Source of the DNA: Atopobiaceae bacterium
GTDB lineage: Bacteria; Actinomycetota; Coriobacteriia; Coriobacteriales; Atopobiaceae
Length of the DNA stretch: 64,000 nt
Direction of reading: 5' to 3'
Assembly (NCBI GenBank): GCA_017510785.1
Contig: JAFWMH010000056.1
Span: forward strand, 1 to 64,000
A model generated the notes under the pieces. The model made no database searches and had not been told where the DNA came from. It was given only the letters and a program-made list of their open reading frames with translations. Below, one piece after another: positions 1-64,000 of this stretch (positions are counted from its first letter, which is position 1; every line of letters begins with the position of its first letter). The translations under genes were made by a program, and so were the position numbers.

Positions 1-1
1 G

Positions 2-61
2 TGCGCGAAGGCGAGGGAGATCATCGGCAAGGCGGTTGCAACCGCCGAGGAAAAGGAGTAG
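2..61 (+). CDS. 3' end of an unidentified gene (partial)
   Basis: The frame starting at base 2 reads without interruption to a TAG at 59-61 and ends in a charged, helix-like tail (AREIIGKAVATAEEKE). It has normal codon use for this genome, so I read it as the last 19 codons of a gene that starts outside the window. The competing frame from base 1 runs on into the repeat array and is not credible. Too little is visible to name a family. Confidence 0.4.
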   Translation, partial: CAKAREIIGKAVATAEEKE

Positions 62-142
62 AATCACCAGCCGGGCAGCTCGGAACCGACGTTCGCTCCG
101 GTGACCCACACCTTCTTACACCACATATCGGGACGCGATCCG

Positions 143-530
143 AATGGGTGTCGTTTGGGCCACTTTTGCCGTGTTTTTTGCTGCCATATGGCACTTTTGG
201 CACCCATTGTTGGCAATGGGTGTCGTTTGGGCCACATTTGCAGCGGAACCGGGCCGAAAATGGCACATTTGGCACCCATTGTTGGTAATGGGTGTCGTTT
301 GGGACACCTTTGCCGCGGATTCGGGCCGCAGATGTCCCGTTCGGCACCCATCTTCAGTAATGGGTGTCGTTTGGGCCACCTTTGCCGCGTTTTTTGCTGC
401 CATATGGCACTTTTGGCACCCATTGTTGGTAATGGGTGTCGTTTGGGCCACATTTGCAGCGGAACCGGGCCGAAAATGGCCCGTTTGGCACCCAACGTTA
501 CGAATGGGTGTCGTTCGCGCCGTTTCGCCC
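143..530. repeat. 72-bp tandem repeat array with 216-bp higher-order period
   Basis: Units start exactly at 143, 215, 287, 359, 431 and 503 (the last one partial), each opening with AATGGGTGTCGTT. Units 1 and 4 share the interior GCTGCCATATGGCACTTTTG. Units 2 and 5 share CAGCGGAACCGGGCCGAAAA. Unit 3 is distinct. The real period is therefore a three-unit block of 216 bp duplicated in tandem. Each unit begins with AATGGGTG and most close with CACCCATT, so each can fold as an imperfect hairpin. Open frames through the array on both strands are by-products of the 72-bp (3n) period. Confidence 0.95.
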
Positions 531-805
531 ACGGCCCCTGCTCCCAAGCGGCCCATGTGCACGGGCTGCGTTTTCGCCAGGACTTTCCCTCGACTCGGTC
601 CCGACGGCGGCCCGCCCGCGGCAGGGTCGCGACTGCGCCTGGCGCCGAGGTGCTGGCCGTCACGACTGCACGCATCTGCGGTTATGAACCATCTTAGGGA
701 GCATAAACAGGTAAATGCATACATGCGCAAACGTTATATTGCAGATGTGCACTAGCGAATCATCCGTGGCGTCAATGGGCGGGATGGCCCTGGCTCAGGC
801 GTGAT

Positions 806-865
806 GGCCCGATGCTGTGCAGGTGCCCAGTCAGATAAGGAGGCCCGATGCTGCGCAGGTGCCCA
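806..865. repeat. Two copies of a 24-bp direct repeat, 36 bp apart
   Basis: A 24-base block beginning GGCCCGATGCTG occurs at 806-829 and 842-865 with one mismatch (TGTGC versus TGCGC). It is part of the repeat-rich gap at the start of the window. No function is visible. Confidence 0.8.
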
Positions 866-1116
866 AACTCCGATCGCCTGCTTGTGTAGAGCGTCCTTGG
901 GGCCCAATCACTTGCAAGCGCATGCTCAGCAACCTGCAAAGTCGATATATGACAAAAGCGCTCCCAAAGTGCCTCGCAGTCGCAGATGCATGTCGGTGAT
1001 GGCGCCCAACGCTTCGACGTCGGGCGGTATCACGACTCCGGCAGCAAGCAGATCGTTGGTGGGGTCGAGCCAGGTCGTTGGCGAGACCGAGCCAAGGAAA
1101 AACCCTGTCGAAAATG

Positions 1117-1189
1117 CGACCTGTGCAAATAGGGGAGTTGCACAGGTCGAAATTCCAACAGATTCCGGCCCTGCGATTTGCACAGGTCG
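1117..1189. repeat. Three copies of TTGCACAGGTCG, one inverted
   Basis: ATTTGCACAGGTCG is present inverted at 1117-1130 and direct at 1176-1189. TTGCACAGGTCG is also direct at 1138-1149. The two direct copies are 40 bp apart and are followed by related sequence (AAATTCC / ATATTCC). The mixture of orientations suggests a protein-binding or recombination motif rather than slippage. No gene starts nearby. Confidence 0.8.
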
Positions 1190-1312
1190 ATATTCCGTAC
1201 GATTTCTTTGCAGCGCGTCTCGGAAGCGGAGCCACCATCGAAACCTACTGCCTGCGAGCGGGTTAGTCGTGCGGGCAGGGCGTGCGAACGGCCATGCGAA
1301 TCGAGCATGCGT

Positions 1313-1402
1313 GCGGGTCGGGCGTGCGGGCAGAGCAGGCGAGCGGGTCGGGCGTGCGGGCAGAGCAGGCGTGCGGGTCGGGCGTGCGGGCAGAGCAGGC
1401 GA
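1313..1402. repeat. 30-bp tandem repeat, three copies
   Basis: Units start at 1313, 1343 and 1373 with GCGGGTCGGGCGTGCGGGCA followed by GAGCAGGCG and one variable base. They are nearly identical, and diverged remnants lie on both sides. The unit is pure intergenic G-rich sequence. The frames through it only reflect the 3n period. Confidence 0.9.
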
Positions 1403-1744
1403 AGCGAGCGGGCACATGGGTTGGGCGTACGACCCGAGATGGGGTGATTGGGCTGTGCTTATGACTCATCTTGGGGAGCATATTGGCGGAACGCTTTGCC
1501 GCTTCGTTAGGTTTGTAGAATCCAGCCAACGTGTGAAGGTTTTCGAGGGTCACTCTGTTGGAACCCTTCCCAACAGTGGAGTCAATCGCTCCATGCGTGG
1601 CCCGGAGGGCATTGCGCATAAACAGTTTTCGTTTTACTGCACTGTGCGCGTTTGCCGCTCCGGGCCATTTTCCGTCTGGGCCGTTTGCCGGTTGGTGATT
1701 GCGGGGGTCGCCTCCGAAGTTTCCCCTTGCGTTAATCCACGCTG

Positions 1745-3430
1745 TTATGCGGCTGAACAACGCCACGCAACATCGAAGTTGTCCGCTCCGAGGGTCGAAA
1801 GATAGCCAGACATCGTTCCGTTTGCGAAATCAACGTTTCCTCGATACTCTCTCTCGGGGCCGATGTCTCCCTGGTCGATCCAGCCGGTTTGATGGAGATA
1901 AATGTCGCCGGTATTCCAATCGATGTTCCCCGCAACGGTGGAGCTACCAGATTTGGAACCGCGAACGTAGCAGTTGCCTTCCAATGCTCCCGAATCAGAT
2001 ACACTCGTGAACTCAAAGACCATATCTCGTGTAGTGGGATTGCCGTTGTCGTCTTCGCCGTCGTACGTTCCGTTCCATATATGGGAGAAGTCGGGTAGCG
2101 AAGGGCTGGGAGTGGGTTCGGCTGGCTCTGAATCAACGGGGGTCACAGGTGTGATGGGATCGGACTCGCTAGGATCGTCTTGCATGGAATCCGCCGGGGC
2201 GTAGGTGGGCTCCTCCTCCCCGTCATCGTCGCTCGATGTTTTTATCCACTGTGCCGTAAACTTCGTGTTCTCGTATGCTGTGATGGTGTCGCCGGGGTTG
2301 TAGCAATAGCCGTTTGCGTCCAACCAGTATATGAACTCATAGCCCGAGCGCGAAAACGCGCAATCGGGAAGGGTGTAATCTTCGCCAGAAGTGAGTTTAA
2401 CGGACTTCATCTTTCCCTTTGCACCACCGCCTGCGTACGAAATGGTGGCGGTTTTGGCTTTTGCGGCGGATATGCCCACATTGCCCATATTTAGTTTGCT
2501 TAATTTAGAAGGCAATGCGTACAGCATCGTGCCCACCGCCACAACAAGCACTACTACGAATGCGATAAAAGCCCCCGCACCTCCCGACTTTCGCTTCGGC
2601 TGAGTTGGCTGGAACTGTGCTTGCTGAGTTTGAGCGAACTGGGGCTGAGCTGGTTGGGCTTGTGCAACCTGCGCCGTCTGGGACTGAGCTGCCTGCGCCT
2701 GCGCAACCTGTGCAACCTGCGCCCGCGCCGCCTGTGGCCGTGCTGCCTGGGCTTGTGCCGACCGGGACCGTTCCGCCTGCGCCCACGTCGGCTGGAGTTG
2801 CTGCTGTACTCTCGACGCGAACTGGGAAGGTGCCTGAGCACTCGTCCGGGGAGGCATGCAGTCAGCCGCGCTCCCGCCGACCGGCTGTCGCAGCGCGGTT
2901 TTTTCTACGTGACTCTGCGTGCGGTCCTGCGTGCGACCCGAATCTGCGGTCTCGCTTGAACGTGCATCGGCATAGGCCGAAACGTCCAAGTCCATGGAGC
3001 GACCCAATGCCCTGCAAATGCAGCGTATGGTGGAATCAGCGCGTTTTGGCTCGATGCCCCGGTCGTTGAGGATAAGTGTCGTGCTGTTTTTCGCCGTGTC
3101 GAGTCTGGCGTTGGTAAGGCCTTTATCGCATGCCTCGGCAAATGGGCGGAGCAGCTCGTCGTTGCAGTTGTACTCAAACACCTTGTACTCTTTTGAGGAG
3201 TGATCACATTGGTCGGAAACCAAGCCGAGGAAACGTCTGGGGTCGCGTAGCATGCTCGTCCCCGCGGCGCTCAGCACCTCGTAAAGGGCATCCTCAAAGC
3301 TTAAAAACGTGGCGTTTTCCTGGGTCGTGCATTGCGAGTTTGCACCGGAGTGTTCTACAAGTGAGTTGCCACACCTTGTGCAGTACGGTCCACTATCACT
3401 ATTCTTAGCGCCGCAATTGGGGCAGATCAT
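1745..3430 (-). CDS. Zinc-ribbon, single-pass membrane protein with InlB-type repeat domain
   Basis: The 561-residue protein opens with a zinc ribbon (CPNCGAK at 3-9, CTRCG at 17-21). A helical domain of about 38-150 follows, then an Ala/Gln-rich linker of about 205-278, one membrane segment at about 286-306, and an InlB B-type/Listeria-Bacteroides-like repeat at about 325-395 (GYEFIYWLDANGYCYNPGD...FTAQW). An acidic Pro-rich spacer leads to a C-terminal beta-rich domain of about 450-561. With no signal peptide, I infer the zinc ribbon is cytoplasmic and the repeat and C-terminal domains are outside. The start is supported by AAGGAGG eight bases upstream. The function is unknown; adhesion or envelope sensing is only a guess. 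It stands alone on the minus strand. Confidence 0.8.
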   Translation of the reverse strand: MICPNCGAKNSDSGPYCTRCGNSLVEHSGANSQCTTQENATFLSFEDALYEVLSAAGTSMLRDPRRFLGLVSDQCDHSSKEYKVFEYNCNDELLRPFAEACDKGLTNARLDTAKNSTTLILNDRGIEPKRADSTIRCICRALGRSMDLDVSAYADARSSETADSGRTQDRTQSHVEKTALRQPVGGSAADCMPPRTSAQAPSQFASRVQQQLQPTWAQAERSRSAQAQAARPQAARAQVAQVAQAQAAQSQTAQVAQAQPAQPQFAQTQQAQFQPTQPKRKSGGAGAFIAFVVVLVVAVGTMLYALPSKLSKLNMGNVGISAAKAKTATISYAGGGAKGKMKSVKLTSGEDYTLPDCAFSRSGYEFIYWLDANGYCYNPGDTITAYENTKFTAQWIKTSSDDDGEEEPTYAPADSMQDDPSESDPITPVTPVDSEPAEPTPSPSLPDFSHIWNGTYDGEDDNGNPTTRDMVFEFTSVSDSGALEGNCYVRGSKSGSSTVAGNIDWNTGDIYLHQTGWIDQGDIGPEREYRGNVDFANGTMSGYLSTLGADNFDVAWRCSAA

Positions 3431-3555
3431 GGTGTGTACCTCCTTAAGATGATTCGAGAATGTGCGACCATCACAATGTATTTATCTCACGTGCGAACGT
3501 GTGGTTTTGCGTTACGACCGGTTTGCGAGCGTGCGATACAAACCACAGGGAGGGC

Positions 3556-3647
3556 GCATTGCCGAAGGCGTTCGGATGAGCTCGCAACTCAGCGCACGAG
3601 GAATGTGCATTGCCGAAGGCGTTCGGATGGGCTCGCAACTCAACGCA
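3556..3647. repeat. 51-bp-spaced direct repeat upstream of the asp23 gene
   Basis: A 41-base block beginning GCATTGCCGAAGGCGTTCGG lies at 3556-3596 and again at 3607-3647 with two mismatches. It sits between the divergent zinc-ribbon gene and asp23, 90-220 bases upstream of the asp23 promoter. It may be regulatory or simply a duplication. Confidence 0.8.
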
Positions 3648-3735
3648 TTACTGAACCCACAATTGAACCCATAATCAAACGCACACCACGATTTGCGAAG
3701 AAAGCTAGCATAATAATGGCGCGACGCGCACTTGC

Positions 3736-3744
3736 TGCTATAAT
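3736..3744 (+). promoter_or_regulatory. Extended -10 promoter for asp23-fakA
   Basis: TGCTATAAT is a perfect extended -10 (TGn plus TATAAT at 3739-3744), 31 bases before the asp23 start codon. No clear -35 hexamer is seen, which is usual for extended -10 promoters. Confidence 0.65.
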
Positions 3745-3775
3745 CTGTGAGGTTCACATATCGAGGGGAGTTCAC

Positions 3776-4120
3776 ATGGCACAGACCGTCTCTGGAACGT
3801 TGAGGGTCTCGAACGATGTCATCGCCGACTTGGCTGGTTACGCCGCGTTGGAATGCTATGGCGTCGTGGGCATGGCACTTACCGACGAGGAGCAGGGCGT
3901 CGCGCGCCTGCTGCCCATATATCGGCTTCGCAAGGGCATAGAGGTTTCGATTGAAAACGGCGTAATCGTCGTCGACCTCCACGTGGTCTTGGAACAGGGC
4001 GTTAACATGGCGTCCGTAGCCGCAAACCTCGTGAGCACCGTCAAGTTTATTCTCGACCAAATCGCGGAGCTCTCCAATGTGGAGGTTCGCGTTCACGTGG
4101 AGGGCATGCGCACGCACTAG
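3776..4120 (+). CDS. Asp23/Gls24 family envelope stress protein (YloU-like)
   Basis: This 114-residue protein has the compact Asp23/Gls24 fold signature: an early VSNDVIADLAGYAALECYG segment, then GIEVSIENGVIVVDLHVVL and a VNM..VA.NL helix. The start ATG follows GAGGGGAG. It is the first gene of a block that matches the known yloU-yloV order of Gram-positive bacteria. Members of the family act at the cell envelope, and the small YloU form sits beside fatty-acid kinase genes. A much longer upstream extension of this frame crosses the promoter and direct repeats and is rejected. Confidence 0.9.
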   Translation: MAQTVSGTLRVSNDVIADLAGYAALECYGVVGMALTDEEQGVARLLPIYRLRKGIEVSIENGVIVVDLHVVLEQGVNMASVAANLVSTVKFILDQIAELSNVEVRVHVEGMRTH

Positions 4121-4211
4121 CCCGAATGCGCGAGAGCGACGTGCGCGGCGAGGCGCGCGCCGGCTCCTTCTCGTATCTGTACGTCTATTAGGAACTGAGG
4201 TCCCAAGTCCC

Positions 4212-5870
4212 ATGATTTCGACTGTTATCCGCACCTGCTTTCCCGCTGCCGCACGCGCGCTGCACGAAAAGGCGGACGAGATAAACAAGCTCAACGTGTT
4301 CCCCGTGCCGGACGGCGACACGGGTACCAACATGTCGCTTACGCTCAAAACGGTGGTGCACGAAGTGGAGTCGTTGCCCGATAGCGCCTCCATGAAGGAA
4401 GTTGCCCAAGCCATAACGCATGGCTCGCTCATGGGTGCCCGCGGCAACTCGGGCGTCATCACAAGCCAAATTCTGCGCGGTATTGCAGAGGGCTTCGTGC
4501 CGGTGAAGACGCCCGACGCGACTCCCGCCGATATCGCGTCCGCGCTTCGCAATGGCGTAAGCGTTGCCTTCAAGGCAGTGCGCAAGCCGGTTGAGGGTAC
4601 CATCCTTACGGTGCTGCGCGACGTGTCCACGCGTGCCGACCACTTGGCAAAAACGCGCGACATGACGGTGGAAACCATGCTCGACGCCATCGTTGTGGAG
4701 GCGTACGAGTCGGTGGCACGCACGCCGGATTTGCTGCCCGTCCTCAAGGAGAACGGCGTGGTGGACTCGGGCGCATTTGGCCTCGCTACCTTCATTGAAG
4801 GTTTCGTGAACGCCTACAACGGTCGCGGCGAGGAGCTTACGGACTTCCAAACCACGCTTGGCTCGGGCGACGCGAAGGAGCACGTGGCACAAGTCGTCGA
4901 TATCGAGATAAACGACGATTGGGAGGGCTCGGAGTTCCGTTACTGCACCGAGTTTCTCTTCCATGCCGATTCCCCGCATTTCGACGAGGATGCGTGCCTG
5001 CGTTACTTCGCCTCGATGGGTGACTGCGAGCTTCTTGTGGGGTCGAACCCCGACTACAAGTGTCACGTCCACACGAACCGCCCCGACCGCGTGATTCGTC
5101 ACATGTTGCACCGTGGCCAGGTATTTAACGTGTTCGTTCACAACATGGACCTCGAGGCGCAGGAGCGTACCGAGTCCATTCGTTCCGACAAGGACGCCGC
5201 GCACAAGCCGCTAGGCTTCGTGGCCGTGGCTGCGGGTGCCGGCGAGGCCGATATCCTTTCGTCCCTTGGTGTGGACGTGGTGGTCCAGGGCGGACAAACG
5301 ATGAATCCCTCCACGGCCGACATTCTCCAGGCCATTGAGCAGTGCAATGCCGACGAGGTTATTGTTCTTCCCGATAACGGCAACATCCGCATGGCCGCCG
5401 AGGCTGCTGCGAGCGCATGTTCGACGTGCAAGGCGTATGTGGTGGCGACCCGCTCGGTGCCTCAGGCGTTTGCGGCGATGATTGCCGTCGATCTTCAGGC
5501 AGGTGCCGAGGCGAACGCCGAGATTATGGCCGAGGCAATTGAGGACGTGCGCGACGGCGAGGTAACAACGGCGGTGCGCGACTCTGCCGCGGCTGACGGC
5601 TCGCCCATTCACGCGGGTGACGTCATGGGCATTCAAGGTGGCGAAATCAGCATCGTGGGCAAAGACGTCACGGAAGTTACGCTCAAGCTCATCGCCTGCA
5701 TGCAGGAGGAGGAAGAGGGCGATACGCTCACCATTCTTGCGGGCTCCGACCTTTCCGACGACGCCTTCGAAGAGCTGCAGGCGGCCATCGAGGAGGCGCA
5801 GCCCGACCTCGAAATCGACGCGCATAGGGGTGAGCAGCCGCTTTATCCCGTCGTGTTCTCGCTGGAATAG
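4212..5870 (+). CDS. fakA: DAK2/FakA-type kinase domain protein (YloV)
   Basis: The 552-residue protein has the N-terminal DAK2 nucleotide-binding domain (KLNVFPVPDGDTGTNM at about 28-43, GSLMGARGNSGVI) and the C-terminal fatty-acid-kinase region, which ends near ILAGSDLSDDAF. The length equals FakA/YloV. FakA phosphorylates fatty acids carried by DegV-like FakB proteins so that they enter phospholipid synthesis, which suits the plsX and acpP genes downstream. The ATG at 4212 gives the family's usual N-terminus. The frame stays open upstream into asp23, but that part is not FakA-like. No FakB is present in the window. Confidence 0.9.
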   Translation: MISTVIRTCFPAAARALHEKADEINKLNVFPVPDGDTGTNMSLTLKTVVHEVESLPDSASMKEVAQAITHGSLMGARGNSGVITSQILRGIAEGFVPVKTPDATPADIASALRNGVSVAFKAVRKPVEGTILTVLRDVSTRADHLAKTRDMTVETMLDAIVVEAYESVARTPDLLPVLKENGVVDSGAFGLATFIEGFVNAYNGRGEELTDFQTTLGSGDAKEHVAQVVDIEINDDWEGSEFRYCTEFLFHADSPHFDEDACLRYFASMGDCELLVGSNPDYKCHVHTNRPDRVIRHMLHRGQVFNVFVHNMDLEAQERTESIRSDKDAAHKPLGFVAVAAGAGEADILSSLGVDVVVQGGQTMNPSTADILQAIEQCNADEVIVLPDNGNIRMAAEAAASACSTCKAYVVATRSVPQAFAAMIAVDLQAGAEANAEIMAEAIEDVRDGEVTTAVRDSAAADGSPIHAGDVMGIQGGEISIVGKDVTEVTLKLIACMQEEEEGDTLTILAGSDLSDDAFEELQAAIEEAQPDLEIDAHRGEQPLYPVVFSLE

Positions 5871-5885
5871 CGGAGGCAAGGACGC

Positions 5886-8045
5886 GTGCAGGGCGTCGCA
5901 AGCGTGAGCGACGTTGCGGGACGGTTGCAACGAACCTGTGCCCTCAACGACGCCGCAACGAGGCTACGATACGTAAACGGTAAGCGTGCCGAGGCGCTCA
6001 GGCGTCTCGGCATGATTCGCGTACGCGATGTGTTATATCATCTTCCTCATAGGTATCTCGACTTCTCAAACGTTATGCCCATCGGGTTTTGCGAGGTTGG
6101 CTCGGAGGCAACCATAGTTGGGCGAGTAGACAAGGTCGAGCTCAAGCAGCCAAAGCCCAGCATGAAGCTCGTTGAGGTTGCTGTAGTAGATAATACCGGC
6201 CTTCTTTTGGCGACGTTCTTCAGGCAACCATGGATTGCCGACCAGCTGCATCCCGGCGATACGGTGGCGATGTCGGGCAAGGTTACCTTTGCCTACGGGT
6301 TCAAGCAGATGCGTCCCTTGTTTTACGAGGCGCTCGGCGCAGGGGAGTCGGCAAGCTATGCACGCGTGTTGCCGGTGCATCCCGTGGGAGAGGGCGTGAG
6401 TGCATCGTGGATGCGGCGAATAGTTGCGGCCGCGTTAGGCGACGTGGGCGATGTGTGCGATCCCGTACCTGCGGAGCTTGTGGCTTCGCGCGGGCTCATG
6501 TCGTTGGCGCGCGCGTTGCGCGAGGTTCATTTTCCCACGTCGCTCGATGCCAAGGAGCAAGCGCGACGCAGGCTTGCATACGACGAGCTGCTTACGTTGC
6601 AACTGGCGCTTCTAACGCGACAACAGGTTGATTTGGCTGGCGTGGTGCCGACGAGCCACCTTACGAACGGTCCCTATTTGGAGCGTTTAGTGGCGGCCTT
6701 GCCCTTTGAGTTTTCGTCGGAGCAACGCGATGCGCTCAGTGCCATTCTGGCGGACATGGCCTCGAATCGCGTGATGAACCGCATCCTCTTGGGCGACGTG
6801 GGTACGGGCAAGACGGCCGTGGCAGCCGCCGCAATTGCTGCTGTGGCAGATACGGGCACGCAGGCGGCGATGATGGCGCCAACATCGGTGCTGGCGCGCC
6901 AATACGCCGAGGGCGTGGGGCCGCTGCTCGACGCGGCGGGCATTCCTTGGGCGCTCGTGACGGGTGCGACGGCAGCGAGCGAGCGTGCACGCATCGTGCA
7001 GGCACTCGCGGGGGGCGAGCTGTGCTGCCTGTTCGGCACGACGGCGCTGCTTTCGGACGACGTGGAGTTCGCGCGACTGAGCTTGGTGGTAATCGACGAG
7101 CAGCATCGCTTTGGCGTAGGCCAGCGGGCGCGGTTGCGCAAGAAGGGCGCGGGTGCCGATCTTCTCGCCATGACGGCCACGCCCATTCCGCGTACGTTGG
7201 CCCTCTCGCTCTATGGCGACATGGAGTACTCGCGCATACGGCACCGTCCTGTTGCCGGGGCGGGGGTCTCTACTAAGGTTGTTGCACCCGAAAACGTGGA
7301 CTTGGCCTATGGGGCCATTCGCGATGCGGTGAGCGCGGGACATCAGGCGTATGTGATTTGCCCTTTGGTCGATGACGCCGACGACGGAAGCGAGCTGGAC
7401 GACGTGCCGGAGCGTACGCATTCTGCGGCGAAGAAGCTGCATGCCGCTACGAGTACGTTAGAGGATTTATCGCGCTCGGCACTGAGGGGGATGACGCTGG
7501 ACGTGCTTACGGGCAGGATGAGTCCGGAGGAAAAGGACGAGGTCATGGCGCGCTTTCGGGCGGGCGAGGTGGACGTGCTCGTGGCGACGACGGTCGTGGA
7601 GGTTGGCGTGGACGTGCCGAACGCCACGGTAATGCTCGTGTTCGATGCCGATAGGTTCGGGTTGGCTACGCTTCACCAGTTGCGTGGTCGCGTGGGGCGC
7701 GGCAAGGATGCTGGCATGGTGTACTTGTGTTGTGCGGCGGGTCCGCGTTCGCCTGCGCGCCAGCGATTGTCTGCGCTGGAGAGGACGACCGATGGCTTCG
7801 AGCTTGCGGAGCTGGACTTGCAGCTTCGTCGCGAGGGTGAGGTGCTGGGGTTTAGGCAGCATGGTGGCGTGACGCTTTCGGTGTGCGACCTTTCGGCGGA
7901 TGCCGACTTGGTGGACGCGGCGCACGAAGACGCGCGCCGTATGGCTGCGGCCGATCCGGACTTGTCGTCGGCTGAGTATGCTGCTCTTGCGCTGGAGTGT
8001 CGCATGCGCTACGGCGCGTATTTCGAGGAGGTCGAGCGAGCGTGA
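5886..8045 (+). CDS. recG: ATP-dependent DNA helicase RecG
   Basis: 719 residues with the RecG order: an N-terminal wedge/OB domain (about 60-150) that grips branched DNA, then a superfamily 2 helicase core with GDVGTGKT (about 300) and DEQHRFGVGQR (about 403). The TATPIPRTLAL motif follows, then a C-terminal helicase half with VATTVVEVGVDVPNA and HQLRGRVGRG. RecG remodels stalled forks and Holliday junctions in the cytoplasm. The GTG start follows GGAGG nine bases away and lies 15 bases after fakA. The stop overlaps the start of rsmD. Confidence 0.96.
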   Translation: MQGVASVSDVAGRLQRTCALNDAATRLRYVNGKRAEALRRLGMIRVRDVLYHLPHRYLDFSNVMPIGFCEVGSEATIVGRVDKVELKQPKPSMKLVEVAVVDNTGLLLATFFRQPWIADQLHPGDTVAMSGKVTFAYGFKQMRPLFYEALGAGESASYARVLPVHPVGEGVSASWMRRIVAAALGDVGDVCDPVPAELVASRGLMSLARALREVHFPTSLDAKEQARRRLAYDELLTLQLALLTRQQVDLAGVVPTSHLTNGPYLERLVAALPFEFSSEQRDALSAILADMASNRVMNRILLGDVGTGKTAVAAAAIAAVADTGTQAAMMAPTSVLARQYAEGVGPLLDAAGIPWALVTGATAASERARIVQALAGGELCCLFGTTALLSDDVEFARLSLVVIDEQHRFGVGQRARLRKKGAGADLLAMTATPIPRTLALSLYGDMEYSRIRHRPVAGAGVSTKVVAPENVDLAYGAIRDAVSAGHQAYVICPLVDDADDGSELDDVPERTHSAAKKLHAATSTLEDLSRSALRGMTLDVLTGRMSPEEKDEVMARFRAGEVDVLVATTVVEVGVDVPNATVMLVFDADRFGLATLHQLRGRVGRGKDAGMVYLCCAAGPRSPARQRLSALERTTDGFELAELDLQLRREGEVLGFRQHGGVTLSVCDLSADADLVDAAHEDARRMAAADPDLSSAEYAALALECRMRYGAYFEEVERA

Positions 8046-8758
8046 GAATCGTTGGGGGAGTGTGGCGAAACCGCGCCATTGACGCGCCCCAGGGGCGCAA
8101 TACCCGTCCCACTACCGACCGCATGCGCGAGTCGCTTGCGTCCATGGTCCTTTCGGCCTGCGATTTGGACCTTTCGGGATACTCGGTGCTCGACGCATTT
8201 GCCGGCTCGGGGGCGCTGGGGCTGGAGCTTCTCTCGCGAGGGGCGCATACGTGCACGTTTTGCGAGCTGGATGGCAGGACGGCGGCACTCGTGCGCGGAA
8301 ACTGCAAGAAGCTTGGTGCCGAGGCGTCGCGTTGGCGTGTGGTGCGCGGCGATGTTTTGCGGCTTGGCTCTGCGGGATTGTGGGGCGCGCCGTTCTCCAT
8401 TGTGCTGTTGGACCCGCCATACGCTATGCCCGCAACTGACGTTGCGCGGCTGGTGGAGGAGCTTTCGCGACGCGGACAGCTTGCCGAGGATTGTTTGGTG
8501 GTCTACGAACGTGCCCACGATGCGCCGGGGCTTGAGCTTGGCAATGCCGAGCTGTTGCGCACGAAGCGCATGTCGTCGAGTTGCGTGGACCTTATGCGCA
8601 TATCGCGCGCAGAAGAGACGAACGCACGCGCAACGGCTGTGGGTGAGCGTTTATCGGCGGACGTGTTGGCGGACGTGCCTGCGGGGGAAACGCCCGCGGT
8701 GAACATACCGCCCAACAAAGCCGTATCGCCAATTACGAAACGCCGGAATAACAGATAG
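8042..8758 (+). CDS. rsmD: 16S rRNA (guanine-966 N2)-methyltransferase RsmD
   Basis: The protein begins MRIVGGVWRNRAID and carries RPTTDRMRESL, a SAM-binding VLDAFAGSGALGLELLSRGA and the catalytic DPPY motif (LLDPPYAMP). This is the RsmD family that methylates G966 of 16S rRNA. I chose the GTG at 8042, which overlaps the recG stop (GTGA), because it gives the standard N-terminus. At 238 residues it is about 50 longer than usual owing to a C-terminal tail rich in Ala, Val and Pro with no visible domain. It is followed eight bases later by coaD, its common partner. Confidence 0.94.
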   Translation: MRIVGGVWRNRAIDAPQGRNTRPTTDRMRESLASMVLSACDLDLSGYSVLDAFAGSGALGLELLSRGAHTCTFCELDGRTAALVRGNCKKLGAEASRWRVVRGDVLRLGSAGLWGAPFSIVLLDPPYAMPATDVARLVEELSRRGQLAEDCLVVYERAHDAPGLELGNAELLRTKRMSSSCVDLMRISRAEETNARATAVGERLSADVLADVPAGETPAVNIPPNKAVSPITKRRNNR

Positions 8759-8766
8759 GAGCAAAC

Positions 8767-9273
8767 ATGGATCCCATGATTACGCACGTGGTACTCCCCG
8801 GCACCTACGACCCCGTTACGTTGGGGCATCTCGATGTGGTGATGCGTGCGTGCCGGCTTTTCTCGCATGTTACGGTTGGAGTAGCAGCTTCACGCTCCAA
8901 ACGCGGCGTTGGCACGGCGTTCTCGCTTGAGGAGCGTGTTTTGATGATTCGTGAGGCTCTAGCAGAGAAACGCATCGAAGGTGTGGACGTGCTGCCGTTC
9001 GAAGGTTTGCTCGTGGACTTTTGCAGGGAGGTGGGGGCAACGGGCGTGGTTAAGGGACTGCGCGCGATGACGGATTTCGAGTACGAGTTGCAGCAGGCCG
9101 ACCTCAACTTTCATTTGGCGCCCGACCTGGAGAGCGTGTTTGTGATGGCAAGTCCTACCTACGGTTACGTTTCGTCTTCCATCGTCCGTGAGCTCGCCTC
9201 GCTTGGCTCGCCGGTAGACTCGCTCGTGCCCGACTGCGTTGCGCGGCGTCTTGCTGAGCATTACGTCCAGTAA
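8767..9273 (+). CDS. coaD: Phosphopantetheine adenylyltransferase
   Basis: The 168-residue protein has the nucleotidyltransferase motif PGTYDPVTLGHLDVV at 11-25. It also has SKRGVGTAFSLEERV and the C-terminal YGYVSSSIVRELASLG helix typical of CoaD. It transfers AMP from ATP to 4'-phosphopantetheine, the penultimate step of coenzyme A synthesis. The start follows AGGAG. The family more often has SFDP where this protein has TYDP, a conservative change. The gene closes the recG-rsmD-coaD operon. Confidence 0.96.
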   Translation: MDPMITHVVLPGTYDPVTLGHLDVVMRACRLFSHVTVGVAASRSKRGVGTAFSLEERVLMIREALAEKRIEGVDVLPFEGLLVDFCREVGATGVVKGLRAMTDFEYELQQADLNFHLAPDLESVFVMASPTYGYVSSSIVRELASLGSPVDSLVPDCVARRLAEHYVQ

Positions 9274-9452
9274 CAGGCGTGAAGCAAACGCTTGCGCTTT
9301 GTCTCAGTCGCAACGCGACCTGTCTCCGAATCCATGCCACATCCCTGCCACTTGCGTTACTATTCAGCACAATTTTGGATAATCTGCTAACATATGTTGA
9401 GCTGTAGTTGGGCGTCGCTCGATGCCACCTGTTCATGCGAAAGGAGTATCGG

Positions 9453-9950
9453 ATGGATCCAGGAGAGGAAATCATGGCCCTGGTCGACGATCTCGAGCAG
9501 ATAGTTGCTGACGCAAAGTCGCCGTTCGGCGGTGGCGGCCAACGCAAGATTGTGGACGCACAAGATATTTATGAGATTCTAGACGAGATGCGTAGCGTGT
9601 TCCCGCGCGAGTTTGCGGATGCACGGCGCGTGATTCGCGATGAGGAAGAATTGCTCGACCGCGCGCAAAAGCAGGCAGATGCCATTATTGCCGACGCCCA
9701 GCAGCAGGCGATGATTATTGCCAGCGATCAGGAAATCGTGCGTATTGCGGCGCAACAAGCCGAGAACATCCGCGATGCTGCCCAGCAGTACGAGCGCGAT
9801 ACGCGCTACAACGCGGAGGAATATGCGGATTCTGTGCTTGCGCATCTCGAGGATAATCTGCGCTCCATGACGGGAACCGTAACTCGCGTGCGTCAAACGC
9901 TCAACGAGAACTCGGGTGCCAACAGCCAGTCGAACAGCGTGAGCTGGTAG
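9453..9950 (+). CDS. Coiled-coil protein, DivIVA/ATP-synthase-b-like
   Basis: 165 residues, mostly one long charged coiled coil (about 40-150) rich in Ala, Glu, Gln and Arg (RAQKQADAIIADAQQQAMII and following). It has a Gly-rich PFGGGGQRK segment near residue 28 and an Asn/Ser-rich tail. Such proteins are usually annotated as ATPase-like or DivIVA-like, but no nucleotide-binding motif is present. The ATG at 9453 has AAGGAG upstream. The longer upstream start lacks a ribosome binding site. The gene lies in the gap between coaD and DUF177. Its role is unknown; a scaffold in cell division is a guess. Confidence 0.75.
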   Translation: MDPGEEIMALVDDLEQIVADAKSPFGGGGQRKIVDAQDIYEILDEMRSVFPREFADARRVIRDEEELLDRAQKQADAIIADAQQQAMIIASDQEIVRIAAQQAENIRDAAQQYERDTRYNAEEYADSVLAHLEDNLRSMTGTVTRVRQTLNENSGANSQSNSVSW

Positions 9951-9982
9951 GCGGCGCGCAGGAAGTGAGTACGGAGTCTAGC

Positions 9983-10549
9983 ATGGATGCGATTATCATT
10001 GCGCTCGACGATCATCTTGCGGAGGTGGGCGAAACATACGCCGTTGAAGGCACGATTAACATAACGACGTTCTCGTTGGGCGAGCGGGAGTTTTGCTTGC
10101 CCAACGGCCTTCAGTACGACGTGGTTCTTACCAATGCGGGCGAGGGCATCTTGGCAACGGGTGTGGTGCGTGGTCACGTAAAGGCCACATGCGACCGTTG
10201 CTTGGACGATACCGAGTTCGACGTCGTTGGCGAGGTTGATGAGTATTATTTGTTCCACGAACCCGATCCTGGCGTTTTGGAGGACGACGAGGAAGAGGGT
10301 CCGGACTACTTGCTCGTGGAAAGCGACTCAACGATTAACCTTGCCGATAGCATTACCTCGGCGTTTGCGATGGAACTGCCCTACGTGGTGCTGTGCAAGG
10401 AAGACTGCGCAGGTTTGTGTCCGGTGTGTGGAGAGAATCTCAATCACGTGGATTGCGGCCATGCGGAACAGCTCGAACGCGAGGCCGAGGAGGCGCGCTT
10501 GGCGAGCAGTCCCTTTGCGGCGTTGCTCGATTTGGACTTGGAAAAGTAG
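9983..10549 (+). CDS. YceD family protein (DUF177)
   Basis: The 188-residue protein shows the YceD/DUF177 layout: an N-terminal beta region, the Cys pair CDRCLDD, an acidic middle and the C-terminal metal-binding-like CAGLCPVCGENLNHVDCGH. YceD family genes nearly always precede rpmF, as here, and are thought to act in large-subunit or 23S rRNA maturation. I prefer the ATG at 9983 (GGAG six bases upstream) over a GTG at 9965. Unusually, 280 bases with a hairpin and a separate promoter divide it from rpmF. Confidence 0.88.
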   Translation: MDAIIIALDDHLAEVGETYAVEGTINITTFSLGEREFCLPNGLQYDVVLTNAGEGILATGVVRGHVKATCDRCLDDTEFDVVGEVDEYYLFHEPDPGVLEDDEEEGPDYLLVESDSTINLADSITSAFAMELPYVVLCKEDCAGLCPVCGENLNHVDCGHAEQLEREAEEARLASSPFAALLDLDLEK

Positions 10550-10579
10550 CGCTACTCGACGCGTGTCATTCGTAACGAA

Positions 10580-10631
10580 GCGTACTCCCCGGGAGCCTGT
10601 GTGAGATGAGGCAAGCTCCCGGGGAGTACGC
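10580..10631. repeat. Perfect 17-bp inverted repeat between DUF177 and rpmF
   Basis: GCGTACTCCCCGGGAGC at 10580-10596 is the exact reverse complement of 10615-10631, with an 18-base loop. RNA from this site would form a very stable hairpin. No T tract follows on either strand, so it is not a typical intrinsic terminator. It could be an RNase III or processing site, a factor-dependent stop for the upstream operon, or a DNA operator. Confidence 0.85.
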
Positions 10632-10732
10632 TGTATGAAGCAGTCTCTTGAGAGATACGAGGCGCGCGAGGTGCCCGCGAGGTTCACGCGAGGCCTGCGG
10701 AGTCGTGGAGTTGTGAAAACCTGCAAAGGTAT

Positions 10733-10760
10733 TTGTGGCATAGGAAGTTTGTGGTATAGT
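10733..10760 (+). promoter_or_regulatory. Promoter for rpmF
   Basis: TTGTGG at 10733-10738 and TATAGT at 10755-10760 are separated by 16 bases, a good vegetative promoter. Transcription would start near 10767, about 65 bases before the L32 start codon. Confidence 0.6.
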
Positions 10761-10831
10761 ACCGTTCTACGTGCGTTTGGCAAGACCGCTCGCCATTGAG
10801 GCGTGCGTGCAAGGACAAGAGAGGTCTAACG

Positions 10832-11011
10832 ATGGCAGTACCCAAGCAAAAGAAGGGCCGCAGGGCAACCCACACTCGCCGCTCGGCCAACAGCAAGCTT
10901 GCTACCCCGGCTCGTTCTGAGTGCCCGCGCTGTGGCGCTCCCAAGCTCCCGCACCACGTGTGCCCGAGCTGTGGTTACTACAAGGACCGTGAGGTTGTCG
11001 TAGCCGAGTAG
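10832..11011 (+). CDS. rpmF: 50S ribosomal protein L32
   Basis: A 59-residue basic protein beginning MAVPKQKKGRRATHTRRSAN, the universal L32 N-terminus. It has the zinc-binding pairs CPRCG and CPSCG of the zinc-ribbon (C+) form, which binds 23S rRNA in the large subunit. The start is clear from the family, and an in-frame upstream extension is not part of it. The gene is followed by a hairpin terminator. plsX comes next, the order known from many Gram-positive bacteria. Confidence 0.97.
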   Translation: MAVPKQKKGRRATHTRRSANSKLATPARSECPRCGAPKLPHHVCPSCGYYKDREVVVAE

Positions 11012-11034
11012 TGTTGCGTGCAAGGATCACCTGG

Positions 11035-11066
11035 GAGGTCGATCCCTTCTGGGGTCGACCTCTCTT
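11035..11066 (+). terminator. Probable intrinsic terminator after rpmF
   Basis: GAGGTCGATCCC pairs with GGGGTCGACCTC around a TTCT loop (11035-11062), followed by TCTT. The stem is strong and the T tract short, so termination may be partial, allowing some read-through to plsX. Confidence 0.55.
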
Positions 11067-11175
11067 CGTATGCAAAGGGGCCACGAGGCCCGGGTTTGTC
11101 AAATGCATTGGTAAAGCGTAGCGATGCGTCGTAGCAATCGAAAGCATGTGCTACACGCATGCGAGAGGAGCATCA

Positions 11176-12168
11176 ATGACGCGTGTGTGCGTAGACGCCA
11201 TGGGAGGCGACGAGACGCCTGACGTTGTATGCGAGGGTATTGCGCTCGCGCTCAAGAACGACCCAACCCTTTCGGTGCTGGTTGCCGGAACGGAGGAAGT
11301 GGTAGTCCCGTTTTGCGATAAAACCGAGCGGGCAGAGGCCCTCGTTGCCACGGAAGTCATCGGTATGGCCGAGCATCCTGCCGAGGCCGTGCGCAAGAAG
11401 AAGGATTCGAGCATTGTGCGCGGTTGTGCGGCAGTGCGCGCGGGCGATGCGGACGCGTTCTTTTCCGCAGGATCGACGGGTGCGGTGTTCGCGGCCGCAA
11501 CCATGGGCATTGGACGCATACGTGGCATAAAGCGGCCTGCCCTCGCAAGCCCGCTGCCGGGAATTGGTGGCCACAACACGGTGTTTTTGGACCTTGGTGC
11601 CAACGCCGACGTGCGTCCGGAGTCCATCGTGCAATTCGCGCACATGGGTGCCACATACGCACGCACGGTTTTGGGTGTGAATAACCCAAAGATTGGCCTT
11701 CTTTGCAATGGCGAGGAGGAAACGAAGGGCTCCGAGCTTGCGTTGGAGTATCACAAGGCGCTCGTTGAGGCGAACTGCGGTTTTGCAGGCAATGCCGAGG
11801 GAACCGATTTGCTTATGGGCGACTTCGACGTAATCGTAACGGATGGCTTTACGGGCAACGTTGCGCTCAAGACGCTTGAGGGCACGGCCAAGTTCATCCT
11901 CGCCACGCTCAAGGAGCAAATCGCTCACTCGACGCGCGGCAAAGCTGGGGCGCTGCTCCTGAAGCCGGCACTTAAAACCCTCAAGGACGACCTTTCTGGC
12001 GACGCGCATGGTGGCGCGGTGCTTCTGGGGCTTAAGGCTCCCGTGTTCATTGGCCATGGGGCGACGAACGTTCAGGCGGTGGCGTCGGGAACTGCTGCAG
12101 CGGCTCAAGCTGTTCGCGGTGCCCTTGTGGACAAGGTCGCCGAGGGCCTTAAGGCGTCCGCACAATAG
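11176..12168 (+). CDS. plsX: Phosphate acyltransferase PlsX
   Basis: The 330-residue protein begins with VDAMGGDETPDVVCEG, the PlsX signature. It continues with STGAVFAAATMGIGRIRGIKR, LDLGANADVRPE and the C-terminal GLKAPVFIGHGATN motif. PlsX converts acyl-ACP to acyl-phosphate, the donor for PlsY in phosphatidate synthesis, and works at the inner membrane surface. The start follows AGAGGAG. The acyl carrier protein gene lies directly downstream. Together with fakA upstream, this gives a phospholipid-precursor theme to the block. Confidence 0.97.
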   Translation: MTRVCVDAMGGDETPDVVCEGIALALKNDPTLSVLVAGTEEVVVPFCDKTERAEALVATEVIGMAEHPAEAVRKKKDSSIVRGCAAVRAGDADAFFSAGSTGAVFAAATMGIGRIRGIKRPALASPLPGIGGHNTVFLDLGANADVRPESIVQFAHMGATYARTVLGVNNPKIGLLCNGEEETKGSELALEYHKALVEANCGFAGNAEGTDLLMGDFDVIVTDGFTGNVALKTLEGTAKFILATLKEQIAHSTRGKAGALLLKPALKTLKDDLSGDAHGGAVLLGLKAPVFIGHGATNVQAVASGTAAAAQAVRGALVDKVAEGLKASAQ

Positions 12169-12222
12169 TACAATCGATGCATCGAGTAATGTGCATCAAG
12201 GTGTTATGGAATGGAGTTTGCT

Positions 12223-12459
12223 ATGGACCGCACCGCAATTCGTGAGAAGGTCGTCGAGCTCGTGGGCGAGACGCTCGAGTGCGAGGAAGAAGCCCTCACC
12301 GAGGATTCACGCTTCGACGACTTGGGCGCCGATTCCTTCGATTTGCTGGAGCTCGTAACGGCGTTCGAGGACGAGTTCGGCCTCACCATGAACGACGACG
12401 CCCTGCAGCAAATCGAAACCATCGGCGACGCCGTCGATGCGATAGCCGACGCGCAGTGA
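12223..12459 (+). CDS. acpP: Acyl carrier protein
   Basis: 78 residues, strongly acidic, with the phosphopantetheine attachment motif DLGADSFDLLELV (the Ser after GAD). It carries growing acyl chains as thioesters in fatty-acid synthesis and supplies PlsX. I chose the ATG at 12223 (GGAG six bases upstream, protein begins MDRTAIREKV) rather than the ATG at 12211. The stop codon overlaps the GTG start of rnc. Confidence 0.95.
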   Translation: MDRTAIREKVVELVGETLECEEEALTEDSRFDDLGADSFDLLELVTAFEDEFGLTMNDDALQQIETIGDAVDAIADAQ

Positions 12460-13199
12460 AGCTCTACGCACGCGTCCGTGAAGTAGAGAGGATTTGCGAC
12501 CACGAGTTTACCAACAAGGAGCTCGTGGTCTCTGCCCTTACCCATCCGTCGGCGGCGGAGGGAAAGCCCGTTACTGCCTCATACGAGCGGCTCGAGTTTT
12601 TGGGCGACTCCGTTCTTGGCGCGCTCGTTGCGGCCTCGTTGTACGAGCAGTTCCCGCGCATGGACGAAGGAGGGCTAACGCGCATAAAAACCGCGCTCAT
12701 TTCGGGCAAGACGCAGGCGAAGGTGGCCGAGGAGTTGGGCATTTCGAAGCTCATCGTGCTCGGCGAGTCGGAAAAAGGCACCGGCGCTCGGGGCATGCGT
12801 AAGGCGCTCGAGGATGTGTACGAGGCAATCATTGGTGCGCTCTACTTGGACGGCGGCGCACAAGTGGCAACGGAGTTCATGGAGCGTACGCTCATGCCGC
12901 TCATGCAGCCATCGCTTGCGAAGCATCCCATATCCTCTAAGTCGCGTTTTCAGGAAGTGGCCCAGCGCGACTTTAAGTGTGGTCCCACGTACAAAATCGT
13001 GGGTGAGGAGGGTCCAGCGCACACCCCCACCTTTACTGCGGTTGCACTTATCGAGAATCGACGCGTGGGACGAGGGAAGGGTCATACCAAAAAGGAGGCC
13101 GAGGGCGCGGCCGCGCGAGATGCGCTTCACAACCTTGGCTATGTGCTCGATGGCGCGGAAGGCGAGGGCGTAGAGGCGCACGAGGCTGGTGACGTCTAA
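12456..13199 (+). CDS. rnc: Ribonuclease III
   Basis: 247 residues: the catalytic RNase III domain with the family signature ERLEFLGDSVLGALVAASL and the second metal-binding acidic stretch LEDVYEAIIGALYLDGG, then a double-stranded-RNA-binding domain (SKSRFQEVAQ... GRGKGHTKKEAEGAAARDAL). It processes rRNA precursors and degrades structured RNA. The GTG start overlaps the acpP stop, and the TAA shares its last base with the smc ATG. Translational coupling is therefore likely. The Glu/Ala-rich tail after the dsRNA domain is slightly longer than usual. Confidence 0.96.
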   Translation: MKLYARVREVERICDHEFTNKELVVSALTHPSAAEGKPVTASYERLEFLGDSVLGALVAASLYEQFPRMDEGGLTRIKTALISGKTQAKVAEELGISKLIVLGESEKGTGARGMRKALEDVYEAIIGALYLDGGAQVATEFMERTLMPLMQPSLAKHPISSKSRFQEVAQRDFKCGPTYKIVGEEGPAHTPTFTAVALIENRRVGRGKGHTKKEAEGAAARDALHNLGYVLDGAEGEGVEAHEAGDV

Positions 13200-16100
13200 T
13201 GTACCTCAAGTCGCTCACCTTGCGTGGCTTCAAGTCGTTCGCAGACAAAACCACGCTCGTGTTCGATCCTGGCCTCACCGTCGTCGTGGGACCGAACGGA
13301 TCGGGAAAGTCGAACATTTCGGACGCCATACTTTGGGTGCTCGGAGAGCAGAGCGCCAAGATGCTTCGTGGTTCGGCCATGGAGGACGTTATTTTTTCCG
13401 GGTCCTCCGCACGTGGTTCGGTGAGTATGGCCGAGGTTACCCTCGTGCTCGACAACAGCGACGGAACGCTGCCGGTGGATTACTCCGAGGTGGCCGTTAC
13501 TCGGCGGATGTATCGCTCGGGCGAATCGGAGTACCTCATCAACGGCGCTGCGAGCCGCTTGATGGACGTAACCGACATTCTGCACGATTCTGGCTTGGGT
13601 CGCGAGATGCACTCCATCATTAGTCAGGGCAATCTTGACTCAATTCTTTCGAGCCGACCCGAGGAACGACGCGAGCTCATTGAGGAAGCTGCTGGCATCT
13701 CGAAGCATCGTCGCCGAAAAGCGCGCTCGGAGCGCAAGCTCAAGAGCATGGACGAAAACCTCACGCGCGCGAAGGACGTGAGCCGCGAGATTACGCGGCA
13801 GCTTCGCCCTCTCGAGCGTCAGGTGGGAAAGGCCCGCCAGGCGCGGGAGCTGCAGGACCGTTTGCGCGAGTTGAGTCTCTCGCTCGCTGTGGACGACGTC
13901 CGCACGTTGCAGACACGCCACACTTCGCTTATGGCACGCTCGCGCGAGGCAGAGGCGTCGGCCTCGCTGGCAAAGCTGCGCTTGCAGGAAAAGTCGGAAG
14001 AGCTCGAGCGCTACCAAAGCCTTTTGGAAGAGAAAGGCATTTTTGTAGGCGACTTGGGTGCCCAGCGAACGCGTTTGGCCGACCAACTCGCGCGTTTGCG
14101 CGCCGACGAGCGACTGCTCAAGGAGAAGGGCCGCAACATGCGGGCGCGCATAGCCGACCTCGAGTCGGGCGTGGCATCCTCCAAGCGGGATTGCGAGAAG
14201 GCGCGCGAGGAGCTTACGAGTGTGGAGTCCGAGCTTGGAGATGCTCGTGCAAAATGGGACGAACTCAAGCGCCAGGTGGACGAACTCGTGCCGGTGGCAC
14301 GCAAGGCGAAGGCCCAGCGCAAGGAGCAAGGACGCCAACTGGCGCAGCTGCAGGCAGAGCAACGCGCGGCTCAGCGTAGCGCCGACCAAGAGACGCTCGC
14401 CTATGCCAAGCTTCGCGACCAAGTGGGCAATGCCGAGGTCGAAGACGGCCTGTTTGCAAGCAGGCTCGCGCAGCTCGACGAGCAGGCGAGCACGTGCGAG
14501 GAGCGTCTTTCGGAGCGTGAGCGGCGCCACAAGGAGCTTACGTCGGCGCTCGACGAGGCCAAGGCATCCATCGATTCCTCGTCGGCCGAGGAGCGCCGCT
14601 TGGGGGATGTGCTTCGCGAGGCGCGTGGGGCGGAGCGACGGGCGCGCGAGGCGCTCGAAGGCCAGCGGGCTTCTCTTTCGGCGTTGGTAAAGGTGGACGA
14701 ACAGGCAGAGCGAACGAGTCCCCTCGTTAAGACGCTTCTTAACAACAGGTCGGTCGCATCCCTCGTTTCGTGCCGTTTGGCCGACGTCATTGAGGCACCG
14801 GAGAAGTATGAGGAGGCCATCGAGCGCCTGCTAGGCGACGACCTTGCGGGTCTTGTTGTTAACTGCACGTCGGATGCGACTCAAATCGCTCGCGCGGCTC
14901 GTGCCGCAAAGAAGACGAACGGCACGGTTACGCTGGTATCGCGCGATGTGGCAAGCACAACGCATGCTCCGCGCGAGGGAGCTTCGCCGCTTGCCGAGAG
15001 CATCGTGGCACACGAGGACGCCCAGGGCGTGGTGGATGCGCTTTTGGGCGGGGTATACGTGGTTGGAACCACCGAAGAGGCTCTACGCGCACATCAAGAG
15101 GACCCTGCGCACACCTATGTGAGCAACGAGGGCTCGTATGTGCTGCCCGACGGACGCATTGTGGTGGGGGAGCGCTCTGGAGCAGAGCGTGGTGCCCTTG
15201 AACGTAAGCGCTCCATCCGTGCAGCGCGCGAGGCATTGCCGGCGCTCGAGCGAGATCTTAACAACGCAAGTGAGCGTGTAACGGCTTGCGAGCGCGACCT
15301 CTCCAACGTCCGCGACGTGGCGGCTCGCGCGCGTCAGGAGCGTGCACGTCTTACGGGCGAGATTTCGTCCATTGAATCCGAGCGCAAGCGCCTGCGTGGC
15401 CAGCTCAACTCTACGCAAAACGAACGACAGCGCGTGGAGCGTCAACGCGCGGAGGCCGCAAGCAAGGCCGAGAAGGCGCGACAGGCCATCGAACGCCATC
15501 GCCGTGCCGCCGACGAGGCTGCGGCGCGTGCCGAAGAGGCCGCGGCGCAGGCGGAAGAGGCGGCGGCGCGGCGCAACGAGGCGTCGCGTGCGGAAGACGA
15601 TGCCGAGCGCAAGGTTTCGTCCGCACGCTTGCGCTTGGCGACGGTACAGGAACGCAAGAACAACCTCATCATGCGTTCGGACGACTTGCGCTCGCGGGTA
15701 ACGCGTCTTGAGCGCTCGGCCGAGAATGCCGAGCGTGATGTGCACGAGCTGCGCGCGAAAATCCTGCGCGTAAAGCCGCTTGAGGAGACGTACGCGGCCA
15801 TCATAGCCCGCGTGCTCGAATGGGCGGCGCGCATCGAGGATCGCGCGTCCTTGGCGGAGGCGGACTCTGCCGAACTCAAGCAAACCATTGGCGACGCGCG
15901 CAAGGGCGTTGATGAGGCGCGCAACGACTTGGACCGCAGTCAAAGCAAGGTTAACGAGATTCGCGTGGAGCAGGGCAGGCTTGAGGTGCAGGTGGAGTCG
16001 GCCGTCGGGGCGCTTGAGGAAATGGGCGCGAACCTGGCGGAGGCGTTGCAGCTGCCAGCCCCTGAGGACCGCGAGGCGTACGAGGTGGAGGTTGACGAGC

Positions 16101-16738
16101 TCAAGCGTCGTTTGCGGGCGCTCGGCCCCGTCAACGAGGTCGCCATGGACGAGTATGCTCGCCTCAAGCAGCGTGCGGACTACATCACCGAGCAGGTGGC
16201 CGACCTCGAGTCGGCGCGTAAGTCGCTGGCAAAAATCACGGCCGCTATCGAGCGTCGCATGCGCAGGCAGTTCCTCGTGATCTTCGACCAAGTGAACGCG
16301 AACTTCACCGAGGTGTTTTCTCTGCTGTTCCCGGGCGGACAAGCGCATTTGGAGATGACCGACCCCGACCACATATTCGAGACGGGCATCGAGATAATAG
16401 CGCAACCGCGTGGCAAAAAAATACAAAAGATGATGCTGATGAGTGGTGGCGAGAAGAGCCTCACGGCCCTTGCCCTGCTCTTTGCGGTATATCGCACGCG
16501 AACAGTGCCGTTCTACGTGTTCGACGAGGTGGAGGCCGCACTCGACGACTCCAACCTTGGCAAACTGCTCGATGCGATCGAGGAGTTGCACAAAACGACG
16601 CAGCTCATCGTAATATCGCACCAGCGCAGAACTATGGAGCAAGCGGACGTGCTGTACGGCGTGTCCATGCAGGCCGATGGCGTGAGCCACGTGGTGTCTC
16701 AGCGCCTCGACAAATCGGGAAAGGTGGTGGACGCCTAA
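13199..16738 (+). CDS. smc: Chromosome segregation protein SMC
   Basis: The 1179-residue protein is a full-length SMC. The N-terminal ATPase half has Walker A GPNGSGKSN (32-40). A long coiled coil of about 170-500 follows, then a hinge of about 520-665 containing GVYVVGTTEEALRA, and the returning coiled coil of about 680-1000. The C-terminal half carries the signature LMSGGEKSLTAL and Walker B YVFDEVEAALDD. SMC dimers with ScpAB organise and segregate the chromosome. The scpA and scpB genes are not in the window. The stop is immediately followed by ftsY. Confidence 0.98.
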   Translation: MYLKSLTLRGFKSFADKTTLVFDPGLTVVVGPNGSGKSNISDAILWVLGEQSAKMLRGSAMEDVIFSGSSARGSVSMAEVTLVLDNSDGTLPVDYSEVAVTRRMYRSGESEYLINGAASRLMDVTDILHDSGLGREMHSIISQGNLDSILSSRPEERRELIEEAAGISKHRRRKARSERKLKSMDENLTRAKDVSREITRQLRPLERQVGKARQARELQDRLRELSLSLAVDDVRTLQTRHTSLMARSREAEASASLAKLRLQEKSEELERYQSLLEEKGIFVGDLGAQRTRLADQLARLRADERLLKEKGRNMRARIADLESGVASSKRDCEKAREELTSVESELGDARAKWDELKRQVDELVPVARKAKAQRKEQGRQLAQLQAEQRAAQRSADQETLAYAKLRDQVGNAEVEDGLFASRLAQLDEQASTCEERLSERERRHKELTSALDEAKASIDSSSAEERRLGDVLREARGAERRAREALEGQRASLSALVKVDEQAERTSPLVKTLLNNRSVASLVSCRLADVIEAPEKYEEAIERLLGDDLAGLVVNCTSDATQIARAARAAKKTNGTVTLVSRDVASTTHAPREGASPLAESIVAHEDAQGVVDALLGGVYVVGTTEEALRAHQEDPAHTYVSNEGSYVLPDGRIVVGERSGAERGALERKRSIRAAREALPALERDLNNASERVTACERDLSNVRDVAARARQERARLTGEISSIESERKRLRGQLNSTQNERQRVERQRAEAASKAEKARQAIERHRRAADEAAARAEEAAAQAEEAAARRNEASRAEDDAERKVSSARLRLATVQERKNNLIMRSDDLRSRVTRLERSAENAERDVHELRAKILRVKPLEETYAAIIARVLEWAARIEDRASLAEADSAELKQTIGDARKGVDEARNDLDRSQSKVNEIRVEQGRLEVQVESAVGALEEMGANLAEALQLPAPEDREAYEVEVDELKRRLRALGPVNEVAMDEYARLKQRADYITEQVADLESARKSLAKITAAIERRMRRQFLVIFDQVNANFTEVFSLLFPGGQAHLEMTDPDHIFETGIEIIAQPRGKKIQKMMLMSGGEKSLTALALLFAVYRTRTVPFYVFDEVEAALDDSNLGKLLDAIEELHKTTQLIVISHQRRTMEQADVLYGVSMQADGVSHVVSQRLDKSGKVVDA

Positions 16739-17644
16739 ATGGCTCTATTCGATCGACTTAAGGACGGACTCTCGAAGTCGCGCCAAACGATGAACGAGAT
16801 TTTTTATCTCGGTGGAGAGGTAGACGAGACCTTTTGGGAGGACCTCGAAGATACCCTCGTAATGGCCGACATGGGTGCCGAGGTGGCATTCCAGGTAGCC
16901 GACGACCTGCGCGAGCAGGCAGCGCGTGAGGGGCTTACGCGTTCCGACCAAATTCGTGACGCCTTGGCTACGCGCATCGCGAAGGAATTCACCCGAAAGA
17001 CGTGGGACCCGTTCATTTACCTGCCGTCCTGCGTGCTCTTCGTGGGTATTAACGGTGCGGGAAAAACCACTACGGTGGGAAAGCTTGCGAAGGTGGCAAA
17101 CGACCAGGGCATCCGCTGCCTCATCGGTGGCGCCGACACCTTCCGTGCCGCTGCCATAGAGCAGCTTGAGGTGTGGGCAAAGCGCTCCGGCGTGGAGATG
17201 ATCACACGCAAGCGTGGCGCCGACCCTGCGAGTGTGTGCTACGAGGTGCTTGAGCGTGCCGAGCAAACGAACGCGCAGCTTACGCTCATCGATACCGCGG
17301 GTCGCTTGCATACGTCGGCCGACCTCATGAACGAGCTGGGGAAGGTGGTGCGCGTCACGCGCAAGCGTGCGACGTGCAAGGTGTTCGTCGTTCTCGTAAT
17401 CGACGCCACAACCGGGCAAAACGGGCTTTCGCAGGCCAAGGAGTTCAATGACGCGCTCGACCTCGACGGTATTATTATTACTAAGCTCGACGGCACCGCA
17501 AAGGGCGGTATTGCCGTGGCCATTTCGCACGACCTCAAGCTTCCCATTCTGCGTGTTGGCGTAGGTGAGAAAATCGAGGACCTACAAATGTTCAATGCGA
17601 ATGACTTTGCCCGCGCGCTCGTGGGCTCAACGGAGGGGGTGTAA
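16739..17644 (+). CDS. ftsY: Signal recognition particle receptor FtsY
   Basis: The 301-residue protein is almost a bare NG GTPase domain. The N domain has TLVMADMGAEVAFQVADDL. The G motifs are GINGAGKTTTVGKLA, DTFRAAAIEQLEVWA, DTAGRLHT and TKLDGTAKGG. The acidic A domain of E. coli FtsY is absent, as is usual in Gram-positive bacteria. It docks the ribosome-SRP complex at the membrane. It directly abuts smc and lies three bases before ffh, so the two SRP GTPases are co-expressed. Confidence 0.97.
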   Translation: MALFDRLKDGLSKSRQTMNEIFYLGGEVDETFWEDLEDTLVMADMGAEVAFQVADDLREQAAREGLTRSDQIRDALATRIAKEFTRKTWDPFIYLPSCVLFVGINGAGKTTTVGKLAKVANDQGIRCLIGGADTFRAAAIEQLEVWAKRSGVEMITRKRGADPASVCYEVLERAEQTNAQLTLIDTAGRLHTSADLMNELGKVVRVTRKRATCKVFVVLVIDATTGQNGLSQAKEFNDALDLDGIIITKLDGTAKGGIAVAISHDLKLPILRVGVGEKIEDLQMFNANDFARALVGSTEGV

Positions 17645-17647
17645 ACG

Positions 17648-19132
17648 ATGGCTGTGTTCGGCAGTCTTTCCGACCGTTTACAGGACACGTTCGATAAGTT
17701 GCGTGGCAAGGGTCGTCTTACTGAGGACGACATCAACGTCGCGATGCGAGAGATTCGCCTTGCCTTGCTCGAGGCAGACGTCAACTTTAGGGTTGTGCGT
17801 GCGTTCGTTTCGCGCTGCAAGGAGCAGTGCCTCGAGGCCGACGTGCTCAAGTCGCTCAATCCCACGCAAAACGTGGTGCGCATCGTCCTTGACGAGCTCA
17901 CCAAGCTGCTTGGCTCAACCGACGTCGAGCTGCAGCTGCCTGCGACGCGTAAGCCCAACGTGATTATGCTCGTAGGCCTTCAGGGTTCGGGTAAGACGAC
18001 GGCAGCGTCGAAGCTTGCATACTTGCTCAAGGGCAAGAATCGCAGGCCGCTTTTGGCCGCGTGCGACGTGCATCGTCCGGCTGCGGCCGACCAGCTCGAG
18101 GCGCTTGCGCGCGAGGTGGGCGTGCCGGTTTGGCGTGGCGACGGCAAGGATGCCGTAGAGATTGCGAAGTACGCGGTGAATACCGCGGCGAGGCAACGCA
18201 ACTGCGACGTGGTAATCGTCGACACGGCCGGTCGTTTGCAAATCGACGAAGTAATGATGCAAGAGGCCGTTGACATTCGCGACGCGGTGAAGCCCGACCA
18301 AATCCTCATGGTGGTCGACGCTATGACGGGTCAGGACATCGTGAGCGTGGTAACCACCTTTAACGAGCGCATGGACTTCGACGGCGTCATTATGAGTAAG
18401 CTCGACGGCGATGCTCGAGGCGGCGGTGCACTTTCCGTTCGCGAGGTTACCGGCAAGCCCATCATGTTTGTAAGCCAAGGCGAGAAGCCCGATTCGCTTG
18501 AGGTGTTCCACCCCGACCGCATGGCTCGGCGCATTCTTGGCATGGGTGACGTCATAAGCATTATTGAGGAGGCTGAGAAGCTCTCGGACGAGCAGAGCTT
18601 GGCGGATGCCGAGCGCATGCTTATGGAGGGCTTCACGATGGACGACATGCTCTCGCAGCTTAACCAGGTACGCAAGATGGGTGGCGTACGTAAGCTTGCA
18701 GGTATGATTCCCGGCGTCGACCGTGCCCTCTCGCAAAGCGGACAAGACATCAACGACGAGCAGATGATTCCCATCGAGGCGATGATTCGCTCGATGACAA
18801 AAGAAGAGCGCGCCAAGCCGCGCATCATTAACGGCCAGCGTCGCAAGCGCATCGCTGCCGGCTCGGGCCATACGGTGCAGGAGGTTAACCTCCTGCTCAA
18901 GCAGTGGGAGCAAATGGACAAGATGATGAGCTCGCTGCGCGGCATGGCACTCGGCGGTGGCTCGCGGCAAATGGGTCGCGGCATGGCCGAGATGATGCGC
19001 AACATGGGCGTAGATCCTGCCGAGGCCAACAAGCTCGCTCGCATGAGTGGCGGTGCCGTGCCTTCCGGCAATCGTCAGCAGCGTCGTACGCGTCCTAGGA
19101 AGAAGGGCAAGCAGCAAAAGCGTCGTCGCTAG
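17648..19132 (+). CDS. ffh: Signal recognition particle protein Ffh
   Basis: 494 residues: an NG GTPase domain (GLQGSGKTTAASKLA, DVHRPAAADQL, DTAGRLQIDE, SKLDGDARGG) followed by a methionine-rich M domain of about 320-470. The M domain has MEGFTMDDMLSQLNQVRKMG and the RNA-contacting GSGHTVQEVN, and the protein ends in a very basic tail (RRTRPRKKGKQQKRRR). It binds 4.5S RNA and signal peptides. No SRP RNA gene was seen nearby. The gene ends the block and is followed by a strong terminator. Confidence 0.97.
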   Translation: MAVFGSLSDRLQDTFDKLRGKGRLTEDDINVAMREIRLALLEADVNFRVVRAFVSRCKEQCLEADVLKSLNPTQNVVRIVLDELTKLLGSTDVELQLPATRKPNVIMLVGLQGSGKTTAASKLAYLLKGKNRRPLLAACDVHRPAAADQLEALAREVGVPVWRGDGKDAVEIAKYAVNTAARQRNCDVVIVDTAGRLQIDEVMMQEAVDIRDAVKPDQILMVVDAMTGQDIVSVVTTFNERMDFDGVIMSKLDGDARGGGALSVREVTGKPIMFVSQGEKPDSLEVFHPDRMARRILGMGDVISIIEEAEKLSDEQSLADAERMLMEGFTMDDMLSQLNQVRKMGGVRKLAGMIPGVDRALSQSGQDINDEQMIPIEAMIRSMTKEERAKPRIINGQRRKRIAAGSGHTVQEVNLLLKQWEQMDKMMSSLRGMALGGGSRQMGRGMAEMMRNMGVDPAEANKLARMSGGAVPSGNRQQRRTRPRKKGKQQKRRR

Positions 19133-19180
19133 ACGCCAGGCATCGTGCGATAAGAGCGTGTGCGATAAAAGCGTGTGAGA

Positions 19181-19208
19181 AAAGCTCCCCGATAAGGGGA
19201 GCTTTTTT
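19181..19208 (+). terminator. Intrinsic terminator of the smc-ftsY-ffh operon
   Basis: AAAGCTCCCC and GGGGAGCTTT form a perfect stem around GATAA, ending in a run of six or more T. This is a textbook rho-independent terminator about 50 bases after ffh. Confidence 0.95.
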
Positions 19209-19250
19209 ACGGCGCGTTTTTCTCTACGAGGTTTAAGTATAGAGAAAGGT

Positions 19251-19283
19251 GCCGCGCCCGGAAATCGAATTCCCGGGCGCGGC
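19251..19283 (-). terminator. Terminator of the L,D-transpeptidase gene
   Basis: GCCGCGCCCGG at 19251-19261 pairs exactly with 19273-19283 around an 11-base loop. It lies 31 bases beyond the minus-strand stop codon, followed on that strand by ACCTTTCTCT. The T tract is broken, so efficiency is uncertain. Confidence 0.65.
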
Positions 19284-19313
19284 CCCTTTACAGTGAATTC
19301 GTGAGAGCGTGGC

Positions 19314-21464
19314 TTACCAGTGAACAACGACCACGTCGCCCACGTGGCTCCAATCGAAGAGCTGGGCCGCTACGTCAGAGGGAAGATTAACGCAGCCGTG
19401 ACTGCCATCGTATTCGTAGATGTTGCCACCAAAGGCGCCGCGCCAGTACGCATCGTGCAGGCCCTGGCCGCCGTTAAACGGCATCCAGTAGCTTACGGGC
19501 GTTTGGTAGTCGGGCTGGCCGTCGCCGTTGTAGTCGAGACCAACAAGCGTCATGTTAGGCGTGTGCTCGTATATGGTGTACACGCCCTCGTCGGTTGCAT
19601 GATAGGGAACGCCAGTTACGCAGTCGGACTCGAGCACGATTTGACCGCTCTCGTCGTAAACGCGTACGTATTGCTCGGCCATGTCGACGTCGATGTAACG
19701 CGGACCCCAGTCGGGACCGCCAGGATTCCATTGAGCGGCCTGGGACTTCATGGGTACCTCGAGCGGATTGCTGTTCTTGTTGAGCAGGTAGGCAGCAACC
19801 ATATCGGCAAGCTGCTCGCCGTCGAGATTCCAGCCGTAGTCGCCGCCCGAAACGCTCACCTGTTTGCCGTCGGGGCGCGTGTAAACGCGGGTGGAACCCA
19901 CGGAATCGAAGTTCTTGGAAAGGTCGCCTTGGGTCCATCCCTTGATGGCCTCGGTATCGACTATGAGCTCGCAGTGCTCGTTAGTGTGAATCCAGTTCTT
20001 GATGAGGTTGGCGTCAATCGTGAGGGCGTCGCGGCCGGCAATGCGCAAGGGGATGGCGAGCTTAACGATCTGGTTGGACTCGTCAATAACCCTGGCAAGA
20101 CGCTCGTCGTCAACGCGCACGGCAGGTTGGGCAAGTTGCGGCTCTTTGAGCTCGATGGTGTCTTGCAGCGTGCGAACACCTTCCGAAACTGCGGCAATGG
20201 AGTTGTCGCGGTCGACCATGGTGCCGAGGGCGTCGGGAACCGAGACGAACATGGCCTTCTTCTCGTCGAACATCATGGTAGCGTTGGTAGGTGGCTGCGA
20301 GTTGGCGTTAATCGCGTCTACTGCGGACGTCACGAGCAGGTTGAGTTTGTCTTGATTAAACGTGATGCCCGTGCTCGTGTGGAAGTCGTGCTCATTCCAA
20401 ATGATGGCAGGCCATTTCCAGGGGTCGATTTGAGCCTGGGCCTCGGCACCATAGGCAGCGCCGTCGTAGCCAAGCTCGATGTCGCCCGCGTTAATGGTGA
20501 GGTCCAGGCCGTCGCCCGTGACATGCGTGGAGTACGACTCGCCCGTCGAGGTGACGTGCGCGGCAAGGTCGTCCACGGACTTGAGCGAAACGTCATCGCC
20601 GTTCACGCGCGTGTTGGGCATGAAGTGCGACATGAAGAACACGCTTCCGCCAACGTACACGGCGAGCAAGGCGCCGGCTGTGATGCCGACTATCTTGAGC
20701 ACCTTACGGCCAGTGCCGGACTTCTGCGGAGTCGGTGTGGCCTCAACCTCGAAGGGCTTTTGCGGTGCGTCGACGATCTCTGCCTCTTCGAGAGGCTGTG
20801 CCTCCACATGATCGTCGAGTACGTCGTTGGTTACGGCCGGGCCCGCAGTTGCGCTGCTCTCAAGTTCAGGCAACGAGAGAAGCTCGGCACGTGCGCTGGA
20901 CGTGTGCAGTTGTTGCAAGGGCTCCACTGTAGGAGTAGTGGCCCAAAGGTTGGTTGTTGCGCCTGGGTCGGATTCGTCTGCGGTTGGCGAGGGCACGCTC
21001 TCGGGTGCCGGGGCGACGGTTTGAGTTTGAGCAACCGCGGGTGCAGGTGCCGGCGTGGCAGGCGCCGTTGAAGGAGCGTCGGTGGACGTCACGGTTGGAG
21101 CCACCGTTGGCGCTACCGTTGCGGCAGGTGTAACCTCAGTGGTCGCAGGAGTTGCAGGGACCGCGGTGGTCGGTACCGTCGTGGCAGCATGTTGAGGCTG
21201 TGCGGGTGTTGCCGCCGAAGAGGCGTCGGAACCCCAGAAGTCATGCGACGCATGTGCAGGTTTGCTCTCGCGCAGCGTTTGAACAAGTGGCACACTAGCT
21301 ACCGGCATGGTAGTCTCGTCCATGGGCATGGCGTGACGTGCGCGTGTTTCGTAGGCTAAGTCGTCTGTGGATGTCGCGGCGTCTACGTCAGTACCAGCTG
21401 ACAAATTCTGCTCGGTGGAATTGGAGAGTTCTTCGTCAGCCGTGTGTTCGTCTTTTGTGGTCAT
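19314..21464 (-). CDS. Membrane-anchored L,D-transpeptidase (YkuD domain)
   Basis: 716 residues in three parts. A Thr/Ala/Pro/Val-rich cytoplasmic region of about 1-235 is followed by one membrane segment near 255-280 (VLKIVGITAGALLAVYVGGS). The extracellular part has a peptidoglycan-binding-like domain (about 300-560) and a C-terminal YkuD catalytic domain with the active-site motif SHGCVNLP (Cys near 690). Such enzymes make 3-3 cross-links or attach proteins in peptidoglycan. The ATG at 21464 with AAGGG upstream is preferred to a GTG six bases earlier. The very long low-complexity cytoplasmic tail is notable and may be a regulatory or interaction region. Confidence 0.9.
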   Translation of the reverse strand: MTTKDEHTADEELSNSTEQNLSAGTDVDAATSTDDLAYETRARHAMPMDETTMPVASVPLVQTLRESKPAHASHDFWGSDASSAATPAQPQHAATTVPTTAVPATPATTEVTPAATVAPTVAPTVTSTDAPSTAPATPAPAPAVAQTQTVAPAPESVPSPTADESDPGATTNLWATTPTVEPLQQLHTSSARAELLSLPELESSATAGPAVTNDVLDDHVEAQPLEEAEIVDAPQKPFEVEATPTPQKSGTGRKVLKIVGITAGALLAVYVGGSVFFMSHFMPNTRVNGDDVSLKSVDDLAAHVTSTGESYSTHVTGDGLDLTINAGDIELGYDGAAYGAEAQAQIDPWKWPAIIWNEHDFHTSTGITFNQDKLNLLVTSAVDAINANSQPPTNATMMFDEKKAMFVSVPDALGTMVDRDNSIAAVSEGVRTLQDTIELKEPQLAQPAVRVDDERLARVIDESNQIVKLAIPLRIAGRDALTIDANLIKNWIHTNEHCELIVDTEAIKGWTQGDLSKNFDSVGSTRVYTRPDGKQVSVSGGDYGWNLDGEQLADMVAAYLLNKNSNPLEVPMKSQAAQWNPGGPDWGPRYIDVDMAEQYVRVYDESGQIVLESDCVTGVPYHATDEGVYTIYEHTPNMTLVGLDYNGDGQPDYQTPVSYWMPFNGGQGLHDAYWRGAFGGNIYEYDGSHGCVNLPSDVAAQLFDWSHVGDVVVVHW

Positions 21465-21569
21465 AACCACACCCTTCGTAATATCGTTTCCATCGCGAGC
21501 GGCATGATTGTTAGTGCAAGCGGTATATTACCTCAAAAACGAATTGTATGCGGGAGAGGAGTTTCTTCC

Positions 21570-22382
21570 ATGACAACTATACGAGTGCTGGACGTACATG
21601 ACAGTAAACTTAAAGTTTTCACGAGTTTGACGAATCACCAGCTGCGCAATGCGTTGGATCCAGAGCGTGGGGTGTGCATCGTGGAATCGGAGACGGCCAT
21701 ACGTGTTGCGCTGGAGGAGGGCGTAGAGCCTCTCTCGTTTTTGCTTGACGAGCGTAAACATGCCGCTATGGCGGATGTGCTCGCAAATGTTTCCGATGAG
21801 GTACCAATTTATGTGTTACAGCCCGAAGAAGCAGAGAAGCTCACGGGGTATCGTGTGACGCGAGGAGCGCTTTGCGCCATGAAACGACCTGCCTCGCAGG
21901 ATATGGACTTGTTGCTAGCTGATGCGGGACGGGTGGTAGTGCTTGAGGGGATGACGGATGCGTCCAATGTGGGTGCGACGTTTAGGAATGCCGCCGCACT
22001 CGGTGCCGATGCCGTTATTGTGGCGCCCACGTGTGCAGATCCGTTGTGCCGACGTGCGGTGCGAGTTTCGATGGGTAACGTGTTTCGCGTGCCGTGGATT
22101 CGTGTGGGTTCGGGATGGCCTGCGGAAACCGTCGAGGCGCTACGCAAACATGGCATAACATCGTTGGCGCTTGCGTTGCGTCCCGATGCCATTACGCTTC
22201 AGGAAGCGGCCGCGAGACGCGGCGAGCGTCTTGCGCTTTTCCTCGGTGCCGAGGGTTCCGGCCTCACGCATGAGGTACTTGATGCCTGCGACGCGAGCGT
22301 TATTATCCCAATGTCGCGTGGGGTGGATTCGCTCAACGTTGCCGCGGCCGGCGCCGTTGCCATGTACGCGCTGTTCGCGTGA
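21570..22382 (+). CDS. TrmH/SpoU family RNA 2'-O-methyltransferase
   Basis: The 270-residue protein has an N-terminal substrate-binding part of about 1-100 and a SPOUT methyltransferase domain. The three SpoU motifs are NVGATFRNAAALGADAV, LFLGAEGSGLTHEV and IPMSRGVDSLNVAAAGAV, the trefoil-knot SAM site. It methylates ribose in rRNA or tRNA, but the exact target cannot be told from sequence alone. The ATG at 21570 follows AGAGGAG. The long in-frame upstream stretch overlaps the divergent L,D-transpeptidase gene and is rejected. Confidence 0.92.
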   Translation: MTTIRVLDVHDSKLKVFTSLTNHQLRNALDPERGVCIVESETAIRVALEEGVEPLSFLLDERKHAAMADVLANVSDEVPIYVLQPEEAEKLTGYRVTRGALCAMKRPASQDMDLLLADAGRVVVLEGMTDASNVGATFRNAAALGADAVIVAPTCADPLCRRAVRVSMGNVFRVPWIRVGSGWPAETVEALRKHGITSLALALRPDAITLQEAAARRGERLALFLGAEGSGLTHEVLDACDASVIIPMSRGVDSLNVAAAGAVAMYALFA

Positions 22383-22394
22383 GGGTGTAGCTTC

Positions 22395-24368
22395 CTACTC
22401 TTCTTCCCACGTATCGTACGTAATGCCCGAACCGCGCTCGAAAACGACGAATCCGTCGCGCGCAACCTCGACCGGTAGTGTGCCCTGGAAGGTGCCGTCG
22501 CCAAATGCGGTACAGAGGGCAGCCACGAGGTTCGGACCCCAGCCAACCGTTTCGCCGTTGAAGGCAACGGGGTCGACCGTGATTCCGGCTGCGTAGTAGC
22601 AGGCAATGAGGGCGTCGGCTTGTGGATAGCGACCAAGGTCGTAGGGAAGCTGAGAGCTTATGAGCACCGTGCGCTTGCCCTCCGCCGCACACTGCTCGAG
22701 GACGCCGTCGATGTACGACGCGATGGCGGAATCTACGTCCTTCACGTCGTACAAGCTCGAAACGATTACGACGGCCGTGGCGGTTTGCATTGCCTGCTTG
22801 AACTGGGTGGCGTACTTCTTTGCGTCGGTCGTGTCGTAACAAAGGGCCTGGACGGTTGGGGCGCTTGCGAGGAGCTTGGCGGCGTAGGTTACGGAGGCAA
22901 GTTGCGACTCGTAGGGTACGAGCACGAACACCTGGTCGTCGGCCCGAAGGGGCAATGCACCCGTCGAATCCTGCACGAGCGTTACCGCGCGCTGGGCGAT
23001 GGCGTACTCAGTCGCATGATGCTGTTGGGAGCCAACCACCTGTTTCGCCTGCGCGATGCGCTCGTCAAGCGGTGCGAGCGAGGTGCGGCAGTCCAACACG
23101 TTGCGGTTGAGCTTGAGGGTGAGGATGCGCGTGACGGCGGCATCAACCGCCGCCATGGGAATAGTGCCCTCCTCCACGAGACCAGCGAGCGAATTGACGT
23201 ACGAGTCGAGTGCGTCGAGGTAGTTGGCAATGCTCTGCGCGGGATCAACGGGTTCGAGCAGCATGTCGGCACCTGCGTTGATGGCCAGGCTGGCGGCATC
23301 GAGGGGGTCGAAGTGCTTGGCAACGGCATCCATAACGAGACTATCGGTGCTCACCACACCCGAAAAGCCGAGTTCTGTGCGCAAGAGGTCGTTTATAAAC
23401 ACCTTGGAAAGCGTGGCAGGCAGCGTGATGGGCGTGCCCTCCTTGCTTACGACGGAGCTCGTTTCGATGGTGGGGAACACAATGTGAGCGCACATCACCA
23501 TGTCCACGCCCGCATTGATGGCCGCGGCAAACGGCACGAGCTCGTTGGAACGCAAGTCGTCGAGGGTGAGGTCTATGCTGGGAAGCCCGGTGTGGCTATC
23601 TGTATTGGTGTTGCCGTGGCCGGGGAAGTGCTTGGCGCATGCAATGACGCCTTGGTTGTGCAGTCCCGTTATGAACGGCACGGCGAGCTGGGAGACGAGT
23701 TCGGCGGTGTCGCCAAAGGAGCGTACGCCAATAACCGGATTCTCCGGGTTGTTGTTTATATCCACGTCTGGGGCAAGATCGCAGTTAATGCCGAGGGCCA
23801 ACAGTTCCTCGGCCATGAGTGCCGCGGCTTGCTGGACGTCTTGCTCACTGCCGTTGGCGCCTAATGCCATGTTTCCACACATTTGGCACCCGTTGGTTAT
23901 GCGGTGGGAATACCCGCCCTCCTGATCGGTGGAAATAATGAGTGGAACGCGGCCGGCGGACTCGTCGGGGGCGTTCGCCACTTGAAGGGCATCTACAAGT
24001 CGCGCTGCCTGCTCGTTGCCTTGGATGTTCTCGGCGTAGAGCAGGATGCCTCCAAAGGCATGTTTGCCGAGCGCCTCGGCCATTGCGGGGGGCAGCTCGG
24101 TGAGGCCGACCATTTCGCCCTCTGCGTTGGTCGAGTTATAACGAACGCTGGGAACTATCATCTGTTCGATTTTTTGCTTGGTGCTCATAGCCGCAAGTAT
24201 CGAGCCGATGCGATCGCTCGAAACAACCGCTCCGCCTTGCGATGACGCCGGTTGTGAGTCGTTTTCCTGTGCGTCATTCGACTGAGTGCACGCTGCGAGT
24301 CCTGCTGCCGTTGCAAAGAGGCCAAAGGTGCCGAGTGCGTTTCTCCTCGAGACGGATGGCTGAATCAT
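22395..24368 (-). CDS. Beta-N-acetylhexosaminidase, GH3 family lipoprotein
   Basis: The 657-residue protein starts with a twin-arginine-like lipoprotein signal (SRRNALG, then GLAAC with the lipidated Cys near 22). It has the GH3 catalytic domain with KHFPGHGNTNTDSHTGLPSI, the usual NagZ-type motif, and the nucleophile segment GVVSTDSLVMDAV. A GH3 C-terminal domain with a Rossmann-like fold follows (about 430-657). It probably trims N-acetylglucosamine from cell-wall fragments outside the membrane. The start is supported by AAGGAG six bases upstream. It is divergent from the ClC gene. Confidence 0.92.
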   Translation of the reverse strand: MIQPSVSRRNALGTFGLFATAAGLAACTQSNDAQENDSQPASSQGGAVVSSDRIGSILAAMSTKQKIEQMIVPSVRYNSTNAEGEMVGLTELPPAMAEALGKHAFGGILLYAENIQGNEQAARLVDALQVANAPDESAGRVPLIISTDQEGGYSHRITNGCQMCGNMALGANGSEQDVQQAAALMAEELLALGINCDLAPDVDINNNPENPVIGVRSFGDTAELVSQLAVPFITGLHNQGVIACAKHFPGHGNTNTDSHTGLPSIDLTLDDLRSNELVPFAAAINAGVDMVMCAHIVFPTIETSSVVSKEGTPITLPATLSKVFINDLLRTELGFSGVVSTDSLVMDAVAKHFDPLDAASLAINAGADMLLEPVDPAQSIANYLDALDSYVNSLAGLVEEGTIPMAAVDAAVTRILTLKLNRNVLDCRTSLAPLDERIAQAKQVVGSQQHHATEYAIAQRAVTLVQDSTGALPLRADDQVFVLVPYESQLASVTYAAKLLASAPTVQALCYDTTDAKKYATQFKQAMQTATAVVIVSSLYDVKDVDSAIASYIDGVLEQCAAEGKRTVLISSQLPYDLGRYPQADALIACYYAAGITVDPVAFNGETVGWGPNLVAALCTAFGDGTFQGTLPVEVARDGFVVFERGSGITYDTWEEE

Positions 24369-24512
24369 GTGCGCTCCTTGTGGTTGGTTTATCTCTTTAC
24401 ACACAGTATACTCCGAAGGTGCACTCGCGTGTTGTGCGTGAACCGTTAAGGAGTGCTATGTTGAAACAATCGTTGTGTGCGAATCGTGCGCAAACAATTA
24501 CGGGAGGTTGGC

Positions 24513-25748
24513 ATGAAGCGGAACGAACTACGCAATGAGCTGAGGTTCCTGCTGTTCTGTGCGTTGATAGGGGCGACCGCGGGTGTGGTGTTTTGGCTCT
24601 TTTTGTTTGCTATGCAGCAGGGGACGTGGCTTGTGTGGAATGTGCTGCCTCAGGAGGTTGCCAGCTCGATGTGGTATTCCGTGGCGGTGTGCGGCGTCGG
24701 AGGGCTTTTGCTTGGCTTGCTGCACCGACGATTCGGGGATTACCCGGAGCCTATGGCCGACGTGTTCGCGCGCATCAAACGAACGGGCACGTATCCGTAC
24801 AAGAACATTCTCGCAATCATCCTTATGGCGCTCATTCCGCTTTTGATTGGAAGCAGCGTCGGTCCCGAGGCGGCGATGGTGGGAATTATGGCCGCCTTGT
24901 GTTGCTGGGCGGGCGAGAACCTTCGGTTTGCAGGTGCGGAGTCGGCGTACTACTCCAAAATCGGTGCCTCGGTGGGCCTTTCCGTAATGTTTCGCTCGCC
25001 GCTGTTTGGCGTGTTCGAGGTCGAGGAGGGCGATGAGGAGTCCGGGCTGGGGGAGCTCTCACGCTCGGGGAAGGCAGTGGCGTACTGCGTAGCGGCCGGT
25101 GCGGGCTTTGGGTGCTTTTCGTTGCTCAGTCGTTTGTTTGGCGGCGTGGCGTCGGGCTTTCCCTCGTATGAGGTTGTGCAAGGCAGCTGGCTTGACGTGC
25201 TGTTGTTCGTGCCCTATGTGGCGTTCGGTGTTGCGTTCGGGCTATTCTTCTTGGCAGGCGAGCACGGCTTCGATTGGCTTGGGAACAAGCTTCCCACCAT
25301 TGCATGCGAGCTGGGCGCAGGCATTGTGCTTGGCGTCGTAACGGCATTGTTGCCGGCCGTGCGCTTTTCCGGAGAAACGCAAATCGAGGTGCTCATGGGC
25401 GGCGGATTCGGCTTGTACGCGCCGTTGGCCGTTGTGGGTGTGGCGTTCGCCAAGGTGCTTCTTACGAATATGTGCACTGGCCTGGGCTTGAGGGGTGGGC
25501 ACTTCTTCCCGCTCATCTTTGCGTCGGCGTGTTTTGGAACCGGTCTTTCGGAGCTGCTGTTTGGAGGTGACGTCGCCCACGCGACGATTGCCGCTGCAGT
25601 CGTTGCAGCGGCAACACTTGCCACTACGATGAAGAAGCCGTTTGCGGTGGCGATGCTGCTCATGTTGTGCTTTCCTGCGCGTATGCTTGGCTGGATCGTG
25701 CCTGCCGCAGCTGTTGGCGCGTGGGTTTCTCAAAAAATAAAACTTTAG
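24513..25748 (+). CDS. ClC family chloride channel or antiporter
   Basis: The 411-residue protein has about ten hydrophobic segments and the ClC signatures in degenerate form: GSSVGPEAAMVGI (the usual GREGP, with the gating Glu kept) and GLGLRGGHFFPLIFASACFG (the usual GLxxPGGxFxPxLxxGAxxG). There is no CBS domain. It would move chloride, or fluoride in the CLC-F branch, across the membrane. The unusual filter sequence leaves the ion uncertain. The start follows GGGAGG. It faces nagZ across a short divergent promoter region. Confidence 0.88.
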   Translation: MKRNELRNELRFLLFCALIGATAGVVFWLFLFAMQQGTWLVWNVLPQEVASSMWYSVAVCGVGGLLLGLLHRRFGDYPEPMADVFARIKRTGTYPYKNILAIILMALIPLLIGSSVGPEAAMVGIMAALCCWAGENLRFAGAESAYYSKIGASVGLSVMFRSPLFGVFEVEEGDEESGLGELSRSGKAVAYCVAAGAGFGCFSLLSRLFGGVASGFPSYEVVQGSWLDVLLFVPYVAFGVAFGLFFLAGEHGFDWLGNKLPTIACELGAGIVLGVVTALLPAVRFSGETQIEVLMGGGFGLYAPLAVVGVAFAKVLLTNMCTGLGLRGGHFFPLIFASACFGTGLSELLFGGDVAHATIAAAVVAAATLATTMKKPFAVAMLLMLCFPARMLGWIVPAAAVGAWVSQKIKL

Positions 25749-25806
25749 GCGAGCGCCGACGGTCAATTTGATAACATGGCTCACCATATGCGGAAAGGAG
25801 TGTGCC

Positions 25807-28017
25807 ATGAGGATGCAACACATGCTGCGTCGCATGTTGGCGCTGCCGCTTGCGGTTGCGATTGCGTGCGCGAGCGTGCCGACGGTAAGTATGGGGCAGG
25901 GGTTGGAGGACGAACACAGTGCTTCGTCGTCTTCGTGCGAGACTGGCGAGATCGAGGAGTCGTATGTCGCTTCCGATGCTGCAAATGATGGTGCTTCAGA
26001 GTTGAGCGAAGCCGTGCGGCAGCGGGCGGAGCATGTAAGAGCAAGTGCCGCAGAGAAAAGCTTGCGGGGGCGCATTTGCGAGCTTTACTACGAGCTAGCA
26101 CGTGTGGACGTTGTCGACGAGGACATTGCCTACGGGGACGCAGCGGATGGGGCGCTCGGCGTGCTTACAGGAGCCAGGGCCAGCGAGCGGGCATTGTGCG
26201 AGGCGTTTGCTCTGGTTGCGCGGGAGCTCGGCGCTGAATGCGAGTGCGCGACCACAGACGACGGCCATATGTGGAACCGGGTACTGGTTGACGATGACTG
26301 GCTCGGAGTGGACGTGGCTACCGCAGCTCGCGATTGCATGGGCAGCGAGCTTGACGAAGTAAGCGACCGTTGGCTCTTCTTCGATGCGGAAACCGATGCA
26401 GTGGGGACGACCTTCGAGACGGGCACGATGGAAGGGATTGAGGGTCGCGAAGTCTCGGATGAGGCCGCGCAGGACGTGTCGGAGGCGGAGGCATGCGAGG
26501 CGGTGGCGTGCGAGGCGGAGGACACCGAACCGGAAGTGCTTGAATTGGAATCGCTTGAGTCGGAGGAACGCGAGACTTCCGATTCGACAGGAGCGGAGGC
26601 TTACGAGCGGGCTGAAGCGAATGAGTCTGTGGTTGGTGGATTCGTAACCAAGAAGGACGATACACGCACGTCCGGCGGCGCGACAGCCAAGTCCGATGGC
26701 CATAAAGACGAGCGGAGTGGCAAAACGTCTGGCGTGGGTGCAATGGCTGCTTCGCAGTGCGACATATCGCAGGCGAGTGTCGCATCAATTGGCACTCAGG
26801 CGTATACGGGCAAGGCGGTGAAGCCCAAGCCTTCCGTTTGGTGGGGAAGTGAGAAGCTCGTCGCGGGAACGCACTACACGCTCTCCTACGCCAACAACGT
26901 AAAGGCGGGCACGGCGACCGTAACCATACATGGTAAGGGCACCTATGTGGGCAGCAAGTGTGTGAGCTTCAAGATTCTCTCTCCGAGCGTCTCCTATTAT
27001 GTGCATCGCCAAACGTATGGCTGGGAATACGCATGGAGCCATAGCGATGGTCAAACGTCGGGTACGACTGGTCAGTCCAAGCGTCTCGAGGCGATTCGCG
27101 TAAGGATGACGTTGAAACCGGTTGCCGGTTCTATACTGTACAAATCGCATATTCAAACGACGGGATGGGAAGAATCGTGGCACAAAGATGGTGCGCAGAG
27201 CGGGACGGTCGGTCGCTCAAAGCGACTTGAAGCGATTTGCATAAAGCTTAGCGGAAACATGGCCAAAAAGTACGACGTGTACTATAGAGTGCATGTGCAA
27301 AAGTTTGGCTGGATGGCATGGGCGAAGAACGGTGCCAAATCCGGTTCGGCCGGCTATTCGCGCAGGCTCGAGGCTATACAAATTAAAATCGTCCCGAAGG
27401 GCGTTGCTGGTCCGCGCTCATCGACGAAGAACCCTGCGTTCGCGGAACGCGGAGTCTCTTCCACCGGCAAAGTGGGGTGGCAGAATCCAGCTGAGTATCC
27501 ACAGGTGAGCCCCAAAACGGTGGTGCTTCCCTCGTATTGCGTTGGGGAGCACACGTATGTAACGCCTTCCCGAATAGCTCGGGACGCTACGCGCAACCAA
27601 TGCGTGGATGCTTTCCTGGCTCGGGCGCGCGAATACTTGGGTACGCCCTATCGGGAGCCTTGGGCGCGCGAGCCGGGTGTTGGTATTGATTGCTCTGGCC
27701 TTGTGCTTCAATGCCTCTACGCGACGGGCATGGACTTGGAGCATGCTCGCGGAGCCGAAAAGGTGGGGGGATACAACCCCTATAATCACTTTTGGGTACC
27801 AGAGCAAACCTTTAACTCCATGCGTTGGTTCGAGAACAACACGTTTATGCCGGTTCCGGTTACGGAGATTCGTCGCGGGGACCTTGTGTTCACGAATGGT
27901 CACGTGGCCATATACTTGGGTAAAGAGAAGATAATCGAGGCCATAGGGGGTAAGGGCGTATGGATTACCGCGCTCAATCGAGAAGCCCTCATTGGAGCGC
28001 AGCGGCCGTTTGTGTAG
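25807..28017 (+). CDS. Secreted transglutaminase-like / ChW-repeat / NlpC-P60 protein
   Basis: The 736-residue protein has a signal peptide (about 1-28). A transglutaminase-like domain of about 90-195 follows with an apparent triad (Cys of ALCEAFALVA near 130, His of GHMWN, Asp of WLGVDVA). Next come a Glu/Ala-rich acidic stretch of about 215-275 and an Ig-like segment of about 315-395. Three clostridial hydrophobic-with-W (ChW) repeats of about 397-528 end in RLEAI. The NlpC/P60 peptidase at about 598-736 has Cys in IDCSGLVL and His in GHVAIYLG. ChW repeats are thought to bind the cell surface. I infer a wall-remodelling enzyme with two papain-like catalytic domains. GGAAAGGAG precedes the ATG. 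Confidence 0.9.
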   Translation: MRMQHMLRRMLALPLAVAIACASVPTVSMGQGLEDEHSASSSSCETGEIEESYVASDAANDGASELSEAVRQRAEHVRASAAEKSLRGRICELYYELARVDVVDEDIAYGDAADGALGVLTGARASERALCEAFALVARELGAECECATTDDGHMWNRVLVDDDWLGVDVATAARDCMGSELDEVSDRWLFFDAETDAVGTTFETGTMEGIEGREVSDEAAQDVSEAEACEAVACEAEDTEPEVLELESLESEERETSDSTGAEAYERAEANESVVGGFVTKKDDTRTSGGATAKSDGHKDERSGKTSGVGAMAASQCDISQASVASIGTQAYTGKAVKPKPSVWWGSEKLVAGTHYTLSYANNVKAGTATVTIHGKGTYVGSKCVSFKILSPSVSYYVHRQTYGWEYAWSHSDGQTSGTTGQSKRLEAIRVRMTLKPVAGSILYKSHIQTTGWEESWHKDGAQSGTVGRSKRLEAICIKLSGNMAKKYDVYYRVHVQKFGWMAWAKNGAKSGSAGYSRRLEAIQIKIVPKGVAGPRSSTKNPAFAERGVSSTGKVGWQNPAEYPQVSPKTVVLPSYCVGEHTYVTPSRIARDATRNQCVDAFLARAREYLGTPYREPWAREPGVGIDCSGLVLQCLYATGMDLEHARGAEKVGGYNPYNHFWVPEQTFNSMRWFENNTFMPVPVTEIRRGDLVFTNGHVAIYLGKEKIIEAIGGKGVWITALNREALIGAQRPFV

Positions 28018-28086
28018 GTCGCGCTTTCGGCTAGTCCGCTATTCCGCGAGCCCTCCCCGACGTGCCCAGCCGTTGAAGAAAACCAA

Positions 28087-28151
28087 AAACCTCGCCCGTG
28101 GCCCGGGAGGACTGCAAGAGCTTGTCGTCCTCTGGGCTGCGGGCGGGGTTT
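28087..28151. terminator. Bidirectional terminator between the NlpC/P60 gene and ftsH
   Basis: AAACCTCGCCCG (28087-28098) pairs with CGGGCGGGGTTT (28140-28151) with one G-T pair, and an inner stem (GGCCCGGGAGGAC with GTCCTCTGGGCT) extends it. TTTT follows on the plus strand and TTTTTGG on the minus strand, so it serves both convergent genes. Confidence 0.85.
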
Positions 28152-28191
28152 TGATGCTTCAGGGCAGGGGAAGCCGCGAGGCGGTTTAGCG

Positions 28192-30099
28192 CTATGCCTG
28201 CGGCGGCAGGATGGGGGCGAAGCCGTCGTCGCGGGTAAACATGCGCATGAACTCCTCGCCGGTTATAGTTTCCTTGCGCTGAAGGTAGCGGCTTATCTCA
28301 TGCAGCTTGAAGCGATGCGCGCGGAGCGTGTCGAGGGCCGTCTTGTGGCCCTCCTCCACGAGTCGCTGAACCTCGGCATCGATGTCTTGGGCGGTGCCTT
28401 CGGAACAGGTGAGCTCTGCGCCGCCGCCGAGGTAGCGGTTACGCTGATGGCCGAGGGCTACCATGCCAAAGCGTTCCGTCATGCCGAACTGCGTAACCAT
28501 GGCGCGGGCGATTTGCGTGGCCTTCTCGATGTCGTTGGAAGCGCCGTTGGTCGCCTCGCCAAATATGAGCTCTTCGGCGGCGCGGCCTCCACAAAGCACG
28601 GCAATTTTGTTGCGCATCTCGGTGGCGGTGGTGAGGAAGTGCTCGTCCTCGTCCACCTGCATGGTAAAGCCAAGCGCGCCTGATGTACGCGGAACGATGG
28701 TGATTTTGCTGACGGGTGCCGAACCCTTTTGCGAAGCAGCCACGATGGCATGCCCCGTCTCGTGGTACGCGACGACCTGCTTCTCGTGCTCCGAGAGTAC
28801 GGTGGACTTCTTCTTCTCGCCGGCAATTACGACGTCGACGGATTCGAGCAAGTCTTCCTGCGTGACGAGTCGGTGTCCCATGCGCACGGCACGTAGCGCC
28901 GCCTCGTTAATCATGTTGGCAAGATCGGCGCCCGAAGCGCCAGGCGTTGCACGCGCAACGATGCTGAGGTCGATGCCGCGCTCCATCTTTACGTCGTTGG
29001 CATGTATCTTAAGAATCGCCTCGCGACCGGCCAGGTCGGGCAGCTCTACGGGAATGCGACGGTCGAAGCGGCCGGGACGGGTGAGGGCGATGTCGAGCGA
29101 GTCGGGCATGTTGGTGGCGCCGAGTACGACGATGCCCTTGTTGTTGTCGAATCCGTCCATCTCCGTAAGAAGTTGGTTGAGGGTTTGCTCACGCTCGTCG
29201 TTGGTGGTAAGGGCGCCGTCGCGACGCTTTCCCACCGTGTCGATCTCGTCAATGAACACGATGCAGGGGGCCTTGTCGTTCGCCTGCTTAAAGAGGTCAC
29301 GAACCTTTGCGGCTCCGCGTCCCACGAACATCTCGACGAATTCTGAGCCCGAAATTTGGAAGAACGGCACGTTGGCCTCGCCGGCAACTGCCTTGGCCAA
29401 AAGCGTCTTGCCCGTCCCCGGAGGGCCGACGAGCAGGGCACCGCGCGGGCAACGAGCACCGATATCGGTGTACTTTTGGGGGTTCTCTAGGAAGCTGGCA
29501 ATCTCTTGCAACGATTCCTTCGCCTCGTCTTGGCCTGCAACGTCGGCAAACGTGACGCCGGTTTCCTTCTCGCCTACGATTTTGGCGCCGGAGCGTCCAA
29601 GACCTCCCATGCCGAAGCCGCCGAAGCCACCGCCAAAGCTCATGGAAGGATCGTCTCCGTCCTCTGCCGCTTGCTTCATGCGACGGTTGAGACGCCAGCC
29701 GAAGTACACCATTATGCCAATCGGCAAGCCATAGCTCAAAAGCATGTAAATCCACAGGTCGTTGCTCGTATCGGGGATTTCCGCCTTAAAGTTAACCTCG
29801 TGCTGCTGCATGAGGGGAACGAGGTTATCGTCGTTGGGGAACACCGTCGTTTCGTACTTTTGGGTGCCCTCCTCACCAGTTTTGCCGTCGGTAAAGCGAA
29901 TCTTTCCCGTGCCGGTGTTGAGGTCAACCTCTTTTACTTGGTTTTTGTTTATCATGGCGAGGAACTCGCTGTAGGAGACCTCTTTTATCTGTTGATGCTG
30001 ATACATATTGAATGTTTGGTTTACGGCAAGCATTACCGCCAAGGCAATGATGACGTATAAAAACATCGAACGTCGGCGCTTTTGGTTATTCATCTCCAT
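28192..30099 (-). CDS. ftsH: ATP-dependent zinc metalloprotease FtsH
   Basis: The 635-residue protein has two membrane segments (about 12-32 and 115-137) around a small external domain. An AAA domain follows with Walker A GPPGTGKT and Walker B IVFIDEID, then the M41 protease with HETGH. It degrades misfolded membrane proteins and short-lived regulators at the inner membrane. The ATG at 30099 has AAGGAG six bases upstream, whereas the longer frame to 30240 has no such site. The Gly/Phe-rich linker before the AAA domain (FGGGFGGFGMGGLG) is typical. Confidence 0.97.
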   Translation of the reverse strand: MEMNNQKRRRSMFLYVIIALAVMLAVNQTFNMYQHQQIKEVSYSEFLAMINKNQVKEVDLNTGTGKIRFTDGKTGEEGTQKYETTVFPNDDNLVPLMQQHEVNFKAEIPDTSNDLWIYMLLSYGLPIGIMVYFGWRLNRRMKQAAEDGDDPSMSFGGGFGGFGMGGLGRSGAKIVGEKETGVTFADVAGQDEAKESLQEIASFLENPQKYTDIGARCPRGALLVGPPGTGKTLLAKAVAGEANVPFFQISGSEFVEMFVGRGAAKVRDLFKQANDKAPCIVFIDEIDTVGKRRDGALTTNDEREQTLNQLLTEMDGFDNNKGIVVLGATNMPDSLDIALTRPGRFDRRIPVELPDLAGREAILKIHANDVKMERGIDLSIVARATPGASGADLANMINEAALRAVRMGHRLVTQEDLLESVDVVIAGEKKKSTVLSEHEKQVVAYHETGHAIVAASQKGSAPVSKITIVPRTSGALGFTMQVDEDEHFLTTATEMRNKIAVLCGGRAAEELIFGEATNGASNDIEKATQIARAMVTQFGMTERFGMVALGHQRNRYLGGGAELTCSEGTAQDIDAEVQRLVEEGHKTALDTLRAHRFKLHEISRYLQRKETITGEEFMRMFTRDDGFAPILPPQA

Positions 30100-30246
30100 C
30101 TGGTTCTCCTTGGATAAACACACATACGAACATATCATACCCACCTTTGGTGGGCGGGAACCGTACGACATGCATAATTCTGAGAGGTCTATGGTGGCCG
30201 CGTGCCGGGCAGTTAACAAAGAATGGCTTCGTATCGCCAAATTGTT

Positions 30247-30274
30247 TTGATTGAATCTGTCAAAAGCTTATTAT
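30247..30274 (+). promoter_or_regulatory. Promoter of the Nif11-type leader gene
   Basis: TTGATT at 30247-30252 and TATTAT at 30269-30274 are 16 bases apart. Transcription would start about 50 bases before the leader-peptide ATG at 30333. The signal looks intact although the genes behind it are broken. Confidence 0.5.
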
Positions 30275-30332
30275 AGGATAGAATATAGCGAAGTTGGCTT
30301 AACAACATGTACGAGGAGAGGGGCAGGCAACT

Positions 30333-30520
30333 ATGGCTGATGGTATGTCGATACAGGAATTCCAAGCGGCGTGAGAGAATGATCCGGCGTTCTTGGAGCA
30401 GTTTGATGCTGCGTGCGCGCGAATTGCGCAGGAGGGCAAAGCGCAGAGCGATGGCGAAGTGATTAGCGCGGCTGCGATTGAGTTGGGTGTTGACTTGTCG
30501 ACAATCGAAGCGGACCGCAG
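30333..30520 (+). pseudogene. Nif11-like RiPP leader peptide gene, interrupted by TGA
   Basis: After GAGGAGAGG the ATG at 30333 opens MADGMSIQEFQAA, then a TGA at 30372-30374. The same frame continues ENDPAFLEQFDAACARIAQE and GKAQSDGEVISAAAIELG up to GVDLSTIEADR. This matches the Nif11-type leader layout: short N-terminus, a 'DPAF..F' helix, and an Ala-rich helix ending in 'ELGvDLS..E'. The TGA is one base from the Trp codon TGG expected at this place in the family. No core peptide follows, because the frame runs into radical SAM coding sequence in another phase. I infer a decayed precursor gene joined to its maturase by a deletion. Confidence 0.6.
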
Positions 30521-31575
30521 TCTTGCCTCCCTTGGAGGACTGTATCTATATCGTGGACGAGCTCGCGCGTGCGGGCATCACGCATGTGGACCTTACCGGA
30601 GGAGAGCCGCTCCTGCGCAACGATTTGGAGAAGATCGTTAGGCGGCTGAGCAAATGGGGCATCGACATCGGCGTAATCTTTACCAATGCCTCGCTCCTCG
30701 ATGCGTCGGTGCTCAACATGCTGGAGCGCTACAATCAGCATCCTACCTTCCAAATTAGCTTTGACGGCGTAGGGCACCACGACTGGTTGCGTGGTGTTCC
30801 CGGCGCCGAGCAGCAGGCCAACGACGCCTTCAGGCTGCTACGCGAGCGTGGGTTCGAGCGCGCGGCAACAATGTGCATTCACAAAGAGAACAAGGATGTG
30901 CTGCGCGAAACCGTAAACCACCTTGCAGGCCTTGGCGTGGGTACGTTGCGCGTGAATGCTCCCACGTCGATGGGTATTTGGACGGAGTATGAAGAACGCT
31001 ATGCGCTTAGCATGGATGAGCTCTGGGATATATACCGCGACTACATTCCGCGTTTCTTCGAGGACGGCATGCCCATCAATTTGGAAATCGAGGGGTTCTT
31101 CGTTTGCGAGAAGGGCTCCACGAAGTACAAGGTGCAGTATGTCCACGATGCTCGTCCTGATTCAAACTGGAACAAGCTTGGCTGCTGCGAGAGCGTGCGC
31201 TATACACAGCACATCGACCCCGACGGGCGACTTGCTCCCTGCCAGGGCTTTTGCGAAACGGTACTGCGCGACGAGTTTCCCAGTGTGCTGGAGGGCGGCT
31301 TGGGATCGCTTACGCTTTGCGGGCGCTGTTACGAAATCGTTGAGACGAAAATCTCGGACTTCCTCAACAAAAACCCCGATTGCGCCACCTGCGAGCACCT
31401 TCCAAAATGCTGTGGTGGCTGCATGCTCGCAGGAATCGACGACGCGGGAAACTTCCTCGTGCCCGACGAGCGAATTTGCTACTTCTTCAAAAACATTGGC
31501 GAACAGGCTGTGCGCGATGTGGCCGATGCCGCAATTGCAAAGCATGTTCCTAACGCGTCTAGCGCGCCATGTTAG
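30521..31575 (+). pseudogene. Truncated radical SAM/SPASM peptide maturase
   Basis: From LPPLEDCIYIVDELARAGI the frame is clearly a radical SAM TIM-barrel (HVDLTGGEPLLRNDLEKIV, the GGE motif; FQISFDG). It ends with a SPASM domain rich in cysteine (CCES, APCQGFCE, LCGRCYE, CATCEHLPKCCGGC). The N-terminal strand with the CxxxCxxC cluster motif is missing. The sequence before LPPL is the Nif11 leader in a different frame. Without the three cluster cysteines the enzyme cannot bind S-adenosylmethionine in the usual way. It was probably the maturase of the adjacent leader peptide. Its 3' end overlaps the convergent phosphodiesterase gene by 17 bases. Confidence 0.7.
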
Positions 31576-33430
31576 CTATGATGTTGAGGAGTATGTTGAG
31601 GATGCGCGGCAAGCCTCCGCGGTAGTCGGCGTGGTCGAGCGCGGCGCTCACGAGTAGGGGATTATCGGTTCCTATTACGTCCACGTCGCAGCTTACGAGG
31701 TATTGCACCGTGTCCTCCAAGTCGACGGTCCAGCAAAACACGAGGATGCCCTTGTCGTGAAGCCGCTTTACGAGTTCGGGGGTGACGTTGGTCTCCTCAA
31801 TGGTAACGTTGTTGGTGTAGGGGATGTCTTCGACGTTTCCTTGCGCGACGAACATGCAGTATCCCTTGGTTATGGTGGGGTCCAGCTCGGCTATGCGTAT
31901 GAGGTTGCGCGCCTCTTGTCCAATTACCATAACGTTTTCGTGCATGCCGGTTTTGTTGATGACCTCCAGAACGTGCTCCTCGAAGTCCTTGTCGTCTTTG
32001 CTGCCCTTGAGTTCGACCTGCACGTTGACGCCGTGCTCCTTGGCACTTGTAAGCACCTCCTCGAGCGTTGGAATAACGACGTGTTCGTACACGCCAGGCA
32101 TCCAGTCGCCCATCTCGTACTGGGTGAGTTCGGCGTAGGTGTGATCCTTGATTTCGAGGTCGTGACCCGTCACGCGGTCGATGCTGGGGTCGTGGCTACA
32201 TACGATGACGCCGTCGGAGGTTTGGTACACGTCGAGCTCAATCCACGAGAGGTTTTCGCTGAAGGCGAGCTCGAACGCGGGCATGGTGTTCTCGGGCGCA
32301 TTGACGTTGTCGCCGCGATGTGCGCACACGAGCGGGCGCTCGACCGGCTCGGCAAGGAACGAGTATTTCGTCGCGAGAAAAACGCCGGTTCCAACGAGCA
32401 CGACCGCGGCGGCAGCTATGGCCGTCCGTCGAGCGAACGGTGCGATCTTTTCGCGCCTGAAGGTCGCGTGCGAGAGCGTGCCGACGGTTTCGGTTTCGTC
32501 GATGTACAGGTAGAAGCACACGGCGAGGCCGGCATTGTTGACGGTTGGTATGAGCAGGCTCTGGAGGACCTGCCGCAGGGCGTAGGTGTAGGTCCCCACT
32601 GCGGCGGAGCGGGTGACGACGCCGCCTTCGTTATGGAAGAGCGCGAGGAACTCCGAAATGTTAATCGTGATGGCGGAGGCCACCGTGTTGATGAGGAAGT
32701 TCGTGAGGAACATGAGCGTGCCCAAAAACAGCACCGTCTTGAGGTAGCGGCCCTTGCCGAGCCTTCTGCTTTCGGCGCAGCTCGGAATGAAGTCCACGTC
32801 CTTAAGAACAAAAATGTTTATTGAGAAGACGTACACGAGAGCGATGCACAGCAAGATTGTGTACAGGATGCTATAAGCCACGGTGTACACGGCGGTGTAG
32901 TCAATCGTTTGGTTGACAAACCCTGGCACGATGAGCTTGTGCGTCGTCCCCGCCAAAGGCATTACTTTGGTGAGCGGCATCAAAACGAGCAAGAACACGA
33001 TGATGAGCCAATTCTTGGGATGCGCCGCCTTGCGACAAGTTCGGAGTGCCGCCATAAACATGCTGTCGAGGTTGGTCTCGAGTCCGATTTGCCCCATGGA
33101 GAACGCGTGCAGCAATCCCGAGATTTGGAAGAGGGCGATTTGGGTTGCGATGAGCTGCTCGAAGAGAAGCACGAGGATGGAAAGCGGATGCAACACCACG
33201 TCACGCAGGTTGGCCGGCGAGATGTAGGTGTTGCCGGTGATTGCCATGATGAGCTTCGTGGTTGCCGATGTGAGCATTGACGTCGCTATGAGCGAAAAGA
33301 CGGAACACACCAACACATACAGGGTGACGACTTTAAAGTTATGCCGGAACAGGTGGAGGGTGTTTTTGAGGAAGTACACCAATTCCGAAAAGAGCGCCGA
33401 TGCGCGTTCGTGCCTAGCCTGTGCGTTCAC
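31559..33430 (-). CDS. Membrane glycerophosphodiester phosphodiesterase
   Basis: 623 residues. The first roughly 370 form a multi-pass membrane domain of the GPDPase_memb type. The cytoplasmic-size C-terminal half is a GDPD TIM barrel with LVCAHRGDNVNAPENTMPAF, WIELDVYQTSDGVIVCSHD and VQVELKG, which hold the metal-binding Glu/Asp and catalytic His residues. It hydrolyses glycerophosphodiesters or lipid headgroups at the membrane. I chose the GTG at 33430 because AGGAGGA lies six bases upstream. The ATG at 33472 has no ribosome binding site. Confidence 0.9.
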   Translation of the reverse strand: MNAQARHERASALFSELVYFLKNTLHLFRHNFKVVTLYVLVCSVFSLIATSMLTSATTKLIMAITGNTYISPANLRDVVLHPLSILVLLFEQLIATQIALFQISGLLHAFSMGQIGLETNLDSMFMAALRTCRKAAHPKNWLIIVFLLVLMPLTKVMPLAGTTHKLIVPGFVNQTIDYTAVYTVAYSILYTILLCIALVYVFSINIFVLKDVDFIPSCAESRRLGKGRYLKTVLFLGTLMFLTNFLINTVASAITINISEFLALFHNEGGVVTRSAAVGTYTYALRQVLQSLLIPTVNNAGLAVCFYLYIDETETVGTLSHATFRREKIAPFARRTAIAAAAVVLVGTGVFLATKYSFLAEPVERPLVCAHRGDNVNAPENTMPAFELAFSENLSWIELDVYQTSDGVIVCSHDPSIDRVTGHDLEIKDHTYAELTQYEMGDWMPGVYEHVVIPTLEEVLTSAKEHGVNVQVELKGSKDDKDFEEHVLEVINKTGMHENVMVIGQEARNLIRIAELDPTITKGYCMFVAQGNVEDIPYTNNVTIEETNVTPELVKRLHDKGILVFCWTVDLEDTVQYLVSCDVDVIGTDNPLLVSAALDHADYRGGLPRILNILLNIIANMAR

Positions 33431-33650
33431 GACCGTTCCTCCTGGCGAGAGTTCGAGCTTGGTTTTGTCCATCGTAGCATTGAATCTCGCACGTATGTCC
33501 CATATGTACCGAAAGAATAGTCAAGTGCCAATCCGTTGCCCGGAGGGAGCTGTGCCCAAACAGTTCCTTGGACGGGCTCGGCTCGGATGTCCCGACTCGG
33601 GGCCAATTTCCATAGATGGTAGTTTTAGGGCTGCAAACGGTATGTAACTT

Positions 33651-33659
33651 TGCTAAAAT
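33651..33659 (+). promoter_or_regulatory. Extended -10 promoter of ileS
   Basis: TGCTAAAAT (TGn plus TAAAAT at 33654-33659) lies 57 bases upstream of the ileS start. The leader is too short for a T-box. A small hairpin (GCGGG...CCCGC) precedes the AGGAAGG ribosome binding site. Confidence 0.5.
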
Positions 33660-33716
33660 GCTGCGCGTCCCCATCGCGCACGCGGGTGGCGATGCCCGCA
33701 GGAAGGATTCGCTCGG

Positions 33717-36530
33717 ATGGCAAACAGGTACAAAAAGACGACAAATCTGCCGCGCACGAAGTTCGCGATGCGCGCAAATCTTGCCCAGAACGAGCCCAAG
33801 CGACTCGCGGCATGGGAGAAGGCCGGCGTGTACGAGCTCGCCCTCAAAAAGAACGAGGGTCACGAGAGGTTCGTGCTCCACGACGGTCCTCCGTATGCGA
33901 ACGGTCCCATCCACCTCGGGCACGCACAAAACAAGATTAGCAAAGACATCATCAATCGCTATTGGATGATGCAAGGCCGCGAGGTCCCGTACGTCCCCGG
34001 TTGGGACTGCCACGGTTTGCCCATCGAGCACAAGGTGGAAGACATGGTGGGGCAGGACAAGTTCCGCGAGCTTCCCACCGAAACGATTCGTCGCCTGTGC
34101 CGCGAGATGGCCGTGGAGCAGGTCGATACGCAGCGTCAGGGCTTCAAGCGCCTCGGCGTGCTGGGCGAGTGGGATAACCCCTACCTCACCTACACCAACG
34201 ACTACGATGCCACCGACATCGAGATTTTTAAGGCCATTTGGGATACCGGCGCCATCTATCGTGGCCGCAAGCCGGTGCACTGGTGCAGCCATTGCCATAC
34301 GGCGCTGGCCGAGGCCGAAATCGAGTATGGCGACGAGACGAGTCCGGCCATCTTCGTGCGTTTCGAGATGTGCACCGTCCCCGCTGGTCTTGAGGAGTGG
34401 GCGGGCAAGCTCGACGTTGCCATTTGGACCACGACGCCTTGGACGCTTCCTGCCGACGATGCCGTTATTCTGCATCCCGAGGCGACCTACGTTGCAGTTG
34501 CGCACGAGGGACGTGCGGCGATTTTTGCCGAGGCGCTCTGGCGCAAATGCGCAGATAAGTTCGGTTGGGAGGACGCATCTCTCGTCGTGAACGATGCGCG
34601 CGTGCCATGGCGCGCGACGGGCACCGAGCTGGCCGAGAACCTCTACAAGCAGCCCATCTTTGGCGACCAGGGCGAAACCGGCAAGTTCATCTATGCCGAT
34701 TACGTCACGCTCGAGGACGGTACCGGCATCGTGCACTCGGCACCTGGCCACGGTGTGGACGACTACCTGGCAGGCATGAAGTTCGGCGTGCCTGTGGTTA
34801 TGCCCGTCGACGACGACGGTCGCTTCTTCAAGGGCGAGGGCATGGGCACCGGCGGTCCTTGGGGTGGCATGGAAGTGAACGAGGCCAACCCGCACATCAT
34901 TAAGTGGCTCGACGAGCGTGGCATGCTCATCCTCCACGAGGACATGTCCCACAGCTATCCGCACTGCTGGCGCTGCAAGAACCCGGTGATTTTCCGTGCG
35001 ACGAGCCAATGGTTTGTTTCCATGGACAAAACCGGCTTGCGCAAAACGGCTCGCGAGGCGCTCGACCACGTGGACTTCTATCCGTCGCATGCCGTAAAGC
35101 GCATCGGCTCCATGGTTGAGGGACGTCCCGACTGGTGCATTAGCCGCCAGCGGAACTGGGGCGTGCCCATCCCGGCGTTCACCTGTCAGGATTGTGGCGA
35201 GTCTGTGATGAGCGACGAGACGCTCGACGCCGTCATCAAGCTGTTCCGCGAGCAAGGCTCCGACCACTGGTTTACGGACGAGCCGGCAAGCTACCTTGGC
35301 GATGCCTGCGTGTGCCCGAAGTGCGGAAGCCACAACCTCAAGGCCGACCGCGACATTTTGGACGTGTGGTGGGACTCTGGCGTTTCTCACACGGCCGTAT
35401 GCCGCCATCGCGAGAACTTGGACTTCCCGGCCGATATGTACCTCGAGGGTTCCGACCAGCATCGCGGCTGGTTTATGAGTTCGCTCATGACGAGCATCGG
35501 TGCCTATGGTCAGGCGCCCTACAAGGCGGTGGTAAGCCAGGGCTTCACGCTTGACGGCAAGGGCCGCAAGATGAGCAAGTCGCTGGGCAACGTTATCGAC
35601 CCGAATAAGGAATGTGCGACGCGTGGCGCGGACGTGCTGCGCCTGTGGGTGGCATCGGTAGATACGAGCGTAGACGTGCCGTGCGACGACCAAATCCTCA
35701 ACCACGTGGGCGAGGCCTACCGTCGCTTCCGCAACACGTTCCGCTTCCTCCTGGGCGAGATCGAGAACCAGTTCGATCCCGCGGTAGATGGCGTGGCGAC
35801 CGAGGACTTGCTTGCATACGACAAACTCATGCTCGCGCGCCTGTGCGAGGTGCACGAAGAGGTGAGCGAGGCATATGCGGGGTATCGCTTTAACCAGGCG
35901 TATCGCACGCTCTACGACTTCGTGATTACCGAACTCTCCAACGGGTATCTTAATGCGACGAAGGATCGTGTGTACTGCGAGGCTCCCGATTCCTTTGCGC
36001 GTCGCAGCGCACAAACGGTGTGGGCACACATCCTCTCCATGCTTTTGCGCGACCTGCAACCCATTCTCGTGTACACCACCGACGAGGTGATGGAGTATCT
36101 GCCGCTCAGCATGCGCGATGGCCAAACGTTTGCGGCGCTGCTCGACTGGTGGAAGGCGCCCATGACGGCGGAAGAGCGTGCGCCATACTTGCCGGTGTAC
36201 CAAGCGGTCATCGATGCGCGTGCCGTGTTCACCAAGGCATACGAGGACGCCATTAACTCGGGAGCCATTGCCGAAAAGACGACGCAGGCGGCGCGTGCCG
36301 AGCTTACGGTTCCTGCCGAGCAACTTGGCTTGCTCACAGGCAATATGGGCCTCGACCTTGCGGAGCCTTTTGTGTGCGCAGAGGTGGTTCTCGTGGGCGG
36401 CGACGAATACGCCTGTGTGGCGGTGCCCGCCGAGGGCGAGAAGTGCGAGCGCTGCTGGAATTGGCGTTCCCTTGGCGTCGACCACCTGTGTGATAGGTGC
36501 CACGACGCAGTGAAGTCTTTTGGGGAATAA
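33717..36530 (+). CDS. ileS: Isoleucyl-tRNA synthetase
   Basis: The 937-residue class I synthetase has the HIGH-type motif PIHLGHAQNK, a CP1 editing domain (TTPWTLPADDAV), KMSKS (GRKMSKSLGNV) and a C-terminal zinc finger CERCWNW...CDRCHDA. The zinc finger identifies the eubacterial (type 1) form. It charges tRNA-Ile and hydrolyses mischarged valine. AGGAAGG lies upstream of the ATG. lspA follows, an order seen in several bacteria. Confidence 0.97.
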   Translation: MANRYKKTTNLPRTKFAMRANLAQNEPKRLAAWEKAGVYELALKKNEGHERFVLHDGPPYANGPIHLGHAQNKISKDIINRYWMMQGREVPYVPGWDCHGLPIEHKVEDMVGQDKFRELPTETIRRLCREMAVEQVDTQRQGFKRLGVLGEWDNPYLTYTNDYDATDIEIFKAIWDTGAIYRGRKPVHWCSHCHTALAEAEIEYGDETSPAIFVRFEMCTVPAGLEEWAGKLDVAIWTTTPWTLPADDAVILHPEATYVAVAHEGRAAIFAEALWRKCADKFGWEDASLVVNDARVPWRATGTELAENLYKQPIFGDQGETGKFIYADYVTLEDGTGIVHSAPGHGVDDYLAGMKFGVPVVMPVDDDGRFFKGEGMGTGGPWGGMEVNEANPHIIKWLDERGMLILHEDMSHSYPHCWRCKNPVIFRATSQWFVSMDKTGLRKTAREALDHVDFYPSHAVKRIGSMVEGRPDWCISRQRNWGVPIPAFTCQDCGESVMSDETLDAVIKLFREQGSDHWFTDEPASYLGDACVCPKCGSHNLKADRDILDVWWDSGVSHTAVCRHRENLDFPADMYLEGSDQHRGWFMSSLMTSIGAYGQAPYKAVVSQGFTLDGKGRKMSKSLGNVIDPNKECATRGADVLRLWVASVDTSVDVPCDDQILNHVGEAYRRFRNTFRFLLGEIENQFDPAVDGVATEDLLAYDKLMLARLCEVHEEVSEAYAGYRFNQAYRTLYDFVITELSNGYLNATKDRVYCEAPDSFARRSAQTVWAHILSMLLRDLQPILVYTTDEVMEYLPLSMRDGQTFAALLDWWKAPMTAEERAPYLPVYQAVIDARAVFTKAYEDAINSGAIAEKTTQAARAELTVPAEQLGLLTGNMGLDLAEPFVCAEVVLVGGDEYACVAVPAEGEKCERCWNWRSLGVDHLCDRCHDAVKSFGE

Positions 36531-36551
36531 AGAATAACAAAAGGGGCGACG

Positions 36552-36577
36552 GGCCTCCTCCGGCGACGGGGGAGGCC
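36552..36577 (+). promoter_or_regulatory. Hairpin between ileS and lspA beside the lspA ribosome binding site
   Basis: GGCCTCC at 36552-36558 pairs with GGAGGCC at 36571-36577. The lspA Shine-Dalgarno AAGGAGG follows at 36582-36588. The CCTCC of the left arm could pair with either partner, so the hairpin would keep the ribosome site free and its opening would block it. Function is inferred only from the sequence. Confidence 0.4.
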
Positions 36578-36596
36578 ATGCAAGGAGGCAGCACGC

Positions 36597-37115
36597 ATGG
36601 AGTCGAGATTCTCCGCAATAGGAAGCAGGGGATTTCATATCTTCTTGTTCTGGGTCATCGTAATACTTGTGGTCGTGGTTGATCAATCCACAAAGGCTGC
36701 GGCTATCGAGGTGATTGGCGATGGTGGACGTGTGCTCATTCCGGGCATAATGAATCTCATTCATGTTGAGAACACGGGAGCGGCCTTTTCCATCGGGCAA
36801 GGTGGCAACGTGCTTTTTGTGATAGTTGCCATTCTGTTCCTAATTGGCTCTTGCTTGCTGGTATGGCGTGAGGACGACCTGCCGCTTGGTGTGGTCGTCT
36901 CGGTTGCCCTCATTACCGGAGGTGGTTTGGGCAACATGATCGACCGGCTCATGAACGGCTCGGTTACCGACTTCCTCGCGACGGCGTTTATCGACTTCCC
37001 CGTGTTTAACTTTGCTGATATTTGTGTTACCGTAGGGGTGACGTTCGCCATCATTGGCTATTGGTGGTGGGATAGCAAACGGACAAAAGCCCTCACTAAT
37101 GAGGTTGTTGATTGA
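36597..37115 (+). CDS. lspA: Lipoprotein signal peptidase
   Basis: 172 residues with four membrane segments and the conserved motifs of signal peptidase II: DQSTKA, VENTGAAFSI, ITGGGLGNMIDRL and FNFADICVTVG. These include the two catalytic Asp residues. It cleaves prolipoproteins after lipidation, for example the GH3 lipoprotein in this window. The ATG follows AAGGAGG. The stop overlaps the start of the next gene. Confidence 0.96.
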   Translation: MESRFSAIGSRGFHIFLFWVIVILVVVVDQSTKAAAIEVIGDGGRVLIPGIMNLIHVENTGAAFSIGQGGNVLFVIVAILFLIGSCLLVWREDDLPLGVVVSVALITGGGLGNMIDRLMNGSVTDFLATAFIDFPVFNFADICVTVGVTFAIIGYWWWDSKRTKALTNEVVD

Positions 37116-38140
37116 TGGAGCAGCCGAGGCTGACGCGCGTGGAGGGACTCGTTGGTCCTGAGGCAGACGGCGCGCGGCTGGACGCATACTTGGCAAGTCT
37201 GCCGGGGTGTCCTAGCCGTTCGGCATGTGCGAAGCTCGTGGCTGCGGGTGCGGTAACCATTAACGCCACACCGGCGACGAGCAAGTCGGAGCGCGTGATG
37301 TTGGGCGATCGCGTCGAAGTGCTCGTGGAGGAAAAGGCGGCCGAAGGATGTTTGCTGCCGAACCCCTACATAGAGTTGGACATACGTTTTGAGGACGAGT
37401 ACCTCATAGTGATTTCCAAGCAGGCTGACCTCGTGTGCCATCCGAGCCCGGGGCACGAGCACGACACGCTGGCCAACGCGCTCGTGGCACACTGTGGGTA
37501 CGATCGTTTGGGCATGTTGCAGGGAGAGGATCGGCCTGGCATCGTGCATCGGCTCGACCGCGACACGTCGGGTCTTATGCTATGCGCGAAGGACGACGAA
37601 ACACAGCGCGCGTTGCAAGACCTCATTCGGCTGCGGGTGCTCGATAGACGCTACATCACCTTAGTCCAGGGCTACGTTGCGCCAGACGAGGGAACCATCA
37701 CCACGCGCATTGCGAGGTCCGCCCGCGACCGCACGCGCATGACGGTGGTGGACGATCCCAATGCGCGCGAGGCGATTACGACGTTTCGAACGCTTGAGCG
37801 TTTTGAGGCGGGTCCGCGTGACGAGGGATATTCTCTGCTGGAGTGTCATTTGTTCACCGGGCGTACGCACCAAATACGCGTGCATATGCGCCACATCGCG
37901 CATCCGGTGGTGGGCGACCAGGTGTATGGCATGCGAGCCCGCAAGGGGAGGGCGCAAACGCGCAACCTCGGTTTGGAGCGGCAATTCCTCCATTCTTGGC
38001 GCATCGCGTTCGACCATCCCGTTACGGGCGAGCACATCTGCCTGAGCGATCGGCTGCCCGAGGACCTTTCGGGCGTGCTCGAAAGCATTGCCGAGCGTTC
38101 CATGGGACGTACCGATGCGGGCATTGAGGTTTTGGGATAA
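37115..38140 (+). CDS. RluD-type ribosomal large subunit pseudouridine synthase
   Basis: 341 residues: an N-terminal S4 RNA-binding domain (GARLDAYLASLPGCPSRSACA onwards), then the RluA/RluD catalytic domain with the signature HRLDRDTSGLMLCAKD, whose Asp attacks uridine, and GRTHQIRVHMRHIAHP. It makes pseudouridines in 23S rRNA. The ATG at 37115 shares its A with the lspA TGA. A TTG three bases earlier is the other possible start. The lspA-rluD pair is a common operon. Confidence 0.93.
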   Translation: MEQPRLTRVEGLVGPEADGARLDAYLASLPGCPSRSACAKLVAAGAVTINATPATSKSERVMLGDRVEVLVEEKAAEGCLLPNPYIELDIRFEDEYLIVISKQADLVCHPSPGHEHDTLANALVAHCGYDRLGMLQGEDRPGIVHRLDRDTSGLMLCAKDDETQRALQDLIRLRVLDRRYITLVQGYVAPDEGTITTRIARSARDRTRMTVVDDPNAREAITTFRTLERFEAGPRDEGYSLLECHLFTGRTHQIRVHMRHIAHPVVGDQVYGMRARKGRAQTRNLGLERQFLHSWRIAFDHPVTGEHICLSDRLPEDLSGVLESIAERSMGRTDAGIEVLG

Positions 38141-38225
38141 TCGTTGAGTGCTTTGGGAATCGCGTCGGAACAGTTTGCACATATGAGTCGTGTATACTTT
38201 TGCCAACGACGAAAGGCGGCCGCTC

Positions 38226-39512
38226 GTGGAACTCAATAGCCTTGGCATCACACCCATTGCCATTCTCAACTTCATTATAGGTTTGTTTTTTACCGTGGCG
38301 TATGCGTATCAAATCGTATATATGGTGTACGTGTGGATACGTGGCGAGGTGCAGCTCGCCGATGCCAAGAAGAAGCATACCTATGCGTTTGTAATCGCCG
38401 CGCATAACGAGGAAATGGTCATTGGCAATCTCGTGCGATCGATTATGCAACAAAAGTACGATGGCGAAATCGGTTGCTTTGTGGTGGCAGATAATTGCAC
38501 CGATTCCACGGCAGAGGAGGCGCGCAAGGCGGGTGCCGTAGCGTGGGAGCGCAACGACCTCGTCCGCAAGGGCAAGAGCTGGGCGCTTGACTATGCGTTC
38601 GGCAAGATTCTGGACGAGTTTGGCGATAAGTATGAGGGCTTCTTCGTGATGGACGCCGATAACATTATTTCGCCGACCTACGTGGAGGTAATGAACAAGG
38701 CGTTTGACGCAGGCTACCTCGTGTGCACAAGCTATAGAAACTCGAAGAACTTCGACTCGAGCTGGATTAGCTCGGCTTACGCAACGTGGTTCCTCCGCGA
38801 GGCACGCTACCTCAATAACGCGCGCATGATGCTGGGTACCAGCTGTGCCATTTCGGGGTCAGGCTGGCTCGTTGCGGCATCTATCGTGCGTGGCATGCAC
38901 GGCTGGCGCTTCCATACCCTTACTGAGGACATCCAGTTTTCCACGTTCTGCTGTGCCCACGGCATCCAGATTGGCTTCGCGCCGGCAGAGTTCTTCGACG
39001 AGCAGCCCGTCACCTTTAAGGCGTCGTGGATTCAGCGCATGCGGTGGACCAAAGGATTTTATCAGGTATTCTTCTCGTATAACAAGAATCTGCTGCACGG
39101 CATCGTGCGCGATCACCGCTTTGCCTCCTACGATATGCTCATGACAATAGCTCCGGCAATGCTCCTCACGTTGCTCTCGGTGCTCGTGAACGGAGGATAT
39201 TTGGTAGTGGGCTGGCTGAGCCACGGCTTTTTTGCCACGCGTACGGAGATGCTCATGTGCGTGGGGTCGCTGCTCATGACGTTCGCATCGATTTACGTTT
39301 CGTTCTTCCTCATTGGTCTTATTACAACAATAAGCGAACGTTCGCACATCTACGCAAAAAAGCGCTGGCGTCTTTTTACCAACCTGTTTACCTTTCCGGT
39401 TTTCATGCTGAGCTATGTGCCCATTACGGTGGCAGCTTTGTTCATGAAGGTTGAGTGGGTGCCCACAAAGCACGACATTGCCGTGACCTTCGATGATGTA
39501 GTTGCAGAGTAG
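38226..39512 (+). CDS. Processive family 2 glycosyltransferase, membrane-bound
   Basis: The 428-residue protein has one N-terminal membrane helix and a GT2 domain with VIAAHNEEMVIG, VVADNCTDSTAE, the DAD metal site (VMDADNIIS) and TLTEDIQF. The QRMRW motif marks processive synthases such as those for cellulose, hyaluronan or poly-GlcNAc. Three or four C-terminal membrane segments follow. It probably builds and exports a surface polysaccharide; the sugar is unknown. The GTG at 38226 with GAAAGG upstream gives a normal N-terminus. The family-typical partners of poly-GlcNAc synthases are absent. Confidence 0.87.
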   Translation: MELNSLGITPIAILNFIIGLFFTVAYAYQIVYMVYVWIRGEVQLADAKKKHTYAFVIAAHNEEMVIGNLVRSIMQQKYDGEIGCFVVADNCTDSTAEEARKAGAVAWERNDLVRKGKSWALDYAFGKILDEFGDKYEGFFVMDADNIISPTYVEVMNKAFDAGYLVCTSYRNSKNFDSSWISSAYATWFLREARYLNNARMMLGTSCAISGSGWLVAASIVRGMHGWRFHTLTEDIQFSTFCCAHGIQIGFAPAEFFDEQPVTFKASWIQRMRWTKGFYQVFFSYNKNLLHGIVRDHRFASYDMLMTIAPAMLLTLLSVLVNGGYLVVGWLSHGFFATRTEMLMCVGSLLMTFASIYVSFFLIGLITTISERSHIYAKKRWRLFTNLFTFPVFMLSYVPITVAALFMKVEWVPTKHDIAVTFDDVVAE

Positions 39513-39524
39513 CCGGAACAAACA

Positions 39525-39533
39525 TGATACAAT
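39525..39533 (+). promoter_or_regulatory. Extended -10 promoter of guaB
   Basis: TGATACAAT (TGn plus TACAAT at 39528-39533) ends 36 bases before the guaB start codon. No good -35 is present at normal spacing. Confidence 0.5.
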
Positions 39534-39569
39534 TTGTCCATGGTTAATCGGCGAAAGGAGCCTTTGGCT

Positions 39570-41078
39570 ATGGCAACGTTCTTTACGGAAGAATCCCACA
39601 CCTTTAGTGAATACCTACTCGTTCCCGGATACTCCTCGTCGGAGAATGTGCCACAAAATGTTTCGCTTAAAACGCCCTTGGTGCGGTACCGCCGCGGAGA
39701 ACAGAGCGCCATTACGCTTAACATTCCGATGACGTCGGCCATTATGCAGTCGGTTTCGGGTCCGAAGCTCGCGGTTGCGCTTGCACAGCAGGGCGGCATT
39801 TCGTTCATTTTTGGCTCGCAAACCGCCGAGGACGAGGCTGCCATGGTTCGCGAGGTCAAGGCTTCTAAGGCCGGTTTCGTCGTTTCTGCGGCAAACCTCA
39901 CCCCCAACATGACGCTTGCCGACGTTAAGGCGCTCAAGGAGGAGAGCGGCTACAACACCATGCCCGTAACCGACGACGGGACGAGCCATGGAAAGCTGCT
40001 CGGCATCGTTACGAGCCGCGACTGGCGCCCGAGCCGCGATCCGGACGACAAGCTCGTGTGCGACTTCATGACGCCGCTCGACAAGCTCATTGTGGCTCGC
40101 GAGGAGCTCACGCTTTCGGAGTGCAACGACATCATTTGGGACCACAAGCTCAACGCGCTGCCCATCGTGGACAGTGAGGGTCGTTTGGTGTCCATCGTGT
40201 TCCGCAAGGACTACGACTCGCACAAGGAGAATCCGCTCGAGCTGCTCGACGAGCACAAGCGTTATTTGGTTGGCGCAGGCATCAACACGCGCGACTTTGC
40301 CGAGCGCGTGCCGCTGCTGGTCGAGGCGGGCGCCGACGTGCTGTGCATCGATTCTTCGGAGGGCTACTCCGAGTGGCAAAAGATCACCATCGACTGGATT
40401 CGCGAGCATTATGGCGAGAAGGTCAAGGTAGGTGCGGGCAACGTGGTGGACGCAGAGGGCTTCCGGTATCTTGCCGAGTGTGGTGCCGACTTCGTTAAGG
40501 TGGGCATTGGCGGTGGCTCCATTTGCATTACGCGCGAGCAAAAAGGCATCGGGCGTGGCCAGGCGTCGGCGGTTATTGACGTGTGCGCCGAGCGCGATCG
40601 CTACTTCGAGGAGACGGGCATCTACGTGCCGGTATGCTCGGACGGTGGCATCGTGTACGACTATCACATGACGCTCGCACTTGCGATGGGTGCCGACTTC
40701 CTCATGCTCGGCCGCTACTTTGCGCGCTTCGACGAGAGCCCCACGCGCCGACTCAACGTGAACGGCACCTACGTTAAGGAATACTGGGGCGAGGGTTCGG
40801 CGCGTGCCCGCAACTGGCAGCGCTACGACCTGGGCGGCAAGAAGGGCCTCACGTTTGTGGAGGGCGTGGACTCCTACGTGCCGTACGCGGGTTCGCTCAA
40901 GGACGGCGTTGAGGGTTCCCTCAATAAAGTGCGTCACACGATGTGCAACTGCGGTGCGCTCGACCTAGCGGAGCTGCGCGACAAGGCTAAGATCACGCTC
41001 GTTTCCGCTACGTCGCTCGTCGAGGGCGGTGCGCACGACGTCATCTTGAAGGACAGCACTGAGTCGAATTTCAACTAA
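39570..41078 (+). CDS. guaB: IMP dehydrogenase
   Basis: 502 residues: an (alpha/beta)8 barrel interrupted by two CBS domains of about 110-230 ([25 protein letters not shown]). The phosphate loop and active-site loop are [20 protein letters not shown], with the catalytic Cys of SIC, and [12 protein letters not shown] binds IMP. It oxidises IMP to XMP, the committed step of GMP synthesis. AAGGAG precedes the ATG. The active-site stretch reads GGGSICITR rather than the more common GPGSICTTR. A variant subgroup with a threonine-poor loop is known in anaerobes, so I keep the name. Confidence 0.92.
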
Positions 41079-41158
41079 TGGTGAGTTGCACGAGCACGAA
41101 ATCGCCCGTCCAATAACGCATGGCATAGCGTGGGTGGCGATTTCCACACTCGTCGCGG

Positions 41159-41254
41159 GCTAAGTGGCCACGTGGGTACACAACATGTAACGTGTACTGG
41201 GAGGGCCACTTAGGCCGGGTTTTGTCCGCTAAGTGGCCCGTGGGTACACAACAT
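41159..41254. repeat. Composite direct and inverted repeat downstream of guaB
   Basis: A unit of GCTAAGTGGCC, CGTGGGTACACAACAT occurs at 41159-41186 and 41228-41254. Between them CTAAGTGGCC (41160-41169) pairs with GGCCACTTAG (41204-41213), and GTACAC pairs with GTGTAC inside, giving a two-level hairpin. It is followed by GGGTTTTGTCC, so the first part may terminate guaB. The second direct copy is not explained by that. Confidence 0.8.
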
Positions 41255-41404
41255 CCGTAGGCTTGTCCCACGGATCGCTTGGCCCGCGCGGAGCGCCCTA
41301 GGCGTTCCCTTTAGCATACGCCCCAGCTTGTGTGCTTGGCCTTGATGCGAGCCGCGACCCCATGGGACAAATGTTAAGGTAAGATGCGTTTGGAGGTATG
41401 CAGT

Positions 41405-41857
41405 ATGGATGGAGAAGCTCAGATCGACAATGATTTGTTCTTTGCATGTGGGCTTGTCGAGTACATCGGGCGCATTACGTGCAATCGGCGTGAGGACGTG
41501 GTGGATGCGCTAGGTCGCGAACGTCTAGGGCGCATAATTGAATTTGCGGATGTTTTGCATTGCGAGAATGTCGATGCGGTTGCGGATCGTTTCGTGGAAG
41601 ATGCGCATATAGGAAAGGGCGACTTCAACAACGTGTCGTGCGCACTCTATGGCGTGCCGAGCCATTGGGACATGGGGAAGGTGTACAAGCGGCTGACGCT
41701 CGGCATCATGCGGAAGCGTGCAATTCCTGCCATCGACGCGCTAATTGAAGCTTTTCATTCGCCTGTGGCACCGCTGCTCAATGACTACAACGGGAGCTTC
41801 TTTTACGAGGCGCCGGCTAACGTGCTCACTGCACATCTTACGGGTACAGTTGAGTAG
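41405..41857 (+). CDS. Unknown partner protein of the HipA-like kinase, probably shortened
   Basis: The frame gives 150 residues beginning MDGEAQIDNDLFFACGLVEY and including FADVLHCENVDAVADRF and VPSHWDMGKVYKRL. I do not recognise a named family; the arrangement upstream of a HipA-like gene suggests a partner protein. TGGAGG precedes the ATG. After the TAG at 41855-41857 the same frame continues for 28 sensible codons (DGASSAESEKDGAIDRLVKM, then GVLIRRG) to a TAA just before the next gene's ribosome binding site. A nonsense mutation has therefore probably removed the C-terminus. Confidence 0.6.
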   Translation: MDGEAQIDNDLFFACGLVEYIGRITCNRREDVVDALGRERLGRIIEFADVLHCENVDAVADRFVEDAHIGKGDFNNVSCALYGVPSHWDMGKVYKRLTLGIMRKRAIPAIDALIEAFHSPVAPLLNDYNGSFFYEAPANVLTAHLTGTVE

Positions 41858-41971
41858 GACGGAGCTTCGTCAGCGGAGTCTGAGAAAGACGGAGCAATCG
41901 ACCGTCTGGTCAAGATGGGTGTGCTGATTCGTCGGGGCTAAGGTAACGAAAGATTCGTGCGGGGAGAAAAC

Positions 41972-43267
41972 ATGACTCAGCGCATCGGTGCCGCGACCAC
42001 ATACGAATTAAGACTGTACGATCGCCCGCTCCTCCGTTTTACCTGGTTCGTGGACGAGTTTGGCGAGCAGGACGTGAGGACCATCGCGCTCGATGCGGAC
42101 GGCCTCGCGCTGCTTCCGCCGTCGCTCACTATTAATCAGTCGGGCGAGGCTGTTGCATCGTGGCTCAAGACGAGGCGTATTCCAAAAAATCGAGCTTTCG
42201 TAGACAAGGTCTTGGCCGAACGGGGACTCTCCGTGGCCGATACGAAAGGGATAATGGACGTGTGTCGCGGACTCTCCACCACGGACGCCTTTTGGGTTGT
42301 GCCGGAGGGTTTTGAGGGGTCGTGGACTGGCTACAATCTCTTTAGCAACGAGCTCGATCCTGTGCTGGCTCTCGTTGCCTACACGGGGCACACCACTTCG
42401 CAGATGCATGCGGCCGGCCTTTCCACGGAATGGACCACGAGTGGTAGCTATCCCAAGGCCTGGCGCCGCATGGGCGAAACGCTCGTGCTCTACAAGGCGG
42501 GAAGCCCCGTGTTCGAAGGCGTGGCAAATACTGACATGGGGCCGTGGTCCGAGTTTTTCGCCGCGCAGGTCGCCGACGCGCTGGGCATCGCGCACGTGCC
42601 GTATGGGCTCGACCGCTGGCACGGGCGCATGGCGTCGACCTGCGAGCTGATGAACGACGACGAGACGGCGCTCGTGACCCACTGGGACGCCTTTGGCCGT
42701 CACGGCTATGCCGACGTCGTGGCGACCTACGCCTCGCTCGGTACGGAGTGGCTCTCCTTTTGCGTGGACATGATGGTGTTTGACGCTCTCATTTGCAATA
42801 CCGACCGTCATGTGGGGAACTTCGGCGTTCTCAGAAGGAACTGCGATGGGGTATGGCTGCGGCCAGCCCCGCTTTTCGACCATAATCTTGCGCTGTTTCC
42901 GCACGACATGCCGTCTGACTACGCTACGTGGCCGGAGCGTGCCACAATGCTCACGCCATCCGATGCGAGCATTAGTTTTGATGCTGTAATGGGGCAGCTC
43001 GTCACCAAGAAGCATCATCAGTGGGCTCGACGGCTGCTAGATTTCAAGCTCAAAGATCATGCGGTATACCCCATTGGCGAGGAGCGTCTCGATGCGCTAA
43101 ACCGTTTGCTGCACGCGCAGGCACGACGGCTCCTGGTCAAGGAGCCGCAGGAGCTTGGCAACATAGCGAGGCACTTTGCCCGTGAGCAAGACGATGCCTC
43201 GGCACCGTTGTTAACACAGCCACGTCTTTCGTTGGATGCGGGGACATTTGCTCGCATAGCGTTATAG
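41972..43267 (+). CDS. HipA-like serine/threonine kinase
   Basis: The 431-residue protein shows HipA-type kinase features: a nucleotide-binding part with TLVLYKAGS, the catalytic loop CNTDRHVGNFGVLR (Asp and Asn) and the metal-binding PLFDHNLALFP. In HipA toxins the kinase phosphorylates glutamyl-tRNA synthetase. Related stand-alone proteins exist whose targets are unknown. There is no HipB-type antitoxin beside it; the upstream gene is a different, damaged protein. GGGGAG precedes the ATG. It could be an orphaned toxin or a signalling kinase. Confidence 0.75.
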   Translation: MTQRIGAATTYELRLYDRPLLRFTWFVDEFGEQDVRTIALDADGLALLPPSLTINQSGEAVASWLKTRRIPKNRAFVDKVLAERGLSVADTKGIMDVCRGLSTTDAFWVVPEGFEGSWTGYNLFSNELDPVLALVAYTGHTTSQMHAAGLSTEWTTSGSYPKAWRRMGETLVLYKAGSPVFEGVANTDMGPWSEFFAAQVADALGIAHVPYGLDRWHGRMASTCELMNDDETALVTHWDAFGRHGYADVVATYASLGTEWLSFCVDMMVFDALICNTDRHVGNFGVLRRNCDGVWLRPAPLFDHNLALFPHDMPSDYATWPERATMLTPSDASISFDAVMGQLVTKKHHQWARRLLDFKLKDHAVYPIGEERLDALNRLLHAQARRLLVKEPQELGNIARHFAREQDDASAPLLTQPRLSLDAGTFARIAL

Positions 43268-43327
43268 AGCACCGGAGATAGTGTGGGCATTTGTACAACT
43301 GGAGAATTGAAAAGGCTTCGTGGTGAC

Positions 43328-43829
43328 TTACATGCGGCTTCCGGCGATTCTATCTTCCAAAATAAAGAGGTCGTGGAGTCGTGTTCCAAAAATGCGGTTT
43401 GAAATGACGACCCGCCCGTTTTCTCCGCGCCGCACAAAACCGTACATTTCGAGCTGAGCAATACCCTCGTGATCGGCTTCGTACTGTGTGAGCATGCCTG
43501 CTATGTCGTTGGCCGAAAAGGACGTGTCCACATCGAAGTCGGTCGCGATGTTCCAGGGACTGTTCGGCTTGTGTTGGTCCTCAGGGCGAATCCGCATCTT
43601 AAGATGTTTGACGTCGGTAACACCTGCTAGGGGACGGAGCAGAAGGCAGGAAACGCTGGGTCTTCTTCGCGGGCGAGATACCGCTCTCGAAGTTGGGCAA
43701 GAAAGTCGAGGAACGCTTGGTTATTCGTTGCGTTGTGAACCTCGTCGATGATGTGTACTACGGGTAGGCGCTTCTCCCTTATGCAAGCAGTGAGAAAAGC
43801 GCCGCCCGTAACGTGCTCGAGTATGTGCT
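43328..43829 (-). pseudogene. Degraded AAA-ATPase-like gene
   Basis: Reading leftwards from the pta stop, one frame gives ILEHVTGGAFLTACIREKRL, PVVHIIDEVHNATNNQAFLD and FLAQLRERYL, a Walker-B-type segment of AAA-like proteins. It stops near 43627. A neighbouring frame takes over with LAGVTDVKHLKMRIRPEDQ, NSPWNIATDF and DIAGMLTQYEADHEG. It then jumps to MYGFVRRGENGRVVISNRIF, as if an inner part were deleted. One frameshift (in a CCCC run near 43625), a missing N-terminus with the Walker A motif and the inner deletion show a dead gene. Confidence 0.65.
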
Positions 43830-44804
43830 CTACGCCATCTGCTGGGCCTGGACACAGGTGATGGCGACGACGCCCACGATGTCGTCCGCGGAGCAACCGC
43901 GGGAGAGGTCGTTGACGGGCCTAGCGATGCCCTGTAGGACGGGGCCGTATGCCTCGGCGTTGGCGAAGCGCTGAACGAGCTTGTAACCAATGTTGCCGGC
44001 TGCGAGATCGGGGAACACGAGGATGTTGGCGTTTCCGGGTACCTTGGAGTCGGGCGCTTTGAGGAGGCCGACGCTGGCTTCGAGGGCGGCGTCGAGCTGC
44101 AGGTCGCCGTCGAGGGCGAGCTCGGGGGCCTTCTCCTTGGCAAGGCGCGTTGCCTCTTGCACCTTTTCGGCAGTGTCGCCACCGGCAGAGCCCATCGTGG
44201 AGTAGGAGAGCATGGCAACGACGGGCTCGTCGCTCATGAGGCTCTTCCACGTGGCTGCGGAGGAAATGGCGATTTCGGAGAGCTGGTCGGCGTCGGGAGC
44301 GATGTTGAGGCCGCAGTCCGCGAACAAAACGGTACCGTTTTCGCCGTACTCGGTGGGGGTGCACATAATGAAGAACGAGCTCACGAGCTTGGTGCCAGGA
44401 GCCGTCTTGAGGATTTGTAGGGCGGGGCGCAGGGTGTTGGCCGTGGAGTGGCAGGCGCCGCTCACGAGACCATCCGCGTCGCCGAGTTTCACCATCATGG
44501 TGCCGAAGTACGTGGCGTCGTCCATCTGCTCGCGCGCCTGCTCAATGGTAACGCCCTTCTTCTTGCGGAGCTCATAGAAGGCCTGAGCGTACTCCTCGTG
44601 CTTCTCGGCCGTCTTGGGATCAATCACGGTGGCGCCTTCAACGCTAATCTCGGCGGGGTCGCCAAGAATGACGAGGTCGGCTATGCCCTCGGCCACGATC
44701 TTCTGCGCGGCGTCAATGGTGCGAGGATCCTCGCCCTCGGGCAGCACGATGGTGCGCTTGTCTGCCTTTGCGGCAGCCTTCATCTTGGAAAGAAAATCAC
44801 TCAT
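43830..44804 (-). CDS. pta: Phosphate acetyltransferase
   Basis: The 324-residue protein is a single-domain Pta (MSDFLSKMKAAAKADKRTIV, LPEGEDPRTIDAAQKI, DADGLVSGACHSTANTLRPA, NILVFPDLAAGNIGYKLVQR). It converts acetyl-CoA and phosphate to acetyl phosphate, for ATP formation with acetate kinase or for acetate use. No ackA lies beside it; on that side is only ATPase debris. GAGAGG precedes the ATG. A good extended -10 promoter and an unusual GGTAA repeat array lie upstream. Confidence 0.96.
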   Translation of the reverse strand: MSDFLSKMKAAAKADKRTIVLPEGEDPRTIDAAQKIVAEGIADLVILGDPAEISVEGATVIDPKTAEKHEEYAQAFYELRKKKGVTIEQAREQMDDATYFGTMMVKLGDADGLVSGACHSTANTLRPALQILKTAPGTKLVSSFFIMCTPTEYGENGTVLFADCGLNIAPDADQLSEIAISSAATWKSLMSDEPVVAMLSYSTMGSAGGDTAEKVQEATRLAKEKAPELALDGDLQLDAALEASVGLLKAPDSKVPGNANILVFPDLAAGNIGYKLVQRFANAEAYGPVLQGIARPVNDLSRGCSADDIVGVVAITCVQAQQMA

Positions 44805-44816
44805 GGATGTACCTCT

Positions 44817-44849
44817 CTGTTGATAATAACAACAGTTTGAATAATAGCA
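44817..44849 (-). promoter_or_regulatory. pta promoter with palindrome at the transcription start
   Basis: On the minus strand TGCTATTAT (extended -10, TATTAT at 44846-44841) lies 37 bases upstream of the pta ATG. CTGTTG (44817-44822) and CAACAG (44830-44835) form an inverted repeat over the expected start point and could be an operator. Confidence 0.5.
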
Positions 44850-44927
44850 CGCTTGAGGCTACACGCGTGCGAACTACGGCTCTACTCACGCTTGAGACAA
44901 ATTCATGGCGTTATAAGATGTATAGCT

Positions 44928-44994
44928 GGTAAGTATAGGTAATTGCCGGTAAAATACGGTAAAAACGGTAATTGAGGGTAATTACGGGTAAAAC
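44928..44994. repeat. Seven GGTAA motifs at helical-turn spacing
   Basis: GGTAA starts at 44928, 44938, 44948, 44958, 44967, 44977 and 44987, with steps of 10, 10, 10, 9, 10 and 10 bases. The bases between vary (GTATA, TTGCC, AATAC, AAC, TTGAG, TTACG). Conserved cores on one face of the helix with variable spacers are typical of iterons or of sites for a cooperatively binding protein. The array lies 95-160 bases upstream of the predicted pta transcription start, on the other side of which is ATPase debris. Confidence 0.9.
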
Positions 44995-45124
44995 ATTCGG
45001 ATAGAGGCCGGAACAATGGTAGACTAGAGAATCTTCAATCCGTTTAAGCCAACCGCAGGCAAGACTCCGCCACGTCTCATAGACAGAGATGACGTGCTGC
45101 GCGATTTTGTAGAGGGGCTGGATT

Positions 45125-45319
45125 ATGAGCGTGGACGATGGGCCATCTCGAACCGGCGATGTGGCGAGGCGCCTCGAGCGTAGTGCAGCATCGCTGGGGA
45201 AGTATCGAGAGTCGCTGATGCGAGATAGTCTTATAGTTGCCCCGCGCAGGGGAGTGGTTGACTTCTCCATGCCGTACGTGCGCGACTACTTGCGTAAGGG
45301 TGCTCTTTTGAGCATCTGA
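45125..45319 (+). pseudogene. C-terminal fragment of an AAA-type ATPase
   Basis: The 64-codon frame reads DDGPSRTGDVARRLERSAAS, GKYRESLMRDSLIVAPRRGV and VDFSMPYVRDYLRKG. This resembles the winged-helix C-terminus found in prokaryotic AAA ATPases ('RTsdVA..L....yR..Li..g.I....rG.vdF..P...eyl'). It lacks everything upstream, including the nucleotide site, and has no convincing ribosome binding site. I read it as a remnant. Confidence 0.55.
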
Positions 45320-45347
45320 TGTAACCTCGGGCGTGATGCAATATGCG

Positions 45348-45356
45348 TGTTACAAT
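45348..45356 (+). promoter_or_regulatory. Extended -10 promoter of glf
   Basis: TGTTACAAT (TGn plus TACAAT at 45351-45356), 60 bases before the glf ATG. It is another promoter in this window with TGn and no clear -35. Confidence 0.5.
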
Positions 45357-45416
45357 CTGTGAGTATTTCGAGCAGATTACCGTCTATCCATCTTGCGTGA
45401 AAGACAGAGGTTTGTC

Positions 45417-46616
45417 ATGAGCATTGCGAGCGGCCTTCCAAGCGATTTCAACCCGAGCGCGTACGACGTTATCGTCGTGGGCGCAGGATACGCGGGAGCG
45501 GTGTGCGCCCGTATGCTTGCAGAGGGCAACAGCGGTCGTGTGGCCGTACTCGAGAAGCGCGATCACATCGCGGGAAACGCGTACGATTACGTGGACGAGG
45601 CGGGCGTTCTTGTTCACAAGTATGGCCCGCATATTTATCATACGAACGACGAGCAAGTGCACCAGTTCTTGTGCCGCTTTGCCGACTTTACGGACTACCA
45701 GCACAAGGTGCTTGCCAACATCCACGGAACGCTCATGCCGGTTCCGTTTAACCACCAGTCGCTCAAGCTGGCATTTGGCGAGGAGCGTGGTGAGGAGCTC
45801 TACCAAAAGCTCGTGCAGGCGTTCGGCGAGAATCGCCGCGTGCCCATCCTCGAGCTCCGTGAGCGCAACGACGAGGACCTCGCAGAGGTTGCCGACTACG
45901 TGTACGAAAACGTCTTCCTGCACTACACCATGAAGCAGTGGGGCAAGACGCCCGACCAAATCGATCCTGCGGTTATGGGACGCGTGCCCGTGTTCGTGGG
46001 TGACGACGATCGCTACTTCCCGCAGGTACCGCACCAGGGCATGCCGGCGAATGGCTATACTGAGCTGTTCGAAAACATGCTCCGTCACGATCTTATCGAC
46101 GTGTTCGTGAACGTGGACGCGCGCGACTTGCTGCGTTTGGACGAAACGAACGTGTGGGTGTGCGACCAGCTCTACGGTGGCGAAATTATCTATACGGGCG
46201 CGCTCGACGAACTCTTTGGCATGGATTTGGGTGCGCTGCCGTATCGCACGCTCGATATGCAGTTCGAAACGCTCGATCAGGACCAGTTCCAGCCGGTGGG
46301 TACCGTAAACTACACGGTGAGCGAGGACTTTACGCGCATTACGGAGTTCAAGAACCTTACCGGTCAGGTTGTTCCCGGCAAGACGACCATTATGCGCGAG
46401 TACTCCAAGGCGTATACGCCGGGGAGTGGCGAGACTCCGTACTATGTTATTAATGAGCCGCAAAACATCGAGCTCTACAAACGGTATCGCGACCGCGTCG
46501 CCAATGTTCTCAACTTCCACGTGGTTGGCAGGCTTGCGGAGTATCGCTACTACGACATGGACGGCGTCGTGGCATCCGCGATGGCGCTTTCAGACAAAAT
46601 CATTAACCATCGGTAG
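45417..46616 (+). CDS. glf: UDP-galactopyranose mutase
   Basis: The 399-residue flavoprotein has an N-terminal FAD-binding motif VIVVGAGYAGAVCARMLAE followed by VLEKRDHIAGNAYDY, and the substrate-domain motifs YGPHIYHTNDEQV and FMPVPFNHQ-like MPVPFNHQSL. It converts UDP-galactopyranose to UDP-galactofuranose for surface glycans. The start ATG follows AGAGG. A family 2 glycosyltransferase is encoded seven bases downstream and is probably co-transcribed, suggesting joint use in a galactofuranose-containing polymer. Confidence 0.96.
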   Translation: MSIASGLPSDFNPSAYDVIVVGAGYAGAVCARMLAEGNSGRVAVLEKRDHIAGNAYDYVDEAGVLVHKYGPHIYHTNDEQVHQFLCRFADFTDYQHKVLANIHGTLMPVPFNHQSLKLAFGEERGEELYQKLVQAFGENRRVPILELRERNDEDLAEVADYVYENVFLHYTMKQWGKTPDQIDPAVMGRVPVFVGDDDRYFPQVPHQGMPANGYTELFENMLRHDLIDVFVNVDARDLLRLDETNVWVCDQLYGGEIIYTGALDELFGMDLGALPYRTLDMQFETLDQDQFQPVGTVNYTVSEDFTRITEFKNLTGQVVPGKTTIMREYSKAYTPGSGETPYYVINEPQNIELYKRYRDRVANVLNFHVVGRLAEYRYYDMDGVVASAMALSDKIINHR

Positions 46617-46623
46617 GTGACGT

Positions 46624-47670
46624 GTGCAAACTGCGACGAACAAAACAATAACGTTCGGCATACCATGCTATAACTCTGCGGAGTACATGGACCACTGCAT
46701 CTCTTCCATTGTGGAGGGGAGCGGGCATGCCGAGGACGTGCATATCGTCGTGGTTGACGACGGTTCCACAAAGGACAATACCCTCGCGAAGGCGCAAGCG
46801 TGGCACGATCGCTTTCCGTCGATTGTCGATGTGGTACATCAGGAGAATGGCGGCCATGGCCGTGCAGTAATGGCCGCCATCGAACACGCCAAAGGCGTGT
46901 ACTTCAAGGTTGTTGATTCCGACGACTGGGTTGACGCGGATGCGCTCAAGGAGATGCTCGAGCGCTTGCGCGAGTTCGTTGCGTTCCAGGTACAGGTCGA
47001 CTTGATGGTTACGAACTACGTGTTCGAACATGCGGAGGACGGCAAGCAGCGCACCATTGACTACGGCTTTGCGCTTCCGAAGGGTAAGGTAATAGGGTGG
47101 CGGCAAATCGGCCACTTTAACGTTGCGCAATACATGATGATGCACGCGTTGTGCTACCGTACGGAGGTATTGCGCACCTGTGGACTGGAGCTTCCGGCGC
47201 ACACCTTCTACGTAGACAACATCTACGCGTATGTGCCGCTGCCGCACTGTAAAACGCTCTACTATTTGGACGTGGACTTGTATCGCTACTTCATTGGACG
47301 TGACGATCAGTCTGTGAACATGGACGTGCAGGTTGCGCGGGTCGACCAACAGCTTGCGGTAACGCGCATCATGACGAGGGCGTATCATCTGTACGACGAT
47401 ATTTCCGCCAAGGAATTGCGTCGCTACATGATAGGGCATCTTACGCTTATGCTCTCGGTGTGCTCGGTTGTTTCGAAGATGTCTACGGCGCCGGACGCAC
47501 GCAAGAACCTCGACGACCTGTGGCACGAGTTCAAGCGCTACGACATGCGTATGTACAATCGCTCGCGCCATGGCCTTATGGGTACCTTTATGAACTTCAG
47601 GGGGCCCATCGGCGAGCGCATCACGATTGCCATTTACCACGCGTCGCAAAAGTTGTTTAAGTTTAACTAA
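46624..47670 (+). CDS. Family 2 glycosyltransferase
   Basis: The 348-residue protein has a GT-A domain at its N-terminus with FGIPCYNSAEYMDHCISSI, VVVDDGSTKDNT and the metal-binding DSDDW motif. A mostly helical C-terminal part without membrane helices follows. It transfers a sugar from a nucleotide donor; the position behind glf suggests galactofuranose or a linked surface glycan, but the donor is not certain. The GTG start has AGGTG close upstream. Its end overlaps maf tail-to-tail by eight bases. Confidence 0.88.
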   Translation: MQTATNKTITFGIPCYNSAEYMDHCISSIVEGSGHAEDVHIVVVDDGSTKDNTLAKAQAWHDRFPSIVDVVHQENGGHGRAVMAAIEHAKGVYFKVVDSDDWVDADALKEMLERLREFVAFQVQVDLMVTNYVFEHAEDGKQRTIDYGFALPKGKVIGWRQIGHFNVAQYMMMHALCYRTEVLRTCGLELPAHTFYVDNIYAYVPLPHCKTLYYLDVDLYRYFIGRDDQSVNMDVQVARVDQQLAVTRIMTRAYHLYDDISAKELRRYMIGHLTLMLSVCSVVSKMSTAPDARKNLDDLWHEFKRYDMRMYNRSRHGLMGTFMNFRGPIGERITIAIYHASQKLFKFN

Positions 47671-48235
47671 TTGCAGTGAGTTCGCGTACAACGCGCTCGA
47701 CGGGGAGTCCCACCACGTTGTTGTAGTCCCCACATATGTGGTCCACGAAGGCCCCTGCGCCGCCTTGAATGCCATAGGCGCCCGCTTTGTCGAGAGGTTC
47801 GCCGGTCTTTACGTAGGCATCTATCTCTGCCTCCGAGAGCTTGCGAAACGAGACGTCGGTGGTTTCGACGAACGAACGGGTAACGACGCCTGAGCTCGTG
47901 TCCGCAATGAGGCACACACCAGTGGAAACGTGATGTGTTGCGCCCGAGAGCTCACTGAGCATACGTCGTGCATCAGCCGCATCGAGAGGCTTTCCTAGCG
48001 CCTTTTGCGGCGTCCACACGATGGTATCGGCACCAAGTACGACTTCCCCCTCAGGGAGTTCCTGAAGCGTTTTGTACGCGGCATAAGCCTTGTTTGTTGC
48101 AAGCCGACGCACGAGTTCGACGGGTGACTCGCCGGGCAAGGGTGTTTCGTCCACGTCGGCCGGTGCAATCGTGAGTTTGAATCCCGCCTCGCTCAGGAGG
48201 TCCCTGCGCCGTGGCGATGCCGATGCAAGAATCAT
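47663..48235 (-). CDS. maf: Maf family nucleotide pyrophosphatase
   Basis: 190 residues starting MILASASPRRRDLLSEAGF, the Maf signature, with VLGADTIVWT and the C-terminal YGIQGGAGAFVDHICGDYNNVVGLP. Maf proteins hydrolyse dTTP, UTP or modified nucleotides to monophosphates, and their overexpression blocks septation. The residue after 'ADT' and the short length are of the YhdE/Maf type. AAAGG precedes the ATG. It lies downstream of the ferredoxin gene on the same strand but behind a terminator. Confidence 0.94.
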   Translation of the reverse strand: MILASASPRRRDLLSEAGFKLTIAPADVDETPLPGESPVELVRRLATNKAYAAYKTLQELPEGEVVLGADTIVWTPQKALGKPLDAADARRMLSELSGATHHVSTGVCLIADTSSGVVTRSFVETTDVSFRKLSEAEIDAYVKTGEPLDKAGAYGIQGGAGAFVDHICGDYNNVVGLPVERVVRELTAIS

Positions 48236-48269
48236 GGCGTGCCTTTCTTTTTGCGCTCACACAAAATGG

Positions 48270-48291
48270 GGACCGCCGCAGCGATCCCCAC
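48270..48291 (-). terminator. Terminator after the ferredoxin gene
   Basis: On the minus strand GGGGATCGC pairs with GCGGTCCCC (one G-T pair) around TGCG and is followed by ATTTTGTG. It separates the ferredoxin gene from maf. Confidence 0.75.
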
Positions 48292-48315
48292 GTGACACGT
48301 GCGTGTCGGTTCGTA

Positions 48316-48498
48316 CTACTCGGCCTCGATGGCAGAAACGGGGCAGTTGTCGATGGCCTCCTGGACGTCGTCCTCGAAGTCGGCAGCGTCGTCGATGATG
48401 ACCTCGGCGATGCCGTCCTCGTTGATCTCGAACACGTCAGCGCAGGTGGACTCGCACAGACCGCAACCGATGCAATCCTCGTTGACCGTAACCTTCAT
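48316..48498 (-). CDS. Small [4Fe-4S] ferredoxin
   Basis: A 60-residue acidic protein, MKVTVNEDCIGCGLCESTCA, with the cluster ligands CIGCGLC and a distant NCPVSAIEAE, giving one [4Fe-4S] cluster. It is a small electron carrier of the kind abundant in anaerobes. The start is set by GAGAGGA upstream; the longer frame to 48561 is not ferredoxin-like. No redox partner gene is adjacent. Confidence 0.93.
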   Translation of the reverse strand: MKVTVNEDCIGCGLCESTCADVFEINEDGIAEVIIDDAADFEDDVQEAIDNCPVSAIEAE

Positions 48499-48658
48499 GT
48501 TGGTTCCTCTCACTCGTGGAGGGCACAACCACCCTCCCGTTTGCGTATGCGGGTTCCCCACCCGCCTCTCATATCCTTATACACCCTTGCGCCCGTTTGC
48601 GCTACCCCCAAATTGAAGAATGCTACGAAAATGTGAGACACCTCATTATGAGATTGTC

Positions 48659-51600
48659 TTACATCCACGAGATGAACTCCTCAATCGCGAGAGGCCTTGC
48701 GTAGTAGTATCCTTGGAAGGTGCCAACATGGTACGCCCTGAGAACGTCGCGCATACCACCCGTCTCAATTCCCTCAACGCAAATCTTCGCACCAAAGATG
48801 GACGCCAAGTCGGCGATGTTTTGAACAACCTGCCTTTCGACGACATTCTCTTCTACCGCTTGCACAAAGCTGCGATCGATTTTGATGGTATCGAACGGAA
48901 TCTCCTTCAGAATGCCGACGGAGGAAAACCCGGTTCCGAAGTCGTCCAAAGCGAGTAGGATGCCCCTGGATTTGAGGCTTACGAGTACGTTTTTAAGAAG
49001 CGTCATATCGAGCAGTCTGCAACGCTCGGTAACCTCGAGGCATAAATGTTCCGGTGGGTATTGAATCTCGTCCAGGATGCGAAGTACCATGTCTACGAAA
49101 TCGGGTTTCTCGAGCTGCGTGTAAGAGAGGTTGACGTTCATCACGAAGCGTGGGTTTAGCTCGAGAATGCGTTTGGCCGCAAAGAGCGATTCTCGAATAA
49201 TCCATTCTCCGAGGTCGGGGAACAAGGGGTCGGACTCCAGTATTGGGATGAATTGATCTGGCGGAACAATGCCATATTGGGCGTCACTCCAGCGAAGCAA
49301 CGCCTCGGCGCCAGTTAGCTGCTCCGTTTGAGCATCCACTACCGGCTGATACAACAGATAAAACCCCTCATGGCCGCGCATAATGGAAGCGCGAATTGCA
49401 TGGAGCCTCTCCAACTTTTGCTGGTTTTTCTCGTCCGAGTCGTTTTGGAACTCCACGAAATCGCCTTGCTGGCGAACCTTTGATTCCGTGATGGCATAGT
49501 TCAGGCATGCATAAATTGTTTGCGAATCAATGTCGAACTCGTCCACACTAAGGGCCCCGCAGTTCAAGTCCAAAAGAATTGGCTTGCCGTCCACGACGAA
49601 GCTCTCGTGAAGATGCGTGCGAAAGGCGTCGTAGCGCTCGCGAAGCTCCGATGTGGAAAGCGTGCTGCTTATAACTGCGAATCTCGTGCCGTCAATCCTG
49701 TAGGTGTGTCCACTGTTTCCAATCGCGTTGAACAGGCTCCTGGCATAGCGCTGGAGTACGCGGTTTCCAAAATGGTAGCCGTAAATCTCGTTGATTTCGG
49801 AGAACTTGGCTATGTCGATGAGCATGACGCTGGATTGCGCCTTTCTCCGTATGCAAATGTCTAAGTCTTCGAAGAAACCGTACTGGTTTCGTAGTCCCGT
49901 TAACGTATCGACGTGGCCTTGTATGCCGTGATTACGTATGGTGCCAACGAAGTAGTCTGGCTTACCAAGTGGATCGCGTATTACGATGCCCCTGCAGGTA
50001 CACACGTCGTATTCGCCCGTGACGCGCTGGGCACGGTACTGCATGTCGTGGGTGGCTGCATTCCCCGCGAATATCTCGTCGATTCCCTTGTGGTAGGACG
50101 CGCGATCGTCCGGGTGAATGCGATTCTCCCAAATGTCTCCTGCGCCATACATATAGTCGGACGGGAGCCCGTAACGATCTACCGCGCTTTTGGACCAACG
50201 AGAGTAGTCATACTTCATATCGCAAAGGTATACGTACGTTCCTTCCGCAACCACATCGAAGGCTTTGTAGAGTGCATCGAGCATGGTACGTCTCTCTTCG
50301 CTTATCGTCCTGACGATTGCTGCATCCTTGAAGGAATAGGTCTCTTGGGATTCCTTTTGCTCTTTGAGACGTGCCTTGTCTTCGTACATGAGCGCATCCG
50401 CTCGATCGAATACCTCCTCAACGGATGAGTCTTTGGCTGGTTGGTACTCCGCAAGACCAGAGGCTACGACGGGTCCTTCTCCCATGCGGATGTTCTCCTC
50501 CACCTGCTTGCGCAATCGCTTGAGCAGGCGTTTTCGATTTATGTAGTCTTGTCCCCTCAGAACCACGACGAATTCGTCACCGCCGATGCGATAGACGGGA
50601 CTGTGTTGGAAAATGCGACAAACCAGTAAACAGGCAGCTTTTATGTACTTGTCTCCGGCCTTATGGCCCTGCGTGTCGTTAATTACCTTCAGGTCGTTAA
50701 TGTCGCACAAAACAAGCGCGAAGGGTGTGCCACCCTCCTTGATGTGCTCCTGCAGTGTGCTCTCCATCTCTCGATAAGCCGCTTTGTTCTTTGTGTGCGT
50801 GAGGTCGTCGCGCCTGGCCAGCGTATTTGCCATCGAGAGCGCTTCCAAATACTCCTGCTCCTTTCGGACGTCTTTGTCGCGATTCTCGATGCAAATGATG
50901 AAGTGCGAGTGGTCGGAGGAATACGTTACCGACATGCGCGTATACTGCGTCTTGCCGCCGTCGATGAGCATGCGGTAATCTGCCGTAAGCCTGCGCCTGT
51001 CTTCAAGTTGCGAAATCAGGCGATCGCGGTTGAGGAAGAGCCGTATGCGTGCCCTGTCCTCTGCATAGACTAGTCTGCCCGCATCCCTCCATGCGGCTAC
51101 GAAGAAGTTTGTTCCCTCGTTTTGAACCCTCAGCTCGCCCGACTTGTCCTTGGTGGAGTATTCTGCGTACTCTGAGCTCTCGCAATCAATGTAGTAGATA
51201 AGGTCGTAGTGGTCGGCCAGCCGCTCGGCGATTTGCGTATAAGTGACGGTTTTTACATGTCGTGCACTTCGGGCTTGTTCTACCTGCATCTCTTTGTTTA
51301 TGTTTTTGATGCAAACGATGATGTGTTTTGCGTCCTTTGCCATTATCTCCGTGTGGCGGATGTGCCTCACCCGATCGTTTACGACCAAGCGCCATGTCAT
51401 GGAAAAGGAGCCGGTATCCTTCAGGTTGTTTAGCATTACGTCCTTATAGTGCAGGGCGAGAACCTTTTCTTGGTCGTCGGGGTGTACGTACTTGCGGATG
51501 CTTCTTCTGCTTTCGGTAAAAAAGTCACTACCGGTTGCCGGAACGTTCAGCTTTTTGTACTCATCGGTCGACGAAATCTCTAAGTAGGTGCTTGTTGCAA

Positions 51601-51700
51601 TATCTATGTAGTACAGCGTGTCGTACTGTTCGGCAAGGCTCGACGCAATCTCGTTGTAAATGTCCTGCAGGCGCGAGTCTTCCGTATTCTCGTGGCACAT
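48659..51700 (-). CDS. Multi-PAS protein with two GGDEF domains and an EAL domain
   Basis: 1013 residues. Two PAS-like sensor segments (about 10-130, 140-270) lead to a first GGDEF domain with an intact YRIGGDEFVVVL. A PAS_3-like domain of about 450-570 (WENRIHPDDRASY) follows, then a second GGDEF whose motif is degraded to YRIDGTRFAV. The C-terminal EAL domain has EALLRW, LEVTE, DDFGTGFSS, KIDRSFV and EGIET, so its catalytic residues look complete. It should make and break cyclic di-GMP. The ATG at 51700 has AAGGAG upstream. It lies 56 bases downstream of the methyltransferase gene on the same strand. There is no membrane segment. Confidence 0.92.
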   Translation of the reverse strand: MCHENTEDSRLQDIYNEIASSLAEQYDTLYYIDIATSTYLEISSTDEYKKLNVPATGSDFFTESRRSIRKYVHPDDQEKVLALHYKDVMLNNLKDTGSFSMTWRLVVNDRVRHIRHTEIMAKDAKHIIVCIKNINKEMQVEQARSARHVKTVTYTQIAERLADHYDLIYYIDCESSEYAEYSTKDKSGELRVQNEGTNFFVAAWRDAGRLVYAEDRARIRLFLNRDRLISQLEDRRRLTADYRMLIDGGKTQYTRMSVTYSSDHSHFIICIENRDKDVRKEQEYLEALSMANTLARRDDLTHTKNKAAYREMESTLQEHIKEGGTPFALVLCDINDLKVINDTQGHKAGDKYIKAACLLVCRIFQHSPVYRIGGDEFVVVLRGQDYINRKRLLKRLRKQVEENIRMGEGPVVASGLAEYQPAKDSSVEEVFDRADALMYEDKARLKEQKESQETYSFKDAAIVRTISEERRTMLDALYKAFDVVAEGTYVYLCDMKYDYSRWSKSAVDRYGLPSDYMYGAGDIWENRIHPDDRASYHKGIDEIFAGNAATHDMQYRAQRVTGEYDVCTCRGIVIRDPLGKPDYFVGTIRNHGIQGHVDTLTGLRNQYGFFEDLDICIRRKAQSSVMLIDIAKFSEINEIYGYHFGNRVLQRYARSLFNAIGNSGHTYRIDGTRFAVISSTLSTSELRERYDAFRTHLHESFVVDGKPILLDLNCGALSVDEFDIDSQTIYACLNYAITESKVRQQGDFVEFQNDSDEKNQQKLERLHAIRASIMRGHEGFYLLYQPVVDAQTEQLTGAEALLRWSDAQYGIVPPDQFIPILESDPLFPDLGEWIIRESLFAAKRILELNPRFVMNVNLSYTQLEKPDFVDMVLRILDEIQYPPEHLCLEVTERCRLLDMTLLKNVLVSLKSRGILLALDDFGTGFSSVGILKEIPFDTIKIDRSFVQAVEENVVERQVVQNIADLASIFGAKICVEGIETGGMRDVLRAYHVGTFQGYYYARPLAIEEFISWM

Positions 51701-51756
51701 ACGCGTTTCTCCTTGCAATTGGTGTGCGAGATAGGCTTCGGGGGAGTTTGTCTCGT

Positions 51757-53112
51757 CTAGCCGTTGCGGACGAGTAGGCAAACGTTTTCGACGTGGTAAG
51801 TTTGTGGGAAGAGGTCGACGGGTGTGATGCGTGCGGGCGAGAAGGTGCCGTTAGCCGCGAAGCGCCCGAGGTCACGAGCGAGCGTTGCGGGATCGCAGCT
51901 TACGTAGGCGATGCCTCGGGCGGGTTGCGCACCGAGCTTCTCTACGACTTCGGGAGCCAGTCCCGCGCGCGGTGGGTCCACCACGATGACGTCCGCCTGA
52001 GTTTCGGGAAACTCGCGATATGCGTCGCCGCCAATGGGTTCCACGTTGCCGAGGCGCGCTGCCTCAAGGTTGCGCCGGAGGTCGCGCACAGCTGGTCCAT
52101 ACGATTCCACGGCACTCACCCAGCCGGCGTGTTCTGCGAGGGGCAGGGTAAAGGTGCCGGCGCCGCAATAGAGGTCCATGGCCTCGTCGTTTTCGGTGGG
52201 GGAGAGACCCTCGAGCACAAGCTCGACGAGACGCTCGGCACCTGCGGTATTCACTTGGAAGAATGACGGGGCGCTTATAATCATGGTTGCATCGCCAATG
52301 CGCTCGCGCCAGTGTCCTCGGCCGCTGAGCACTTCTACGCCGGTTACCTTGCGTGCCTTTTGTGGTCCCTTGGAAAGAACGCGCACCACCGACGTTACCT
52401 TGCAGGCGTCGGCAAGTACCTTGGTGGCTTGGGCGCGTGGGAACTGGCCGGGGCTTGTCCAAAGTGCTACCTCGATGTTGCGCGTGCGGCTGGAAACGCG
52501 AATGCCTACTCGATCGAGGTCGATGTTGCGCGTGCCAACGAGGTAGCTAAGCGCTCCCGAAACTGACTTCACGAGCTTTTTGTTGCGCGTGTCGAGCAAA
52601 GGACACGAGTCCACTTTGATTACCGGAGGCCTTTCCTTGGAGGCTTCGGCAATGCCGTGCATCCCGAGCCTTGCGCGATTGCCCTCGCGTACGAATGCCA
52701 ACTCCACCTTGTTGCGATACCCCCACGGCTTGCCAAGATCTTCGCACGGTGCAACGAGCGCTTCGGCGGCGTCGGCATCCATATGAGCGATGCGCGTGAG
52801 GGAATCCACCACGTTGGCTCGCTTTGCCTCGAGCTGGGCAGCGCGCGAAAGCGTTGCCCATGGACAGCCACCGCAAATGCCGGCATACGGGCATGTGGGA
52901 GTCACTCGGTTTGGTGAAGGTTCGAGGATGCGTTGGGTGGTGGCGCGGGCGAACCGTTCGCCTTCTTCAACAATGCGCGCCTCTACTGTATCGCCCGCAA
53001 CGGCGCCGGCCACGAACACCGCTTTGCCATCTTTGGTATGCGCGATGCCATCGGCGCCGTACGTCATGCGCTCGACGGCGAGTTCCACGGTTTTATTGGT
53101 GGGCATGCTCAT
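51757..53112 (-). CDS. RlmD/TrmA family uracil-C5 RNA methyltransferase
   Basis: 451 residues: an N-terminal TRAM RNA-binding domain of about 5-65, an iron-sulfur cysteine set (CPYAGICGGCPW, with a later SCPLL), and a SAM methyltransferase domain with MDLYCGAGTFTLPLAEHA, VVDPPRAGL and SYVSCDPATLARDL. The catalytic Cys is in SCDP. It methylates uridine 1939 or 747 in 23S rRNA, or a tRNA; the subfamily cannot be fixed by eye. The best start is the ATG at 53112, and another ATG follows six bases later. Confidence 0.93.
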   Translation of the reverse strand: MSMPTNKTVELAVERMTYGADGIAHTKDGKAVFVAGAVAGDTVEARIVEEGERFARATTQRILEPSPNRVTPTCPYAGICGGCPWATLSRAAQLEAKRANVVDSLTRIAHMDADAAEALVAPCEDLGKPWGYRNKVELAFVREGNRARLGMHGIAEASKERPPVIKVDSCPLLDTRNKKLVKSVSGALSYLVGTRNIDLDRVGIRVSSRTRNIEVALWTSPGQFPRAQATKVLADACKVTSVVRVLSKGPQKARKVTGVEVLSGRGHWRERIGDATMIISAPSFFQVNTAGAERLVELVLEGLSPTENDEAMDLYCGAGTFTLPLAEHAGWVSAVESYGPAVRDLRRNLEAARLGNVEPIGGDAYREFPETQADVIVVDPPRAGLAPEVVEKLGAQPARGIAYVSCDPATLARDLGRFAANGTFSPARITPVDLFPQTYHVENVCLLVRNG

Positions 53113-53220
53113 GAACGATCACCGCTTCCTTAAATGATATGGGGACCTTTGCCATGGCGTGTCTCCTTGTCTTAGAATGCCTATAAATATGTATGTTACC
53201 GCACTAAGGAGGGGTTTGTC

Positions 53221-53679
53221 ATGGATGCGTCAAAACGCGCAGCACGTGCAAGGGGTAGTTTCTTGGCAGGGTACAACTGCTCGCAGTCGGTAGTACTCGC
53301 GTTCGATGACGTGCTGGCCGAGCATGGCATCGATGCCGCCACGATGGCGCGGCTCTCGTCGCCGTTTGGTGGCGGCATGGGCCGGATGCGCGAGGTATGT
53401 GGAGCGGTGAGTGGCATGCTCATGGTGCTTGGCGTCGTTGAGGGATACGACGACCCAAAGGCGTTTGGCGCGAAGAAGGCATTATATGCGCGCGTACAAG
53501 AGATTGCCGGCGCGTATCGCGAGGAGAATGGCTCTATTGTGTGTCGCGAGTTGTTGGGATTGGGCAAGGGGCCGAGCGAGGCTACGCCCGAAAAACGTAC
53601 GGACGCCTACTATCGCAAGCGTCCGTGTCCCGATTTATGTGCGTGCGCAGCAAGAATTCTTGCGGAGCACCTTGAGTAG
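53221..53679 (+). CDS. C-GCAxxG-C-C family protein (redox-active)
   Basis: The 152-residue protein has the family pattern: GYNCSQSVV, then CGAVSGMLMVLG (the GCAxxG-type motif), VCRELLG and a C-terminal CPDLCACAARIL. This family is thought to bind metal or act in redox chemistry, but its biochemical function is unknown. AAGGAGGGG precedes the ATG. It is divergent from the RlmD-type gene and convergent with ppk. Confidence 0.9.
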   Translation: MDASKRAARARGSFLAGYNCSQSVVLAFDDVLAEHGIDAATMARLSSPFGGGMGRMREVCGAVSGMLMVLGVVEGYDDPKAFGAKKALYARVQEIAGAYREENGSIVCRELLGLGKGPSEATPEKRTDAYYRKRPCPDLCACAARILAEHLE

Positions 53680-53863
53680 GGCTGGGGTTGCCGAATCGTT
53701 TTCGTCCGCAGGAATGGACGAAGCGGGGAGTGGCCCAAAGGAGCAGCCGCGCGCAGTTCCGCAGGAACGAGGACTGTATGAGCACGGCGCCCTCCGGGCC
53801 ACGGACAGGGCACTTGCCTATTCTTTTGGGGCAGGGCCTCTTCCGGTAACCCGCGCGGATGGT

Positions 53864-56437
53864 TTATTTGCTGAAGAGCGTGCGGAATCCTGCGCCAAAG
53901 AGGTCGAGGGCTCTTTGGAACTTGTTCTTTTGGGTTGTGTGCTGGCGGCCCCGAACGATGAGCGCGGGGACGCCCGAAGTGGTTTCGTCGAATGCGTTCA
54001 TCGGACCGGCGTCCTGCAGCAACTCGTCGTCCTCAACGTCGATGCCGTTGCCTTCGGATGCCTCCGAAACAACCACGTCGTCGGAAATCGCGCTGTAGAG
54101 AATCTCGGGAATGGGCGGTACCACCGATGCCTCGGGCACGAGTGGCACGTCCTCGTTCTCGCGTGCCCTGCGAGCGCGATCGTACGCAAGGACGATGAGC
54201 GTTTGCTGGGCGTCGACAAGCGGAGCACCTTCCTCGCGGGCGACCTTCTCCCAGGTTCCTTCGGACGTGAGCGCACGCGCCTTTACGTTGTCGGCGAGCT
54301 GGATGTTCATGTACTGCAACACGAGTGCGCGGCAGGTAGGGTCGAGTACGGGATAGGCGATTTCCACGCGATGCTCGGTATTGCGCGTCATCATGTCGGC
54401 CGATGAGAGATACACCGTATCGACGTTGGCGCCAAAGGCATAGACGCGTGCGTGCTCGAGGAAGCGACCCACGATTTGGCGAATTACAAGTCCATCGCCC
54501 GAGCCGTCTACGTCCACGATGCAGGTGATGCCGCGAATCACGAGGATGACCTTAACGCCTTCGCTGCATGCCTCCACGATTTTGTCTATTACGTCGCGAT
54601 CGGTGAGGGAATTCATCTTCATGAATACCTGCGCGGGCTGGCCGGCGCGAGCACGCTCGATTTCGCGATTCATGCCGCGAACGATGAGGGGCTTGAGGCC
54701 TTCGGGCGCCACGCCGAGGTAGCGATACGTGCCGCGAAGGTTGCCGAGCGAGAGGTTGCGGAAAAACACGTTGCCGTCCTCGGCGATGCCTTCGTGTGCC
54801 GTGAGCAACATGAAGTCGGAGTAGAGCTTGGCCGTTTTCTCGTTGAAGTTGCCCGTGCCCAGGCAGGTGATGCGCTTGATGTTGCCATGCTCATGATACG
54901 TTACTTGGCAAATCTTGGAGTGGCACTTGAAGCCCTCGGAGCCATAGATTACCGTGCAGCCGGCCGCTTCGAGACGTTCGGCCCACTCGATGTTGTTGGC
55001 CTCGTCGAAGCGGGCGCGCAGCTCCATGAGCACCGTGACGTCTTTGCCGTTCTCGGCTGCCTGAATGAGGCTTTCGCACAGGTGCGATTGCTTCGCCACG
55101 CGATAGAGCGTAATTTTAATGGAGATGCAGTCGTCGTCCTGGCTGGCCTCGCGAAGGAGGTTGAGCAGGGGACTCATGGACTCGTACGGGTAGAAGAGCA
55201 GGATGTCGTGATCCTCTACCTGCTCGCGCATGGGTCGCGTGAGGTCGGCCATGGGGCTTGCCTGCGGCTCGACGGGCTCGTTCGTGAGCTCGCGGTGATG
55301 CTTCTCGGGAATCTTTCCCTCGAGGCCAAACACGTAACTCAAATCGAGCGGCACGTTGCGCTCGAACACGCGATTCTCGGAAAGGCCGAGCTCCTCGCGA
55401 ATGAAGCGTTTGAGTTCGCTGTTGAACTCTCCCTCGATTTCGAGGCGCACGGGTTGCAGGCGCAGGCGCTTTTTGAGTACCTTGCGCATGTGCTGGCGGT
55501 AGTCTTCCTCTTCCACTACGCCTTCGCCGTCGGGATCGACGTCGGCGTTGCGGGTTACGCGGATAATGGCCGTGCTGGTGGACTGATACGCGCCGAAGCA
55601 GGCGTCCGCCTGGCTCGCGATGACGTCTTCGAGCAGGATAAAGCGGAACTTGGAGGGACGGCTCGGGAGTTGGATGACGCGCGAGAACCGGCGCGGCACT
55701 TCGATGATGCCGAGGACGCCGGTTTCGTCTTGGCCATCGAGGGCGCACACCACGTAGAGCGACCCGTTGCGAAGGTTGGGGAAGGGATGGCGCGGATCGA
55801 CCATGAGCGGCGAGAGGATGGGCGAGAGGTTTTTCCTAAAGTAGCGGCTTACGACCTCGGCGTCCTCTTCCGTCATGGTTTCGCGCGTGACGCGGTTGAG
55901 GCCACGCGTGCGCAGTTGAGCTTCGAGGTCGAGCTGGGCACGCTCTTGTCGCTCCACCAGCGGCGGAAGCGTTTGGAAAATGAGGTCGAGCTGCTGGGAA
56001 GGCGTCATGCCGCTCTTGTTGTCTTGCGGCTCGTGCTTGAGGGAAGCGAGATCGGAAAGGCCACCCACGCGAATCATGAACCATTCGTTGAGGTTGGAGC
56101 CAAAGATCTCCACGAACTTAAGACGTTCGAACAATGGCACCGACTCGTCGAACGCTTCGTCGAGCACGCGGTTGTTGAAGCGCAGCCAGCTTACCTCGCG
56201 GTTTTGCGTATACGAGGTGTCCACGCCGCCGCCGTTGCGATGCCTGCCCGCGCCAAGACGGTCCATCGTTGCCTTTACCGCCTTGCGCGCCTTTTTTGAC
56301 GCCTCGTGTTCGTAGGCGCTCGTCGTGGCAGAGTACTTATCTACCTGCTCGCCTTTGGGCGTGAGCTTTTCCTTGCGCGCAGCCTCGATTTCGGCGCGCT
56401 CCCTGTCCTTTTGGTCCTGCTTGCTTTTCTTTGCCAT
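53864..56437 (-). CDS. ppk: Polyphosphate kinase 1
   Basis: The 857-residue protein has the PPK1 domain order: N-terminal domain (NREVSWLRFNNRVLDEAFDE), head domain, and two phospholipase-D-like C-terminal domains with RARFDEANNIEWAERLEAAG and the catalytic His segment GFKCHSKICQV. It reversibly makes polyphosphate from ATP. About 65 extra Lys/Glu-rich residues precede the usual start, and a tail of about 90 residues follows the last domain. Both differ from E. coli PPK. GGGAGG lies five bases before the ATG. Confidence 0.94.
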   Translation of the reverse strand: MAKKSKQDQKDRERAEIEAARKEKLTPKGEQVDKYSATTSAYEHEASKKARKAVKATMDRLGAGRHRNGGGVDTSYTQNREVSWLRFNNRVLDEAFDESVPLFERLKFVEIFGSNLNEWFMIRVGGLSDLASLKHEPQDNKSGMTPSQQLDLIFQTLPPLVERQERAQLDLEAQLRTRGLNRVTRETMTEEDAEVVSRYFRKNLSPILSPLMVDPRHPFPNLRNGSLYVVCALDGQDETGVLGIIEVPRRFSRVIQLPSRPSKFRFILLEDVIASQADACFGAYQSTSTAIIRVTRNADVDPDGEGVVEEEDYRQHMRKVLKKRLRLQPVRLEIEGEFNSELKRFIREELGLSENRVFERNVPLDLSYVFGLEGKIPEKHHRELTNEPVEPQASPMADLTRPMREQVEDHDILLFYPYESMSPLLNLLREASQDDDCISIKITLYRVAKQSHLCESLIQAAENGKDVTVLMELRARFDEANNIEWAERLEAAGCTVIYGSEGFKCHSKICQVTYHEHGNIKRITCLGTGNFNEKTAKLYSDFMLLTAHEGIAEDGNVFFRNLSLGNLRGTYRYLGVAPEGLKPLIVRGMNREIERARAGQPAQVFMKMNSLTDRDVIDKIVEACSEGVKVILVIRGITCIVDVDGSGDGLVIRQIVGRFLEHARVYAFGANVDTVYLSSADMMTRNTEHRVEIAYPVLDPTCRALVLQYMNIQLADNVKARALTSEGTWEKVAREEGAPLVDAQQTLIVLAYDRARRARENEDVPLVPEASVVPPIPEILYSAISDDVVVSEASEGNGIDVEDDELLQDAGPMNAFDETTSGVPALIVRGRQHTTQKNKFQRALDLFGAGFRTLFSK

Positions 56438-56472
56438 GTGGCCTCCCGTGCACGACATCCGGCAGAATCTCC

Positions 56473-56478
56473 ATTATA
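56473..56478 (-). promoter_or_regulatory. -10 element of the ppk promoter
   Basis: TATAAT on the minus strand (56478 down to 56473) would start transcription about 30 bases before the ppk ATG. No recognisable -35 or TGn is present. Confidence 0.45.
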
Positions 56479-56509
56479 CAAAATCCCGCTTAGTCTACGG
56501 TAGGGTGTG

Positions 56510-56670
56510 CAAAATCCCCGTCTGGGCGGGCGTGCTCCGACCGGCGGCCAGCGGCAGGAGCTCCAGGAGGCAAAATCCCCGTCTGGGCGGGCGTGCGCTC
56601 CGCCGGTAGGACATGCGCTCCGCCGGTAGGACGTGCGCTCCACCGGTAGGACGTGCGCTCCACCGGTAGC
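56510..56670. repeat. 26-bp direct repeat and 20-bp tandem array between ppk and arcA
   Basis: CAAAATCCCCGTCTGGGCGG plus GCGTGC occurs at 56510-56535 and 56571-56596. Four 20-bp units (GTGCGCTCCGCCGGTAGGAC and variants) run from 56593 to 56670, with one transition separating the two middle classes. The region is otherwise empty. Confidence 0.85.
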
Positions 56671-56824
56671 CCCGGCGGGGTTTGAGGACCTACGTCATGC
56701 GCAAGATTCCCTGCCGGGGCTGGCGTGCGCTGTTGGCCGGTTTTGGTCGCTTTTGGTTCGCGTCAGTTCGCCTACGGCAGTTGGCCCACGGCATTTGTAA
56801 AGTCGCTGCCTCAACGTCGTTCGC

Positions 56825-56830
56825 TATACT
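56825..56830 (+). promoter_or_regulatory. -10 element of arcA
   Basis: TATACT at 56825-56830, 27 bases before the arcA ATG. The best -35 candidate (TTGTAA at 56795) is too far away for a normal sigma-70 promoter, so an activator may be needed. Confidence 0.4.
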
Positions 56831-56856
56831 AATGGTGACGAGTGAAGGGAGGCAAC

Positions 56857-58101
56857 ATGCTTAACGTACACAACGAAGTAGGGCGGTTGCGCACGGTAAT
56901 GCTTCATCGGCCGGGGGGAGAGCTTCTCAACCTTTCTCCGCAAAACCTCGAACCACTGTTGTTCGATGACATTCCGTTTTTGGAGGTAGCGCAGGCGGAG
57001 CACGATGCCTTCGCCAAGATGCTGGCAGATGAGGGCGTTGAGGTTTTGTACGTGGAGGATCTTGTCGCTACGGCACTCGACGCATCTCCTCTTTTGCGAA
57101 GTCAGTTCATTATGGATTACGTGCGCGAAAGTGGTCTTGCGGGGGCAAAGGTAATCAAGGCTGTTACCGAGCGCCTGATGGCAATTGAGAGGACGCGCGC
57201 ACTCGTAGACAAGGTTATTTGCGGCATTCGTCGCGACGAGCTGGATTTGGGGGAACGCGGTACGCTTGAGCTAGCCGACCTTGTGGGAACGGCGCAGAGC
57301 GGAAATCCCGACCTCGTGATCGATCCGCTTCCGAACCTGTATTTCACACGCGATACGTTTACCGTGGTGGGCGAGGGCGTTAACATCAACAGCATGTTTA
57401 GCGAGAACCGGCGGCGCGAGACGCTGTTGTCGCAGTATATATTTACGTATCATCCCGAGCTGCGTGCCACTCCGGTGTGGTATCGCCGCAGAAGTCCCTA
57501 CAGCTTGGAGGGTGGCGATTTCCTCAACCTCAGCGAGCGAAAGGTGGCGGTTGGCATTTCGCAGCGTACGCAATCGGCAGCAATCGATTTGCTGGCGAAG
57601 AACGTGTTTTGGAGTGGGGACGTTGAGTGCCCCATTGAGGAAATAATTGCGGTGCTCATTCCCGACACGCGTGCCATGATGCACCTCGATACGGTGCTTA
57701 CGCAGGTCGATGTGGATGCGTTTCTTATTCATCCAGGGATTTTGAACACGTTGGAGTGTTTCCGCGTTACGAGGGGCGCGCATTCGGGCGAGTTGCATGT
57801 TGAGTTGCTCGATGAGCCGCTTGAGAGCATCCTTGGACAGGCGGTTGGATGCGATCACGTGCGGCTTATTCAGTGCGGCGGAAACGATCCGATTGCGGCG
57901 GCGCGCGAGCAATGGAACGACGGGTCCAACACGTTGGCGGTTTCGCCGGGACGCGTGTTTGTGTACCAGCGCAATTCTGTGACGAACGACATTTTGTATC
58001 GCGAGGGCCTGGAACTGCTGGAGATTCCCTCGGCCGAGCTAAGCCGCGGACGCGGTGGCCCGCATTGCATGAGCATGCCGTTCGTGCGCGACGAGCTGTA
58101 G
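56857..58101 (+). CDS. arcA: Arginine deiminase
   Basis: The 414-residue protein begins NVHNEVGRLRTVMLHRPGGE and has LPNLYFTRDTF, YRRRSPYSLEGGDFL, TLECFRVTRGAHSGE and the C-terminal active-site motif RGRGGPHCMSMP with the nucleophile Cys. It hydrolyses arginine to citrulline and ammonia, first step of the arginine deiminase pathway that gives ATP in anaerobes. The other pathway genes (argF, arcC, arcD) are not adjacent. AAGGGAGG precedes the ATG. Confidence 0.97.
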   Translation: MLNVHNEVGRLRTVMLHRPGGELLNLSPQNLEPLLFDDIPFLEVAQAEHDAFAKMLADEGVEVLYVEDLVATALDASPLLRSQFIMDYVRESGLAGAKVIKAVTERLMAIERTRALVDKVICGIRRDELDLGERGTLELADLVGTAQSGNPDLVIDPLPNLYFTRDTFTVVGEGVNINSMFSENRRRETLLSQYIFTYHPELRATPVWYRRRSPYSLEGGDFLNLSERKVAVGISQRTQSAAIDLLAKNVFWSGDVECPIEEIIAVLIPDTRAMMHLDTVLTQVDVDAFLIHPGILNTLECFRVTRGAHSGELHVELLDEPLESILGQAVGCDHVRLIQCGGNDPIAAAREQWNDGSNTLAVSPGRVFVYQRNSVTNDILYREGLELLEIPSAELSRGRGGPHCMSMPFVRDEL

Positions 58102-58152
58102 GGCGCGGGTCGGGCGCTGGGCCTTTGAGCGCGATGGGCCGCAGGGCGCTGG

Positions 58153-58260
58153 GCTGCAGGTGCGGCCTGGCGCTAGGCTTGTGCGCTGGGTGGCGCTGGT
58201 GGGCTGCAGGGGCGGCCTGGCGCTGGGCTTGTGCGCTGGGTGGCGCTGGGCTGCAGGGGC
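58153..58260. repeat. About 50-bp tandem repeat after arcA
   Basis: Units open with GCTGCAGG at 58153, 58203 and 58250 and share GCGGCCTGGCGCT and GCTTGTGCGCTGGGTGGCGC (the third copy is partial). The spacing (50 and 47) is not a multiple of three. From 58102 to about 58640 no gene is visible. Confidence 0.85.
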
Positions 58261-58642
58261 GGGACGAGTATCCGGTTGCACGCCGGGCCTCTTTGCATGC
58301 AGGGATGCAAGGTTCTGGTCGCGCGAGGATGGACTCTGTGACGCACCACGGTTGAGGATAGGTTCGTCAACGCGGTCGGGCTTTCGCGGACGGGCCTGGC
58401 AGTGCGGTCGGGCCTTGTCCGTTGGCTCTGACGTCGGCCATAGCGACGCCACATGGATTTAACACAGCTGAAAGTGTACATTCTGCCGAGGGTCGGAAAT
58501 CTTTTATCAAAGAAACCGCAGCTCAGAGGGGGTATGCACAAAAGGGTTACAGTCGTATCTACACATGCCGCACACATAACAATGCGTTTACGCAGGTAGA
58601 GGCATGAATATGGTTGCAATACGTATCTATGGAGAGTTTGTA

Positions 58643-58675
58643 GTCCCCACACTAGTCCCCACAAAAGTCCCCACA
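58643..58675. repeat. Triple GTCCCCACA repeat, left end of the element
   Basis: GTCCCCACA starts at 58643, 58655 and 58667, exactly 12 bases apart. A related triple lies just upstream of the integrase at 63922-63953. The pair may be integrase arm-type or terminal binding sites. Confidence 0.85.
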
Positions 58676-58762
58676 CTGGCAAATTTGGGGTGCAAAAACC
58701 GGATTTGAGGCGGATTTACGCCTTATCGGTGGGTGGTTGAAGGTGCGATCGGGCGTCTCGCA

Positions 58763-58976
58763 ATCCAACCCACACACGTGCGGGTGATACCTTGTGGGTT
58801 TTCCTGATGGCAGGAAAACCCACCAATCCAATCCACCTGCGTGTGGGCTGTACTGCCTTGTGCTGGTCGGTACACAGACCACTTGCAACCAACCCACACA
58901 CGTGCGGGTGATACGCGTACTGACATGGTGGAGAATTCCTCCACTAAGACCCATCCCACACACGTGCGGGTGATAC
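58763..58976 (-). CRISPR. Orphan CRISPR-like array: four 28-nt repeats, three spacers
   Basis: On the minus strand the repeat begins GTATCACCCGCACGTGTGTG followed by GGTTGGAT. Copies lie at 58949-58976, 58887-58914, 58826-58853 and 58763-58790, at steps of 62, 61 and 63, leaving spacers of 34, 33 and 35. The imperfect hairpin CCCGCAC/GTGTGGG and the period suit type I-E. The copy at 58826-58853 matches the first in only about 20 of 28 positions; the others match in 26-27. AT-rich sequence beyond 58977 could be the leader. No cas gene is visible. Confidence 0.7.
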
Positions 58977-59228
58977 GCTTCTTTACCTGCAGCAACCTAG
59001 CATCTATAGCCATTTTTACATCACTATCTCAACGCTATATCAAACACTCCCTCATCACCATACAACGCCACAGAATGTCCCACATCGGCCGCAAACGATA
59101 ACAAACGACTTGCAACCCATTCTAGAGACAAACACGCCTTAAACGGCCACACAGCGCGTTATACGGCATTTCCGCAGGTAGTACGTGGTGTTTTGGCGTC
59201 GAGGCAATAACGTATCCCCCGTATATCC
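58977..59228. other. AT-rich region to the right of the array
   Basis: No gene is visible. The part next to the array (58977-59060) is AT-rich and could be a CRISPR leader read towards the array. The rest, near 59145-59220, has GCGGTTATACGGC-like stretches that resemble sequences in the gap at 62330-62400, hinting at a shared element-specific motif. Confidence 0.3.
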
Positions 59229-59260
59229 AAAAAAGCACCGGCCCTGCTCGGGACCGGTGT
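59229..59260 (-). terminator. Terminator of the xis operon
   Basis: CACCGG (59236-59241) pairs with CCGGTG (59254-59259), extended by CCC/GGG with one mismatch. On the minus strand it is followed by six T (59234-59229). It is the end of the operon running from 60625 to 59342. Confidence 0.85.
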
Positions 59261-59341
59261 TCAGACTGTAACTTTTGTCCGTGTCGGTTTTTCAGGAAAT
59301 ATAAATTTCTGGTGGTACGATGGTTTGGTCTAGGCGGTTTA

Positions 59342-59620
59342 TCAGCTGAAATGAATCCGTTCTGCCATAGTCGGGTGCTCCATTGCAACCTGCCGCAGTA
59401 GCGAACGTGCATACACCTTGGCCTTGCTCATCTCGTCCTTGGCATCCTCGGCGGACGTCGTTATACATCCGCTGTAGCGAGTCATGAGGAAAACTTGTCC
59501 CGCAATGTCGGCAACGGTTGTATCCTCGTTTGCCATCGCGCGGCGATATACCGTTTTTGTAATATCGTTTAAGTCGCGCCGCGCGGCCTTGGCCGCGAGT
59601 CGGTCTTTAGGCTTCAGCAT
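59342..59620 (-). CDS. Small unknown element protein
   Basis: A 92-residue protein, MLKPKDRLAAKAARRDLNDI, mostly helical and charged, with no motif I can name. The start is chosen for GGAGG eight bases upstream. It overlaps the previous gene's 3' end by 14 bases, so translation is probably coupled. Last gene of the four-gene operon. Confidence 0.65.
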   Translation of the reverse strand: MLKPKDRLAAKAARRDLNDITKTVYRRAMANEDTTVADIAGQVFLMTRYSGCITTSAEDAKDEMSKAKVYARSLLRQVAMEHPTMAERIHFS

Positions 59621-59978
59621 CGGTTGAATCCTCCGGTTCATCATCGAACACGACGAACTTCCGCAGCGTGCTATTGTTCGCGCACAGCATTTCCAACGCC
59701 AAACGCGCACGTTGTCTCTCGTCCTTCGTGGGCCGTCGAGTATTCCTCATGGTGTCAATCCGCGAACGGGTATTCGCGAGTAGTATGCTAACCTCACGCT
59801 CGGTGACTTCTTCACCCAACAGCGTGCGGCCAAAGACGAACGACGAAACGCGTCGGGCATCTACGTAACCTTGTGCTTTCGCCTCGTGCTTGTCGAGCCA
59901 TGGTCGATGTGTCATTTTATGCACGTCTGCTGGTTGACAGTACCCGACGTAACTCCGTTGCTTCTTCCTACTACTCAT
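59607..59978 (-). CDS. Unknown element protein
   Basis: A 123-residue, basic, Arg-rich protein (RSRIDTMRNTRRPTKDERQR) with a helical middle and an acidic C-terminus (FDDEPEDSTDAEA). No recognised domain. Its ATG overlaps the stop of the upstream gene (ATGA), and its own end overlaps the next start, so the three genes are likely translated together. Confidence 0.7.
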   Translation of the reverse strand: MSSRKKQRSYVGYCQPADVHKMTHRPWLDKHEAKAQGYVDARRVSSFVFGRTLLGEEVTEREVSILLANTRSRIDTMRNTRRPTKDERQRARLALEMLCANNSTLRKFVVFDDEPEDSTDAEA

Positions 59979-60445
59979 CGAACATCACCGTGGCGCTGCC
60001 GCCATGCACGGTCGTAATACGGTCCCACCTCACGTGCGCTGCCGCGCGGGTGCCTTGTAATGATACAAGACTTTATCGGGCTAACTCCGCGCCTGCGTTG
60101 CTCTTCATAACGCTCTTGCGCTGTTCGGGGCCGTACTTCATGAACGAAATGAATGGCGAGTGCGTGTTTGTCCACGGCTGCATCGATGTCCGGTAGCGCG
60201 GCGAGCTTCACGCTGCCGTTATCAGCCCGATAAGATGCGAGTCGAATGTCGTCGAGCAATTCACGTGCGAGTTGCGCGAGGTCCCTTATTGCGTCCTCTG
60301 GCCGCATCCGCAGGTTCCACCATCCGCCATCGCCATAAGCATTCCAACTGTTTTCAACCAGATAGCCTTGGTCTTGAATCCGCTGATTCAAATTGTCAAC
60401 AGGTCCTGGTCTGCTGCCACGTTGCAGATAATCATACGCTTCCAT
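59975..60445 (-). CDS. Unknown element protein
   Basis: A 156-residue protein, rich in Trp/Asn/Gly near the N-terminus (NSWNAYGDGGWWNLRMRPED) and Arg-rich at the end. No known domain is apparent. It starts 12 bases after the excisionase-like gene with AAGGAG upstream. Weak possibilities such as a single-stranded-DNA or RNA binder come only from composition. Confidence 0.7.
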   Translation of the reverse strand: MEAYDYLQRGSRPGPVDNLNQRIQDQGYLVENSWNAYGDGGWWNLRMRPEDAIRDLAQLARELLDDIRLASYRADNGSVKLAALPDIDAAVDKHALAIHFVHEVRPRTAQERYEEQRRRGVSPIKSCIITRHPRGSAREVGPYYDRAWRQRHGDVR

Positions 60446-60457
60446 GTTTGATGCTCC

Positions 60458-60625
60458 TTACTCCATTCCCAGCTTCAAAAGAAGATCCCGCTTGTCAATC
60501 CGCCAATCGCCGAATCGAGGAACCCTTGTTGCCTTAACTTCACCTTCCCTGCACCAGCGCCTTACCGTTTGCGGCGAACGTCGTGCTAGTTCGGCTGCTT
60601 GTTCTACCGTTATCGTCTTTGTCAA
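60458..60625 (-). CDS. Excisionase-like helix-turn-helix protein
   Basis: This 55-residue frame begins with TTG (60625), seven bases after AAAGGAGG, and reads TVEQAAELARRSPQTVRRWC, then REGEVKATRVPRFGDWRID and KRDLLLKLGME. It is the HTH_17/excisionase fold: recognition helix SPQTVRRWCREG, then a beta wing ending in W.RID..DL. Its small size and non-ATG start make it easy to miss. Excisionases bend the att site and direct integrase to excise. It leads the operon and carries a palindromic operator in its promoter. Confidence 0.75.
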   Translation of the reverse strand: MTKTITVEQAAELARRSPQTVRRWCREGEVKATRVPRFGDWRIDKRDLLLKLGME

Positions 60626-60663
60626 CGCCTAACCTCCTTTGGCCTATATGTGCTATACCGTAT

Positions 60664-60680
60664 CAAAGTGTATCACTTTG
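60664..60680. promoter_or_regulatory. 17-bp palindromic operator in the xis promoter
   Basis: CAAAGTG (60664-60670) and CACTTTG (60674-60680) are perfect inverted repeats around TAT. The site lies about 40 bases upstream of the excisionase-like start, where the promoter must be, so a repressor is likely. The element's HTH protein at 61845 is a candidate ligand. Confidence 0.6.
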
Positions 60681-60798
60681 TCACATGCTTTACAAGCATA
60701 ACCGCAGTTGGGGCGGTCGTTCAGGCGGGCTATGGTGTGAGAGTCGAATATGGGGTATACTGTATATGCTATACAAGCTAACAGCTTGTGCCACGAAA

Positions 60799-60838
60799 GC
60801 AAAAGAGGGTACCCGAACATTGGGGTACCCTCTTTTGC
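60799..60838 (-). terminator. Strong terminator of the Thr/Ser-rich gene
   Basis: GCAAAAGAGGGTACCC pairs exactly with GGGTACCCTCTTTTGC (16 bp) around an 8-base loop, ending in TTTT. It lies 22 bases after the minus-strand stop at 60861. The palindrome could also terminate in the other direction. Confidence 0.9.
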
Positions 60839-60860
60839 GTTGCGTCGGTGTTGAATGTTA

Positions 60861-61844
60861 TTAGAACGGCCGATCCTCGGCATACAGCTGTGGCCCATCG
60901 TGCGTATACGTCGGGCTAATCTCTCCCGTGCTTACGTCTACCACTTGGCCCTGTTGAGCGGCGTTCATAAGCCTGCCGACTTGCTGCATCATATGATCCT
61001 CGCCGTCGTGAACCATCGTGGCGGCTAATGTTTGCTCCATCTCTTCGTAGTCGTATCCCTTGCGTGCGAGGGTATCGGCCTTGTTCCGCACCTTCATCTG
61101 TTGAGAGGCGTCGAGCATGTCCATTGGCGTTTGAGTCGTGAGCGTTGCATTTGAATTTTCCGACGGCCCATAGTCTATAGAAGATACTATCCTCTCACTA
61201 CCATCATTACCATTACTATGTGCATTACTATATACAGGCAACTCCCCGAGTGATTTCAACGTTTCCGCAGGTAGACGGCCTGTTTGGTCGAAACTAGTCA
61301 TTGACTGGTCAACGACTGGTTGGGTAACTGGTTCATCACTAGTTGGGCAACTAGTTGGGTAACTAGTCGTAGCCTCACTAGTCGGGTGACTAGTCATCGC
61401 GTAACTAGTAGATGCACTAGTTACCGCACTAGTAGATGCACTGGTTACCGTACTAGTTGCATCCTGCCTGAACTGGCTTGCTGCTCCACGTCGCATGCTG
61501 TCGAGGTGTGGAAGCGTTCCGAGGTATGCTCCTTCGATGCTCTTTGGCACCGTCTCACGCTCTCCCGTCCAGACGTACCTCACGATTGCACCCGCCAGCG
61601 AGTCGAACGATCCCTTGGTCGAACAGCTCAAGAGAACGTCGGTGCAGTCGAGCTTCGCATATGAAATGAATGCATCCGGTTTCGGTGCTTGCCACTGCTT
61701 ACATGCCATCGCTAGCACGTCCTCGTGGTAAACTGAATCGGGCTGCAATACGATTCGAAAAGAGGTTTCACGGATTTGGCCCATTGCCCGTCGAGGTGCT
61801 GCAACACCTCGGTGGGCGTTCTTGTATTCATCATCGAGCTTCAC
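60861..61844 (-). CDS. Unknown element protein with Thr/Ser-repeat linker
   Basis: 327 residues from a GTG that starts directly after the stop of the HTH gene (TAGGTG). The N-terminal domain (about 20-125: IRETSFRIVLQPDSVYHEDV...GAIVRYVWTGE) is separated from a C-terminal helical part (about 255-327) by a TS-rich linker (about 125-185). In DNA the linker is ten copies of ACTAGT. I cannot identify the family; a replication or regulatory role is possible because of its position. The strong terminator lies just behind it. Confidence 0.7.
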   Translation of the reverse strand: MKLDDEYKNAHRGVAAPRRAMGQIRETSFRIVLQPDSVYHEDVLAMACKQWQAPKPDAFISYAKLDCTDVLLSCSTKGSFDSLAGAIVRYVWTGERETVPKSIEGAYLGTLPHLDSMRRGAASQFRQDATSTVTSASTSAVTSASTSYAMTSHPTSEATTSYPTSCPTSDEPVTQPVVDQSMTSFDQTGRLPAETLKSLGELPVYSNAHSNGNDGSERIVSSIDYGPSENSNATLTTQTPMDMLDASQQMKVRNKADTLARKGYDYEEMEQTLAATMVHDGEDHMMQQVGRLMNAAQQGQVVDVSTGEISPTYTHDGPQLYAEDRPF

Positions 61845-62111
61845 CTACATGGACAGTCCGAGCTGCTCAAGAAGATCGTCGCGACGTACACGCCACGTGT
61901 TACCGACGTGAACGGCTGGCAACTCTCCGCTTCGGCACAAAGTCCGAACGAACGGTTGTGACCAACCGCCGAGGCGTGCCGTCGTTGCCACGTCGATAAG
62001 CAGGGGAAGACTCTCCGGTAAGGTCGAGATACCTTGCTCCTTCCTGTACTTGCCGTGCTTCGTCCTCGCGTTCTTCTTCTCGGTCACTTGCGTTTCTTTC
62101 GTCTCGTTCAT
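61845..62111 (-). CDS. Helix-turn-helix DNA-binding protein of the element
   Basis: An 88-residue protein with a basic N-terminus (TEKKNARTKHGKYRKEQGI) and an excisionase-like winged helix at the end: LLIDVATTARLGGWSQPFVR, then TLCRSGELPAVHVGNTWRV and RRDDLLEQLG. The ATG at 62111 has AAAGG nine bases upstream; a GTG at 62132 is the alternative. Its stop abuts the GTG of the next gene. It may control the xis operator or act as a second directionality factor. Confidence 0.7.
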   Translation of the reverse strand: MNETKETQVTEKKNARTKHGKYRKEQGISTLPESLPLLIDVATTARLGGWSQPFVRTLCRSGELPAVHVGNTWRVRRDDLLEQLGLSM

Positions 62112-62132
62112 TTGTCTTTGCCTTTCACTCAC

Positions 62133-62460
62133 TGCCTAAATTCGTTCCTCAACATCAAATATTTACGGTTCGTCGTGCATCTGCATCGCCTCCGTTTCGT
62201 CCGTGTCGCTTTACAGCTGCAACACTAGTGCATCTCGGACAAATCGCTACCATCGAATTAGGATGATAACACCGCCTCCACAATTCAAACGCCCGTTCGG
62301 TAAAAGGTTGAACAAATGGCAACGTGGCATGAGCGGCCACACGTTGCCGTATATGGCCGTGTGTGATGCTATGCGTGTATATGCCCACATACACGGCAAA
62401 CGCCTGTTAAACGGCATCCTGTCGCTTGATAAAGGGTCAATGGGGAAGTGAGGTGTTACG
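62133..62460. other. Palindrome-rich gap between the HTH gene and integrase
   Basis: I find no reliable gene. A plus-strand frame at 62263-62451 is open but has no ribosome site. The gap has GGCAACGTG (62318-62326) paired with CACGTTGCC (62340-62348), GTGTAT/ATACAC around 62371-62394, and a series of CGGC/GCCG steps. It must hold the promoter for the 62111 operon and may hold an origin or control region. Confidence 0.5.
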
Positions 62461-62482
62461 GCGAATTGTGGCTACACAATAA

Positions 62483-62505
62483 AGGGGTATCACGTGGATA
62501 CCCCT
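62483..62505 (-). terminator. Terminator of the integrase gene
   Basis: AGGGGTATC (62483-62491) pairs with GATACCCCT (62497-62505) around ACGTG and is followed on the minus strand by TTTATT, 27 bases beyond the integrase stop. Confidence 0.8.
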
Positions 62506-62531
62506 ACGATACAAACGATTATGTTGTCGAG

Positions 62532-63905
62532 CTACCCCTCGGTTCCCGTCCTCGGAAGGTCGAGAACGTCGGCCTCGAGCTTTACTTTTTGAGTCGGTGT
62601 AAGCCACTCTCCGGCCCTCGTAACGGCCACGTCCATGAGATCCTGGTCGTGCGTCCCATAAGATCCGGTGATTCCCTTGCGACTATGCCCCATACAATCC
62701 GCAAGTACCTCGGCGTTTGCAGAAACCCCGTTGCCGCCGCTTAAAGCATCCTTAAAGGTATGGCGAAGCTTGTGAAGGGAAACCACCTGTCCAGTCTTAC
62801 CACGAACGTCGAGCACCTCGGCCAGTGCCTTAAACTTCCTTCCCAACGTGGTCGTGTTCATGAAGCCACCATCCGCATTGCCGACAATGAACAGTTCATC
62901 AAACTTTATCGTGATGTTGTCGCGCTCTGCCAGCTTCGCCGCCTTGTGGCGTTTGAGAATGTCGAGGACGCAATCATCGAGCCACAGCGTTCTTGCGCCG
63001 CTTACACTCTTCGGGTCTTTCAGGTAGCATCCACCTATGCCTACGCCGATGCTCTGGCTTACTGTAAGGTGGCGTGTGTCGAGGTCAACGTCCTTCCATT
63101 GCAAGGCGCATATCTCTCCACAGCGTAGCCCGCAATGCAGCGCCAACGCCGCCGCCGCTACCGTGTCCGATGCTTCCAACTCAATAAGCTTGCCCGTGAG
63201 CTTTTGCGCGGCTGCTTGGTCGAGCGCGTTGTTCTCGTGCTTGCCTAGAGTCGGGGTCTTGAGGCTTCCCATTACGTTCCGTTGGACGAATCCGCAGGTT
63301 GTCGCATAGGTCAACGCCTGCCGACAAACCACATGCGCCTTGCGCATCCGCGAGAGCGAGTTGTTGTTCAGCATCATCTTTTCTTCCCAATTGATTACCT
63401 GCTGCGTCGTGAGGTTGGCTATCGCAACCGTAGGGAAGTACCTCTCCACGTAACTCTGTGTTGCCCGCAGGTCGCGGATCGTGCTGCGTGTGACTGCCCT
63501 CTCTCCGCCGGGTAGCATTTGGCTTGCATCCCAATCGGCGCTCTTTGACAATGCCTCCCGCCTGTCTACGTATGCCCTCACCAGCTCCGCCATCGTCTGC
63601 CGTCCACCATCGGGCGTGTTCATTTCATCTTCTATCGACTCGCGCCATTTGCTCAACGCCTCGTTGATTGCGGCCTCCTGCCTCTTGGCTCCGCGAACCC
63701 TGTCAACTATCAACACCTTGCTTACCTCGCGCCTTACCTGCCGCCTCTTTTGCTTTGCCGTGCGAGTGTCCTCGCCATCGGCGGGCCTGGGCACAAAGTC
63801 GCGGTTGTCCGTGTAATACCGCGCAACGCACTTCACCTTTATAACGGCCTTGCCGTCTACCGTTGCCTCCGTCGTGCTCTTCACCCTGCATTCCCGTACC
63901 TTCAT
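62532..63905 (-). CDS. int: Tyrosine site-specific integrase
   Basis: The 457-residue protein has a basic AP2-like N-terminal arm-binding region (about 30-95), a SAM-like core-binding domain with RSTIRDLRATQSYVERYFP, and a catalytic domain. Its residues are Arg of GLRCGEI, Lys of KDPKS, HxxR of HKLRHTF, the second His of GHSRKG and Tyr of TGSYGTHD. All are present. It should integrate and excise the element with the small excisionase. AAGGAG precedes the ATG. The gene ends in its own terminator. Confidence 0.95.
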   Translation of the reverse strand: MKVRECRVKSTTEATVDGKAVIKVKCVARYYTDNRDFVPRPADGEDTRTAKQKRRQVRREVSKVLIVDRVRGAKRQEAAINEALSKWRESIEDEMNTPDGGRQTMAELVRAYVDRREALSKSADWDASQMLPGGERAVTRSTIRDLRATQSYVERYFPTVAIANLTTQQVINWEEKMMLNNNSLSRMRKAHVVCRQALTYATTCGFVQRNVMGSLKTPTLGKHENNALDQAAAQKLTGKLIELEASDTVAAAALALHCGLRCGEICALQWKDVDLDTRHLTVSQSIGVGIGGCYLKDPKSVSGARTLWLDDCVLDILKRHKAAKLAERDNITIKFDELFIVGNADGGFMNTTTLGRKFKALAEVLDVRGKTGQVVSLHKLRHTFKDALSGGNGVSANAEVLADCMGHSRKGITGSYGTHDQDLMDVAVTRAGEWLTPTQKVKLEADVLDLPRTGTEG

Positions 63906-63921
63906 GGTGTTCTCCTTTCAC

Positions 63922-63953
63922 GTCCCCACAGTAGGCCCCAACTTGGCCCCACA
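63922..63953. repeat. Triple GTCCCCACA-like repeat, right end of the element
   Basis: GTCCCCACA at 63922-63930, GGCCCCAAC at 63934-63942 and GGCCCCACA at 63945-63953 lie in the integrase leader. They match the left-end triple in length, spacing (12, 11) and G/C core, in the same orientation on the plus strand. Confidence 0.7.
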
Positions 63954-64000
63954 CCGTTAGCATAGCCCATTTCGCGGGTATCGCAAACACCCCTTTTACC

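Follow-up and report, generated by a model that had tools for sequence, protein, structure and literature searches.

The locus at 30333-31575 of the window (the whole 64,000-nucleotide stretch of Atopobiaceae DNA analysed here) is very probably a pseudogene pair left by a deletion in a Nif11-leader/radical SAM operon. It is a pseudogenised, ordinary copy of an already known kind of system, Nif11 leaders having been described as RiPP precursors by Haft et al. 2010 (PMC2887384). Both parts lie on the plus strand. The first, at 30333-30530, is a Nif11-type leader of a RiPP precursor that is cut off before the Gly-Gly site and has lost its core peptide. The second, at 30529-31575, is the C-terminal ~73% of a radical SAM/SPASM peptide maturase, with a partial barrel and a SPASM domain but no RRE-like domain and no CxxxCxxC motif. 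Because the core, a complete leader, the leader-binding domain and the SAM-binding [4Fe-4S] cluster are all missing, the locus is unable to make a modified peptide. The original prediction, the wreck of a Nif11-leader/radical SAM operon, is the best reading of the region, and intact operons were found in other gut bacteria, with a paralogous one in the same genome.

The leader is read in frame 0 and the maturase in frame +1. As judged by alignments to intact relatives, the deletion junction lies at 30515-30533 on the plus strand, and could not be placed more finely because both sides look alike there; its predicted position near 30521 was correct to within about 15 nt. In ten relatives' loci the precursor gene is located directly upstream of the maturase gene, with a span of 564-917 bp between the positions that are joined in the window. 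Given this order and span, a single deletion accounts for the window structure. The proposed fusion by deletion therefore fits the gene order and the motif of the intact operons, and one loss of ~0.6-0.9 kb suffices. The ancestor would have had two genes, one for a Nif11-leader precursor and, after it, one for the corresponding RRE-radical SAM/SPASM maturase. One deletion of about 0.6-0.9 kb would have joined precursor to maturase, and with it would have gone the end of the leader and its Gly-Gly cleavage site, the core peptide, the spacer between the genes and the first ~128 maturase codons. The nonsense TGA in the leader would be a separate event. Translocation in place of deletion was ruled out, as a whole-genome search found no copy of the lost maturase N-terminus beyond the intact paralogous operon on contig C65; the N-terminus was therefore lost, not moved.

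The locus is known from one metagenome-derived assembly of one strain, and the genome, which is in 81 contigs, includes several related precursors and a second maturase. An assembly artefact, either a joining of two paralogous RiPP loci or the collapse of a repeat, could arise in such a setting but is unlikely here. The window maturase and its C65 paralog are only 57-58% identical, too different to collapse, and no contig carries the missing N-terminus except in that paralog. In addition, the flanks towards ftsH and ileS are both continuous, and the TGA is an independent lesion. A genuine deletion is hence the preferred reading.

The maturase ORF extends from 30478 to 31575 (365 aa), and its similarity to three intact same-genus relatives starts at the PLED codons, at 30529. 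A radical SAM/SPASM maturase without its SAM-cluster cysteines had been predicted, and the alignment agrees: residues 1 to ~128 are absent, including the CxxxCxxC motif for the SAM cluster (PF04055), which reads CN[FM]xCRHC in intact relatives. The Pfam Radical_SAM match (E 1.1e-12) begins at profile position 22 of 166, and the N-terminal RRE-like leader-binding domain is also missing. The barrel remainder and the SPASM cysteines of the maturase subfamily are present, and all eight cysteines that are invariant across 18 family sequences (the window counted among them) are retained. No stop and no frameshift occurs in the 348 remaining codons, the codon-position G+C of which is gene-like. A remainder that is open and conserved indicates recent loss, and recent inactivation is the simplest reading; given the lack of stops and frameshifts, neutral change since the loss amounts to at most roughly 0.03-0.1 per site, the figure varying with the assumed indel rate.

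The wholly open frame, gene-like composition and retained cysteines would also be expected if a truncated SPASM/partial-barrel protein were still made from an internal start (e.g. GTG 30553 behind GGAGGA, or TTG 30478) and kept a function, such as cluster holding or substrate binding without radical chemistry. Changes at 3 of 64 family-invariant positions, compared with 0-5 in other members, are no clear excess, but fit recent loss equally. However, the GGAGGA is formed by codons of a conserved Leu-Glu-Asp motif and lies a long way ahead of the GTG, while the SAM-holding region of the barrel is gone. The intact full-length relatives recovered all keep CN[FM]xCRHC, and none starts at the internal start of the window ORF. 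Further, the end branch of the window maturase in the tree is 0.6, longer than the 0.24-0.41 of same-genus copies, and the absence of stops only sets the bound on neutral change given above. A retained truncated protein is therefore considered very unlikely, and the ORF is best read as the remnant of an inactivated gene.

The leader frame from ATG 30333 to 30530 translates as MADGMSIQEFQAA*ENDPAFLEQFDAACARIAQEGKAQSDGEVISAAAIELGVDLSTIEADRSLAS, and its assignment draws on this translation, a relatives-only HMM and a genome search. The match to Pfam Nif11 is weak (E 0.074, 13.8 bits against a cut-off of 23.8). A leader profile constructed from the relatives' precursors, with the window left out, matched 30333-30530 with E 1.4e-14, the sole significant match in the six frames of the window. 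The same leader, with one TGA inside, was retrieved from the whole genome by the intact C65 precursor as query (E 2.5e-4). It is homologous to Nif11-type leaders, and it runs into maturase sequence ~15 codons before the expected Gly-Gly site, so that site and core are absent. The in-frame TGA (30372-30374, plus strand) interrupts the first leader helix, as the prediction of a Nif11-like leader with a premature TGA had it. The Trp codon expected at 30372 in intact copies was not found: the column is aliphatic in all relatives, with Leu, Met, Ile or Val and never Trp, and in the window the codon is still a stop. Upstream of the leader, at 30247-30284 on the plus strand, are the sigma-70-like promoter matches TTGATT-16-TATTAT and CTGTCA-16-TAGAAT, each with 9 of 12 consensus positions; three 9-of-12 matches were observed against 0.6 expected. 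The promoter, originally called still good, thus stands as a consensus-level match.

In this genome TGA works as a true stop codon. Reassignment was tested since few genes of the window end in TGA (2 of 34 long ORFs), and a further prompt was the internal stop of a second precursor, which proved to be TAA. A gene for RF2 is present, and recG and an rRNA methyltransferase gene end in TGA, as do 54 of 247 genes in a stop survey of about 480 kb; in the same survey, a coding-like continuation followed one TGA as compared with 19 TAA or TAG codons. In the window, no conserved gene was seen to carry TGA where Trp is expected. Decoding of the leader TGA as an amino acid (Trp or Sec), which would leave the leader uninterrupted and matches the scarcity of TGA-ended ORFs in the window, was ruled out by the stop survey and RF2, disagrees with the residues found in that column in relatives, and would still leave the leader without its end and core, so that its probability is negligible. 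The preferred stop is TAG (123 of 247, with TAA at 70 and TGA at 54, in the window plus about 420 kb of other contigs), an uncommon pattern at a genomic G+C of about 59%, and one that reflects a bias, not a changed code.

Upstream of the locus lies ftsH (minus strand). Downstream is a gene for a membrane GDPD (minus strand), with overlapping 3' ends, followed by ileS, identified from its sequence. No exporter or protease adjoins the window maturase, its neighbours being ftsH and GDPD. Five congeners have ftsH next to ileS, and their similarity to the window ends at ~30128 and restarts at 33624. Hence, the wreck and the GDPD gene lie in a lineage-specific segment of ~3.5 kb (30129-33623), and the same site in the five congeners holds neither this insert nor an intact orthologue. 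GDPD is found at different sites in three congeners, and the closest maturases (G009, G011 and contig C65) are likewise located elsewhere, not between ftsH and ileS. No convincing terminal or target-site repeats of a mobile element were detected at the ends of the insert, and no RNA families were found. Proteins of ~340-360 aa that look related by eye (L155 405-1484 and L029 3082-4101; function unassigned) adjoin GDPD in one congener and an intact maturase in another, and could be encoded by an accessory gene travelling with these units. Elsewhere in the window, at 36-755, a repetitive ORF with MGVVWATFAAFFAAIWHFWHPLL-like repeats resembles translated short DNA repeats and not an ordinary gene.

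The intact paralogous operon on contig C65 consists of a maturase gene (L028 9200-10621, minus strand), a first precursor (L028 8518-8988), a second precursor, and genes for a HlyD-like protein related to TIGR03794 NHLM, a C39-peptidase ABC transporter and a second ABC transporter. The second precursor (L028 8064-8510, minus strand) is broken by an in-frame TAA located after the leader but ahead of the Gly-Gly site, and is another decaying precursor. More precursors, at C65:40.0 kb, C65:41.3 kb and C48:1.2 kb, were found in the genome with the intact C65 precursor as query, and the cores of these precursors have C-x(3)-[YW]-x-C motifs in common. The C65 maturase falls in no curated NCBIfam equivalog (best 99 bits, cut-off 400). 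Its predicted structure (pLDDT 89, with high confidence in the N-terminal strands and helices) aligns with SuiB over the full length. This fold match, together with what is known of SuiB, suggests that the N-terminal domain would be of the RRE kind. The RRE-like domain is the part deleted from the window maturase along with the SAM cluster motif.

Close relatives of the maturase, with 48-63% identity, are encoded at 22 loci in public genomes, nearly all of them gut or rumen MAGs from Coriobacteria, Clostridia and others. The operon anticipated in relatives, with leader, core and full-length radical SAM protein, was recovered intact in other gut bacteria and on C65, and the CxxxCxxC expected of such copies is present as CN[FM]xCRHC; these copies are paralogs or belong to other species, and do not represent the same locus. 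Across several phyla of rumen and gut bacteria, the Nif11 precursors of this family (L073-L094, L028, L032 and L033) carry core motifs of the form C-x(3)-[YW]-x-C that are conserved and often duplicated, and they share a maturase subfamily that lies outside the curated families. A stop or frameshift interrupts two further maturases of this subfamily (L082 8430-8445 and L144 1046-1091); such units may often decay, unless these interruptions are assembly errors.

In intact members, the RRE domain would hold the leader, the radical SAM/SPASM enzyme would cross-link or otherwise modify the Cys/Tyr-rich core motifs, and the C39-peptidase ABC exporter would cut after Gly-Gly and export the product. 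It is possible, though on balance doubtful, that the intact relatives make up an uncharacterised RiPP class, mostly of the rumen and gut and in several phyla, with Nif11 leaders, C-x(3)-[YW]-x-C cores, an RRE-radical SAM/SPASM maturase outside the curated families tested, C39 export and possibly a new type of cross-link, the window being a dead copy. No paper on this rumen family was found by full-text search of the open-access literature. The intact family, in which the Cys/Tyr cores are conserved and the maturase fits no curated model, is a more interesting lead than the wreck itself. The wreck documents how, inside one genus, RiPP units are gained and are lost through deletion, and its practical value is as a pointer to intact precursors, maturase and exporter, present both in this genome and in many gut bacteria, which could be expressed to learn the modification.

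Among known systems, the N11P Nif11-like leader family (TIGR03798/PF07862) is similar in that the intact relatives have a leader of about 70-80 residues with a Gly-Gly site, a conserved helix and a GY.[IVL][ST] segment, with scores of 17-33 bits, near or under the 32.3-bit cut-off of TIGR03798. Where N11P cores are hypervariable, those of the relatives have Cys/Tyr motifs in common, and the window copy differs further in having a stop, no Gly-Gly and no core. For the maturase, the RRE-containing radical SAM/SPASM enzymes SuiB (streptide) and SkfB (sporulation killing factor) were the best folds for the C65 model (E 3e-14 and 5e-14, respectively), and SkfB and a SuiB entry were the top PDB sequence matches, with identity of about 15-19%. 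SuiB and SkfB act with short leaders, whereas Nif11 leaders are found here, and the window copy lacks both the RRE-like domain and the SAM cluster. TIGR04103 (nif11-class peptide radical SAM maturase 3), which is named for Nif11 peptides, and ScmE (TIGR04250) belong to the same superfamily, but scores of 60-99 bits, below the respective cut-offs of 725 and 400, exclude membership. Similarly, TIGR04347 pseudo-SAM/SPASM, named as lacking a working SAM domain, matches the window protein at the superfamily level, but the score is 46.8 bits against a cut-off of 525, and in the window the motif was lost by deletion.
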